Shown here: piece by piece, positions 1 through 64,000 of the stretch
How the letters are laid out: the number at the start of each line of letters is the position of its first letter
How positions within the stretch are numbered: position 1 is the stretch's first letter
Origin: Sabellastarte sp. h YS-2021
Taxonomy: Eukaryota > Annelida > Polychaeta > Sabellida > Sabellidae
DNA: 64,000 nucleotides
Direction: 5' to 3'
NCBI GenBank assembly: GCA_964017235.1
Contig: OZ024928.1
Span: forward strand, 89,089,566 to 89,153,565
The notes under the pieces: generated by a model
What the model saw: the letters and a program-made list of their open reading frames with translations, nothing else
Databases searched by the model: none
Told to the model about the DNA's origin: nothing
Position numbers and translations under genes: made by a program

Positions 1-330
1 TGATCTTGATTTGAGTGAATTATTGAAACATTCTGACAGTCGATTTCAGTCGTGGTTCAAACAGTCAAGCTGATATGGGTGTGGTTCCCCCTGGGTCCCA
101 AATTCATACTGGGTACCTCAGGCGTTCACACACACACACCCCCCCCCCCCCCCCCCCCCCCCAAGAACAAAAAATTCAGGAAGAGGTGCAGTCTTGCCTG
201 AGAGAACTGGCTGATAATGCACAATCAGGTAATAAAATAGAATCCCAAAGGGGTGGTCCTGTTAATAATGTGAAGAGGTGTCTTGTATAAGCACATTTGT
301 GCTGCTTGCTGGGCCAATGAGAGTAAGTCT
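1..330 (+). pseudogene. gag-like fragment of YR retrotransposon copy A
   Basis: Translation of 175-265 gives KIQEEVQSCLRELADNAQ followed by SQRGG, parallel to KIQEEVQARLKHLVDNAK and SQRGG in copy B gag. Bases 268-325 then resemble the Cys-rich C-terminal knuckle (GVLYKHIC) of copy B, so the central gag is deleted. A CA tract and a run of 24 C interrupt the N-terminal part. It cannot encode a full gag. Confidence 0.65.
128..162. repeat. (CA)n followed by poly-C tract
   Basis: A short CA repeat leads into 24 consecutive C residues (139-162) inside the gag remnant. Its true length is uncertain, since such runs are error-prone. Confidence 0.9.
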
Positions 331-345
331 TTTGCTCATGGTCTT

Positions 346-494
346 TTGGTTGCTTGCCGTTGGTCGGCAGTTTACAGTACAGAAGCCTAACAAACTGTAT
401 GTACTGGTTTCCTCAGCCCTTCCAATTACCTGTTGTGATATGACCTGTACAGTGTTGAAAGCGACGTAAAACCCCAAATAAATAAATAAATCAT
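346..494 (+). mobile_element. tRNA-derived SINE (family 1), 5'-truncated
   Basis: The sequence matches the body and 3' end of the SINE at 31,521-31,750, including GCTTGCCGTTGGTCGGCAG and GTGTTGAAAGCGACGTAAAA. It ends in an (AAAT)n tail. The tRNA-like head with boxes A and B is absent. It lies directly after the gag remnant. Confidence 0.8.
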
Positions 495-1184
495 GCTTTT
501 TTGTTCCTTTGCTAATCAAAAGCGAGTACGTCTTTATTCACTGAAAAATCATGTCCATTAAACTCGATTTGCATTGAATAAAAACTGCAAGCATTCTTAT
601 ATTAAATGGTTGTAATCTCTGTCTAAAGTTGAGTTAAAGCACTTTTTTGGCACTGGCCTTGCATATGCGGATAAAGTTCATACCAGGTCATATGCTCAAT
701 TGGTAGCGTCTGGTCAGGGTTTGAATATTTAGTGCAATGCAGATGATAGTACCATTGTGGCCAACAGCACACTTGTATCGTGTGATACTGGTCAAGATTC
801 TCATAGTTCTGTTACATGAAGCTCGTTGGCTCACGCAAACTAGTCTCACAGCAATTAGCAAGGTGTTGGTAGTACTTCTGGAAAACAGATAGGCGCTATT
901 CCAGTGGACATGATAGAAGGGGGCCCTCATACCAAGGATGAGCCAGGCAGTGCAGGCACCAGTACCACTACATATCCAATAAGATGGACTATACCCCTAT
1001 GCCCCTACAGAACAGGTTTGAGTCATTACAGAGCTATGAATCTGATATGAACCTGATTGTGATCAAGGTTCTGATGGTTTAAATCTGATGAACCATGACA
1101 TGAATTATACAGCCCATGACAAAAACTCAGGCCTAGTGGTTAGCAGCAAGTCGGATTCCAGTTCTAATACCGAGACAACTGGTT
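495..1184. other. no recognisable gene; probable eroded spacer of copy A
   Basis: No convincing coding segment. By position this is the gag-RT spacer of copy A, but the sequence is too diverged to align by eye. Confidence 0.4.
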
Positions 1185-1785
1185 TTGAGGAATATATTAA
1201 GTTTAAAGCCCACAATGGGGTTGCCTTTGGCTGTGTTCCCCTGTCTACTATCTAGTTGTATACTGGTTCTCCCACCACAGTTGAATGTGGACAGGTTTAG
1301 ATATCACTTGGCAGATTATTTTGATCAGCAACTCCCAGATTTGTTGGGAGTTTGGTTTCCCTCTTAATTTTGACAAAAATGTATTTTTGGCCAAAACGGC
1401 TGATAATCAAACTTCAACAAAAAAAAAATTCCTGATCATATTGATAAGCACATACAGTACATGAGGTACAATTTAGGGCAATGGTTGGGGCTTTTGAAAC
1501 CTTGCTATTTTCTGATCATATATCTACTTTCATGACAAGGGAGAAGCCTGACTCCAGCACTAGACGTACCATAATTGACCTAAGTTGGTCTAAGGTCCAG
1601 TCGGTCAATGATGGAGTCGAGAATGACTCATATTTGGGCATAGTCTCGGAATTACATAACCCTGATTTAGTACAAAGGCTTAATGCACTTGGTACTGTTG
1701 CTAAAATCTTTAATATTGATATCGGCAGGCCTTTTAGAGATCGTAGGATTTATCCTGGAGATATTGACCTTCTGGCAGGTTTTTT
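1185..1785 (+). pseudogene. reverse transcriptase fragment, YR retrotransposon copy A
   Basis: The translation holds YFDQQLPDLLGVWFP, then TRRTIIDLSWSK, VNDGVENDSYLG and IYPGDIDLLAG. All have counterparts in copy B (YFDQQLVNLIQYGFP, CRTIFDLSFPKG, VNDGVLKDSYLG, IDLGDIDLLAL). At least one frameshift separates the first part from the second near 1,366-1,480. The fingers/palm start is kept. The LPFG motif and the catalytic YxDD box are deleted. Confidence 0.75.
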
Positions 1786-2316
1786 TCCTTTGTCAGATTT
1801 TCCAACATTTTGACTTATTCTCTTGCCAAATTTTACACTTCTAGGCACCTTTCTGTTGTTGATATTGTATTCTCAGATAATGGGGCTGTAGTGATAGTCA
1901 AATGGTCTAAGATTATGCAAGATAGGCAGCATATTGGCAATGTACCCATACCCCAGCTTGGCAATGCATATATCTGTCCAGTTAAAGCACTAAACCTCAT
2001 GTTGAGCCAAAACCCCATGTTAGAGATGCTCCTCTTTTTTACATTCCAAGTCAAGGTCGAATTGTGCCACTGTGACTCACTAGCTAGGAAACATCTGAAG
2101 TCGTCATTTTGTCAGTACATAAACCTTTCTCGGCGCATCAATTTCCATGGTTGCAGAAGGGGAGGTGCCACCTGGACATTCTGGCATGGTTTTCGTGTTG
2201 AGCATATTCAGGTGCAGGGCACCTGGTCTTCACAGTGTATGTGGGGATACATAAAGCTTCCCCCTTCCTCCTCTTCTGTGGTCTATGACACCTTCAGGAC
2301 CTTCCTACACTACTAG
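1786..2316 (+). pseudogene. tyrosine recombinase C-terminal fragment, YR retrotransposon copy A
   Basis: After a frame change around 1,780-1,810, the sequence encodes the catalytic half of a tyrosine recombinase. It contains RHLSVVDIVFSDNGAVVIVKW, the HxxR-type box HGCRRGGATWTF, and GTWSSQCMWGYIKLP with the likely catalytic tyrosine. Copy B carries the matching GTWSSSCVWRYINLP. The N-terminal SAM-like core-binding domain is gone. Confidence 0.75.
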
Positions 2317-2900
2317 CTGCTTCCTTTGGGTGTTTGGGATGTATAATCATTTCTCTCTGTACCATTAATATCCCTGGCCCTATGGCCTCTTATTCATCTC
2401 TATATTTCTGAAGTGACCTTCAGAGGTCACCCGTGTACTAGTATAACATTCAATTTTATATATGCCTGTAGACTTTCAGTGACCTTCAGAAGTCGCATGT
2501 TTCCTGTCACTTTACATGTCCGACTTTTATACCATTGTGGTAATCATTTTATCCAATTTAATGGTTTATTGCATTTATTCTTAGTTACCTACCTAGTGAC
2601 CTTCAGAGGTGAACTACTTATTATTACACCTATATCCATCATTGCCTTTTAAGTTTACTAAGTTTACTACTAATGGGGTTATAGTGTCTGCATGTGGTAC
2701 CTTAAGGGGGGACCACATCATTATGTGCTCATGGATGTTGTAAATAATTTTTGGATTTGTCTTTTATCTAGTAACAACCTTAAATGAATTTATATATTAT
2801 TAACTAGTTTCAGCAATGATTGATAATACTGCCAGGCTGCCAGTAGTCACTGTTACAAATTGTTATGTATAATAATAACAATTTTTACCACTGTTTGCAT
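2317..2900. other. 3' non-coding region of copy A with repeated GACCTTCAG motif
   Basis: Three copies of a near-palindrome, GTGACCTTCAGAGGT or close variants, lie at about 2,413, 2,479 and 2,598. No gene is seen. These may be part of the element's terminal repeats, but I could not establish split direct repeats. Confidence 0.4.
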
Positions 2901-3649
2901 GATATTGGTCCTTTGGGAAGTAATAATATCAATTCATTTCCGATTAAAATTATATAGTAAACGTTCACCTAAATTTTCTGTTATATATTATTGACTTTTT
3001 GGAATAGGAAAACGAAAGCAATACAGGATGGCACACTACTTGTTATTTTACATGACCTATTTATTCAACTTCAATTTATATACTTCCTCAATGATTGAAA
3101 TACAGCACTGCCTAGTGGAAATACACATGAAACTTTTAAATCATGCAGTATTTGACTGAGGTTTATGCTGGTGTTTATTATTAACCTTGTGGCTGCCATG
3201 GCTTCAATTGTGCACCTGACATTTCATGAGTGAAGAGACATGTCATACAACCCACGCGATTTTGCCCTCCAGGTGTAAACTCAGGGCAGTCATAAAATAA
3301 GCTTGTAACAGTGAAACTGGTGTATTAAATTTGAGAAAAACAACCCAGTTCTTTGAAACACGAGACAGCCATCTTCAGTTTATCCCCTTTATTCTACACA
3401 AATATCGTGACACATGGCATGAAATGTTTCACCTAACCTTTTTACTGTGCATGTACAATGTAATTTACACAATTCCCCTCATGGTGCTGTTACTAAATCC
3501 TTTGTATTGTCTATGGTGTTTAGCATTGTTGTTGATGACCTTGTAATTGATATTGTTACATAAAGTTAGTTATATGTTGTTATATTATGTAACAGTAACA
3601 TTGTATTGTATTGGATTTTTATACTCAGTGCAATAATTCCATATACTAT
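2901..3649. other. no recognised feature
   Basis: AT-rich non-coding sequence without a protein or repeat I can identify. Confidence 0.5.
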
Positions 3650-3930
3650 AGGACTCAAAGTGCTATTTGACCCATTCGACTGAAAAAAAGTACAGTCTAA
3701 GCTCTCAAGTGACTTGCATTCCCCTAACTGAAAGACAGAGACTCAAGGATGACCATTTATCAACGTCCTTGAGGTTCTTTAGCCTGCTATTGGGTAGGAC
3801 CCAATGACAGAGGGCTGCCATTTTATGTGGTCATCCAAGCAACTATGTATCTGCCTAAACCTGGGTTTGAACCCGCGTCCTCTGCACTCCTAGACCAGTG
3901 TGTTACCCACTAGGCCACAGTGGCAGTAAC
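3650..3930 (-). mobile_element. tRNA-derived SINE-like element (family 2)
   Basis: On the minus strand, 3,926-3,848 reads as a tRNA-like promoter: box A-like TGGCCTAGTGGGTAA and box B GGGTTCAAACCC, about 35 bases apart. The rest, down to about 3,650, is presumed SINE body. No target-site duplication was found, and the far boundary is a guess. Confidence 0.5.
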
Positions 3931-4655
3931 ATGAACAAGTTTGAACAGTATGTGCAAATCTTTAACTCAGGCCAGGATTTTTATCCATTATCAATGAATT
4001 CGTTTGGCTTGTAAGTTCATTTATTTTGTTTTTGTTTGATTCGTAAATAGTTCAGAAATTCCGAGAATATTTTCTTACAAACGGAATTATTATCCCAAAC
4101 TATGTGTATGAAAGGAAATAAATGTAAAAGAAAAAAAAACAATTTTTGTACCAAGAGAAGTTCAAAGGGAGACAAAGACAAGCAAAATTTCATTATCAAG
4201 TAAATTCGAATTAATTAGTTATATAGGTAAGATTGTAACATATGTTAGTGTCTTTGTTTCAGAAATTTTGAATTGTATGGAAATCGGTTGCATGCTGTTA
4301 AGGGATGCATATCAGATGGCCTTCAGTTTTCACTAACCTACATATGTCTGTTGGGTGTCAGGTGTGGAATACTCAAACATTACATAATTCTTTATGATTC
4401 CTAGTGACATTTCAGTTTCTGTCAGTTCAATCCAGTCCAAAACAAAAATGATTCTACTACGCACAGTATGGTTTTTTGTGACAAATATCTGTGAAGAAAC
4501 GTGTTAATTGATTGGTTTGGTCCATCTGTACACCATTATAATGCTCATATTTTCTTTTTCAGGTATGGTCTTTTTGGCCATGTAGTGTGATCAAAACGGG
4601 TGCAAGATAAAATTACCTGATCCACAAGTAACTTTTTGTGTAAGATTGTGATCTC
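3931..4655. other. no recognised feature
   Basis: Non-coding AT-rich sequence; nothing supported. Confidence 0.5.
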
Positions 4656-4895
4656 TCGGCTCAGTGGTGTAGTGGTTCACATACTCGCCTCCCATATCTG
4701 AAGTAGTCGGTTCAAACCCTGTACCCTGTGTGGGAAAGTTGGTAGTTCATTGCGAATGCCCTGCAGTTTACAGAGGAGAATCTTGACTAGCAGGTATGTA
4801 TTGGTTTCCTCTGCCCTTAAGACTACTCATCATGATATAACCTACAATGTATTGAAAGTGATGTCAAACCCAAATATATCAAATCAAGCCAGCGA
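4656..4895 (+). mobile_element. tRNA-derived SINE (family 1), diverged full-length copy
   Basis: Box A-like CTCAGTGGTGTAGTGG and box B-like CGGTTCAAACCC are followed by the family 1 body (GTTGGTAGTTCATTGCGAAT, TTGGTTTCCTCTGCCCTT). The tail reads GTATTGAAAGTGATGTCAAA. It is more diverged than the copies at 31,521 and 55,175, hence older. Confidence 0.75.
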
Positions 4896-5723
4896 AGTCA
4901 CAACATATTTTAATACAATGCAGACCGTGGTTCACAAGAAAATGATTCAAAATTGTGTAGGTCACTTGAAAAAAAAAACTTATAATGAAAGGAAATCAAG
5001 TGTAGAAGAGCATGCAAAATTCTAAATTTGTGTAGAACTTAGTCCATGTGAATACCATTTCCTCTTACACTCTAGAGGCTGTAAATCCTGGGCTCAATCT
5101 GTGACATTCTGATGTTTTATACAAAAGAAACAACGATATAATCAAAATTCAGAAACATGGAGAACAGGCAACATAAACACAACACTAAGGAGAGAACATA
5201 GAGAAAACAGGATAGGGAAACTGACATGTGGATGAAGATAATCTTGAATTAGACGTTCAAGACATTGCACAAAAAATGTTAAAAAGTATTTGTGAACATT
5301 TACTATGTTACAAGAACATTTTGTTATTTGTGTTTATAAATAAAAAAAAAGACTTAACAAAATTTAAGTCACGTTTATTTTGTCACGAGTCTATGCTTCC
5401 ACCAACCAAAACATCTTACATGTAATCAATTCCTTACATAACACTTATAAGAATTAAGAAAGAACAGTTCATAACTTCCATGACATATATTTTGTCTTGG
5501 ACTTTCTAGAACACATTTAATTTATCCTATGACATTATATATCACACTGTGTGGGCGGGAATATATCTCAGTTACATCTGTCATTTTTTTAATAGTTTTA
5601 ATGATTGTCTTCAAACAAACAACTTAATAAGACTTCTATTACCTTCGGGTTTTATAGTTATTTCCACACAGCCTTGAAATCACAACTGAAAATGACCTGT
5701 CACTAAATACAGTCCTGGTGTTC
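4896..5723. other. no recognised feature
   Basis: AT-rich; short open frames here show no domain or motif. Confidence 0.5.
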
Positions 5724-6083
5724 ACTTTATCAAGCAAAACACATTTCTGTGTCTGAGTGATCTGTCTGATGTTTTCACTGTTATCAGATCAGGAGGGTAG
5801 TTTGTTATGAACCAATAAAAATAACAAGAACAGTGTTGTATTCAATCCTCTCTTTTGACACAACTTAACTTTTTGCTAATGCCTGTTTAAAAACAGAACC
5901 TTGACTTTATCAAGCAAAACACATTGCTGTGTCTGAGTGATCTGACTGATGTTTTCACTGTTATCAGATCAGGAGGGTAGTTTGTTATAAACCACTAAAA
6001 ATAACAGTGTTGTATTAAATCCTCTCTTTGGACACAACTTAACTTTTTGCTAATGCCAGGTTGTTTAAAAACAGAACCTTGAC
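5724..6083. repeat. two-copy tandem duplication, about 180-bp unit
   Basis: The unit starting ACTTTATCAAGCAAAACACA at 5,724 recurs at 5,904 with few differences. It ends near AACAGAACCTTGACT at 6,083. It lies just past the stop codon of the minus-strand prohormone exon, so it could be in that gene's 3' UTR. Confidence 0.9.
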
Positions 6084-6277
6084 TGCCCAGAATCTATTAC
6101 CTTCTACCAGAACAACTACCCTTTGTCATATTACCGATATACGACATATTGGAAACAAAAATGTACCTCAAAGAAATACCTTAAATCTAAATTTACTTAT
6201 CAGTAGATTGTTACACATGAGCAAATACATCAACTGACAAATTTAATACGATAAGTATTGGAAGTTAAGCTAGAAGC

Positions 6278-6908
6278 TCAACCCCTGAGCCCCAGGATCA
6301 TGACACATGCTTTGAAAGAGTCACCTTCCCAGGCACATTCAGCATGGCAGAGAACTCCTATTCTGCGACCTACCCTCTCCACACAGTGGTTGCATACATC
6401 TGCACAGCTGATCCCACTTCCTCTCTTAGTAAGAGCTTCTGTATCGGTGTCACTGGCCTGATTCTTGTCTAAGTAATACTTTAATAATTCCTGCATGACA
6501 TGATAACTCTGCTTTGAACACATGTTGTAAATTCGTGGGTTGGCTATAAGACTATCTTCGGAAATGTCTATTCCTTTTGTAACTGGCCATGTGAGGGTAA
6601 ATGGCCGTGTATCTCCATTCTGATAGATACTTTGCCCATCTTCTCTTGAAGAAAATAAAGAACGGCTGTAGGACAATAGACAATTGGCCACACCATGCTT
6701 CAAACGATTTTGGGTTTTCTGAAGCAAATGGGATTGGCCGTCATCTTTGTGTTCTGACTTTATCCCTCCTTTGGAGAGTGAAATGACGAAATCATCATGA
6801 AGGAAGTCTTTGTCAGCATTTATCCTGTGAGGTATGGCTTCACCACGTGATGCCCCTAAATAAGCAAGCCAAGTGAACAACCAGAGTAATGTGACACCAT
6901 ACACGTTG
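6278..6908 (-). CDS. secreted prohormone, eclosion-hormone-like C-terminal peptide; 3' coding exon
   Basis: Last coding exon of a likely secreted peptide precursor, about 209 visible residues. A good acceptor (pyrimidine tract, TTTTCAG) precedes 6,908 and the frame stays open to a TGA at 6,278-6,280. The exon begins NVYGVTLLWLFTWLAYLGAS, a hydrophobic stretch that looks like most of a signal peptide, so the initiator Met must lie in an upstream exon I did not find. A hydrophilic spacer follows. A Lys-Arg site then releases a 47-residue peptide (6,421-6,281) starting GSGISCADVCNHC. It has six Cys spaced C3C2C11C3C9C, close to the C3C2C12C3C10C of eclosion hormone, and keeps a Gly after the third Cys and an LC before the CxxxC. 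Homology is inferred from spacing only. It could be another Cys-rich neuropeptide family. Confidence 0.55.
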
Positions 6909-7164
6909 CTGAAAAGATAGAAATACAATGTGCTGACATTATGATAACAGTGATGATTGAATAGATCTACTCTCAGCAATAGTGTAGTTTTCTATTGGTG
7001 AAATCCAATATAAGCTTTCTCATTTGGAAAAAATAACCGTTCCAGTAAAGATTATAAGTCTGGAGATAAGATAAATTAATTGAACATTTCTGACTTGGTG
7101 AAAATGTGTAATTCAAATATGAAAACAACAAAATAAAAACTACCAAAGTGAGTATTTAAAACCC

Positions 7165-7685
7165 TAATGCCCCTCTCACACTACAGACGGTATCTCCTAC
7201 GTTTAGGAGGGTTTTTATACAACTTGCTCATTCCCCCATGTACTGCCACACTTCTGTCAGTAAAGTGTGCATTCTGTCATATTCTTTGTCTAGTGTGGAG
7301 ACACACAAATGCATGGATGTTTAGAATGTTTAAACTTTCCTCCTATCTTAGGCGCTATGAAGGTAAGTGCCAATTATCTCCTGTAACTGCAGGGTTTTGC
7401 AATTTATCTTTCATTCTTCTGCTCCTATTTGTAATCTTCATTCTTGACCATTCTCTGTCTTTGTCCCCATGTTGTACGTTTGACATAATGTTACTGTGTC
7501 TTTACAGTATCGTTTCTGCTTCTTTTCTGTCTCACGTTGTTGTCCTCTGATTCTCTTCTGTAGCAAAGCCTATAGCTAGAGTTTTGCATCTGGGTTTCAC
7601 AGAAGGTACAACATTCTGCCTCTGATTTTTATCTGCCATATATATAATCACTGGAAATACTGCCTGTAGTATGATTGGGGCATTA
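7165..7685. mobile_element. non-autonomous TIR element (MITE family M1), copy 1
   Basis: Imperfect terminal inverted repeats of about 26 bp. The left end starts TAATGCCCCTCTCACACTAC and the right end closes GTAGTATGATTGGGGCATTA. No coding capacity. No clear target-site duplication outside the TIRs. It lies upstream of the prohormone exon, possibly in its intron. Confidence 0.7.
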
Positions 7686-10600
7686 GTCATCGGGGTGTTA
7701 AGGTAAAGGCCAATTTTTAAACGTATAGTTTCAAATCTCCTAAAGTTTTAGCTTATTTAAACATTTGTGTTAAGGTTTAGGGTGATCAATATGTGATTGC
7801 TAGATGTTTTCTTGTTTTAGTAGTGCAGTAGTATTTAAGACTGTTACATGAAAGCAGATGGGATTGACCATGTGTCAAATTTATCAATCATCATCACATT
7901 GAAATACCTCACCACCATTTTAAAGAAAACTATAACAAGTACCACCTCCACATGTTAAAAGACCTGCATTGTTTTTCTCCAATGGCCATTCTCTTTAAAG
8001 CTAAATGGCGACAAAGCTACCATCTTGAATACAGTTTTGGCACTTGAATTTGGACCCAGAGGGGAAAACAGTGCGTCAGTCACAACCGTTTATTTTGTGA
8101 GAAAATAATTTGGATATTATTAGGAAATTCTTTTTTCGTCTATTATATGACAACCTGCTTTTTAAAGTGTTTTTAAAGTGTTTGTTCCACAGACACACTC
8201 TCGAAAAGAACTCCCACTTACGAAAAATGAAAAACATCAAGATCAAAATACGTATTGTGCCAACAGGTTTTTACAATCCTAAGTTGCCGCGCCAAAAACC
8301 AAGGTTCTTGACACAGCTGCTAGCTTTGTAATGATTCCCTCTCATTGAAAGAAATGCCTTTGCAAACTCACCATCAAATTTCAAATGTATTGGATCGGTT
8401 ACCTGCCTGGTATTGATTTTAACCCCATTCACATTAATAGGTCCTGGAAATAAGGTAATAATGTTTTGTGAAGGAGATTTAAGTATTGAGTACATCGTTT
8501 ATTATACGTATTTATTTTTATTTTGGGGGAGGGTGTGGGAGGGGAGCGATTAGATGGTAGGGACCTAATGTTTATTGTCAACAAATAGTACAGATCAGAC
8601 AGTATGGATGGACAACCAAGTAGGTGAAGTAAAACCAGTAAATACAAGATTCTAAGTTGTTTCAGATACTGTTAAGTAAGTGATAAAGTAACTGCTTTAT
8701 ATTTGCGACAAAATGTCGACTCACACCCTCAAATGTGGAGACTAGTGTATTTGCCACGACAATACCCCTCCCATCAAATTGTGAGAGCACATGTTGTGGG
8801 AAACAAGGTGTTGAATTCTTGGCAGTGAGAGAGTATGGCAACAAAAGTTAACGTATTAAAAAGGGACTATGTAAAATACAATGAAACCATCATGATACTA
8901 ACCCACCTGGTTTTTTACACACATGTACAAGCTTTGTATGTTGCATATAACATAAACAAGTCATATTTATATCAGTAAACATAAGTGGAATTTCTGATCA
9001 GAAGAATATTGCACTAATTTAGAAATGGTAGAAAAAATTACTAGAATTAAATTTTCTCAGTGTATGGGTTTTGGTCTTACATACAACTGAATTGATTTTT
9101 CAAATGATCTGCAATCAATTCTGAATCCAAGAATTTTTAAAAGGATTTTTTTATCGTTGCACTCATAAGCAGTTGTGGATGTGTTGTGCCTTGGTGGCAG
9201 TATGCATTTGTTATGACTTAGTGGCTGTAAAACTACATGAAGCAAGGGTGTTCGATCTATTAAATTCTGTGAAGTTTCACCCCAATGTCAAACAAAAGGC
9301 GTATTCGACTGATGAGAAAATAGATGAAATATTTGTACGAGATCTATATTTTCAATTTGACTCTATCCGGCAGTAGATGTTATACATGTACGAGGTTACC
9401 ACATGTCTCCCTGCTGGTAAACCAGGAAGAACATGATGTTCAAGGCTAAATAGACCAATGAAAATGAAGCATTTCACACAATACTTATAGAAACTCAAAT
9501 GGTCGCCATTTTGTTGAATAATTTTGTACGGCTGAATAAGATTTATCATTTTTTCATGGAAATTAATATCTAAAGCACATAATTGAATCATATAAAGAGT
9601 TGAAAATGCTTAATTTTGATACCCATATTGTTAGTTTTTTTCTGAAGAATTTATTAGTAATTTTTTTATTTTTGTAGTTGTTTGTATGTATTTATGGTGC
9701 TAAAAATGGCAATAATATATTAAAGCTTGCATCGCCCCCATTCTGCTTAAACATCGTCTTTATACTAATGAAAATAAATTTTGTTTGCTTTTGAAGGCTT
9801 TGGAATCTATGAAATGTATCTATACCATTTTTCTGAACATTCAATGAATTTAATGGAAATCCACTGCGCATATTTAATGCATACTTTCCATAGATTATCA
9901 GTCGAATACAACCAAAGATAGGTGTCTGTATAGATCAAAAATATAATTAGTTTAAGGCATAATTAAGGCAGTGCTCTCTCATAATGGGTAATTTTCTGTA
10001 ATTGCCAGAAACAATCATCTTATCAATTACATGATATATCTTATTGTTTTGCTGTATTTACAAGTCAGTTTCTACTCCTAAATGTCAAAGTAGTACTATA
10101 TGTGTGCTACACTTAAATGTATATTTAGATATTCTTAATATTCTCATTAAAATATAAGAATGTTAACAATTCGACTTAGCAAATAAAATGTATATATACT
10201 GTTAACTTTATTCTACATTTATTAATATCAGTAGACATTATAACAGGGCCTTATGACTTTGACACGTGACCTTATGGCAATACAGGTGGTATTGCCTAAT
10301 TTTTGGGGACATTTTGTGTAACGCACCATTCCTCATTACACTGTCAGACTTCTGTCTGTAAACTTTTCATACTGTGACATTCCATAGTATACTTTCCATG
10401 GCCACTCAAATGTGTTTTATTCGCTGGTGCACATATTTCCAACAAAGGCAGGGGAAAGCATCTGTAGTTAGATCAGTGCATTACACACCAACAGGACTAA
10501 TGCCATGGTGCACAAATATACCTTGATTTTACATTGTACACGTTATGATATGTGTCTGCATGAAAGACAGAGGCCTAACTGACCTAGCCGTTAACATGTT

Positions 10601-10689
10601 TGACATTTTGAAACTCATCTCTGTGGTTATGAGTTTAATTCCAGCTAATGGTAAACCCCAGTCACATCTTTCCTTACTGTCGTATATGC
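7686..10689. other. non-coding, no recognised feature
   Basis: Three kilobases of AT-rich sequence with only short open frames lacking recognisable motifs. It may include an intron or the missing first exon of the prohormone gene at 6,278-6,908, but I could not identify that exon. Confidence 0.45.
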
Positions 10690-10842
10690 GTCCCTCAGTG
10701 GCCTTGTGGTTAGCAAATTTGACATCTAATCACAGACTGTCACCTCTGTGGGTTCGAACCCCACGAGTAGCAATGCTAAAGACCTATCCCAATATCACCC
10801 TGCCTGTTCAACGGGCCATAAAAGCCCAACTTTGACTTTGAC
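10690..10842 (+). mobile_element. tRNA-derived SINE (family 3)
   Basis: Box A-like TGGCCTTGTGGTTAGCA and box B GGGTTCGAACCCC lie about 45 bases apart. A short body ends CATAAAAGCCCAACTTTGAC. A similar tail (AAAACACCAACTTTGACA) occurs near 41,040. Confidence 0.65.
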
Positions 10843-12295
10843 CTTACTCTTATATCTGTATGTATTTGTTTCTCCACTTGACGGCCCCCATCCCTATGGC
10901 AACAATTCCACCATGTATGTGTCTGCACAGCTTATGAAGGCTCACTGGAGGTGTCTCAAATATTTTCAAAAAACAGTTATAACCAAGATTCAATGATTTA
11001 TAATGAAAGGCATCCTACTGAAGAATGAAGCTGACCAAACCCCAAATGAAAGCAGACAAACCCATTGGTTGTAGCTCGTAACTCCAGTGAGGTGTGAACT
11101 AGGTTTAAGACATGAGATGTACTTTCGGTCTGTCCCGACATCACACTACCAGTTAAAAGAATTTCAGTGATGAGTGTAAATAATGTCTCCCAAGTATTTT
11201 TAAATCATTATATATAAACAATAAACATTGTTATTTTATTATTATATAAAAAACTATAATATATCCTTTGATTAAAAATATAATACTTGTTATATTATAA
11301 ATCTCAGTATATTTATTGCTACATATACTCAAGTGAGAATTGAAAGTAACTAAGGTTGTGGGATGGTGTACAACAAACAGACCATAAACAGTTTGATGAG
11401 GTCATTTCCGTTAATATGTATGTTGCGAGAAAAGGATATTCACCCTCACGTAAGTGAAATACACACATGACTATTGGTCATATATTTATAAATATATTAA
11501 ATAAATATAATATGTGCATCGTATCTATAGCTATTTAAGTGTATTTATTGTAATAGTATCAAGTAAATGTGTGCATACTGGAAAATGAATAGACTACATT
11601 TTCTGAGAGAGTTTCCTTTCAGAACTTTTCTCCCAGCAGAATGAAAGATATTTTCACTCACCTCTGATTGAGTTCCAGGCCAAAAACGCATTGTGATGGC
11701 TTCATGATTGAAGAATTGACAGCAATAAAATCTAAAGGCGCCGGCTGAATCTGAGGTGGCTGTTTTAAATCATGTGTTTTATATATCCTCTTTTTATCCC
11801 ACCCAATCAGACATCCAATTTAACTTTTGGGGTAAAAATATATTTATTCTTTACAAAAATTCAATATTTTGTCGTGACCAGGCATTTTTCTCATAGAAAA
11901 GCATAACAAAGAAAATTATAAAGAAATTAAGAATTTTTTTTCGTTTTTTTTATTCATAGAAACTGAAGGACATTTGAAGTACATACCACAGAGGAAAATG
12001 TAATTTATTATGCACGAATTTAATAAGGAAGAAACGGTTATTTACAGGTCATTCATTGCCCCTCCAAATGTGTTGTTCAGCAATGTTAGTAGGAGGTTAA
12101 TTTGTTTTTCACGGATTTTCCTAAGAAAGAAAACAATATTCCCAGGATATTATTTTTGCATATAAAGCGTGTTTTGCCAATGTTAGCAGAAGTTTTCATA
12201 TAATCTTTTATCAAGATTTGGAATTAGTTTTTATACAATGAGACAGCCATTAGAGGTTTGTCTCCACGACCAGCTAACCTCAAGAAATCTTTTTT
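10843..12295. other. no recognised feature
   Basis: AT-rich non-coding sequence; nothing supported. Confidence 0.45.
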
Positions 12296-12863
12296 TGCCC
12301 TTTCACATTGCAGGCGGAAAATCCGGCCGTAGTAGGCGTTGGTCGAAATGCCCCTGTCCTTCAACTACTGTCTGATGTTCAAATGCAAGTTTTTGTGATT
12401 CAGTGACCAAATGTTCAAGTCCTTCAGCGTCCCATGGAAGTTTTAAAATGTTTTAATTTCCGCCTCCAACTGTCACAGCATCATTCACTGCGAATCACCA
12501 TCCCTTGTCAGTACTGTCTCTGTCCCCCACGTCCATCAATATCAGTGGCATTCTGCGGATAAATTTTTCGTAAGGTAACTGATGGTGTGGTCCACGGTTT
12601 ATATAAGGTTGTGATTCTGTCTTGTTTCTGCAGCACATGTTCTTCTGACGGCTACCGAAGGTGGGTTGAGGTTAATGGACGATGTCTCTTGGTGACCAAC
12701 ATTTGTAGTACTGTATTCCTACTGTTACCGACGGTTACAAACCATATCCTATCAGTGGCTGTGCACCTGTAGCATGAAAGGGGTTCAAAATCTTGGAAGA
12801 TATGAGGCATCCTGGGAAGAGGTTCTGCCGCTGAGTAAAACCGCCTGTAGTGTGAATGGGGTA
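12296..12863. mobile_element. MITE family M1, copy 2
   Basis: Ends match copy 1. The left end reads TGCCCTTTCACATTGCAGGC and the right end CGCCTGTAGTGTGAATGGGG. Internal blocks such as ATGCCCCTGTCCTTCAACTA and TATAAGGTTGTGA are shared with copy 3 near 49,172-49,745. Confidence 0.7.
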
Positions 12864-13134
12864 TAAGTGAATTACTATCTATATTCTGGTGACGATTGGG
12901 TGATGCTATTTTTAGTATCATATTCTTACGTCTGGCACCATAAGCCTCTGTTTCTTATTGCAGATCACCCTATGCTCAATCACAAACACAGATTTGCATG
13001 TTTTGGTACTGACCATTCAGTGAGGTAGACTGGGTACAGTATTATGTTATCCTGTCTCTACAATACAGTATGTTGTTACGAAAAGATTGTGTCGTGTTCA
13101 TTGCTTCAGATTTCTATCCCATTCCCTTAAATAA

Positions 13135-13640
13135 GATATACAATCCCATGCCATGAAAATAGTATCTTGTTCCTGAAGATACATGATCTAATTTTCCCAA
13201 GATACATCTTGTTTTGTATGATATCATCTTTTTTGCTAAATACTGTCTTGTTTCCTCGAGATAATATCTTGCTCCATCGAGAAATTACCTTGGTCCCTCA
13301 AGATAGAAAAATACTTTTTGTGGAAAAGTGATATTGCCTCGCTTTCAACACTGTAAAAGTTATATCACGACGGGTAGTTTTCTGGGCAGAGGAAACTAGT
13401 ACATACAGTTGATCAAGGTTCTGTACTGTAAACTGCCGACCATCGGTAAGTAACTACCAACTTACCCCCATAAGTTCTGGGGTTTGAACCCCCGACCTCA
13501 GTGGTGGGAGGCAAGTGTGTTACAACTGTGCTACCATGGCCCTGGAAAAGAGATAGTATATCTTGCGAGAACAAGATAGTGTTTTGAATTAAAAGGTAGT
13601 ATTTGGAGAGAAAAAGATAGTATCTTGAGGAAATGAGGCA
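13135..13640. repeat. degenerate array of AAGATA/TATCTT palindromic units
   Basis: Irregular short units around AGATAGTATCTTG or its complement recur on both sides of a SINE insertion. Examples are near 13,150, 13,200, 13,250, 13,300, 13,550, 13,575 and 13,610. Spacing is roughly 25-50 bases and each unit tends to be an inverted repeat. Confidence 0.7.
13337..13543 (-). mobile_element. tRNA-derived SINE (family 1)
   Basis: On the minus strand: a tRNA-like head, box B-like GGGTTCAAACCCC, the shared body (GGTCGGCAGTTTACAGTACA) and the GTGTTGAAAGCGAGG end. It has split the palindromic array at 13,135-13,640. Confidence 0.8.
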
Positions 13641-13684
13641 GTTACTCATACTTTCAGACACCATATATATTAACTAACACGTAT

Positions 13685-13890
13685 CTGCAAAGTGGTATAG
13701 TAGGTAAGACACCTGCCTCCCGTCTGTCAGGCCCTGGTTTCAATTCCTTGTATAACATGATGTAGAAAAGTGTCTAGTAACTTGTTGGTGCCCCATTGCT
13801 TTTCAGTGCTGAATCTGGAGCAACTAGCTTTCGCTGTTGTCTCCCATCCCCCAAATACTTATGCTATGACCTATGCATTTTGTTAAAAAC
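13685..13890 (+). mobile_element. tRNA-derived SINE-like element (family 4)
   Basis: A tRNA-like head with AAAGTGGTATAGTAGGTAAG and box B-like CCCTGGTTTCAATTCC precedes a body unlike families 1-3. No tail duplication was found; the 3' boundary is approximate. Confidence 0.5.
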
Positions 13891-14960
13891 AATATTAGAC
13901 CCTAATCAATTAATCAGTTCAGACTGACAATTTTAGCTTACATGAAATAATAGCCATTGAAGTCAATACATCGTGCCTTTTATAATGTATACTGGTATAT
14001 ATATATGACCCATAGCCTTCAGAAAAGATAAATGTTGAGATTTTACGTCCCGCTCAACAGCCAGGGTAATATTTATAGCTTTAGACAAAAAATAATTAAT
14101 CTCAAATGATTTTTTTTATCTCACAGAGCAAACAAAAATGCAAATCTCCAATCAGCCATCGCCATTCACAAACTGCATTCGGATATATGGACACCCAACT
14201 CATAGTATCAGAGGAACAGTGAAAACTATTTGTTTATTTGAAAACAAATATTTGAACAATTACTTGAAGTTTAAATTTCTTGTTTTATACTCTGTATTGT
14301 TCACATAAAAACCACAAGAATATAGAAAAAAAGCCTTATAACATAAAGCAACTCTTTATATCACGGACTCCTTGTCTGAAATATGATCATCCACGTGTCT
14401 CTCCTGACCATGGAAAGGCCATTTGTGTGTGGGCGTCTGTGGCCATATGCCTGTTAGTAACATTAACTACAAACTAACAGGGCCATAGAACTCACAAAAA
14501 AAAAAACATTCTAAATTTTCAACTCAAATCCAAACCGGGATTGAGTTTGAGGCGGACCTAGCCATCTGTAAATCCCATTTTGTGTGAAAATATAAGCAGA
14601 TTCGATGAATAGTATTCGAGTTATACATGCAGATATTGAGAAAAAAAACTCAAGAAATTCTTCATTCACGATGCTGATCCAGATCTAGACCATCAATGGG
14701 GACTAAGCATCGGTTAGACCACCCTTCTGCTAGGAGACATTTGGGTGTCTCGGGGCTCATTCCTTGGCCCCACCTTAACATGTATTTAGTATTTACCATT
14801 GACATAATTAGTGGTCTCATGTGATTGGCCTTGGGGCCCCCTGTCCTTACTTTCAGCAGCCCCATGTGTCACTTTGACTTTGGAAACTGACCAGCCAACA
14901 TTGATTTTTACATTGATTTACTTTGCACAGCTTTTAGTTTTTTTTTTAGTTAGTTTTACA
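13891..14960. other. no recognised gene; possible 5' leader of copy B
   Basis: No supported coding sequence. The last few hundred bases should hold the 5' non-coding region of the YR retrotransposon that starts coding at 14,961. Its 5' boundary is not visible. Confidence 0.4.
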
Positions 14961-16147
14961 ATGGAAACTAGATATAACCTGAAGTCAGGAAGGAAAGAGT
15001 GCCATATACCAGTACAAGTGCAGCTGGCTTCTGATGCGGAGTTCCTGGGGGTCACTGGATCCACAACATTCTGGGCAAGTTCTTTCTGAGCAATCTGATA
15101 GTGGGTCTGACATTGACATATCCGGTTTACTTGATATTTCTAATCAAAATTTGTCATTTTCAGACTCTGACAGTGTTAATCATGGTGCTGCTGTTGGGGG
15201 AATGATGATCCCAAGGCCTCAGGTTCGAACCCTGTCAATGTGGACCAGAAGATGATTAACCAACAAATATTGGCCCAATTGAATGTTTTGGGAAAGAGAT
15301 TGGCCAGTATAGAGAAGAACAGTCTTCAAAGTACTGGTAAAAGACTAATGACACTTCTAAAATCAAAAGATCCAAACGTGAACCTAAAGCACATGTCCCA
15401 TGTAACCGGGATCAGGTCACAAGTATGGCTACACCTTCCATCCCTTCTGTTGGTCATTTACCATCATTAGAACAGCTGAAACATGAGGCAAAGATTCAGG
15501 AAGAGGTACAGGCTAGGCTAAAGCATCTAGTGGACAATGCAAAGCCAGGTAGGGATAAGATAAAGTCGCAAAGAGGCGGTTCAGTGGAGGTATTCATAGC
15601 AAATAGAATAAAGTGGCCGCATGAATACGTACTTTCCGGTAACACAAAAGATCGTATCACGTACAACCAGCTTTCACCAATACAATGGATGGCAGGTTTC
15701 TGCAGAACCATCAGGGAAGAATCTGATCCAAAAAATAAGGAATTTATGCTTGATTATGTTATTAATGTTCTTGATGATGCTACAGACTTCTCCTGGGCTT
15801 CTGCAAAGGCCTGCCATGCGGTTCTTCTATGTCGCATGGAACAGGGTGAAATACAGAGCTGGTATCAAACTGATAAGATTGACAGAATACGCAGAGCTCA
15901 TGCACAAAGACATATCACAGGCCAGGGTTCCAGGAATAGAAGCCAAGACAAAAGTACTTATGGTACTGGCAGAGTAGTCCTTTGTATATATTTTAACAAG
16001 GGCATGTGTATGCAAAAACAAACCTACGAAACAAAAGGTGTGCTTTATAAACACATTTGCTCATCATGTTGGTCAAAAGAAGGTAAGTCATTATCACACT
16101 CACAGTTGGAGTGTAGAAAACTTCAAACTCAAACAAAAAACGAGTAA
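14961..16147 (+). pseudogene. gag-like protein of copy B, frameshifted
   Basis: Starts METRYNLKSGRKECHIPVQV, then an acidic Ser/Asp-rich stretch (SDSGSDIDISGLLDISNQN). The last 240 residues are open from 15,425. They include KIQEEVQARLKHLVDNAK, a helical central region, and a Cys-rich end of the form CxxFNxGxC...KGVLYKHICSSC. In relatives this last region is a zinc knuckle; one expected His appears to be Tyr here. At least two frameshifts lie between 15,050 and 15,430. It would have packaged the element RNA. Confidence 0.7.
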
Positions 16148-16263
16148 CTTTGGGCATGACTACTTTACCTGGTCATGCCCATTAAGGTAGGTGTGTTTAT
16201 AATTCTACAGTCCACCCTCAGCAGGTACTCCAGTTACTGCATTCAACCAAATCCCAGGTCAAA

Positions 16264-16882
16264 TTGACCATGACCAAAGTCTTAGGGGGCACTAATCACT
16301 TTGGAAAAAGGTCTTATGCACAGGTAGTTACAACTGGTAATCAGATTTCCAGCTACAGTCCATCTTCCAATATATTGTCAGTCAACAGTCTCACGGGTTC
16401 AAATCCTTCCCCTGCCAAACAATGGAACAGGGGTAATAGGTCAAGGAAATATGCCACACCATGGTTGACAAAGTAAGTCCTATCCAAGTTGTTCTAGCAT
16501 CAAGAGTAGTCCGGAACAAGGGGTACCTGTTTATAACAGGTACCACATTTTGGAGACAATTAACGAGAATTGGGACAATGATCAGCCAGGTACTATAGAC
16601 AAACCTGACTGCCAGTACCAAAGTGGCTCCAAAAATACCAGTCCGGTAGCAAAAAATACAAACAAAGTGGATACGAATCTTCCCTGTCCTATACGTATGG
16701 ATAATAAACCACAACCCTCACAACTGAATCAGGTTACTAGGATGAACTCACTCCATAGTAAAGCAGTGAATTCACTCCACAAGAATACGGTACCTACGGA
16801 ACCTTGTCAAGAACTTTTACTTTGTCAGCAGCAGTACACTGCATTTGGTTGTATACCATTGACTGCCATAAAAACTTATTAA
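16264..16882 (+). pseudogene. gag-pol spacer of copy B, low-complexity coding remnant
   Basis: Two partly overlapping open stretches rich in Asn, Ser, Thr and Lys (for example GTNHFGKRSYAQVVTTGN) join gag to RT without a recognisable domain. They probably form a linker of the original polyprotein. Confidence 0.45.
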
Positions 16883-16933
16883 GGTCCTGTTAAAATCTGG
16901 AATGTCATTCCCGACTTAGTCAAAGCTCATACT

Positions 16934-17860
16934 ATGATTAAGGCTAGTCAGCTTCCCAATTATTTAGGGCTTAGAATACCTGTGGTCACAAACTTGAATG
17001 TACCTGCTTGGAGAAAATATCTTTGCAATTATTTTGACCAGCAGTTAGTGAACCTTATACAGTACGGTTTCCCTCTAGATTTTGACAGAACTAGGAAACT
17101 GGAAAGTACTTTACAAAACCATGCTTCTGCAAGAAATTATCCTACTCATGTAGATGAATACCTACAGGAAGAATTATCTCATAATGCAATTTGGGGATAT
17201 TTGGATCACAAACCTTTTGATCTACACATATCCCCATTAATGACTAGGGATAAGTCCAGTTTTGACTGTCGTACAATTTTTGACCTCAGCTTTCCAAAAG
17301 GGTATTCAGTTAATGATGGCGTACTTAAAGATTCGTACCTAGGTACAAAATTCCAGATGCACTATCCAACTGTGGATACAATTGTCAATACTCTGAATAA
17401 CCTAGGGCCTGGGGCAAATATTTTTAAGTGGATATAAGTCGTGCATTTCGCCATCTCCGTATAGATCTGGGTGACATTGATTTATTAGCACTACAACATA
17501 GAGATAAACTATATATTGACTTATCTTTGCCATTCGGATACAGATTGGGAGCTTTTTTCTTTAGTCAGATAAGCGATGCTGTAAGATATATTAAGAGTCA
17601 AAATTGTCATAATGCACTCCTAAATTACATGACCTCATATACTGCGCCTTACCGCCCAAAATTCAAGAACCTTACCAATTCCTCTTAACTTTATTGCAGG
17701 AATTAGGTTTGGACATAAGTCAAAAGAAATTACACCCACCTGACACCAAGGTTACTTGTCTTGGTATCGAGTTTGACATGGAAAATAGAACTATGTCCAT
17801 CCCTCCACAAAAATTAGGTGAAATTATGCAATTGTGCAAAATTTGGGACAAATAAATTGC
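16934..17860 (+). pseudogene. reverse transcriptase of copy B, catalytic box destroyed
   Basis: The fingers and palm can be read: YFDQQLVNLIQYGFPLDFD, TIFDLSFPKGYSVNDGV, then after a frame change near 17,430 DISRAFRHLRIDLGDIDLL and YIDLSLPFGYRLGAFFF. Where the catalytic Y-x-D-D is expected (17,620-17,640) the frame reads NYMTSYT, so both aspartates are lost. The downstream connection (LGLDISQKKLHPPDTKVTCL) is in another frame. It ends at a TAA soon after LCKIWDK, a few tens of bases before the nested insertion. Confidence 0.8.
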
Positions 17861-17890
17861 AAATTTAATAAGTAAATTAAATTTTTATAA

Positions 17891-18062
17891 GTTAATACCC
17901 TATCCAATGGACAATTTGCTAAACCGGTCGGCGCAGACCGGCCCGCCAAACGTTAGAAAAAGACGTCCTGTGTTTCCACCGGCTAGTACTGTGCACTCCC
18001 CAGATGGCGCCTTGTACTTCCTTCCTGTCTAGACAACCTGACGTCATAGCATCTTTTTCGTT
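17891..18062. repeat. inverted terminal repeat of nested DIRS element (lower end)
   Basis: Begins GTTAATACCCTATCCAATGG and runs to CATCTTTTTCGTT. It is the reverse complement of 23,242-23,426 apart from an 11-base and a 2-base length difference and scattered substitutions. Confidence 0.9.
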
Positions 18063-18122
18063 GTCTAAACCTGTTAGACCCCTAGTAAGCTGATAGCGGG
18101 GTCGGTGGGAGGCTCTTGTGTG

Positions 18123-18143
18123 TCCATTGGATAGGGTATTAAC
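18123..18143. repeat. internal complementary region (ICR)-like segment
   Basis: TCCATTGGATAGGGTATTAA plus one C is an exact reverse complement of the outermost 21 bases of the lower ITR (17,891-17,911). In DIRS-1 an internal region complementary to the ITR ends is thought to template circular-junction formation. The position, inside the ITR downstream of the recombinase, fits that model. Confidence 0.75.
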
Positions 18144-18579
18144 TTAATTTGCTGAATAACTACCGCTTGATCGGCGGGTAAGTTACTAGGGACATATGTG
18201 AACTCATAATAGCAAATTTTAACCTACGGTCTAGGCTGACTTTGTCAGGAGACCAATAGGCCCAGGCCTCGGTTGACCTTAAGGTCAGGAAACCCTGTAA
18301 GGTCATGGTCGGTTGACAGCAGCCGATTACCCGGGGTTATACCAACGTTGCCCCCCCTTTTAACAGACCTGCTCTGAGATAGGGGGAAGAGAGGGATGAG
18401 TTCAGTCCCAGAATGTCAATAAACCTCCCAAAGGAAGCACATCACATTTTTAACTATGTACATGTAGAAACTGTTTATACTATGTACATATATACAAATC
18501 TCCTCAATCTAAGGGCCAATTGTGGATCTGCTGAGCAGCCTATACCGAGCCCAATTGGTAAAGCTCCGAGTCAGCCCAA

Positions 18580-19366
18580 GCCACACCCTTCAGATAGAAC
18601 TGTGTGAGGGTATTATGTGACTTCAGTGGCAAGCTGACAAGATTAGATCTAAGGAGACTCCCGACTGGAAGACCTTAGGAGCAGCAAAGACCCTGACATC
18701 ATGAGTTTTAACCTGATGTAAAGAGTGGGCCTCCTGGTCAGAGAGCTCATAACATAGGATCACAGTCTGCTTGATCCAAGAGGAGATAGAGGCAGATGTC
18801 TTTGTCGGAACCTTTCTTAAAGGAGACAAAAAACCACCTCCAAATAGTAGCGCAATGCTCTAACTGGAGAAAGGGACCAGTCAGACTTGAGGGATCTATC
18901 CAGAGATGGGGGCCAGGGCTGTTATAACCACTGGGGCCACACTGTCTGGACCCTCTTGGCCAGCTGATTCTTGGATAGAAAGCTGGGTAATGGATACGGG
19001 ACACCGTTGACCAATCGGATTGGTGTCTAATGTTTTGTTTTGCCAAGCATGAATCTCACTTCTGCGTTTGCCCGACCAAAGGGCCAAGAGGAATAGCGTC
19101 TTGAAGGTCAAATGCTTCAAGGAGGCCTTCTTGATTGGTTCAAATGGAGCCTTATTCAGCTGGTGCAAGACCAGTGAGAGGTTCCAGGAAGGTACGCCCC
19201 GCCTGCCTTTGGGTCTGTCTTTGTGGAAACTGTCCAGGAGACGAGCGAGATTTTTGTCCTTGCTGATGTTGAAGGGTGAATTTCCCAGTTTATCAGCAAT
19301 GGCTGAACTGTAACCATCAATGGTGCTGGGCTGTAGTCTCCTGTCCTCATAAGGTACATAAGGAAG
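18580..19366 (-). pseudogene. tyrosine recombinase of nested DIRS element
   Basis: Read on the minus strand through frame changes: KTLFLLALWSGKRRSEIHAW (box with the first catalytic Arg), SLSPVRALRYYLE, then HDVRVFAAPKVFQSGVSLD (the HxxR box) and LILSACH. A TGA replaces the expected Trp after ACH. A small insertion disrupts the segment before QFYLK, which holds the likely catalytic Tyr near 18,585-18,600. Confidence 0.8.
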
Positions 19367-19899
19367 TCAGCAACTGACTTTACAGGGGTACCCTGAGGTC
19401 CACCTGATTAGTGACGCACCACTTGTAACAATGGTCCACTTTCCCTCATAGACTGATCTGGTTGATCCCCTTTTGAGGAGCCTCAATTCTTGCTGCCACT
19501 GCCTCAGCGAAGCCCTGCTCCTCGAATGCTGAGGCTCCAGGAGCCGTGCATCGAGATTAAGATTTGTCAGATTTCTGTGAGGGATCTGATTGAATGGTTG
19601 TGTCAACAGGTTGGGCAGATTGGGCAGGCTCAGTGGGATTTTGCTGGACATGGCCACTGGATCCCAAAACCAAGGCATGATGGGCCACCCCGGAGCAATC
19701 AGAATGATTCTCTTGCATGGGGAGTCTTGCAACTTCTCCACCACTTTGTCCAATATGGCTGATGGTGGGAAGGTGTATGCTTTCAGATCCTACCATGGCC
19801 GACTGAGCGCATCCACTGCTGTGGCCAGGGGATCTGGTACCGGTGACACAAACAGAGGCAACTTGTTGTTGAACCTCGTGGCAAATAAGTCTATTTTGG
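19367..19899 (-). pseudogene. connector between RNase H and recombinase, nested DIRS element
   Basis: Contains PKIDLFATRFNNKLPLFVSP and VDALSRPW at its upstream edge, then KRIILIAPGWPIMPWF. This conserved linker is seen in DIRS-like polyproteins. I saw no clear adenine-methyltransferase motif, which some DIRS elements carry. Confidence 0.65.
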
Positions 19900-20330
19900 G
19901 CCGGTGCCACCTGCTGCATATTGAGTAGAAGACCTCTGGAAGGAGAAACCACTCTGTTTGGATGGTCTGGCCTAGCCTGGATAGCTTGTCTGCTACCACG
20001 TTCAGCCGGCCTGGAATGTGTCGTGCTTTAGAGTCACTTGTTTCCTGGTACACCAGGTCAAGATTCTTCATAGTAGGGCACAAAGTGGGCCCGGCCTCAT
20101 GCCTCCTTCCTTGTTTATGTATGACACTACTGTGGTGTTGTCGGTTGCTACAAGTACTATCTTGTTTGAGCAAAGGTCTTGGAACTCTTTTAAAGCCAAA
20201 AAGACGGCTTTAAGTTCTAGATAGTTTATATGCAGCTTGCTTCCCGGAAGGGACAAGGTTGCTCTTGCAATGTGCTCGTCTAAGTGAGCGCCCCACCCTT
20301 CTATTGATGCGTCTGTAAATATTTGCAGAG
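19900..20330 (-). pseudogene. RNase H of nested DIRS element
   Basis: On the minus strand: HINYLELKAVFLALKEF (catalytic Glu region), VLVATDNTTVVSYINKEGG (Asp box), then after a frame change ARHIPGRLNVVADKLSRLGQ (final Asp). The order and wording are those of DIRS RNase H. Confidence 0.85.
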
Positions 20331-21214
20331 CATGTTTTATTGGGTGTAATGGTTGGACTGTAAGTACATTGTCTTCCTTCAGCCATCATTGTAAATGGGG
20401 GTGCAAGGACCTGGGGATTGGGATCACCTTTTCCAGTGATTCTGGGACCCTCCAGTTGTGTTTGTGATACCACTGAATGAGTCTCATATGAAGTTGGCCT
20501 AGACGAACTTGCTTTTCTGTAGCTGTTAGTAAACCTATCAAGGACATGAATTCCCGGACCGGGCAAGCCGGTAGGGAGAGCAGTTTCAGCATTTTCTCTT
20601 GAAGGTTCTGCCACCGGTCTGAAGTCAGTCAGACCCGATCAGACCTGAGGTCGAACTGGTAGCCTACAAAACTGAAGTCTTGTTTGGGCTCCAGCTCTGA
20701 TTTCTCTAAGTTCACCAGCCAACCTAGTTGCTGACACATTATTTACTAGTTCCTGTGTATGTTGGAGACAAGCCTGGTGGGATCTGGCTCTCACCAACCA
20801 GTCGCATAGGTACTGGTGGCTTCTTAAATCCTTGTGTATGGCCATCAATTTCACCTCCTTTGGTATCACGGTGAACTCCAAAGGTGCTGTGGACAAACCA
20901 AATGGCAGGGCCTTGAACTGGTATGTCCGACCTTGGATGTGAAATCTCAGGCATTTCCTGGATTGTTCTTGTATAGGTATATGGAAGTAGGTACCCCTCC
21001 TTCAACATTTGTACTACCTAGGGTCCAGCCCCCAAGGCTTCCTAAGTTCCCAAAAAGGGCTTAGTCTGGACCCTACAGGCAGATTGTGTGCCACATTTGG
21101 GACATTTGGTATTCTGACAAACATTTTCTGTCCCTCCGGACACTGGTCCGTCTGGTGACAATGATCCAAGTTAACAGTCTCTCTGTTCTTAATGTGGTCC
21201 GGTGGGGCTGACAC
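20331..21214 (-). pseudogene. reverse transcriptase of nested DIRS element
   Basis: On the minus strand, LPFGLSTAPLEFT is followed by YLCDWLVRARSHQACLQHT. The catalytic box is Y-L-C-D rather than Y-L-D-D, a probable inactivating change near 20,805. The thumb region (LSLPACPVREFMSLIGLLTA, RVPESLEKVIPIPRSL) follows in another frame. Confidence 0.85.
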
Positions 21215-21711
21215 AACTTTTCACATTAATAGACTCTTTGCCCCGGGCCAGCAGCCTGCAAGGTGCAGCATTTACACAGCAATTGTCATTTGTGAGATGT
21301 CTGACCCCTGGCTGGACGTGATGGCAAAATTTATTATCTCTCCAGTCAAGTCCAGCACCGATAACAGGCTGTTGAGAGGTGTGATAAGAGAAGGTTGCCT
21401 GGCAGTAGCTTGGGACACTGTCATATCACTGTCATATCACCAAGACCACTGACTGGTCTAAGAATTCTCTGTAACCAAATTTACCTTCGGCAACTCTGTC
21501 CGGGACCAGGACTCCATACCCGGTACTTTACTGTAACCAGTAATTCTCTGTAACCGGCAAAAAACTGGCAGGCTGGGGTCACCAATGAATTTAGACAGCT
21601 ACTGGTCTATATTTAGCCAGCTTTTTTTTTTTTTTTTTTTTAACCAGTTGGGGTGAAGCACTGTACAGTAAGGACTGTGTAGCCAGCACCCTGTTAGTAG
21701 ACTTTCTAACC

Positions 21712-22005
21712 GGTAGGTTGAAGCAAGTGTACAAGGCTGTGTAGCCAGTACCAGTCGGTACACTCTGTAACCAGTTGTTGAAGCAAGTGTACAAGGCCGT
21801 GTAGCCAGTACCAGTCGGTACACTCTGTAACCAGTTGTTGAAGCAAGTGTACAAGGCTGTGTAGCCAGTACCAGCCGGTACACTCTGAAACCAGTTGTTG
21901 AAGCAAGTGTACAGAGCTGTGTAGCCAGTACCAGCCGGTACACTCTGAAACCAGTTGTTGAAGCAAGTGTACAGGGCTGTGTAGCCAGTACCAGTTGCTA
22001 AAGCA
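21712..22005. repeat. 60-bp tandem repeat, nearly five copies
   Basis: The unit AAGCAAGTGTACAAGGCTGT...CCAGTTGTTG repeats at exactly 60-base spacing from about 21,720 with few substitutions. It lies upstream of the nested element's RT, in its presumed 5' region. A 20-base T run sits at 21,622-21,641. Confidence 0.95.
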
Positions 22006-22149
22006 ATTTTACAACTATCTTTTGTGTTGAATTCAGCTTACTGTAGGTTTCCTCCATTAATTAAGGTATTTATTTAATCGCACGTCTTATCCGTAAATTT
22101 GACAGTTGCTGGGAAAGCCCTTGTGAACTATTTTTAGAAGCAATTGTTG

Positions 22150-22610
22150 TTCGGCGTGTCACGTGACCAGTCTGCTGGTAGGAAGGACACGCGATTGGCT
22201 GATTGGAGATGACGTCGGTGGTCGCGTTCTAGTGTGACACTTAACCAGCAACTTTACAGTATACTGAACTGTCCACAAAACCTCACTACCGACAACAAAG
22301 CCGGGTCCGCAAAGCAGGGACTGGAGTCACAGTAGACGTGAGTTCTGAAGAACGCAGTTCCGACCTTCCTGGTCGGTGAAAACACGTGACCAGCTTCGTG
22401 ATTTGGTCGGAAAGACACGCGATTGGCTGACTGGAGATGACGTCAGTGGTGTAGATGAAATTCCTTCTTTCTTTCGTGATAAAACCAGTGAACTGGCCAT
22501 CCACAACCCCCACTACCGACAACAAAGCCGAGTCTGCAAGGGAGGGACTGATATCACCTTCTATTGTGGTCGGTTCAACTGGAGCTTGCCGGTCAACTAA
22601 TGCTTTACAG
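22150..22610. repeat. two-copy direct repeat, 230-bp unit, in the nested element's 5' region
   Basis: CACGCGATTGGCTGATTGGA at 22,189 recurs at 22,419 (GACTGGA variant). ACTACCGACAACAAAGCCGG recurs as ...GCCGA about 230 bases on. A further 110-bp duplication (ATGCTTTACAGCA) follows at about 22,600 and 22,710. No protein recognised. Confidence 0.8.
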
Positions 22611-23241
22611 CAAAGATGTCTGGACCAGTGTGCTCTGAAGAATTCTGAAGAATTCATCTCTGGCTTCTGATGAAAAAACACTAAATACTCGAGCTAGGCT
22701 GGTGTGACTGATGCTTTACAGCAGAGAAGTCTGTACCAGTGCGCTCTGATGAAGAATGCACCTTTCATATGTGGAATTCCTTCTATTTACAGTGTTCAAA
22801 ACTACGTAGACTGAAGTTTTCCGTGATTTCTAATTTGTAGTACTACAAAAGACGTTTCTATGGTGACTGTAGCTGGAAGGCTACAGAAGGTACATTCAAA
22901 AAAAGACACGGATAAAAATACCTTGTAAAGTAGTATATCCATTATTTTCTTTAATATTGTCGATCTGCCCCTAACAACACAATGGTTAAAGGGAGGAAAA
23001 CTAGCAAATGGCTGCCTTCATAATTCATATTTCTCGTCGCTTACTGCCCTATCATCAACACTAAATTGAGTCAGCTAGGGAGCGTTTCCAGCAGATTTCT
23101 TGATGTATATCTGTGCTTGATATGTAGGTAACACTTTTACAATAATTATTTGCAAATAAGGTAGAAAATCCGTCATAATGCACACTTTTCCTTAAAATAT
23201 CTGGAGATTGTTGAAAACACGTCTACACAGTACACGCGCCA

Positions 23242-23426
23242 AACGAAAAAGATGCTATGACGTCAGGTTGTCTAGACAGGAAGGAAGTACGAGGCGCCAT
23301 CTGGGGAGTGCACAGTACTACGGACCGGCCAGCCGGTGGAAACACATGACGTCTTTTTCTAACGTTTGGCGGGCCGGTCTGCGCCGACCGGTTTAGCAAA
23401 TTGTCCATTGGATAGGATGTATTAAC
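23242..23426. repeat. inverted terminal repeat of nested DIRS element (upper end)
   Basis: Starts AACGAAAAAGATGCTATGAC and ends GGATAGGATGTATTAAC. It pairs with 17,891-18,062. The outermost bases differ slightly (ATGTATTAAC against GGGTATTAAC). Confidence 0.9.
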
Positions 23427-24109
23427 GCAATAAAAACCAAAGTTAATAAATCCGAACTTCAATCCTTGCTCGGATCTTTACTTTATATTACAAAATGTGT
23501 TAAACCAGCCCAGTACTTTCTCAACCATATGCTGCAATTATTGAGAAATAACACACATGAAGACATTATAGTACTTAACTCAGAATTCTTCAAAGACCTA
23601 GCTTGGTTCAACACTTTCTTACATTCATACAATGGTGTCACCATTTATCAGGTCACACCTCTGTATCATAGAATTTTCCTCGATGCCTCCTTACAGGGCA
23701 TGGGTGGTTGTTTTAATAATTATGTATACAGCCTAACTATACCCCTAGGTTTCAAATATTATAATATTGCACAACTCGAAATGATCAATGTTATGGTAGC
23801 CCTCAAAGTCTGGGGACATTGTTGGTCAAATAAATGCATTCGGATTTTCTGTGACACTTCCGTACTTACCTTTGGCAGGGCCAAAGATGCCATTTTGGCT
23901 GCTTGTGCACACAATATATGGCTTTTGACAGCCATTTACAATGTAAACTTAGTGGTTTCACATATTAAAGGTATTGATAACACAGTAGCAGATCTCTTAT
24001 CTCGTTGGAATGCTACACCTGATAATGTAAAAAAGCTTAACAAACTGGTCGAGTGCCCATTGTGGATTAACACGCATATAGACCTCACACTGTTTAACCA
24101 TGATATTTA
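23427..24109 (+). pseudogene. RT thumb and RNase H of copy B
   Basis: Resumes the copy B polyprotein after the insertion: ELQSLLGSLLYITKCVKPA, then the RNase H region DASLQGMGGCF, QLEMINVMVALKVWG and IKGIDNTVADLLSRW. The usual CDN of the third box reads CDTS. A 214-residue frame (23,466-24,110) is intact here. Confidence 0.8.
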
Positions 24110-25094
24110 GTTGTACAATTTATTTTGTAGATCCAGGAACTGCGACAAGATCCCTGGCCTCAGTAGCCTTCCAAAGATTATGGACTGGTTTTCGACCTTC
24201 CACCTTAGCATACAAAAGAATGTTTAACACATTTTTGGGTTTTCTGGTGGCTCTGGACCTGTCGCTGTCCCTTATCTCTACAACTGATGCTTTCATGGAG
24301 TACTTGACACAAAATGGTATGTCACCAGATCATATTGTAAATCATCTTACAGCTATTAGATCTTTGTGTATCATTTACAATTGTGATACCACACCATTTC
24401 AAGATCAGAGATTACTTTTATTCATCAAATCTCTTAAAATCAATAGACAGTTCAATCCTCGTTTAAAATTATTCATAGATGAAAATATATTGCTGGATAT
24501 TGTCACAGTTGCCTCACAGTTACAATTGCCTGAAGTTTTTCAAGCACTGTATTTACTGTTACTTTTCCTTTCTTAGATTGTCCAACATACTTCCTCATAC
24601 AACCGCTGGTTTTGATGTCACTAGACATTTATGTGTGGGAGACGTAATTTTTTCATTTACAGGGACCACAATTGTAGTTAAATGGTCAAAAACCATTCAG
24701 GACAGAATTTCTACTGCCACTGTGGTCATTCCCTGTCTAGGCAATTCACCATTATGTCCAGTTTCTGCTATCAGAACTATGTTGTCAGGGGGCCAATCAC
24801 AAACTGACAACCCTTTATTTCAGATACATGTTTGTGAACGCTGGAAGGTCCTGACTGACTGTAGCAAGGAAGCACCTTAAAAGAGTTTTTTCTATTCTGG
24901 ACCTCCCCAGGTCACTTACTTTTCATGATTTTAGGTGAGGAGGGGCAACCTGGGCATTCCTAAAAGGCATTCCCATGAAACAGATCCAAGCACAGGGCAC
25001 TTGGTCATCCTCTTGTGTTTGGAGGTACATCAACCTCCCTCCTTCTGCTGCCTCACAGGTGTCTAGGACGTTCCATTCCCACCTTTCTTCCTAG
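24110..25094 (+). pseudogene. tyrosine recombinase of copy B, nonsense in the catalytic box
   Basis: N-terminal core-binding region (GTATRSLASVAFQRLWTGFR) followed by the catalytic domain: LRLSNILPHTT (first Arg), VGDVIFSFTGTTIVVKWSK, and the HxxR box HDFR. A TGA at 24,936-24,938 stands where copy A reads Arg in RRGGAT. GGATWAFLKGIPMKQIQAQG and WSSSCVWRYINLP, with the probable catalytic Tyr, follow. Frame changes occur near 24,575 and 24,800-24,900. Confidence 0.8.
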
Positions 25095-25545
25095 CTACTC
25101 CTACTGGGCACTTGGGCAGTCCTCTTCTTTGCAACTTTACATGCAGTCTTAATTATGATTACTGCCACTTAATATTTACAATTTTATATCTTATTTTACT
25201 AACTAGTCACATATGGCTGGTCATACAGTTTACTTAACATTCTGCTGGTGTACCTTTGCCCCTGCCTTAAGTTCTCACAGTACCTGTTTTTGCCTGGAGT
25301 TTGTGCATTGGGTATACCTTTGCTTGACCTTGTTTGACCTCTAGGTGCTCTAGGTACTTAATATGCTGTTTAATTGCCATCATGACCTTCAGTGGAAGGA
25401 TTTGACCTTTATGTGACCTTTCAATGTAAATAATTTCCATTGTCTATGATCTGTGTTTACATGTATGTGTGCTTTACAATTCTGCTTTGCTAATATTATA
25501 ATAGTCGTATATAGATTGTTATGTATAATAAAATTTTTAATCCCA
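25095..25545. other. 3' non-coding region of copy B
   Basis: No gene. It contains ATGACCTTCAGTGGAAGGA, echoing the GACCTTCAG motifs 3' of copy A, and TGTTATGTATAATAAAATTT near the end, also shared with copy A. The boundary is approximate. Confidence 0.5.
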
Positions 25546-26199
25546 TTCTTTTAATTTGCTAGGGGGCTAGGAATGTGTGAAAATATGAGCAAGAACTGGT
25601 GTATATAGTTTTAAAGTTATGTGCATGGAGAGACAGAAAAACAGACCTCCTCGGCAAGAGTGAAAATATGAAGGAATGGAGTTTGAAGAATGTACGGGGA
25701 TTCACAATAAATAATCTATTCAGAAATGTTAACTGCCATTTTCTTTTCCGGCCATTTCAAAGGGTGTGGTGAGCATTTCAACTTGAAATGATAAAATCTG
25801 TTGATATTAAGTGGTCCAACTGTTTAATATCTATAGAGAAGGAAATAGAAATGGGTCCACGATGACTTTAAGAAAGTGGGTGCATTTTAATTTACTAGGT
25901 CTTTAAGGTTTATTGACAGGATATTAATTCTGCCATACCAGAGTACTTGTAAATGCAAACGTACTGAAAGGATGTGAAATAAATATAACAATAAAGCAAA
26001 TTGACCAGAATATGTTTATTGGTGTCATGTATATGATCGAAATGTTGGCCGCAACGACATATGATGGCCATAATTTATTGTCATATCCACACAACTTTTT
26101 GTCCTGTGTGTATGACTTATTATGTGTTGATTACCAGAAGATTTTATTAGTACAGCTTATGATGCGAGCAGCAGATGCTGCTGTAATAATCAGATTGAG
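25546..26199. other. no recognised feature
   Basis: AT-rich intergenic sequence downstream of copy B. Confidence 0.45.
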
Positions 26200-26580
26200 A
26201 AAATAAAATGCAATCACTAGATGCTGTGTTGATCACAACTTATTTTCTCGTGTTCAACATCAAATGATCCATTGCTCACAACATTATCTTTTGGGCACCA
26301 GATGATCATGACAAAATAAGTGGTGATCACCGGATGATATGGTGGTAATCACATCATTTGGTGCTTATGATTTATTTTGGTTATGATCACCAGATCATAT
26401 ATTGATCACCACAAGGTTTGGGGATCACAGTTTTTGTTGTGATCACTAGATAATCTCATTATCACCACATCACCTCATACTCACTACATTATCCAGTGAG
26501 TAGCAGATCATCATAGTGAGTACCAGATCATCCAAGTGAGCACCAGATCATCCTGTGCTCACCACATCAACTGTTGATAA
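26200..26580. repeat. degenerate palindromic GATCACCAGATGATC array
   Basis: Short motifs such as GTGATCAC, ACCAGATCAT and CATCATTTGGTG recur in both orientations every 15-30 bases. Examples are GTGAGTACCAGATCATCCA and GTGAGCACCAGATCATCC near 26,515-26,555. There is no strict period; it resembles a cryptic simple repeat with strong hairpin potential. Confidence 0.75.
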
Positions 26581-27728
26581 CAAGAAAAAATAAATGATGA
26601 ATAATTCATAATAATTAAGTTGCGGTCACTTTATGAAATTATATTATTGGCTATTTACAATAGAAATCCATTTTACCTTAAACCTTTCACTACCAATGGA
26701 GCCGTCTTCAACTGTATGCAACTCTGGTATTGAGGAATTTACCAACAGTTAAAGTTGCTTAAACTTACACAACAAATGTACCTCAACATCCTCATGCACA
26801 ACATTTTAATCAACCAATTCCACAGTACTAAAACTGATTTTAAATGGATCCTGTAAATGACTATTCATTCACACTTATTTAATTTGTATCCAGGTAGTGT
26901 TTGCTATATATTTATGTGTACAACCACAAGTAAAATATATGTGAACTGAACAATACTTAGTGAAGGAGGTCTGACTCAATTTATAACTGATTCTGTACCA
27001 TTAAACCCTATTCTAGCATAATGCTGCTAGGGTAAAATTCCTTGATAAAGTTTGGCTGTTCCAATAATAACCCCACTGCAAATTATAATGGATCAAACAG
27101 ACAGTTTTTGTTGTAAGAATACTTAAGGATATTAATAATGTTAAAATATTTTGACATGTTAGAATGGGAATAATGCCCACCAAACCATGTCATACACTTC
27201 ACCTTCATGGTTTATAACCTTTGAATGATGATAAAGTTCTGACATATTTTATAAATTTATGCTCTCAGATAATGAATGTGCTGCCACAGCATGAAACCCC
27301 TCAGTTAATTGAGAACACCTGATGATTGCAGTAGCATGGTAAACTGATCTAAATCTACCACTTTAACAGATTTTTGTACTCTTCAGGATCAAATTCATGC
27401 ATTCATGCTTTGTTTCCACATAAAGGTGGTCTTTCATGACACCAATGTAGTGTTAAATAAGTTCCCCTTAAACAAATTTTTTCCAAAATTTAAGCAAAAT
27501 CACCTATTGGAATTACTGTTTTTTTTCCTTGCTGTTAAAAAAGGATAATGTATAAATATATCTATAACTAGCTAAAATACGTTAAATTTATGTACAATAT
27601 AATGTTTTAGACAAATAATATAGCCATCTCTATGCATCCACAATAGTGTAGAAGTGGGTAAAAGGAACTTATTTAACAGGACAGCACAACAGAAAATTGT
27701 GAAGCCCATTCAGGTATGACATTTTTTT
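26581..27728. other. non-coding; includes presumed 3' UTR of the KLHDC2 gene
   Basis: No other coding signal. The stop codon of the minus-strand kelch gene is at 27,729-27,731, so its 3' UTR must lie here. I could not pick a polyadenylation signal with confidence. Confidence 0.5.
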
Positions 27729-27906
27729 TTATGAAATCACACAAGATCGACCCTGTCTTCTGACTTGGTACTGAGTTTTATTGAGTAGATCACATGACAC
27801 ACCTTCCAGTCTCATGGTAAGCACTTTTGACAAATCCTTTGGTAAGTCAGTTTCCCACAAACTCTGCAACCGCGATCTGTGGTTAAATGCTGCGTCGAGA
27901 CACAAC
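27729..27906 (-). CDS. KLHDC2: KLHDC2 coding exon 11 (C-terminus)
   Basis: Completes RLCLDAAFNHRSRLQSLWET, then DLPKDLSKVLTMRLEG and a lineage-specific tail ending SCVIS, with a TAA stop at 27,729-27,731. This is the Elongin B/C and CUL2-binding tail region. Acceptor TTTTTCAG. Confidence 0.88.
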
Positions 27907-30900
27907 CTGAAAAAACAACCCACCAAGTAACATGGCTCAGTAGAGGCACATAGAGATTTGTTCGGGGGAAGGGGTGGTTTGGACTGCGACCACTATTCCA
28001 TCTCCTTTCAGAGTCTTCTCCAGATTCTGGAGAAATAAAAACAGTTCTGGTGTACCCATACTGCAGGCATTTTACTTAAGTACCTGGAGAAAATGTTACA
28101 ACTAATTAATATCAGATATCGGCACACAAAAAGATGGTATAATGCAAACTATCAATGTGATCATTAGGTTTGATGAAAATGTTATTTTTTATGTCATCAA
28201 ATTTTTGTTTTTTGTTTTTATTGAATTTTTGGCGAATAAAGTGGACTTACCTTTACTATTACCTTTCATTAGGTAAGCATACAATAAATTATTGATATTC
28301 AATTTTGGAAATACCAGTACACAGCTTCTTTCCCCCAAGATCGATACTTCTAAAAATACATTTACTGCTGTCCCAAACACACTTTTTAAGAGTGAAAAGA
28401 GTAGAAAATGTGAAAATTGTCACAACACGAAATTTGGTGTGTAGACCCCTTTCTATTTCCTTGACTTACGGGAATTTTTTTACACATTTGTAATTTTTAT
28501 GACTACCTTAGGCCTTGGATTTTTCTGCTGATATAAATCTGACCTATATCTTTATTACTTTGTCTTAATCTGACGAGGGTTCCCCCATCCCTTTCTGTGG
28601 CAAATTACAAATTTAAGTTTTATCATTTAGTATATACAGCACACTTTATACAAGTAGATAAATTTTCAGTTTGAATTTAATTGCACTGCACCATACTATA
28701 TTCAAGTTTATTTAATATTTTACATCACACCAAGTACTTTATCAGTCATATTGTGACAGGTAGGTGGAAGGACAGAGGAAACCAGTACATACAGTTGGTC
28801 AAGGTTCTGTAAACTGCTGACCAATTACAAGCAGCCACCATTTTCCCCACATTAATATATCCGAGTTTGTAAGTTATGATATGTTTTGTCGCTACAAGTG
28901 GAAGTTAGTCATTACATAAAATAAATCCTGTGAATATTTAAGGTTGTACAAACACAGGATTCACTGATAGTTTTTACTTTTATATTTTGAAATATTAAAC
29001 ACTTCAATTAAATACTAATTGACTTTCAAAAACATTACATCAATGTTAAGCTTTCAAATTTAAATTTTAAACTACAAGAGAGATTAATTTTTGCTACAGT
29101 CATCGTTATTATTTTTTATGTTTTATGCATCATTTTTACTAATAATTCTCCACAGAATTATATAAACATACAATTTAACAAAAATTATTGATTATCAAAA
29201 TCTATGATATATCCACAATTAGGGCAACATACCTCAGTAATGATTTTGGTGCCAGCCGAAATATCACAAGATCATTTGAATATTCCTGAAATTAAAAAAC
29301 ATTGCACAATATATCTTATTCATTATCATAAAACTGAAATTCATGTAAAACCAATAATATTTTATTTATTATTTCTTCAATAAGATCCAACAACCACCTA
29401 TTTCATGCTTATGAAAATAATTTCCTTTAAGTTGAAACACAATTATGGACTTACTTCTTTAAAGGGATACTTTTTTCAGAATCAAAACAGCCAGATTTTG
29501 CCTAATGTCCTACAAAGCTTGAAAGGGACATAAAATGACACAACTGAAGTCAATTTTACAAGAAAATATTTGCAAACAGCTAAAAATTAATCTAGAACAG
29601 AGAACTTGTTTTATTACTGTGTACCGTGAGTAATTCATTATTCTTTGTGAATACTCTTTACAAAGGTGAAAGTGTTAGGGGTTCTATGTACCTTTCAACA
29701 GTCACAAGACTCGAGAGAAACTACAGTACCTCAGCTGGGATGTGATCTCAGGGGTTTTTGGTGTGGACATATCCACATAGTAAACACAGGTCTTAAGCTA
29801 CAGTACATAAGGTAAAAGGGGAATATGCATGTCCTTGTCATTTTAGTGCAATTTAGGGCTGTAATAGCGTAACCAAGTCTTCAAAATAGGTTGACAATGT
29901 TGACAAACCAAGTAGAAACTAGACCTAGCTCATCAGTTCACCAAAAGATTCTTAGCCCATGATTTCCTATAGGTTAGTGTCACATTGCAAACCTCTAGGA
30001 CAAATAATAAGTGCGTTATAAGCACTTTTAAGTTTGGGTATCCTTGTTTGACCTTGAAGGAGGGCTTCAAGGCCAAATCTGATCACATCAGAAGATTCCC
30101 AGCCCATGAGTTTCCTATTGGTTGGCTTCACATACCAAGCCTCTAGGACCAATAATAAGGGAGATATAAGCACTTTTCATGACTGCCAAAGAAACATCCA
30201 TGGCGGCCATCTTGTTTTTCAAAATGAGGCCAAAAATATTCCCAGTCAAGATTTTGTAATGATGAACATATCCTGCGAATTTGAGATCTCTACCTATAAT
30301 ACCCTTTGGTCTACAGGATCAACAAAACTCCTTGCTAAAAAGTTGAAAAAATGCCCGTGGCTGCCATCTTGTTTTTCAAAATGAGGCCAAAAATATTCCC
30401 AGGCAAGATTGTATGGTTATGAATATATCCTGCAAATTTGAGAAGGCTAGCTATAATATTTTTTTAGTTAGAGCGGTAATGGTGAAATCTCTCTACACAC
30501 TGCGCTGGCGGCATATAATGAAGCAAAATCCATAGCTTCAAAACAGCTTCTCATAAAAGTATTATATCATTTATTTCCACAAATAACACAACTGAAATTT
30601 AATTTGTAGTCAAGGTGTCTACCTAATATTTCATTGTTTTTCATAAAATGTTCCCTATTTCACGGATAAATAATTTATTTTCAACAATTTGGTTTACAAA
30701 AACACCACATTTACTTACTGGTAATTCGAGTTGGTAACTACTAAAAGTGGAGTAACCGTCATTTGAGGTAGTCAATGTAAAACAGATACCTGCCTCATTT
30801 CATACCCAAAGTCAGACCCCAAATGCCAATATATACATATGGATATTACAACTAGGAATGGTACGACATCCAAAAATTGCTGTTGAATATTTACCTGTCA

Positions 30901-33900
30901 AAATTTCTTTAGTGGCTGATAATTCTATCAATTAAATGTATTACGTTTGCGACTATTTTGTGTGGATAGGGCATAAAGAAAATAAAATACTGTATTCGAT
31001 GTAATTAGTGCACAGTGCGCTCAGAAAAACACATTCACCCTGTAAATGTGATTTAAATTATCTTCCTAATAACCACACAGGCCTGTGAAAAGGCAACTCT
31101 GTCAGTAGAGATTGGATATATATATATATATACATGTATATATATAGTGATAACCTCATAGCCTGTGGTTTGGGCCAGTCTCCCTACTGAAGAACACTGA
31201 TATACTGTGTAATATAAGGTAGTTCATACATGCACAAAAAAAAATTAAATTATAAGTTCAACCTTAATTTGTCTGAGAAAATGATTTGTCTTTCTCACTG
31301 CACTGTATGTGCATTCTTGAATCATTTGATTAGTTATATTACACATTTTGGAGAAATATTATGCATATGCTGAAATCAATTTTAACATCCTTCTGTTCAT
31401 TACTCTGATAATAGGAAGCTTATACAAAATTCAGTTCCACTTATTGAAATTTATTACACCCAAACGGAAAGAATGTAAATTCCAACCAAGGGATTGGCCA
31501 TGTGATAGGATCTCATTTAATTGATTTCTTTGGGGTTTTACGTCGCTTTCAACACTGTACAGGTCATATCACGACGAGTAGTTGGAAGGGCAGAGGAAAC
31601 CAGTACATACAGTTCGTCAGGGTTCTGTACTGTAAACTGCCGACCAACGGCAAGCAACTACCAGCTTTCCCACTTGAGGCCGTGCCGGGAATCGAACCCC
31701 GTCCTCAGAGGTGGGAGGCGAGAGTGTTACTACTCTGCCACCGTGGCCCCTAGGATCTCATTTAAAACACATAATATGAAACTTCAAACATTCACTTGCA
31801 AACACTAATATTTTGACTAAATACACATTTTATTGCTGTTTGCAGTAAACAGTTTATAAAACTTGTAATGGGTTGTGGGCTAAACTGCAGGACAATAATG
31901 TTTTAATTTATGGACATTTGTTAAATACTACATTCAGTACACATAACTACAAGACAGAGAACTTCACTTGTTGGCCAAAATGAGGGCATTGAAGTGATTT
32001 TTCCATCCTGTACTACATCAAGTAACCTTGTAGAGGCTTACATTTTAACATTGTGAGTGTACATTTTATTTAGCTATAGCCTATATATATGTTGAAAAAA
32101 ATACTATAAATATTCAATATCAGTAGGTAAATTGTTGTATACATCCTTAAAACTCTCTATGATTCAGAAATAAACTCTTACAATGGGATTGTTATATTTG
32201 ACAGTCTGAGTTTCCACATTATCTGAACAAGGCTATGGTTTAGAAATCTCTGCTTAATGTTCTTTTTATGATTTTGTCTTCCTCAGCCAACAAAAGCCAA
32301 TTTGAAGCAGGACATTAAAATACATTTCCCTTTTAAACTTGAAAAAAATCTGTAATCAGAAAGTTGCATGCCAGTATACTTAACATCATGCTGCCGTAAT
32401 ATCTAAAGACGGCAAGAGGGTCAGAAATGCCCCAACAGGCGGGTTGCGCATGTAGCAATAAGGTTAGTGACTGCTGTAATTAAATTTAGAGACAAGGAAA
32501 GAAATGTTAGGTCACCCGGTTAAGGTAAATATGTTAGACGTGCTAAGAAATGTAAAATAGCATCAGAGATGCTGTACCCCACAGCCTTATGAAATATTTT
32601 TAACACCATGAGATACAGAAGTACTGTAATAGTACAAAGTTCAGGATGCTTTCAGAGCACTGTCAGTTATATAAAGGTCCAAACAATGTTTAAATAGAGA
32701 AAATAATGTCTAAGAGAAAGATAATGCATGTAAAGATGAAGTATTAAAACAAGACAATTCAATAACAAGATGACAGCATTAATCAGTAAACTAAACATTA
32801 TGACACTCTTTATCTATATCTGGCATGGCCGAATTATGGTTTGGATGTTTTGAATATTACCATGCAAACAGAAGTGGTAATACATTCAATGAATGCTTAT
32901 GTATGGTGTTGGAGCAAAATCTGTGGTTCACTTGATGAAATTCCATCTGTTACAATGGGAAGTTGTAAAAGTGAATTCTAATATGACTTTAACAGTGCTT
33001 AATCTGCATCAAAAGACAGACCCAAAGGTGCAACAAGATTTTATAGGTCAAGGTCACTACGACAAGGTCAAAGGTCAAATCAAGGTCACACAATGATGCT
33101 GCACACCTACAACCCCTAACCAATGTCCTTACCAAGCACCAACTTCCTACACCTTACAGTTTCCGAAATATAGCCCGGACAAGATTTTATAGGTCAAGGT
33201 CACTACGGCAAGGTCAAAGGTCAAATCAAGGTCAGACCATGACGTTGCACACCCACACCCCCTAACCAATGTCCCTACCAAGTATCAACTTCCTACACCT
33301 TACAGTTTCCGAGATATAGCACCGACAAGATTTTATAGGTCAAGGTCACTACAGCAAGGTCAAATCAAGGTTAGACCATGACGTTGCACACCTACACCCC
33401 CTAACCAATGTCCCTACCACGTATCAACTTCCTACACCTTACGGTTCCCGAGATATAGCCCGGACAAGATTTTATAGGTCAAGGTCACTACAGCAAGGTC
33501 AAATCAATGTCACACCATGATGTTGCATACCTACACCCCCTAACCAATGTCCCCACCAAGTATCAACTTCCTACACCTTACGGTTTGCGAGATATAGCCC
33601 GGACAAGATTTTCAAACTCAAGGTCACTACGGCAAGGTCAAAGGTCAAATTAAGGTCAGACCATGATGTTGCACACCTACACATCCTAACCAATGTCCCT
33701 ACCAAGTATCAACTTCCTACACCTTACCCTTTCTGAGGTACAGCCCGGACAAACTTTTTCCCGCCACCTGCCCGCCCATCCAGACACCATGGGTGAAAAC
33801 AATACCCCGACAGTCCTTAAGGGCTGTGGGGTAAAAACTTGTAATCTAGGTTACATAATTGTATCTATGCTATAAATGGACAAACGAATGGACGGAATTA

Positions 33901-36900
33901 AACCAATTTCGAAAGCAACTTAGCTATGATGGTGATCTATCTACCTGTCAAGTTTGAATTCGATTGGACAAAGCGTTTTCGAGTTAGAGTCCGGAAACGG
34001 AAATGTTGAGGGGCAGACAAACGAACAGACGGAATTACACCAATTTCAAAAGCAACTTAGCTATGATGGTTATCTATCTCCCTGTCAAGTTTGAATTCGA
34101 TTGGACACAATGTTTTCAAGTTACAGTCCAGAAACGGAAATGTTTACGGACAAACGAATGGACGGAATTACACCAATTTCAAAAGCAACTTAGCTATGAC
34201 GGTGATCTATCTCCCTGTCAAGTTTAAATTCGATTGAACAAAGTATTTTCGAGTTAGAGTCTGGAAACGGAAATGTTGACGGACAAATGGACAAACAAAC
34301 AGACGGAATTACACCAATTTCAAAAGGAACCTAGCTATGATGGTAATCTATCTGCCTGTCAAGTTTGAATTTGATTGGGCAAAGCGTTTTCTGTGGACGG
34401 ACAGATGGACATCAGACACATCACTCTAATTGGCGGGTTGGTTACATGCAACCTGCCTAAAAACCAGACTGCTGGGATTTATTGGTATCAATTATGGTGG
34501 TGTACGCTTGATGGAGTATGTGCGCTCATTACGTCGAATATGGTAACAGATTTTTGTGTGTTGTATTTTTAAGTAGTCATTTCAAAAGTTTACAAATCCA
34601 CCTAGGGAGGAACAGAAAAATTATTTTTGTGACAAGCCACACCTGTGGGTGTCACACCACCATTACAGGAGTTGTTTGCAGTGAAACCTGCACTTCTGTA
34701 TATGTATATCCACAGTGAGTATTTGATTAGTCATGACTCACCAAGTACAATGGCTATTAGCTTCCAGCTTGCATAACCAGCATACACTCACCGTTTCTAC
34801 TTCATCATCCATGATGTTATTACAACAGCCTCCAAAGACTAGTACTTCATTATCACAAGTGACTGCTGCTGTATGCCACAGTCTGGGTGTATTTAAAGGA
34901 GAGTATATCTCAGTCCACTGCAGTGACTCTCTGTCCAGCACCCAGGCATCCCCTGAAACAATGAAATGAAGCAGGAGGGAAATGTCAAGTGTTTTGCTGA
35001 AAAAAATGGGGAGTAGGATATGTGAAATTCCCACAGCATATATAAATTTCCAATAGAGGATACTGTTTGAAAGTAAACCAACACAAATTCAAATTTGTAC
35101 CAATTTTATATCAATAGAGATCAAGGGCCTAATGAAGTCACAAAAATCATGAATTTGTAAAGAATTTTCAACAAGTCAAAGAACTATAAGGGGGTTAGTC
35201 ACTTGCAAATTTCATATACTGTGAAGTTCATATTACCATATAAAACTATTGTGCCAATAATAACAGTAGTCTTTTGGCACAACTCTAACAACTCTATAGA
35301 ATGGCAGCTTTATCAAGTTGCATGTTCTTTTACCATCACCTCTTTAAACAAGAGGAGAGTGCCCGTGAACGGGCACTGTGTCAGCTGACTGAGTGTTTTT
35401 GATTTGTGAAGGTGATTAGAGGACAGAATAATTATCAGGAAAAGGGCTGTACAGAAATACAGTAAATGGTAACTGAACAGCAAGTTTGAAAGAAATTCTG
35501 AAGCTGACAGAAGAAAAGGATAAAAAAGTTGTGCCCTGTAAATGGTATTATGAAGGAAAATAAAAGGTAATTGTTTAAGTGTGAAAAATAGGTTAAAACA
35601 TATTTAAAGAAATACTACAAATGCAATATCCTCGTTCGACCTTGAAGAAGGGGTCCAAGGTCAAATCTAACCACACAAATACATTCCCAGCCCATGATTT
35701 CCTATGGTTTACCATTCCAAACCTCTAGGACCAATTATAAATGAGTTATAAGCACTTTTAAGCTTGGCTGTCCTCATTTGACCTTGAAGGAGGGGTCCAA
35801 AGGTCAAATCTGACCATACCAAAAGATTCCGAGCCAATGATTTCCTCTGTCACCAATAATAAGCGAGTTGTAGGCACTTTCAATTTTCGCTATCCTCATT
35901 TGACCTTGAAGGAGGGTTCCAAGGTCAAATCGGACCATATCAACAGATTCACAGCCCATGATTTCCTGTCTGTTTACCATCCCAAACCTCTGGGACCAAT
36001 AATAAGCGAGTTATAAGCACTTTTAAGTTTGGCTATCCTTGTTTGACCTTGAAGGAGGGGTCATTGAAGGTCAAATCTGACCACACCAAAAGATTCCCAC
36101 CCCATGATTTCCTACAGGTTGGTTTATCATCCCAAACCTCTAGGATCAATAATAAGGGAGATATAAGCACTTTCCATGACTGACAAAAAACACCTGTGGC
36201 GGCCATCTTTTTTCTCAAAATGAGGCCAAAAATATTCCCAGACAACATTTTATGGTTATTAATATATACTGCAAACTTAAGAAAGCTAGCTATAATATTT
36301 TTTTTCATCAGAGCAGTAATGGTGAAATCTCTCTCTACACACTGCGGCTATCCAGTGGATACAATGATTTACTCAACAGTGAGAACCTGAAAGTAGCTAT
36401 TGCTCAGCTATGCCATGACATAGAGGTCTGCAATTTCACTATGTTATAGCTGACCAAAAATTCTGTGAATAACATATTTAACAAATTACTCTAAATGTAA
36501 TAGTTTTCAAGTTACAACTGATTTACTCAACAGTGAGAACCTCAAAGGAACTATTACTCAGCTATGCAATGAGCTACATGTCTGAAATTTTACTATGTTA
36601 TAGCTAACCCAAAAGTAGGTGAACAACATATTTAAGCAAACTACTGTAAATGCAATAGTTTTCAAGCTACAACTGATTTACTCAATAGTGAGAACCTGAA
36701 AATAGCTATTGCTCCGCTATGCCATGAGCTATAGGTCTGTAATTTCACTATGTTATAGCTGACCCAAAAGTAGGTGAACAATATATTTTAACAAAATACT
36801 CCAAATGCAATATTTTTCAAGTTATAGCTGATTTACTCAACAGTCAGTACCTGAGAATAGCTATTGCTCAGTTGTGCCATGAGCTATAGGTCTATAATTT

Positions 36901-39900
36901 CACTATGTTATAGCTGACCCAAAAGTAGCTGAATAACATATTTGCACAAATTTCTGTAAATGCAATAGTTTTCCAATTATAACTGATTTACTCAACAGTG
37001 AGAACTTCAAAGTAGCTATTACTCAGCTATGAAATGAGCCACAGGTCTGAAACTTCACTATGTTATAGCTGACCCCAAAATAGGTGAATAACATATTGAA
37101 ACAAAATACTCTAAATGCAATAGTTTTCAAGTTATAAGTGATTTACTCAACAGTGATAACCTAAAAGTAGCTATTACTCAGCTATGCCATGAGCTACAGG
37201 TCTGAAATTTTACTATGTTATAGCTGGCCCAAAAGTTGCTGAATAACATATTTATACGAAATTCTCTAAATGCAATAGTTTTTAAGTTACAAGTGATTTT
37301 ACTCATGATGGAAGTTACTGAAAAGCCCAAAAGTAGCTATTACTCACTTAGCTATTGAGACAGACACCCAACTTACTCACCATATTGTAGCTATGAAAAA
37401 AGTAGCTGAATAACATATTTTAACAAAATGCTCTAAATGCAACACTTTTCAAGTTATAAGTGATTTACTCAACAGTGATAACCTAAAAGTAGCTATTACT
37501 CAGCTATGCCATGAGCTACAGGTCTGAAATTTTACTATGTTATAGCTGACCCAAAAGTAGCTGAATAACATATTTATACGAAATTCTCTAAATGCAATAG
37601 TTTTCAAGTTATAAGCGATTTACTCAACAGTGATAACCTAAAAGTAGCTATTACTCAGCTATGCCATGAGCTACAGGTCTGAAATTTCACTATGTTATAG
37701 CTGGCCCAAAAGTAGCTGAATAACATATTTATACGAAATTCTCTAAATGCAATAGTTTTTAAGTTACAAGTGATTTTACTCATAATGGAAGTTACTGAAA
37801 AGCCCAAAAGTAGCTATTACTCACTTAGCTATTGAGACAGACACCCAACTTACTCACCATATTGTAGCTATGAAAAAAGTAGCTGAACAACATATTTTCA
37901 CAAAATGCTGTAAATGCAACACTTTTGAAGTTATAAGTGATTTAGTGCATGATTTCATGAATTTTAATGCATTAAAAATTATTAAAAAAATTTATTAAAA
38001 AAATAGTAAGACAGATCCAGGTCTCATACTCACACAAGAGAATCTACCTCTGGCCTAGTACATATATGCAAGATATGAGAGAAATCCCTGCAATAGTCAC
38101 TGAGAAAATTGTGATAAAAAGTTGAAATTTTCACACTTTTGGTGGGGGTACCCCCCTTGTAATGTCTCTAGCAAACAGACGAACAGACAGATTTGCATGC
38201 CTTGAACACTTTTTCATCCTCGATAGATAAGGTATCTTTTAAAAAAAAACAGCATGTCTCTAGGCCTTGTAGTTTTGGAGAAGAAGTAGTTCACGCGGAC
38301 GCGGACGCCCACGCCGCAGAGTGATGACATAAAAATAAATGAAAATAGATAACAAAGGAAAAAGTCAGAAATTATCTTGTTTATGTCAAACCTCATAAAG
38401 TAGGATTTTAATAATTGAATTCCCCTTTAAGTGGATTTCAATGTTAAATTATGGAATCTTAGCTTTATCAAATAAAGGTTTAAAATTTACTGGGGCATGT
38501 TTGTCCAATATATTAAGCATAGTTTCAATAAAAATATATACTCACAAGTCCGAGTTCCTTTTTGTCAGAAGGTTGAGGTTAGATGAACAGATACCTTGTT
38601 CAAAAGCTTTGAAATTCACAAATTATATATAATCTGTTTAATATGCTCACTTACCAAGGGGCTCAAAGTCTGTGGTGTAACCTCCAACTAGGAGGAAGTA
38701 ATTTGGAGGAACTGCACTGAATGTGTGCCAAGACCGACCATCAGGTTCAGGGCCATCAATATGGAGTCTGCAAAGCAAGGTAAGGACATGCACACACAAC
38801 TGACCTTACAGGCTAGACAAAGAGAGCAACAGAATCTGTATCAGTAGAATCTCTAATAATACCCACAAGGTTTGGACCTAGGTTTGGCCAACTTGAACTG
38901 ATACCTATAAAAATGCAGTTCATGTCTGATTACCTCCACCTCATGACTGTTTGCTTGTTTGTTTGTTAGCGGGATTACACAAATACTACTGGTTGAAAAT
39001 TATTGAAAAAAAATTCAAAAGATGGCTCTTGGGACTGACCTGGATCACTGTCTGGCTACAAAAAAAAATCAGAATTTTCCTATTTACTTATTACTATGTG
39101 CTTTGCCAGAGGTCTGAGTTCTCCAAGTGTTTCTGTTAAGGCATAATTTGAACCAGTTTTGAGGTCCGAATAAGGCAATCAAAACATGTGTATTTTTTGG
39201 TACAAGTAAAAGTCCGTCATAAACAGAATCAATCCCTGTGGATACTGGATGTCTTGGTTGTACACATTCCATGTTACACACTTTTTTCTGATATTGGCTC
39301 CTCCTAATAGTGGTTATGCCTTTATTGAAAATACATCATTAATGCATACTCAGGCAAGTTATATCAGAAGCTGTATAAAGAATGTAAAGAAATTAGACAG
39401 AGTTTTTATTTTACGTCAAAAAACATATACAACATGAATCATTATTATTACTATTATTATATATTTTTCATCAAAAATTGGACATGAATATATGTGCTAC
39501 CTTGTCCAATTATTTGTATCATGGTTGAGACAATATAAATCATTCATCCTTTGGTCTTTGTGTCGCCCCCCAAACAAATACAAATGGCTACTGTTGTCAA
39601 ACTTGGCTACAGCATGGGCAGCACGGGGAAGTGGTATATCTCCCTACAAATTACAAGACACTAATACTAGTGCAGGAATTGAAATACGATTTCACCATCA
39701 ATATCATTGAAAAACTATTATTTAGCTTTGCATATCAATCAGTTTTTTAACTACCACTTCAATGAGTAAAACACAAAATTATTCACAGGAAGTGAAACAC
39801 AATTTAATCCCTCTTAACTTAGCTGGAGTGTTTACATCAATAAAAGCTATTTTAATATTGTAAGTTAAATCAATTTTGAAGAAAAGTTACATTAATATTC

Positions 39901-42900
39901 AGAACATATATGAAATTGTAAATCTCCTTTGTTTTAAATCCCTTTCAACAGCTACGATTATATGAGGACAGACCCTGAGCAATTCAGTGCCAAGTAGGCT
40001 ACAGACATAATAATATCTGTCTTCTGTTTTCGAGTGCAAATAATTTTCAAGATGACAGCCACTGTAGCCATCTTCATTTTTACCTCCGCCAAGGAGGTTA
40101 TGTTTTCGCCTAGGTTGTCTGTCTGTCTGTTTGTTTGATTGAGAACAAGATAACTCAAAAAATTATTGACAGATTTTGATAAAATTATCAGGATATGTCC
40201 GAAATGGTAAAAGGAAGAAGTGATTAGATTTTGGGAGTTATCTGGATCTTCTGGATCTTCTGGATCCATGAAATGTAATTTTTAAAGACAGATAACTCAA
40301 AAAGTTATGGACGGATTTTGTTGAAATTTTCAGGATATGTCCTAAATGGGACAAGGAACAAGTGATTAGATTTGGGAGTGAGCTGGATCACTGTCTGGAT
40401 CCATGAAAAATAAATTGGGAGTGATCCGTATCACTAGCAGCAAAAATATGAAATAGAGGGGGGGGGGGGAAAGCAATATCAGTGCTAATGGTAGGTTTTG
40501 AAAGTCCAGAAATTGAGCTCGCATGGTGGAGGTCTGCGCTCTCTGAGTGCTCTTGTTTTTAAGTTTTTTTCCCATTTTTTTTTTTTTTTTTTGAATGGGC
40601 CTAAAATCAATATCAAGCAATTAATAATTCACTTATGTGTAAAATTTGGCAATGAAATTAATACATGGTTTTCTTGTAAATATACAGAAACTGTGTTAAA
40701 GATGTCCAATAATTAGCCAATCAGCCAAACTATGAAAAATATGGTCCTCCACCTTACAAAATAAAATATTTCTACAAATTAGACTCCATAAGATAAACAG
40801 TTTATGCAGATAAACTACCCAAAAAGTAGATATTATTCCAGATAATATTCAATATTATATTTTCACATAGAATGCTTGCCTCTCGGGACATGTCCTCCTT
40901 GACCACCATGTCTATCATTTAATCACTTTCCTCTTATCTCTGTGGTTCTATGTTTAAACCCAGCTCACAACATCACACAGGATTCATGCAGAGCCTGTCC
41001 TGGTATGGCCTTGGCTATTAACGGGGATGTAAAACACCAACTTTGACATTTGCCCATCAAAACAAAGCTAAAGACATGTGTAGTGGGTATCCAGACAGTG
41101 AATGTACATGCAGTTGGGAAAATTAAATTGTCTTAAATGAGGAGTCTTGATATTTACCGTACACTTCACATCTCTCCATATTTCTTCCTCCACATCAAAC
41201 TCCAGTAACTGATTGTTCCAGCATTCAGACTGAAACTATAAGCAATCCGAAAGAGACAGGTATGTAAGGATGTTTCAGATAATATAGAACAAGCATTCTG
41301 ATGCATGCAATTATCTCCCGCCGCATAAATTAGATGTACTAAAGTCTAAAGCTAGTGTAATATAGCTTTTCTTGTGAGATGGAGGCACATGTAGAAGTAA
41401 CAATAAGCAAGAGGCACTTTAATGTTTGACTGCAATACTTTCAAAGACAAAAGGCATTTAGTCATTTAGTAGCTATTACTCTGCCATCCAAAGAGCTATA
41501 GTTCTGCAACTTCACTATATGGTAGATCACCCAAAAGTAGGTGAATGACTTATTTAGAAGAAATTGCCCATGTGAAATACTTTTAATGATAAAAGGTATT
41601 TACTCATTTTAGTAGCCGTTACTCAGCTATGCAAAGAGCTACAGTTGTGCAACTTCACCATGTGGTAGATCACCCAAAAGTAGGTGAATGACTTACTTAT
41701 CGCCGAAATTGCTCTATCGCCGAAATTCAATATGGCCGCCAAAAAGTGGCGGGAAAACGATTTTTGGCAAAATATTTCAGATGACTCTGTGTATACCTTG
41801 TGGGTTAAAAATTTCGCTGAAATGGCTGTATCTCACACCGTTTCCAAGATAAATGCATTTTTGCATTTCATGCAGATTCAATATGGCCATCAAAAATGAT
41901 GGGAAAACCATTTGTGGCAAAAAGTTGGAGATAACTCTACATATACCCTATGGGTGAAAAAATTTCGTCGAAATCGCTTTATCTCACACCATTTGCGAGA
42001 TAAATGAGTTTTTGCATTTTCCATCACTGTAAAATTCAGAAAATAGCTATTACTCACTTAGCTATTGAGGTACACCTGTAAAACTGGTACCATCTTGTAG
42101 GTACAGAGAAAATAGCTTAACAACATATTTTTGCAAAATGCTCTAAATGCACTGGTTTTGAGTTATAAGCAATGTACTCAAAGTAGCTACTAGCCCCATT
42201 ACTCAATTAGCTGTTAACCTAGATCTGCAAAAGCAACAAAAATATAAAGGCATAAGAAACAAAACCAAAAATAGTGGGGTAGTCCTTAGTACCCTGGGGG
42301 TCCAAAATTTGCCCGAAATCGCTCTATCTCTTACGGTTATTGAGATAAATGACATCTTCCATTTCTGCCAAAATTCAAGATAGCAGCCAAAAATTGGAAA
42401 AGTTTAAATTTTTCAGAGGTGCAAGAGGAGTAGCCCTTATTACCCTAGGGGTCCGAATTTTGCACAAAATCGCTCTATATCTTACAGTTTTTGAAATAAA
42501 TAGTATTTTCCATTTCTGCCACAATTCAAGATGGTGACCAAAATTCGAAAAAGTCTTAGTGGAGTAGTCCTTAGTACACTGATAACATATTTTATAGCAA
42601 ACCTCTATACTGAATACTTTTGAACTTCTCTGAGAATGCGTCATGACACAAAAAAAGTAGATAAACAACATATTTGACAAAACTCTGAATTTAATACTTT
42701 TGAAGTTACAAGCGATTTACTCCTTAGCAAAATATCAAGGCAGCTGTTACTCAGTTAGCTGTGGAGCTATAGCTCTGAAAATTTGCCATGGCACAGAACA
42801 TCAAGAAGTAGCTGAACTATAAATTGAACACTTTAGAAGTTACAAGTGAGTTACTCATTCGCAAAATGAGTATAGGTCTGGTGGATACAATAAGCTTAAA

Positions 42901-45900
42901 GTAGTAAATGATATGTTATTAAAAACTCAATGAATAACATATTTGAAAAGATTGCCCCAACTGCATAACTTTTCAAGATATTTGACATTTACTTCTTCTG
43001 TTATTTAGCTACAAGTGAGAACATACCTATTACTCATTTATTATATGCAATGGAGCTCTAAACTATGTATCATCTTATAGCTAAGGACAAAATAGCTGAA
43101 CAACATATTTAAGGGAAAAAACTCTAACTTCAATAGTTTTGGAGTTACAAAGGCTTTCCTCAAAAGTGAGAATTTTATAGTAGCTATTACCCAGCTACTC
43201 AATGTGCAACAGGTCTGAAACTTTACTATGTGATAGCTTATCAAAAACTAGATGAATAACATATTTGAAAAGATTTGGCTAACTTGAATACTTTTTAAGA
43301 TATTTGACATTTACTTCTGTCATTATTTTTCTACAAATAAGAAAATAGCTGTTACTCACTTATGGTATGCAATGGAACTCCAAACTATATGTCATCTTAT
43401 AGTTAAGGACAGAGTAGCTGAACAACATATTTTAGGAAAATACTCTAACTGCAATAGTTTTGGAATTACAAAGGCTTTACGCAAAAGTAAGAATTTTAAA
43501 GTACCTATTACTCAGCTATACAATGTGCAACAGGTCTGAAACTTTGCTATGTGATAACCTATCAAAACTAGATGAATAACATCTCCACAAAGATTTGCCT
43601 AACTTTAATACTTTTGAAGACATCTGACATTTACTTCTGTCATTATTTTGCTACAAATAAGAAAATAGCTATTACTCACTTATGGCATGCAATAGAACTC
43701 CAAACTATATACCATCTCATAGTTAAGGACAAAGTAGCTGAACAATGTATTTTAGGAAAATACTCTAACTGCAAGAGTTTTGGAGTTACAAAGGCTTTAC
43801 TCAATAGTAAGAATTTCAAAGTAGCTGTTACTCAGCTATTCAATGTGCAACAGGTCTGAAACTTTACCATGTGATAGCATACCAAAAACTAGATGAACAA
43901 CGTATTTGAAAAGATTAGCCTAACTTTAATACTTTTTAAGATATTTCACATTTACCTCTGTCATTATTTTGCTACAAATAAGAAAATAGCTATTACTCAC
44001 TTATGGCATGCAATGGAACTCCAAACTATATGTCATCTTACAGTTAAGGACGAAGTAGCTGAACAACATATTTTAGGAAAATACTCTAACTGCAATAGTT
44101 TTGGAGTTACAATTGATTTACTCAACAGTCAGAATTTCAAAGTAGCTATTACTCAGCTCTCCAAGGTGCAACAGGTCTGAAACTTTACTATGTGATAGCT
44201 TACCAAAAGGTAGATGAATAACATATTTGAAAAGATTTCCCTAACTTCAACACTTTTGAAGATATTTGACGTTTACTTCTTTCATTTTTTTGCTACAAAT
44301 AAGAAAATAGCTATTACTCACTTATGGCATGCAATAAAACCCCAAACTACGTACCATCTTATAGCTAAGGACAAAGTAGCTGAATAACATATTTCAAGAA
44401 AAAACTCTAACTGCAATACGTTTTGAGTCCTTTACTCAAAGTAGCTAAATTGCTATTACTCACTTATCTTTAGGCCTAAGTCCACAAAGCCAAAAAAAAA
44501 ATCAAGGGCGTGAAAATTCATTAGGACAATTGACAAAAAATCTGTAGCAGTTTTGGAGAAATCTGTGTGACACACTAACACACACGCACGCACAGGATGC
44601 ATTTTATAATCTCCCTCCCGGGCTAAAGCCCGGCGGGAGATAACAAGAATAGTAAGAATATATATAAACACAAATTTTACCAGAAAATTACTGATATAAC
44701 TTCACATGAAAAGGTATAATAATAATGTACAAATCAGACATCACTAAATGAAAGTGATTCTCTAGTCTTGGCGATAAACACTGCTTTTATGTTTTAAGTA
44801 AGCAAAGTTGTATTCACAATTGTTTGCATTACATTAGGTGGTGGGACAGAATGGTGTAATGCTATAAATCAAATATACATAATACATATAGTCATTGTGA
44901 AACAAACACAACTGTAATATGGACAAGTCCCCATCATTCTTCACACAAATTTTAGTCCCCTTATTTTTTCAATGACTTAGATTATAGCTTTACAACCATT
45001 AAAGTCAGCTTATTTTATATACTTTTATATGTCAATTTTATATACTTAGTACACCATGTAGTTTTGATACAATTTCAAAACAGTCAAGACACATAAAGCT
45101 GACACACTATTTTGCAGCTTTGGTACTAATGCAATGATTGATATATCCCAGTACTTACTGCAATACTGTCTACAATGAAATATCCATGTTCGTGAATGTA
45201 ACCTTTAGAGTTTGATCCATAGCCTCCAAACCAATAAATCCTGTAAAAATGCACAGCACGCTTTGTAAGATCATGCATTACATGCAATAAGGTCTAAATC
45301 CTACTTTTATGCAGAGGATTTTACATTGACCTGATTCAACATAATTCATCAAATATGTACAATTTCTTTTTCAATATTTCCCTTGAGAGAAGATTAAAAT
45401 TTAGTACATATACCAATCCTTTCAGTACTATGGTACTCAAATTTTATTACATCTGGTGTTTGATATTTCATAAAATAATTGATACTTGTATAATTGGACA
45501 AAGCTGCTTACTTATGATGAGACAAAGTTGAAACATTGTTACGCAAATATACTTATTTTTCAGAGGTTCTGGCTCCAAAAGCTAAATAATAATGGGTGCT
45601 AGTATAAATAGACAAAGCTGCTTACTTATTATTGTGAGACCATGCTGAACCTTTATCCCGTGGAGAAGGTCTCAGTGCTCCCTCTTTTAGTCTGATTTCT
45701 TCCCATGCTTTCGTATTAAGATCCATTCTCCATAGAGAATTCATCCTTCCTCTATTATAATCATCAATAAGACCAATAAATACATCCTCACACAATGGAG
45801 GGGGTAGCAGCTGTGAGTTACTTTTGTTTTGTGAGTTTGTACTCAGAAGCCCTGCATCTAAAGAACTACATTGTGGGCAATTAGAGAGATCACTAATTAG

Positions 45901-48900
45901 CAGAAGAGTCTATAAAGTACCAAATCTTGTCAATTTTAAAACAGTTCTTACAGGATATCCAATAAATCACATGACAAGGCCTCAAGTTTGCATCATTTAT
46001 TGGACATCATGTTAAATTGTGAACCTATTTCTTCGTTGCAGACTCCTCTGTAAGCAGTTTGGATTATTCTGTGGATTATCAAATATTGCAAATAACTGCT
46101 TAAAGCTACCATACCTTAGCCTGTTAATAAGTTTTATTTTTATCTCAATGTCCTGGTATAAACAGCTCATAGTGGGTAAATCTTTTGGCTTTGTGGACAT
46201 CGATATCGAATGCAAAAATATTTCAATATCGGCCAATATTGAGGGGGGGGGGGGGGGGGCTGACATTGTCTACTAAATAATCTGAATCCAGGATACCGAA
46301 AACGTTTTTGTTCTAGCATATCCCAACTGCTAACAGGAAGTGAAGTTTACCAAATCAAAACATGACAGCTTTCATCAAACAGAACAAAAACACAAGATAA
46401 AAGTTTACAGTCTCTTCAGATTTAGTCTCTATTTCAAACATTTGTAGTGTAAGTTTACAGTTTTACTTAAATTGGCAATATTGATATTCATCTTTAGACA
46501 TTGATATCGGCAACCCTGTCCCAAAACAAAAGATTCATTCTCTTTTTTTAATGACTACTGAAAATTTTGAATTCAGTAGAGAAAAGATGTTTACAGAGTT
46601 TAATATTCATATACCTGAAATTTTGACCATTTATATTCCATAATGTTATAATGATAAAAACACTCACAATCTCCCTGAATGGCCAAAAATGATGTACAGA
46701 CCATCATTGACAATGACAGCACTGGCACCAGCTAAGCCAGGAGGAGGACTTCCATTGCATATTGCATTTATCCTAAAGATTGTTGCAGTGTAGTATTAAT
46801 AAATTTGATTGAAATTGAAATCACATTACAATATGAAGGAAAGTCTTAAGAAAAAACACATTTCTTATAACACAGCATCAACAAAGAAATATAAAAATTA
46901 AAACCTGTTTTTGAGTAAGGTATAGAAAATCTATTCTTCAAATATTAAACAACTGAAATAAAAATAGCCAGCCTCAGCAGGCAAGAACCCCAGCCCGCAG
47001 GTACAGCTAAATGGCCAACAACATTGAGATTTGGGAAAATCTTAGGAACAACTTCTGTTGTAAGAAGAACAGAGAACCCACAAGATGTTCTACAAAAGAT
47101 TCATAGGCCATGGTTTCTTACAAGTAGTTTTCATATTTTGTAGCCCTAGAAGCAATTATAAGGCAGATATAAGGCCTTTTTGATATGATGACCCTCCTAT
47201 TTGGCATTAAAGATGTGATACGGCGGTCATTTTGTTTCCAAAACAAGGACACAATTACTCTCAGGCAAGCTTTCCTATCCATTTACATTTTGTGCAAATC
47301 TGATGAAGCTAGCTGCAATAGTTTAGGTTACAGAAAATATCAAAGATTTGAGAAGAAACATTAAGACCCAAAAAATTTTAAGTGTTGCCATGGCAACAGT
47401 TGCCACTGGATACCCCCAAAACCTAATCAGCTCTAGCTCCTCTTTGGATAAACATATCCTGCAAATTTGGTAAAAATCCGTGCAGGGGTTTAGGCTGTGG
47501 AATACCCACAAACTTTAACACCCAAAAGTATTAAAAGTGTTGCCATGGCAACAGTTTTTACCGAATACCCCCCAAAACCTAATCAGCTCTAGATCCTCTT
47601 AGGGTAAACATCCTCTGAAAATTTGGTGAAAATCCATGCATGTTTTTAGGCTGTGGAACACCCACAAGCTTTATGCCCCCCGCCGCCCGGACAGCCCAGG
47701 GGACGACTATAACCCCAGCCTTTATGGGCTGGGGTTAAAAAGCAGTGAAGCACACAAATTTTCATTTAAATTGTACACTGAACATATTCATAGCTTAATC
47801 ATTGTATCTAGGTGGATAAGCATGTGGAAATCTGACATTTTCTTACCATTGATCTGTGTCTGAGTGGTAAACCCACATTTCTCCCGGTGGAAGGTACTTG
47901 GATTCATAGAGAGTATTATTGTGAATCTAAAATGATAGCAGATATTGTATTACAATGCAGGATTATAAATTATACTAAATTCTCTTCAGGCTCCAGGGGA
48001 AACATAAAGTGACAGGAAAGGAGATAATTTTATCCTGAAAGTCATTCTAAATCTTAGGAGCATCAAAGGCAAAACTATTTCCACAGTGGAACTGCCATTT
48101 AATGACATTCAGGGTGACTATGCTTGGTGCTGCAGGAGCAACAGCTCAGTGACAAGGATGGTCTGTCATAGCTCAGAGTACTACTACAGAGAAATTTATA
48201 GACCAATGTTGTGGTTGTGAACATGCAATGGTACTCAACATTGGGCCAGTTGAGTTGTTGAGGATGGGTATTAATGAGGATAATTCTAAATCTAATAGTA
48301 TTTTTATAGCGCCTAATCTCCATCTAAAGACAGACTCTAGGCACACCAAACAGAAAGCAGAAAATTATAATCATAAACCTGAGACATGGCAAGGGTCAGC
48401 ACCATGGAGAGAAACCAGGGACAGCAGAAGTTTGTGCAAAGATATAGATTTTGAGCTTCCTTCTGAATGAGTGGAGAGAAGTGGCCGAACGTACATCATC
48501 AGGCAAATCATTCCAAATCTTTGGAGCGTCATAAGTAAAACTGAGGCCAAAATGCTTAGAAGACTTATGTATTGAAGTGGCAAAGTGGGGGACCTCAAGG
48601 AACACACCATCAGCTTGGCTTTTGCGTGTGTTATTGACACTTTGTCTGGGTTTAAGAAAAGGTGCAAAATATTTTGGATAACCACAATGTAGGAACTTGT
48701 ACACCAGCAAGGCAGTCTTGAATATGGAACGGTGTTCAATAGGCAAACAATGGAGAATCTTCCTAACAGGAGTGATGTGTGAGTACTTGGTGGTGTTGGT
48801 GACAATTATAGCAAGACTATTTTGAACACATTGCAGCTTACGAAGATCAAGAGCCGAGAGACTCCTAAACAAGGAATGACTGCAGTAGTCAAGTCGACAC

Positions 48901-51900
48901 CCAACCAAAGCATTCGCAGCCATAAGAGCAGCATGATGTGTCAGGTAACCTCTGAGACGGATACTTTCTCTTGTTTGTGACAATATGTGCAAGAGTATTC
49001 TGTACTGAATAATCTCCAGGTTGAAACTTGACACACATCTGAGCAGAGAATTACAATAGTTCAAATCACTACTAACCAAGGCATTTCCAGCAAGGTCAGC
49101 AATTTCACGGGTTAGATACTGTCTAATTTGATGGTGATCATGCATTTGGAGAAAACAAAACCAACAGTTATAGGCATTTGGCAAAATGCCCCTGTCCTTC
49201 AACTACCATCTAACAGCTGTATGTGAACTTGTGTTACAGTGGCCCATCGTCCCATTCCTTGAACGTGCCACGGAAGTTTTAAAATGTTTAAAATTTATGC
49301 ATCAGAATTTGTCACCATCATTCACCATCGGTCACCATCTGTTCTGTGCCCTATCACCATTCCTTTTTGCATGTGTCTCCGTCCCTGTTCATCCATTTCA
49401 GTGACCTTCCATATATATTTTTTTATGCGGTAGTGTCACAGTGGTATTTGTGTTTTTTATAAGGTTGTGACTTCTTCTCGTTTCAGAAGAACATGTTCAT
49501 CTGATGGCTACTGAAGGTCAGTTGAGGTTAACTGAGGTTGACTCTTATTGAAAAATGTACTACTGTCGTCTTACTGTTACTGATGATTACACATTATGTC
49601 TCGTCAGTGGCTGTGTGTGTCATAGCTTATAGATACCGCAAATCTCAGACAACATGAAGCATCCTGGGAGGCTGTTTCGCCGCCAAGGAAAACTTCTAGC
49701 CACAGTGTATACTGCTTGTAGTGTGACTGTGTGAATGGAGCATTAGTTTTCTAAAACTGTCAGCAGGGTGAAGAAGATTGTTCAGGATATTGACAGGAAA
49801 ATCAGAGGAGAGTTTTGACAGTGAATTCAGTTTTATCAGGGTTAAGTTTTAATTTACAAAGAGACAACCATCTTTGTACATCTTGAAAAGAAACGTTCAG
49901 CTATGTAAAAAAAAAGCTTAGTCAGAACAGTTGAAGGCAGCATTCTTATGGAATAAATGAACAAATAACTGGGTATAATCAGTGTAAAAATGGAATCTGA
50001 TATTGGGATGAAAGCCAATGATTTTACTTAGTGGAGTTGTATAAGTGAAAACAACAGTGGTCCCAGTAATGACCCCTGGGGACTCCACATATAAACTTGT
50101 GCAAGTCAGACTGTGTCAAACATTTCTTAATGGCGTCACAGCCATCACTCAAGCAGGAGATAAACCACTTGAGGACAATTCCACTCAGACCAAATCAGGA
50201 TTTGAGATAACCAAGAAGAGTATCATGGTCAATAATGTCAAAGGTTGCAGACAGGTCAAGCAACACTACAGTCGTTGGTTCACCCTATGCCAGAGAGCAT
50301 TGGACATCATTTTTCATTGACAGTAGAGCTGTTTCAGTTGAAATACCTTGTTTGTGAGCACACTGGTGAGGACTGTCAAGCTTATTGATATGAGTTGTCA
50401 AGGTCACTGCAGCAAAAGTCAAAGGTCAAGGTCACTTCATGATGCAGCATACCTACACCCCCCTGGCCAATGTCCCTACCAAGTATCAACTTCCTACACC
50501 TTATGATTTCTGAGATATAGCCTGGACAAGATTTGTAAGGCCAAGGTCACTACAGCAAGTTCAAAGGTCAAGTGAAGACCAAAATATGATATTGCACACT
50601 TACATCCCCCAACCAAAGTCCCTACCAAGTATTAACTTCCTACACCTCATGGTTTCTGGATACAGTCGAGACAAACTTTATCCTGCCGTCCATCTGGACA
50701 CCATGGGTGAAAATGATACTCGCATAGCCCTTAAAGGCTGTGGGGTTAAAAAAAAATACACCCAGATCTATTAATGCATACATTACAAATATATTGGAAA
50801 TTAATGGAAATATTGTTAATTACTTCATTATTACTGACAAAGTACCTTCACTGAAGTACATTATAAGACCGGAAATGAGCAGACAACCAAAAACAATGCA
50901 GTGCGCATTTTTTGTCATAAATTTTCTGCAGCAATAAATGGATGATTGTCAACAACAGAATACACAACCCCACAGCCAAAATATTAGTGGTGGGACTGTT
51001 TACAGAAATCAAAACCAGTTACCGGGGCTTTGAAACGAACGAATGGTATTTTGTAGGCTTGTTACTGGTATTGATTATTTCTTGTGGGCATGAGCCAGAA
51101 CTTGCAACTGGAAATGGCTTTCGCGAAATATTAAAAAGTATGTAAACATGACTTTTGCTCAATATATAATTTTTTTTTTTGTCATTTTGATGAAGTATAA
51201 ACCATTAGAAAGCCAGTATAAAGTAAAAATGTGACTTATTTCACCAAATATATATATATTTTTTGTCATTTTGATGAAGTATCAACCATTAGAAAAACTA
51301 AAATGATGACATTTTCAATAACCGGTTCCCAAATATTCCTTGCGGATTTTGTTATTTATACCAGAAGCAAACGAAAAACTGCTTACCGGTTTATCGTTCA
51401 CACCACTACAAAATATATGTGGTGCTGCATGTAAGAAATAATATTTATGTATTATAAATGCAGCAGGTCTTTAAAACAGACATTAAGTCCTCAGTTTAAT
51501 ACTTTATGACTGCTACAGAGGATAGCCCTTCCACCATCAAAAATCGTGCTATCACATCATCTATTATTCTATCAGAAGTGCTGTCCTTTATACAATCATC
51601 TCAGTGACCACCATGGAGCAGCCATAAAGTACTCACCCTTAGAAAGTGGACCACCGTCGCTGATTGATAACCCAAAGTCCAAAGACATAATTTTTTCATC
51701 ATGTCATCTGGCATTTTGATTCCAACATACAGTTCATAAGATGGTATTGTATATATTGTAATGATTTTAATGTATTGAAAGTGTTTTTCAACTTGAATTT
51801 CATACCTCCTTATATTTTCTGTGTGATGAATTGCCGTGTACATAGACATAGAATAGAAACATTTATATAGCGCAAAATTGATGCAACATCCTCTAATGCG

Positions 51901-54637
51901 CTTGAAATCAAAAAGGGAAAGTCGAGGGACGTTCGAGGTCATGATCCAAGATTAGCGCCCGCCAGGGAGATGTACTATGGTGGAGGATATGCTAATCTAA
52001 ACAAGTAGGTCTTTAGCTGGCTACGGAAACCTGTTATTGTTTGTTGTGATCGTACTGATTGTGGGAGTCTGTTCCATTCTATGGGGGAAGCCACTACAAA
52101 ACCTCTCCTACCGATGGCCTTTTTGTGAGAGGCTGAGGAAAGAGAAAGACGATTTCCACGTGTTAGACAACTGGTTTTGATCAAGGATGATAGGTATATG
52201 GGTTGAGAGAAATTTATAGCCTTGAAAGTAATGGTAATGGTAATGGTTACACTGAATGAATTACATTCATGGTTGCTGACAAGAACTCGCTGACAGATTA
52301 TTTAAATACAAAAATGACCCTTGCAGCTTTTATAACACTAAAATATTGCCATAAATTGTTTTAAAATGTATTATATATCTGCAATCATTCATTTCCCTTC
52401 ATTAAAACATGTATACTACGAAAACGTGATGAAATTTCTCAAGTTTAAGTATGTGTGTAACTTAACAGACCATTCACAATAAAATGACAGAGGAGTTCAT
52501 CTTTTGGACAGTAAAAACGTGATTTACCTGCTTTGAAGAGATGTATAAATGATTATTTGAATATTGCAACGTCTTTTCAGTGAAAAAATTAGACGTGGTT
52601 ACCTCGGCTCTACTTTACTTGCGTCTAGAGCCGTGGCATGACCCCACATAGAACTGGAGATTTGCAAAAAATCTTTTTCTGTTGAATAAAACTTGAAAAA
52701 ATGACTGAAAATGGTTTTATATAATTAGAAACAGTTGGTATTAATCCAAGGACACAACAAATACAATACTTGTACAAAATATATACTATTTAACACAGCT
52801 TTTAATAAAAGAACATTTTCCAATTTTTGGAGAAATGGTCCGAAAACCCTGGAAAGTCAGGAAATGTCATTTATTTTTTGTCAAACATGTTTGCATGTTG
52901 ATTGGTTATTGAAGAAAATGAAACAAAATAGTTGTGGGAACAGTTATATGCACACATTTGTATGATGTTTTATGCAAATCTCCAGTTCTATATGGGGTCG
53001 TGCCACGGCTCTACACCCAAGTAAAGTAGAGGGGATACGTGCATATCGCACCCACTTCAAATCGCTACCGCTAACTCGCACCCACAAATCACACCCGTTT
53101 TAAAAATCATATTTTATATGGCAAGGTTATTTCCCGGGACGTCCCGATATGTAACATATTGGATATATGTCGGGAAGTGCTAAATCGTGAGAACTGGGAA
53201 GTGCTTCATCACGGCAGTAGCACCAACTCATTAATATTCATGAGAAGATATGAGGTCATGGATTTCCCTTGGGGTTTGTAGCAATACTTTATAAAATGGA
53301 AGTATCAAAGAAGATCAGATACTTCAAACTTGAGAACTCATGGCAGTAGCTCCAACTCATTAATATTCATAAGAAGATATGAGGTCACGGATTTCCCTTG
53401 GGGTTTGTAGCAATACTTTATAAAATGGAAGTGTCAAAGAAGATCAGATACTTCAATCAATTTGAGAACTCACAGCAGTAGCACCAACTCATTAATATTC
53501 ATGAGAAGATATCATATGAGGTCACAGATTTCCCAGGATTTCTAACAATAAAAAAATCAACCAATGAAATTATTTCCCGACATTTAGCCAGCAAGTTACA
53601 TATCGGGATGTCCTGTGATTTAACTACTTGCGTATTTTATAATAGGATTTTTGTCTAAACTCACGGCATTGCAATAAGTATCAGGCTCGACAGTTCAGTT
53701 AATTTATTAGCGGTAGATGTGCTTAACAATTGCATTGAATATATAATACGTCACGGAAATCTGTGGGGTTTCCCAATAAATGTATGTGTAGGTAACTACG
53801 TTTATGAAAAAAATGACAAAAAATGGAGTAATAACATGTTATTAATTAAAAATTTGTCGGCGAGTTGATGTCTGCGCGTTGTCTTGTCAGTGATTTGCTC
53901 ATATACCTAATTTACTTGTGTGTAGGGCTGAAGAAACCACTATTAGGTTGGACAGCACTTGAGAAGCAAGTTTCGCTCTGAACCCGGTCCCTCTAAATAC
54001 CGTTCGGGGCTCCACATGGTACTCTCCGAACGGTAAACATGTGGAGTCACATTTATAAAGATTGAGTTGTAATAACACTACAATTTAATTTTTTGGGAGT
54101 CACTTTCATAAAAATTGAGTTGTATTAACCCCACAATTGAATTTTTATCAAAGGATTCTATTCTATTTATTTATCAAAGGATTCTATTCTATTTAATTTT
54201 ATCAAAGGATTCTATTCTATTCAAATTGCAAGAAGTCCTCTGCCAGGTATATAGCCAGAAAATGTGGTGTTTACCAAAAAAATGTGTATACAAAGCAGGT
54301 TTTAGATGTGTTTAAAACCCTGCGGAGCCTCCACACGGTGTTTAGTGGGACCTTACATTATCCAAAACAAATAAATGTGTACACAAAGCAGGTTTTAGGG
54401 GTGTTTAAAACTCCGCACGTTTACCGTGTGGAGATACCGTGCGGAGCCTCCACACGGTGTTTAGTGGAATCTTACATTATCGCTCAAACGGGAGTAAGTT
54501 CGTCTATCGTAGCTACAATTCAATTACTTTACCTCATCTGAAAATCCACCCCAGAGAAATAAAAACTTTCCAACCACGACTGTGACATGACCTGATCGTT
54601 TTTGGGGCCGATATAGACTTTCACATACAGATTCCAT
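27729..54637 (-). CDS. KLHDC2: KLHDC2-like kelch-propeller protein, CUL2 E3 ligase substrate receptor (11 coding exons)
   Basis: The exons join without a phase conflict: 54637-54533, 47926-47847, 46772-46668, 45751-45626, 45240-45159, 41229-41158, 39643-39501, 38767-38655, 34952-34792, 29285-29233 and 27906-27729. All have AG acceptors and GT donors. The product is 405 aa, against 406 for human KLHDC2. It is six kelch blades followed by a C-terminal tail with KSLLRLCLDAAF and LPKDLSKVL, the positions of the BC box and CUL2 box. KLHDC2 recruits proteins with C-terminal Gly-Gly degrons to CUL2-Elongin for ubiquitination. In the human protein the pocket uses R236, R241 and S269; here R217, R222 and S250 keep the same spacing. 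A KLHDC1-type paralogue is the main alternative. Introns total about 26 kb and are packed with repeats. Confidence 0.9.
28705..28852 (-). mobile_element. tRNA-derived SINE (family 1), 5'-truncated, in intron 10
   Basis: Minus-strand match to the body of family 1 (ACCAGTACATACAGTTGGTC in the plus reading). The tRNA-like head is missing. Confidence 0.75.
29233..29285 (-). CDS. KLHDC2: KLHDC2 coding exon 10 (53-bp microexon)
   Basis: Encodes EYSNDLVIFRLAPKSLL, matching SNEILIFSVQPKSLV of the human protein. Acceptor ATTTCAG, donor GAG|GTATGT. It is easy to miss because it is short and lies 5.5 kb from exon 9. Confidence 0.9.
29910..30500. repeat. diverged composite repeat, related to 35,629-36,350
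   Basis: Shares GACCTTGAAGGAGGG, TTCCCAGCCCATGA, CCTCTAGGACCAATAATAA and AAAATGAGGCCAAAAATATT with the block at 35,629-36,350. The AAAATGAGGCC module is itself duplicated, at about 30,218 and 30,378. It lies in intron 9. Confidence 0.75.
31113..31147. repeat. (TA)n microsatellite
   Basis: TA repeats interrupted by CATG. Confidence 0.9.
31506..31765 (-). mobile_element. tRNA-derived SINE (family 1), full length with TSD
   Basis: Body 31,521-31,750. On the minus strand it begins GGGGCCACGGTGGCAGAGTG (box A) with box B GGGGTTCGATTCCC. It ends GAAAGCGACGTAAAACCCC with a short A/T tail. A perfect 15-bp duplication, TAGGATCTCATTTAA, flanks it at 31,506-31,520 and 31,751-31,765. It is the best reference copy of the family here and sits in intron 9. 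Confidence 0.95.
32575..33833. mobile_element. hairpin-ended tandem-repeat element A (HINE-like), intron 9
   Basis: The left end has TACCCCACAGCCTTA (32,575-32,589). Its reverse complement, TAAGGGCTGTGGGGTA, forms the right arm of a terminal hairpin at 33,803-33,833. The core holds about five tandem units of roughly 140 bp (33,040-33,750) rich in CAAGGTCA steps. No coding capacity. The plan is that of Helentron-associated non-autonomous elements described from bivalves. Confidence 0.7.
33040..33750. repeat. about 140-bp tandem repeat, core of element A
   Basis: The unit contains TTTTATAGGTCAAGGTCACT, CTAACCAATGTCCCTACC and ATCAACTTCCTACACCTTAC, and repeats about five times. Two diverged units of the same family occur at 50,395-50,690. 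Confidence 0.9.
33879..34410. repeat. 125-150-bp tandem repeat, four copies
   Basis: The unit contains GACGGAATTACACCAATTTC and ACCTGTCAAGTTTGAATTCG. Copies start near 33,880, 34,015, 34,145 and 34,285. It starts within 50 bases of element A's hairpin end. Confidence 0.9.
34792..34952 (-). CDS. KLHDC2: KLHDC2 coding exon 9
   Basis: Encodes DAWVLDRESLQWTEIYSPLN, then TPRLWHTAAVTCDNEVLVFG and GCCNNIMDDEVET, the last complete blade. Human KLHDC2 has PRLWHTA and VFGGCANN here. Acceptor GTTTCAG, donor ACG|GTGAGT. Confidence 0.95.
35358..35377. repeat. isolated 20-base hairpin
   Basis: AGTGCCCGTGAACGGGCACT is a 9-bp perfect stem with a two-base loop, in intron 8. It resembles terminal hairpins of the elements nearby but its partner end was not found. 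Confidence 0.85.
35629..36350. repeat. GACCTTGAAGGAGGGGTCC tandem block with 3' module
   Basis: Four units of about 120-145 bp start near 35,629, 35,772, 35,893 and 36,037. Each carries TTGACCTTGAAGGAGGGG and CCCATGATTTCCT. A module with AAAATGAGGCCAAAAATATT follows. It abuts the 155-bp satellite. Confidence 0.85.
36351..37970. repeat. satellite array, about 155-bp monomer, intron 8
   Basis: Roughly ten monomers carry GATTTACTCAACAGTGAGAA, AGCTATTACTCAGCTATG and TATGTTATAGCTGACCCAAA. In the distal part a three-monomer unit of 477 bp repeats: GAAGTTACTGAAAAGCCCAA occurs at 37,311 and 37,788. AT-rich with no coding. Confidence 0.92.
37971..38340. repeat. 3' flank of the 155-bp array, likely element right end
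   Basis: Single-copy here, with TTGGTGGGGGTACCCCCCTT and a GC-rich partly palindromic stretch CGCGGACGCGGACGCCCACG near 38,294. Probably the right end of the element that carries the array. Confidence 0.45.
38655..38767 (-). CDS. KLHDC2: KLHDC2 coding exon 8
   Basis: Encodes LHIDGPEPDGRSWHTFSAVP, then PNYFLLVGGYTTDFEPL. Ser250 in GRSWH corresponds to human Ser269. Acceptor TTTGCAG, donor TTG|GTAAGT. Confidence 0.93.
39501..39643 (-). CDS. KLHDC2: KLHDC2 coding exon 7
   Basis: Encodes GDIPLPRAAHAVAKFDNSSH, then LYLFGGRHKDQRMNDLYCLN. It carries the two arginines (R217, R222) that correspond to the human degron-pocket pair in GGRYRDARMND. Acceptor TTTGTAG, donor AAG|GTAGCA. Confidence 0.93.
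40083..40553. mobile_element. non-autonomous element starting CCTCCGCCAAGGAGG, intron 6
   Basis: The 5' end is a hairpin, CCTCCGCCAAGGAGG, and the 3' end reads GGTGGAGGTCTGCGCTCTCT. The core has two copies of a block with GATAACTCAAAAA and TCAGGATATGTCC. To my knowledge this repeat type is common in marine invertebrate genomes. Confidence 0.75.
40907..41055 (+). mobile_element. tRNA-derived SINE-like (family 3), diverged
   Basis: Box B-like ATGTTTAAACCC and a tail AAAACACCAACTTTGACA resemble the element at 10,690-10,842. Box A is eroded. Confidence 0.45.
41158..41229 (-). CDS. KLHDC2: KLHDC2 coding exon 6
   Basis: Encodes SECWNNQLLEFDVEEEIWRD and VKCT. The acceptor TTTCAG at 41,230 keeps phase; an alternative CTTATAG six bases upstream would add two residues. 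Donor ACG|GTAAAT. Confidence 0.88.
41311..44643. mobile_element. hairpin-ended tandem-repeat element B (HINE-like), intron 5
   Basis: The left end TTATCTCCCGCCG (41,311-41,323) is the exact reverse complement of CGGCGGGAGATAA (44,631-44,643). The latter forms the right arm of a hairpin around CCCGGGCTAAAGCCCGG. The core is a satellite array with single-copy stretches. At 3.3 kb it is the largest of the three such elements in this gene. No transposase or Rep/helicase seen. Confidence 0.75.
42720..44460. repeat. 321-bp dimeric satellite array inside element B
   Basis: AGCTATTACTCACTTATGGC or close variants start at about 43,026, 43,347, 43,667, 43,988 and 44,309, a 320-321 base step. Each step holds two related 160-bp halves, one with CACTTATGGCATGCAATGGA and one with CAGCTATxCAATGTGCAACAG. 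The halves are related to the 155-bp monomer at 36,351-37,970. Confidence 0.92.
45159..45240 (-). CDS. KLHDC2: KLHDC2 coding exon 5
   Basis: Encodes IYWFGGYGSNSKGYIHEHGY and FIVDSIA, the FGGYG blade 3 segment. Acceptor TTACAG, donor GCA|GTAAGT. Confidence 0.9.
45626..45751 (-). CDS. KLHDC2: KLHDC2 coding exon 4
   Basis: Encodes GRMNSLWRMDLNTKAWEEIR, then KEGALRPSPRDKGSAWSHNN. The acceptor ATAATAG at 45,752 was chosen because it keeps phase with exon 3 and matches the human protein's length. An acceptor further upstream would add residues in the wrong frame. Donor AA|GTAAGC. Confidence 0.85.
46242..46259. repeat. poly-G tract
   Basis: About 18 G with no other interest; length uncertain. Confidence 0.85.
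46668..46772 (-). CDS. KLHDC2: KLHDC2 coding exon 3
   Basis: Encodes INAICNGSPPPGLAGASAVI then VNDGLYIIFGHSGR, blade 2. The usual GG doublet of the kelch motif reads FGHSG, as FGGHHS does in human KLHDC2. Acceptor CTTTAG, donor ATT|GTGAGT. Confidence 0.9.
46986..47736. mobile_element. hairpin-ended tandem-repeat element C (HINE-like), intron 2
   Basis: The left end has AACCCCAGCCC at 46,986. The right end is the hairpin AACCCCAGCC-TTTATG-GGCTGGGGTT (47,711-47,736), whose right arm is the inverse of the left end. The core has two tandem units of about 170 bp with TGTTGCCATGGCAACAGTT and CCTAATCAGCTCTAG. Confidence 0.75.
47847..47926 (-). CDS. KLHDC2: KLHDC2 coding exon 2
   Basis: Encodes IHNNTLYESKYLPPGEMWVY followed by HSDTDQ and the first two bases of a Trp codon. 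It matches the blade 1 segment of human KLHDC2 that ends in ELWIYNMETGRW. Acceptor TTTTAG, donor TG|GTAAGA. Confidence 0.9.
48300..49165 (-). pseudogene. non-LTR retrotransposon RT C-terminal fragment, intron 1
   Basis: A minus-strand open stretch of over 260 codons reads as the C-terminal thumb of a CR1/L2/Jockey-like RT: LRKLQCVQNSLAIIVTNTTK, SHITPVRKILHCLPIEHRSI, FKTALLVYKFLHCGYPKYF, then APKIWNDLPDDVRSATSLHS. It continues, across an inserted MITE, the RT fragment at 49,760-50,375. It is 5'-truncated and missing the endonuclease. Confidence 0.85.
49172..49745. mobile_element. MITE family M1, copy 3, inserted in a LINE fragment
   Basis: Shares ATGCCCCTGTCCTTCAACTA and TATAAGGTTGTGA with copy 2 (12,296-12,863). 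It ends GTGTGAATGGAGCATTAG. The left TIR is truncated. Its position between the two LINE RT pieces dates it as younger than the LINE. Confidence 0.7.
49760..50375 (-). pseudogene. non-LTR retrotransposon RT palm fragment, intron 1
   Basis: On the minus strand: KQGISTETALLSMKNDVQ, TTVVLLDLSATFDIIDHDTL, GVPRGSLLGPLLFS, and a decayed YxDD region reading YTDYTQLF. Several frameshifts. It is the upstream part of the RT at 48,300-49,165. Confidence 0.8.
50395..50755. repeat. truncated copy of element A family
   Basis: Two diverged units with CCAATGTCCCTACCAAGTAT, then the family right end with CCCTTAAAGGCTGTGGGGTT as terminal hairpin. The left end is missing; it abuts the LINE fragment. Confidence 0.8.
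50756..51819. other. intron 1 sequence, no gene recognised
   Basis: Contains a two-fold repeat of TTTTTTGTCATTTTGATGAAG (about 51,172 and 51,259). Otherwise unremarkable. Confidence 0.5.
51820..52200 (-). pseudogene. non-LTR retrotransposon 3'-end fragment, intron 1
   Basis: A minus-strand open stretch reads GRRGFVVASPIEWNRLPQSV, then RSQQTITGFRSQLKTYLF, a typical RT C-terminus before the stop. A 3' UTR-like segment with CGCATTAGAGGATGTTGCAT follows. A different subfamily from the 48,300-50,375 copy. Confidence 0.8.
52602..53034. mobile_element. TIR element with about 63-bp inverted repeats, intron 1
   Basis: Left 52,602-52,666 (CTCTACTTTACTTG...GTCTAGAGCCGTGGCA...GGAGATTTGCA) is inverted at 52,973-53,034 with few mismatches. 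No coding. Target-site duplication unclear. Confidence 0.85.
53127..53630. mobile_element. TIR element with a minisatellite core, intron 1
   Basis: The left end has TTATTTCCCGGGACGTCCCG followed by ATATGTAAC, and the right end its inverse around GTTACATATCGGGATGTCC. Between them three direct repeats of about 130 bp carry AACTCATTAATATTCATGAG, at about 53,225, 53,355 and 53,486. Confidence 0.8.
54042..54481. repeat. minisatellite cluster next to exon 1
   Basis: A 54-bp pair with GAGTCAC...ATTGAGTTGTA; then three 23-25-bp units TATCAAAGGATTCTATTCTA (54,147-54,215); then a roughly 90-110-bp direct duplication with CACAAAGCAGGTTTTAG and CCTCCACACGGTGTTTAGTG (54,291-54,481). Confidence 0.85.
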
Positions 54638-54670
54638 GATTTGTTTACATTTTTTCACCACTGTAGATAG
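54533..54670 (-). CDS. KLHDC2: KLHDC2 coding exon 1
   Basis: Encodes MESVCESLYRPQKRSGHVTV and VVGKFLFLWGGFSDE, the start of blade 1. The ATG at 54,637 gives the expected total length. The bases to 54,670 are probably 5' UTR in the same exon: a good acceptor (T-rich tract then CAG) lies just above 54,670, so a further 5' exon is likely. The frame is open above the ATG, so a longer N-terminus is not excluded. Donor GAG|GTAAAG. Confidence 0.85.
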
Positions 54671-54711
54671 CTGAAAAAAATTTGGAGGACTACTAAAGCC
54701 AGCTCCATCAC

Positions 54712-55127
54712 TAGGCGTATTTCACAACCAAGAATCTGCATAATCCGTCGAATCTAGATTCAGATTTGGATTCGTTGGATTAGCTAGATTCGTGAAATGC
54801 AATTTTCTATAGATCTGAATCTAAAATATGAAAATAAGATGAACCGACATAAATATAATATATTAATATATGCCAGTATATAGTAAAATAATATTATCAT
54901 ATTACAATATAATAAAAATTTCCCAAATGTTAAAATTTTTTCTCACATGTTGCTGCCATTATTTTACAAAGAATTATGGGTAATCCAAGGACACTGAATC
55001 TGTTGATCTACCTTGAGAGGTAGATCAACGGATTCATAATCCAGATTCAGATTCAAGTCACAAAACAAGCGAATCCGTTGATCTGACGAATCTAGATTCG
55101 ACGGATTACGGTTGTGAAATACGCCTA
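54712..55127. mobile_element. TIR element (MITE) 42 bp upstream of KLHDC2 exon 1
   Basis: TAGGCGTATTTCACAACC at 54,712 and GGTTGTGAAATACGCCTA ending 55,127 are perfect inverted repeats. Subterminal GAATCTAGATTCAGA-type palindromes extend them inward. A TA target duplication (TAGG...CCTA) is possible. It lies between exon 1 and the presumed promoter or upstream exon. Confidence 0.88.
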
Positions 55128-55159
55128 ATGCGTATACACGTACAATATTTTAAACCTCA

Positions 55160-55425
55160 ATCAGACTATATAGATTTATTTATTTATTTGGGGTTTTACA
55201 TCGCTTTCAACACTGTACAGGTCATATCACAACGGGTAGTTGGAAGGGCAGAGGAAACCAGTATATAGAGTTTGTCAGGGATCTGTGCTGTAAACTGCCA
55301 ACCAACGGCAAGCAACTACCAGCTTTCCCACTTGAGGCCGTGCCGGGAACCGAACCCCGGCCTCAGAGGTGGGAGGCGAGAGTCTTACCACTCTGCCACC
55401 GTAGCCCCCTATCAGACTATATAGA
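55160..55425 (-). mobile_element. tRNA-derived SINE (family 1), full length with TSD
   Basis: Body 55,175-55,410, nearly identical to 31,521-31,750. Minus-strand box A GGTGGCAGAGTGGTAA and box B GGGGTTCGGTTCCC, tail (AAAT)n. A perfect 15-bp duplication, ATCAGACTATATAGA, lies at 55,160-55,174 and 55,411-55,425. Confidence 0.95.
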
Positions 55426-56230
55426 ATGCGATGAATAATATAAAATGTTAACATTCGTTATTTGCTCTAATACTACATATTTTAGCTGAAACATGGTAAT
55501 TATTTTGAAAAATATTTGTAAAGTTGAAGCTTTTAACCTTTGATTCACTTTCAGTTTCTTAAAACAAATTTCTAGCCATCCAAGTCTGAGGTCATGTTTA
55601 AATCATTAAATGAGAGGTCACTTTTTTCAGAGGATATGTTTTAGAGAAATAGGAAGGTTTCTAGAGGTGTTAGCCACAAATAAAGTAATAGAAATGGAAA
55701 AGTATTGAATATAGAACATGATGACATTTATAATTCAATTTAAATGAAACATTGTGACAGTTTATAGGGTTAGAAGTATTCTACATTTGGAAACAATACA
55801 AGGCTGTTACACCAGTTCAAGGATTATTTACCAATATTGTGATATTGGATTGACCATATATGGCAAAGGATTTCATGTGGGCTGTCCTGTAACTAGTTTA
55901 AATTACCTTTTTTATGCACCTATATAAATTGTGTGTACTCCAGTGCACTTGTGTGATATGTAAACTTTCTGTTCTGTGGTGTGGGAAGAAGGCACAAACT
56001 GAGATATCTGACCGTTTTATAACATGTTACTTGTTTCTGTTTTTGTGATGGTGAAATAAAAGAGTACATGTGCTTACATTTTATGAACACATCTGGGGAT
56101 AGCTAACTGATTAATAACCAGTAACCTGTTTCTGTTCTATGAAGTTGGAATAAGGAGGTACATGTGATTACATTTTATGATCAAACACTGGAATATCTGA
56201 AAAGTCTATGCCAAGATACCTGTGAAGTTA

Positions 56231-57494
56231 ATGGAATCACAGCTTGATACAGAAAGACGAAAGAGGAATTTAAGTGCAGTGTCCATTTCAAGTACTCCCA
56301 GTCCCAAACTTCAACCTCCAAAATATCTGAGGATGGCTGAGCATAAAGACCTTGAAACTGATCTAGAGATCTTAACAGATATGGGTAAGCAGCAAGAAAC
56401 AGTTAAGAGTAATACCAGACTAGAGCAAAAAGTTGAAGACCTTGGGGGAAAAGATTGATGAAATTTTAACATTATTGAAGTCAGAAACTGTTAAGACAAG
56501 ACTTGATATCAGCACATTACAGAGTGAAAATAAAGTTCTCTACCTACAATTAAAAGAATGTGAAGGGACTATTGTAAAGCTAAACTCCACAGTACATAAA
56601 CTTGAAAGTAAGGTAGAATCGCTTCAGATTTACTCTATGAAAACCAATCTTATGCTGCACAATATTCCAGAGGCTGAAAATGAAGATTGCTATGCCGTGG
56701 TCAATGCATTTCTGCAAAATGACTTGAAAATACTCAGTAGCCTTCTTTTTACTCAAGAAAACCCATGTGGGGACATTAGAGTGGATGTAGTGCACCGCAT
56801 TGGGCAAAAGCGAGACAAACCTAGATCACTGATTGTGAAGTTTACATCTCATCGGGGAAGAGATCTTGTCCTGTCTCACTCTAGAAATTTGAAGACATCA
56901 CCTTATGCCGTGAGTGAACACCTGCCACCCGCATTGAGAGAGAGAAGGGCAGCCCAAATCCCCCTGCTTATCCAGAAGAGAGAAGAAGCCAAAGCAAACC
57001 ATAATAACTCTCACATTAAACTGGTTGGTGATAAACTAATGATTAATTCAAATGTAAATACTGAAGCCTTTGAGAAGAACCGCCTTGAGACAATATCTTC
57101 AGTGAAAGACCCTATACCTTTTGAAAATGTGTTATACTCCAATCTAGTAACTCTGAAAGGCAGCAGTTTTCAAGGACATCTATATCCAGTCCACACTATG
57201 GGAGAAGCAGTACAGGCTCTTAGGTCCCTGTTACAAGATGAGAGCTCCATCAACTCTGATCATGCTATGTATGCATACAATTTTACCGATCCCGAGGGAA
57301 ATAACAGATCTGGATATTATGATGACGGAGAGTGGAAAGGCAGCACAGTGTTATCTTCTATTCTAGAGGATAGAAAGTTTTCAGATGTTATACTTATCGT
57401 AACCAGAAAATTTGGAGGGGTCTTCCTTGGGAAAAGACGATTTCAACTGATCAAGCAAGCTGCAGCTGAAGTTGTGAACCTTTATACTCCATAA
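56231..57494 (+). CDS. LINE ORF1: coiled coil, RNA-binding region and C-terminal IMPACT/UPF0029 domain (one frameshift)
   Basis: The ATG at 56,231 opens a basic N-terminus (MESQLDTERRKRN). One extra G in the G5 run at 56,444-56,448 shifts the frame; the rest, to the TAA near 57,494, is open. Order: coiled coil (56,450-56,636; TLQSENKVLYLQL, VHKLESKVESLQ); RRM-like RNA-binding region with TNLMLHNIPE and DVVHRIGQK; a C-terminal domain (LPPALRERRAAQIPLL), as in L1 ORF1p. From 57,150 an added domain reads FQGHLYPVHTMGEAVQAL, YYDDGEWKGSTVLSSILED and VTRKFGGVFLGKRRFQLI. These are the GH, DDGE-x-G-S and RxFGG-x-x-LG-x-x-RF hallmarks of IMPACT/YigZ proteins. IMPACT binds GCN1 in translation control; its role in a retrotransposon is unknown. 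Confidence 0.8.
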
Positions 57495-59554
57495 GTAGTT
57501 ATGAACATATGCTTTTACAAACTAAATTGAGTAAACAAGTTGTGACTGAAATGTTGAAACTTTATATGTCTTTGCAACTTAATCACAGATAAATTGCTAT
57601 AATTCAGATAGATTTTGAACCTTTATATTCTTTAGCTAAGTATGAACACTGTCAGGTACATTTACAAAAAAACTGCTATAATTTAAAAAGACTGTGACTG
57701 AAATGTTGAAACTCTATATCAGTCTGCAATTATGAACAGATAAATTGTTAAATTTCAGAAAGTTAAAATGAAACTTTATCTTGTTATATTTCAGAAAGTT
57801 GAAGTTGAAACTTTACATTTGCAATTATGAATAGAAAAATTGTTATATTTTAGATGAATCTCCGTCCTTTATATCCCTTAGCTAATTATGAACAGATACA
57901 TTTATAAAAACTGTTATAATTTAAAAAGACTTTGCATTTACTTTTAGTGTTAGTCTATTTACAACCTGCGTACCTGAATATATATATATAACCAGGTAGG
58001 TTGGAACTCTCTATCTTAATAACTGTGTTTAAGCTCATAAAGTTTAGGTAGAAATTTAAGTTCAAATTTAAATGCTCCTGATAATATTTGAAAATTTATA
58101 TTCTTTGGCATATGATAGATATATTTACATTATCTCAATTGTTTTAAGCGTTTTTTTTTATGTATACTTTGAATGTATTTTCATATACATTATATCCAAT
58201 GAAAAAATTGGTAAGCATATGTGTTATAGGTTAATAATACTGATTTAAACTTTTAAGCTACTCCATTATTAGCCTTTGGAAAGGTTGGAGCTTTCTGTCT
58301 TAATAACTCTGTTTAAACTGATAAAGTTTAGGTAGAAATTTAACCTCAAATTTAAATGTTCATGTCACTATTTGAGAATTTATATTCCTTAGCAAATGAT
58401 TGATATATTTACAAAATCTCTACAAAATAATTTTAAGTGTTTCTTATGTATATTTTGAATATATTTTCAAACTCAATTATATACAACGAAAAAATTGGTA
58501 AGGATATGTGTTATAGTTTAATAACACTATTTTAAACTTCTAAGCCCCTCCATTATTAACCTCTGGGAAGGTCGAAAGTCTCTATCTTAATAACTCAGTT
58601 TAAAATCGTAAAGTTTTGGTAGAAGTTAAAGCTCAATTTTAAATGATTCTAACAATATTTAAGAATTTATATTCCTTGTCAAATGGTAGATATATTTACA
58701 AAATCTCAATAGTTTTAAGCGTTTTTTTTTTCTCTATACCTTGAATGTGTTTCATATATAATTATATCAAACGAAAAAAGGTAAGTATATGTGATATAGC
58801 TTAATAATACTTTTTTAAACTTTTAAGTCCCTTCACTATTTTCTTCACATAATTATCTTAAAAGATTCACCAAATTGCTTTAAACGTTAATTAAATGTCA
58901 AGAAAAATTCTTTACAAATTTGATCCTTCACGGCCTTGTATGTATCAGTAGAAAAAAATAGGTTCCCATGGCATGACTACTCGAACAGAAGTGATAAGAG
59001 TTAGAGCTAAAGTCATACTATTGTTCTGTTCACTGACCAGATAAAAAAGCTTTAACTTGTGTTTTTGGAGCTTATATCTCAAATATAAGCTTTGTATATA
59101 ACCTAATAAAATTTAATTTTCAAGCTAAATAACTCATGATAATATCAATTGTTCAAAATTATACACAAATTAACTGTTCATTGAAAGATATGTCTCTGTT
59201 TCCTCAATCAGCAATGAATTATCTCACTATCCTTATTTTTCTTTTGTGGCTAACACCCACTAATAAGATATATAATTTGTACTACACTTGTAAATATGCT
59301 TTTTGATGTTTGTATGTTTTTTCAAGTTTTTGTTTTTGCTGCAGTACTCTATTTAAATGCAACTGCATTTCATGTGTATAGAGCTAAAGTAGGTATTTTG
59401 CGAAAAAATATGGAGCCGATTTTTAAAAAATCCTGCTGTTTTCACATTGATTTAAAATGTTCTTTTTTTATATTCTTCTTTTTGGATAGTAAAATTATTA
59501 TTTTTTTTTTTGGTGTGCCTGTAGAGAGTGTTATTTATAAACATACCACTGTCG
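57495..59554. repeat. LINE inter-ORF region with about three 285-bp tandem repeats
   Basis: Units start near 57,998, 58,282 and 58,569. Each carries TCTTAATAACT, AAAGTTTAGGTAGAAATTTA, a T-run and ACGAAAAAATTGGTAAG. The segment 57,500-57,960 has shorter diverged repeats around GTGACTGAAATGTTGAAACT. The region is unusually long between LINE ORFs and could act as an internal promoter for ORF2, which is speculation. Confidence 0.85.
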
Positions 59555-62500
59555 ATGCTTAATAGCATCCTTGTGTTGTCTGCGAACTGTAGAGGCTTGC
59601 AGAGTATGAAAAAGAGAACCAATGTTTTGACTTATTTCAAAGAAACAAAGGCAAATATTGTCTGTCTTCAAGACACACACTGGACTGAAACAGATTTACC
59701 TTCCGTAAGCCAAATATGGGGAAATAGGTGCTATATTCATGGTTCAAAAACAAATGCTAGAGGTGTGGCCATTCTTTTTAGAAATAATTTTGAATATGAA
59801 ATACTTGCATATAATTCAGATAAAGAAGGGAATTTCATTTGTTTAACAGTAAAAACTTCATCAGTTACTTTCAATTTGCTCACTTTATATGGACCAAATA
59901 CTGACAATCCATCCTTTTTTAGAGATATAAAAAATACTGTTCAAGAAAATAATCCAGACTACTATGTGATATGCGGGGATTTCAACATGGTTCTTAATCC
60001 GAAAATAGATTGTAATAATTATAAACATATAAATAACCCTAAAGCAAGATCAGAGGTATTGAATATGAATGCTGAACTTAACCTTACAGACATTTTTCGA
60101 AACTTTCACCCACAAAGTCCAAGATATACTTGGTGTACCCGCAACCCTGCAAAGCAAGCCAGACTTGATTTTTTTCTTGTTTCAAATTCAATGATAGATC
60201 TTATTAATCAATGTTATATAAAAGCTGGATATCAATCTGACCATTCAATTGTATTTCTAGAAATTGCTGAAAACAAGTTTCAAATAGGAAAGGGGATATG
60301 GAAATTTAATAATAGCCTGCTGAAAAACAAAGACTATCTTGATTTAATAAATAGAATAATAGATGAAGAAATAATAAATTACGCACTTCCCATATACAAT
60401 GTTAACTTTTTAAAAGAAAATTATAAAAACATCTGTTTTACCATTGATGATGATCTCTTTCTGGAATTACTCTTTCTTAGAATTAGGGGGGGAAACAATT
60501 AAGTTTTCCTCATTTTTAAGAAAAAAAGATAGGCAAATAGAAAAAAGTTTGATAAACGACATTAACCATTTAGAAAATACAGAAATAGCAAATTTTCAGT
60601 TACTCTCAGATAAGGAAGCCGCTTTGGAAGTATTCGAGAAGAACGAATACAAGGTCAAATGATAAGATCCAGGATTCAATGGTTGAGCGAAGGAGAAAAG
60701 CCGTCAAAATTCTTTTGTAACCTAGAAAGCAAAAACTTTTTAGAGAAAACTATAAAAAAGGTAAAAAATGATCAAGGACACTATTTAACTGAGCAAGCAG
60801 AAATATTGAAATATATTAAAAACTATTATCAGCATCTATTTGAAAACAAAGATGAAACATTAGAAAAGGTCAACTTGAAAGAACTTCTGAAAACCTGTAA
60901 TATTAATAAAGTAACTGATCATGAACTAGGTCAGCCTATTTGTGCATCGGAATTAAGTGAAGTCCTTAAGAAAATGAAACATAACAAAACACCGGGAATG
61001 GATGGTCTTACATCTGAATTTCTAAAAGTTTTTTGGGTAAAATTAAAATTTTTAATTACCAAGGCTATAAACAGATGTTTTGAGAAAGGGAAGCTATCTA
61101 CAACTTTACGTCAAGGAATTATAACCTGTGTTCCAAAAGGAAAACAGGAAAGATGCTATATATGAAAAATTGGAGACCAATTTCCCTTTTGTGTGTAACA
61201 TACAAATTAGCATCAGGTGCCTTAGGCAACAGGCTTAAATCAGTTCTTGATAAAATAATTTCAAAAACTCAGAGAGGGTTCATTGCAGGTAGACAGATGA
61301 GTGACTGCACAAGATTAATTTATGATATCATGCAAACAGCAGAAAATAAAGCTTTATCTAGTCTTCTTTTATTAACAGATTTTCAAAAGGCATTTGATTC
61401 CATCTCCTGGAACTTTTTATATAACACTCTAGAATTCTTTGGTTTTAGTGAGAAATTTATAAACTGGATTAAACTTTTAAATAATGATATTAAGATGTAT
61501 GTACTACAAAGTGGATATCTATCTGAAGAAATTTGTGTAGGCCGAGGTTGTAGACAAGGTGACCCTTTGTCACCATACCTATTTCTTTTCAGTGCAGAAA
61601 TTATGGCGCTTCTGTTTCTAATGAATCCAGAAATAATAGGTTTTAAAATAAATTCTAAAGAGTTTAAGCTTACTCAGTTCGCAGACGACACAACTTTGAT
61701 CTTGGATGGCTCACAACACTCACTACAGGCAGCACTTAACACACTTGAAATATATGGAAATTTTTCTGGTCTTAAAATGAACAAAGAAAAGACAAAAGTT
61801 ATATGGATTGGGAGGAAGAAATACTCCAAAGATAAACTTACTATTTCTGTAAATCTAGACTGGGGCAAAGTAGAATTTGTACTTCTTGGTATAACCTTTA
61901 ATGTAAATTTAAATCTTATGCCTGATATAAATTTGGTCAATGTTTTAGAAAATGCTAATACAAGTCTGAAAGTATGGCAAAGGAGGAAATTAACACCTTT
62001 AGGGAAAATAACTGTATTAAAAAGCTTGATACTTTCCAAATTTATACATGTCTTTCTAATTTTGCCAATCCCTGAAAAGTTTGTCTCAAAACTAAATACT
62101 GAATTTTTTAAATTTCTCTGGAATAATAAACCAGATAAAATAAAAAGAGCTACTGTATGTTCAGATCTCACTGTTGGTGGTTTAAAGATGGTAAACTTGA
62201 AATGCTTTATTAAATCTTTGAAAATGAGTTGGGTAAGAAGAATCTTTGGTGAAGATTGTCAATGGTTAACATTGTTCAATGAAACTTATGGTAACACTGG
62301 TAATTTATTCTTTGAAAATAGCTGGTGTGATTCTTTACTTCAAAAGATGACCAATACCTTTTGGATTGATGTGATCAAAGATTGGCAAATACTTTGCAGA
62401 AGCCAACAAGTTTCCAACAATTTAGATATTTTAAACTCTTGTCTGTGGTATAATCCACAAATTTCGAAAGAAGAAATGTACTTCTCCATTTGGTTTAGAA

Positions 62501-63336
62501 AAGGAATCTTCCTCATTGGGGACATTGTGAATGAACATGGTCAAATCCTTCCAATTGAAGCTTTGAAGAAAAAATATAATTTCAACCCTAATGTACTAGA
62601 TTTCCACAGAATTAAATTACTTGTCCAAAAATTCATCAAGATATTTAAAACTGGTGATTTATTTAATTACACAAAACCGGCCCGTCCCTTTCACTTACAG
62701 ATTCTTTTCAAATCTAAAAAAGGATGTGGGGATTTTTATAAGATTCTTCTGAAAGACATAGTAAAAGGACCAATTGAGGTTAAAAAATGGGAACCATTGG
62801 TTAGTGAAAATAAAAATGATTTTTGGAGAACAATTTATAAAATTTGTTTTAAATCTGTCCCTGATAACAAGTATATTTGGTTTCAGTATAAAATTATTAA
62901 TAATATATTAGATACAAAGTATTATTTGCATAAGGTTAAAATATCAGAATGCAATAAATGCCAACTCTGTGGTCTATATCCAGAAACTATTGGTCATCTT
63001 TTTTCGCAATGTAGTAAAGTTTTGGAGTTGTGGAAGAACTTGAAGCACTGGATCTCTGTACGGACTGGGGCAAACTTGAATTTAGATGAAACTACTAAAA
63101 TACTTGGATACTCTAAGTATGACAGTAATTTTTGGCCTTTAAACTTTGTTCTGATTTTGACAAGATATTATATCTATTGGTGTTCAAAGAATAAATTTTC
63201 ACTGAATGTTTTTCACCTACAGAAGGAAGTTAAAAGAAGATATAGTGAACATAAATATCTAGCTAACATTAAAGGCTATAGTATTTGTTTTGAGAAAAGG
63301 TGGTGTGACTGGCAAAACCTATTTACAGATATATGA
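59555..63336 (+). pseudogene. LINE ORF2: APE endonuclease and reverse transcriptase, three frameshifts
   Basis: Starts MLNSILVLSANCRGLQSMKK. The APE endonuclease shows VCLQDTHW (QDTH where QETH is usual), YVICGDFNMVLNP and YQSDHSIVFLEI. The RT shows TPGMDGLTSEFLK, LLTDFQKAFDSISWNF, GCRQGDPLSPYLFLFSAEIM and TQFADDTTLIL with both catalytic aspartates. The last 727 codons (61,153-63,336) are open. They end with a zinc knuckle, CNKCQLCGLYPETIGHLFSQ followed by C. Breaks: one extra G in the G7 run at 60,486-60,492; a shift at about 60,655-60,662 just before MIRSRIQWLSEGEKPSKFF; and an extra TA in TATATA at about 61,157. It nicks target DNA and reverse-transcribes the element RNA in intact copies. 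Confidence 0.9.
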
Positions 63337-63597
63337 ATAAGTAAACTGTTTCATAAAGACCAGAGGGGGGTAAAGAGCATATATATCATGTAAAAAAAAA
63401 AAATTTTTTTTTTTTATTATTCTTTTCATCTGCAGGAAAATGTTGATTGAGGTTATGTGCTAATTACGCTGAACTGTTTATTAACTTGATGCTAGTTGTT
63501 ATTGTTTTGAAATCTTTGTTTTTCTGTTAAACATGTTCTCTGGAATAGTTTAGATGTACATATAGAAACAAAAATAAAGAAATAAAAAAAAAAAAAA
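63337..63597. other. LINE 3' UTR and A-rich tail
   Basis: A run of A followed by a run of T near 63,393-63,416 can fold back. The tail is AATAAAGAAATAAAA followed by a pure A run up to the target-site duplication at 63,598. Confidence 0.85.
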
Positions 63598-63614
63598 TTT
63601 CCAGCCATCCAAGT

Positions 63615-64000
63615 TGTCAGGAATGTGAGTATTTTGTTTCTAATTTTACACTTACTAATCAGGTTAAAAGTATTTGTAAATCCTATTTTGCAGACTTGAT
63701 ATTTCTGAAAAAGATTAGACATCACCTGAAAATTGATATAGCTGTTTCAGTGGCATATGCAGTTGTCAGCAGACTTGACAGTTGTAGCTCCTCTGGCCTC
63801 AGAAAATGTAACAAATCACACCAGGTCTTAATTCAGTTTAGAATCTCCATGTGAAGTGTCTAATTGCCTTTACAACAGCTTCAGTGACTTGTAAATTCTT
63901 AAATTCAGAAAACAAGATATATTTTAAGCCGTCGTATGAATAATACACTCTTACATGGTGGTCACAAAGATAAATTATCTTTCAAGGGGCCATATCACGA
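63615..64000. other. no recognised feature
   Basis: Flanking genomic sequence after the LINE; no gene or repeat identified. Confidence 0.5.

Follow-up and report, generated by a model that had tools for sequence, protein, structure and literature searches.

The window, a 64-kb stretch of DNA, almost certainly contains a decayed LINE of the L1 superfamily whose type II ORF1 protein continues past its C-terminal domain (CTD) into an IMPACT domain, a fusion that is regular, co-inherited in many families of the element and under purifying selection. The LINE is 8.0 kb long, occupies ~55586-63589 of the plus strand, and has a poly-A tail and a 25-nt target-site repeat. Its parts are as follows.

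55561..55585, plus strand: target-site duplication, 5′ copy; 25 nt, matching the 3′ copy at 23/25 positions; context TT/AAAA
55586..56230, plus strand: probable LINE 5′ UTR, from its position after the 5′ target-site copy and ahead of the first ATG of ORF1
56231..56455, plus strand: ORF1 N-terminal part, basic and Ser/Pro-rich; its frame differs from the main ORF1 frame by one frameshift
56433..57494, plus strand: main ORF1 frame, with coiled coil, RRM and CTD followed by IMPACT
56634..57149, plus strand: ORF1 RRM and CTD, with the L1 ORF1p fold; the model matches human LINE-1 ORF1p 2yko_A in Foldseek, E 1.3e-7
57150..57494, plus strand: UPF0029/IMPACT (YigZ-like) domain and stop codon; PF01205; Foldseek to 6bqi, 2cve and 1vi7
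57495..59527, plus strand: inter-ORF region, ~2 kb; tandem array at 57998-58840, period 287, 3 copies
59528..60502, plus strand: ORF2 APE-type endonuclease region, separated from the remainder by a break; PF03372 E 6.1e-15, human L1 ORF2p E 2.3e-29
60659..61165, plus strand: ORF2 middle part, an open reading frame in another frame
61153..63336, plus strand: ORF2 reverse transcriptase and zinc-binding C-terminal part; PF00078 E 3.9e-33, PF13966 E 5.2e-9, human L1 ORF2p E 1.2e-33
63337..63589, plus strand: 3′ UTR, closed by the poly-A tail; the A-run continues to 63597, running into the 3′ copy of the target site
63590..63614, plus strand: target-site duplication, 3′ copy, directly after the poly-A run

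The limits of the insertion were set by its flanking repeats. The 18-mer directly 3′ of the A-run recurs at the 5′ target-site copy with 2 mismatches, an upstream match equalled or bettered by 9 of 2000 random 18-mers from the window. Since the target-site repeats enclose both ORF1 and ORF2, the IMPACT domain lies within one LINE insertion. Assignment to the L1 superfamily follows from the poly-A tail, the target-site duplication, and an APE endonuclease and reverse transcriptase (RT) that are both nearest to L1 among solved structures, the only sequences with which they were compared. The best solved relative of the endonuclease is human L1 ORF2p (E 2.3e-29) and the first non-L1 row stands at 1.6e-10, with the LR1 and LTX endonuclease rows counted as the L1 variants that we take them to be. 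The RT, again against solved structures only, matches human L1 at 1.2e-33 and an R2-type element at 1.2e-22. Within the 64-kb window there is no second copy of the ORF1-IMPACT LINE.

This copy is no longer intact. Its ORF1 probably started at the ATG at 56231 and contains one frameshift at ~56440-56455, so that the N-terminus is broken; other ORF1 copies have a similar N-terminal start in frame with the remainder. At least three frames are needed to cover ORF2. The frame breaks in ORF1 (56440-56455) and ORF2 (60480-60500) adjoin G runs of five and seven, and a homopolymer assembly error is possible there besides real decay. Elsewhere in the window, positions 33033-44425 are crowded with tandem arrays, whose periods range over 137-477 bases.

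The initial annotation had proposed, from motifs recognized by eye, that a normal L1-type ORF1 ends in an IMPACT/YigZ domain, and profile searches, a structure model and fold comparison all bear this out. The plus-strand frame 56433-57494 is open over 353 codons. PF01205 (UPF0029) covers residues 241-347 of the 352-aa ORF1 (window 57156-57476) along its full profile, 1-107 of 107, with E 1.2e-19 and 70.7 bits vs a gathering score of 27, and it was found in 7/7 further ORF1s at E 1.3e-14 to 3.9e-25. Each of the motifs that had been named, FQGH, DDGE, TRKFGG and LG..RF..I (LGKRRF..I in this copy), is present in the window ORF1. By sequence, the nearest solved relative is yeast Yih1 (6bqi_A, E 7.1e-7), with E. 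coli YigZ at E 0.35; a profile of 25 copies (alignment A3) matched 6bqi at E 2.7e-23, 2cve at 0.0024 and 1vi7 at 0.03. DUF1949 is not listed for the window ORF1, which stops 5 residues past the UPF0029 stretch. In first-order Markov simulations the frame stayed open in 6/5000 sequences modeled on the domain DNA and in 0/5000 modeled on the element DNA.

An AlphaFold2 model of ORF1, built on 25 ORF1 sequences of the same genome with the window sequence first, reached a pLDDT of 89.1 and a pTM of 0.71, compared with a pLDDT of only 36 for a model from the single sequence. The model has a long helix at residues 3-68 and then alternating strands and helices. Foldseek against the PDB at E<=0.001 returned 13 matches, 10 of them chains of human LINE-1 ORF1p (entries 2yko, 2ykp, 2ykq, 2ldy and 2w7a) and three from the IMPACT family, namely Yih1 (6bqi, E 4.6e-7), T. 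thermophilus TTHA1053 (2cve, E 1.2e-6) and YigZ (1vi7, E 1.1e-5). The coiled coil, RRM and CTD of a type II ORF1p are thus present in the model, and the description of the upstream part as L1-type is right by fold, although Pfam is blind to that part. No Pfam L1 ORF1 (Transposase_22) model matched any of 8 ORF1s at E<=1, and none matched the N-terminal part of the window ORF1 at E<=10, a level at which most of the weak hits are removed by HMMER's filters; the ORF1s have probably diverged too far from these models. A chance match to UPF0029 was ruled out by the Pfam score, the Markov simulations and Foldseek.

We searched the assembly from which the window comes (1.786 Gb, 647 contigs) for further copies. 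When the domain was used as query, all 150 of the scored candidates, the best 150 of 530, matched, at identities from 100 down to 40%, and many sit in open frames of 410-465 aa. In 20/20 long loci, picked for their long open frames, the order reads RRM-IMPACT-EN-RT, and 6 of these 20 have an ORF1 of at least 410 aa together with an ORF2 of at least 1265 aa from the first Met. With the RRM-CTD part as query and the best 150 of 1004 candidates scored, we found an entry of the domain list just downstream, meaning within 400 bases, in 94/150; this limit missed C4:156974272, where the match lies 449 bases downstream. From the remaining 56 hits 20 were fetched, and all 20 encode the domain. The RT search scored the best 112 of 28705 candidates, 45 of them in ORF2 frames of at least 1150 aa, and by eye 28 of these 45 have an upstream match in the domain list (itself the best 150 of 530) and 17 have none. 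One of the 17 was sampled and has no LINE sequence at the expected place, like a 5′-truncated copy.

Near-identical copies on different contigs align through ORF1 and ORF2 together, L046 and L047 over 7277 columns at 99.1% and L056 and L057 over 8752 columns at 99.3%. Of nine other loci, six are flanked by exact repeats of 11-19 nt (18-19 nt at two of them); one further locus has an imperfect repeat, and at the last two none was found. Because ORF1 and ORF2 align as one and are flanked by repeats, whole domain-bearing units must have moved. The 19 ORF1 rows (the window and 18 loci) form 13 families at 80% identity.

The regions between ORF1 and ORF2 are long in this group, 567 to 2963 bp across 20 loci, with family-specific tandem repeats in 15/20; such a region might contain a promoter inside the element or a signal for translating ORF2. 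At C1:80331079-80332164 the RT match falls in a frame of 1458 aa, vs ~1230-1280 aa in the other intact ones, and this frame may contain an extra part. Outside the assembly, no relative was found in viral contigs scanned with ORF1, RT and alignment A3, nor in genome contigs scanned with ORF1. The pattern YDDGEW.G occurs at 5 viral and 14 bacterial places, none of them related by tblastn at E<=1e-3 (best E 0.012).

The initial annotation had named presence in other copies and purifying selection as grounds on which it could fail, and on both it was upheld; purifying selection on the domain is evident between families. In the nine between-family pairs synonymous change is saturated (9/9) and dN is 0.19-0.46. 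For the six of these nine pairs that were tested, the nonsynonymous share was under the neutral expectation, with p 8e-10 to 1e-19 in a test that treats sites as independent and in which three of the six pairs share the window row. The eight within-family pairs have 0-19 domain differences and dN/dS of 0-0.58 where defined and say little; L052/L060, the sole such pair tested, gave p 0.04. Over the 78 pairs of the 13 families, mean identity was 0.542 for the domain vs 0.510 for RRM-CTD, the domain being the higher in 55/78, and the lowest domain identity was 46%. Nine families have an uninterrupted RT stretch; in these, domain identity ranged over 0.45-0.64 vs 0.48-0.64 for RT, and the two were correlated (Mantel r 0.70, p 1e-4). 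Domain identity tracks RT identity, and the domain has therefore traveled with the RT. Its retention by selection over many families implies that it is probably useful to the LINE, and the IMPACT domain probably does something for the element.

These results bear on two readings in which the domain is no working part of the LINE. That a piece of host IMPACT was captured once and rides along with no role might be suggested by the broken state of the window copy, yet presence in many copies and multiple families, constraint and co-divergence with RT speak against it; we count this reading as refuted and regard it as very improbable, and a one-off capture was ruled out on the same grounds. A host IMPACT gene with a LINE inserted in or beside it has an even more slender chance. 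The host does have an IMPACT gene, but in the window the domain is enclosed by the target-site repeats and continues the ORF1 frame, units of the same order are repeated elsewhere, and a probable host IMPACT exon sits at another place, on contig C4. This reading too is counted as refuted. The C4 exon lies behind a splice acceptor, shows 63% identity with Yih1 across 40 residues, and reads TRWYGGIHLGPDRFKHIN.

A search with Yih1 as query, in which the best 150 of 404 candidates were scored, returned as its best rows a longer type of ORF1. Eleven of the 150 rows, as counted by eye, sit in frames 538-560 aa long and have 33-38% identity with Yih1; L084, the one among them that was read, encodes a coiled coil, an RRM and IMPACT within 538 codons. 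Both parts of L084 ORF1 are homologous to the window type in 19/19 comparisons, at E 5e-21 to 1e-11 for the upstream part and E 2e-22 to 3e-15 for the domain. L081, L082 and L084 represent a second lineage, known here from ORF1 alone, with an ORF1 of ~540 aa and a domain nearer to Yih1. At L083, an open frame on the minus strand (534-1067), which presumably encodes a BIR (IAP) domain protein from its resemblance to one, lies beside an IMPACT-bearing ORF1 fragment.

In a tree of 35 LINE domains with Yih1 and YigZ, which included no animal IMPACT, all LINE domains fall on one side of a branch with support 97/96. The rows for the tree and for the conservation counts were chosen by an FQG-type motif, so the conservation of that motif is partly built in, and L041 and L045 were dropped; of 20 small loci 15 entered, with L061, L074, L075, L076 and L080 excluded by the open-frame or motif rule. 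From the tree a single capture of the domain appears likely. One subgroup of ORF1, A2 (within L062-L079; support 100/99), has HxGPN(L/I)G where the others read GG..LG. Yih1 and YigZ have the GG pair in common; by eye, its first glycine is replaced in 15/15 of the A2 rows, and this glycine stands at 0.57 overall.

The capture was probably not recent. Yih1 is identical to the window domain at 34/115 positions and to E. coli YigZ at 32/115; since the LINE domain is about as far from Yih1 as YigZ is and the host exon is far nearer, a recent capture is unlikely, which weighs further against a functionless passenger. Recent capture from the host was rejected on this comparison of the domain-Yih1 distance with the 63% identity of the host exon.

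The residues that have been kept are largely old ones. Among positions identical in Yih1 and YigZ, 13/28 have the same residue in at least 80% of the 35 motif-selected LINE copies, compared with 3/82 of the other positions (p 5e-7), and the window copy alone, in a separate alignment, keeps 18/32 ancient positions vs 16/83 others (p 2e-4). A histidine, DDGE, an arginine and two glycines are among the 13. The remaining 15/28 ancient invariants fall below the 80% level in the LINE copies, and judging from these substitutions the LINE domain may have switched its ligand. In the excerpt of PMC4503747, the invariant features of the ancient domain are placed in loops on one face of the molecule, and its function and partners are termed elusive.

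Our favored reading, which we hold at somewhat below even confidence, is that IMPACT domains displayed on an ORF1p trimer dock the ORF1p-RNA particle to the translation machinery. If ORF1p trimerizes on LINE RNA as in human L1, each trimer would display three IMPACT domains. The surface conserved from YigZ to IMPACT (H, DDGE, R...G...G) would then take hold of some component of the translation machinery that is itself widely conserved; the simplest candidate is the ribosome, or a factor bound to it. Such docking could hold the particle on the ribosome that is translating the LINE RNA, giving cis preference, or could sustain translation under stress; the route through GCN1 and GCN2 would be one special case of it. 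The parts of the Yih1/IMPACT literature consulted do not state ribosome binding by the ancient domain alone. The fusion, the selection and the docking, taken jointly as one explanation, we consider evenly balanced between right and wrong. More tentatively, and with clear doubt, one ancient capture could have preceded the split of the two ORF1 lineages (~25-37% identical), with the three domains per trimer acting as a translational counter-defence that docks to ribosomes or damps stress.

The initial annotation had instead suggested that the domain acts through GCN1 and GCN2. The domain would bind GCN1 on stalled ribosomes as a decoy, displace GCN2 and so block the integrated stress response during retrotransposition. 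When overexpressed, Yih1 and IMPACT do compete for GCN1 and thereby inhibit GCN2, according to the portions of PMC4503747 and PMC5054600 at hand. There is a precedent for an L1 influencing the stress response through a different protein: in the available part of PMC10289378, mouse L1 ORF1p is reported to bind PRKRA, and PRKRA together with L1 brings about a moderate drop of eIF2alpha phosphorylation in HeLa cells. The same portion of PMC5054600 assigns the competition of Yih1 and mammalian IMPACT with GCN2 to the RWD domain, and in that of PMC4503747 the Yih1 residues important for Gcn1 binding lie in RWD helix H3, where changes at D102 and E106 lower binding. The RWD model found no match at E<=1 in the window ORF1 or in the seven others (8/8). 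The decoy idea is weakened by this absence of the RWD domain needed for GCN1 binding, and many of the kept residues date back to bacteria, which are not known to have GCN1. With no RWD found in ORF1 and no GCN1 known in bacteria, the kept site is more likely to serve something universal, and we judge the decoy possible but unlikely.

We also considered that the domain might give ORF1p an additional RNA-binding or chaperone activity, which seems to us rather improbable, if with some claim to attention. The domain comes directly after the RRM and CTD of a protein that in L1 serves to package RNA, the other domain of E. coli YigZ weakly matches EFG_C (E 0.0011, under the family cut-off), and the UPF0029 fold belongs to the type of ribosomal protein S5 domain 2, seen too in domain IV of EF-G. 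Against an RNA-handling role, acidic residues outnumber basic ones in 7/8 domains (5/6 from LINEs, Yih1 and YigZ), with 13 K/R and 15 D/E in the window domain; L084, at 17 vs 16, is the exception, and overall the charge is near-neutral to acidic. The acidic DDGE motif is itself among the kept residues.

Compared with known systems, the upstream part of this ORF1 is ordinary and its end is not. Human ORF1p ends at the CTD. The human LINE-1 protein, also type II, has the same order of coiled coil, single RRM and CTD, and the LINE here adds ~110 residues that constitute the IMPACT domain. With IMPACT/Yih1 it shares the full-profile UPF0029 match, the motifs, the fold and RF..I after the glycine motif, and it differs in lacking the RWD, in the fusion to an RNA-binding ORF1p and in a domain identity of ~30%. 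YigZ and TTHA1053 have the UPF0029 domain, many ancient invariant residues and the fold in common with the LINE ORF1; however, E. coli YigZ carries DUF1949, which was not found in the LINE ORF1, and has LGTGGL in place of the LG/IG..RF of the LINE and Yih1.

Accessory domains occur likewise in the ORF1 of CR1/L2 LINEs (PMC3905857, as excerpted), as an esterase in type IV or a PHD in type III, but these are different domains and lie outside the L1 superfamily. The excerpt of PMC4120745 sets out ORF1 types I-V with the PHD and esterase accessories and the definition of type II, and does not name IMPACT among the types. The TRAS-type LINEs of Lepidoptera have also long kept a foreign domain, in that case a helicase derived from an RNA virus and located in ORF2 (the section seen of PMC5563155). 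The initial annotation knew of no described LINE with this fusion, and this agrees with the literature searched, where no paper was found describing a UPF0029/IMPACT domain in a retrotransposon; repeat and protein databases (Repbase, Dfam, UniProt, InterPro) lay outside that search, so the fusion may be annotated somewhere. Nor is an ORF1-IMPACT fusion described in the parts available to us of the hard clam genome paper (PMC8905726) or of two mollusc transposon papers (PMC11203168, PMC10294476).

The finding touches two questions, the cis preference of LINE particles and the translation of LINEs during cell stress. A LINE group that has kept a translation-regulator domain through deep divergence is a natural experiment on both, in which the conserved residues are targets for mutation. 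The partner of the LINE domain would reveal the ligand of the elusive IMPACT ‘ancient domain’ across all life.
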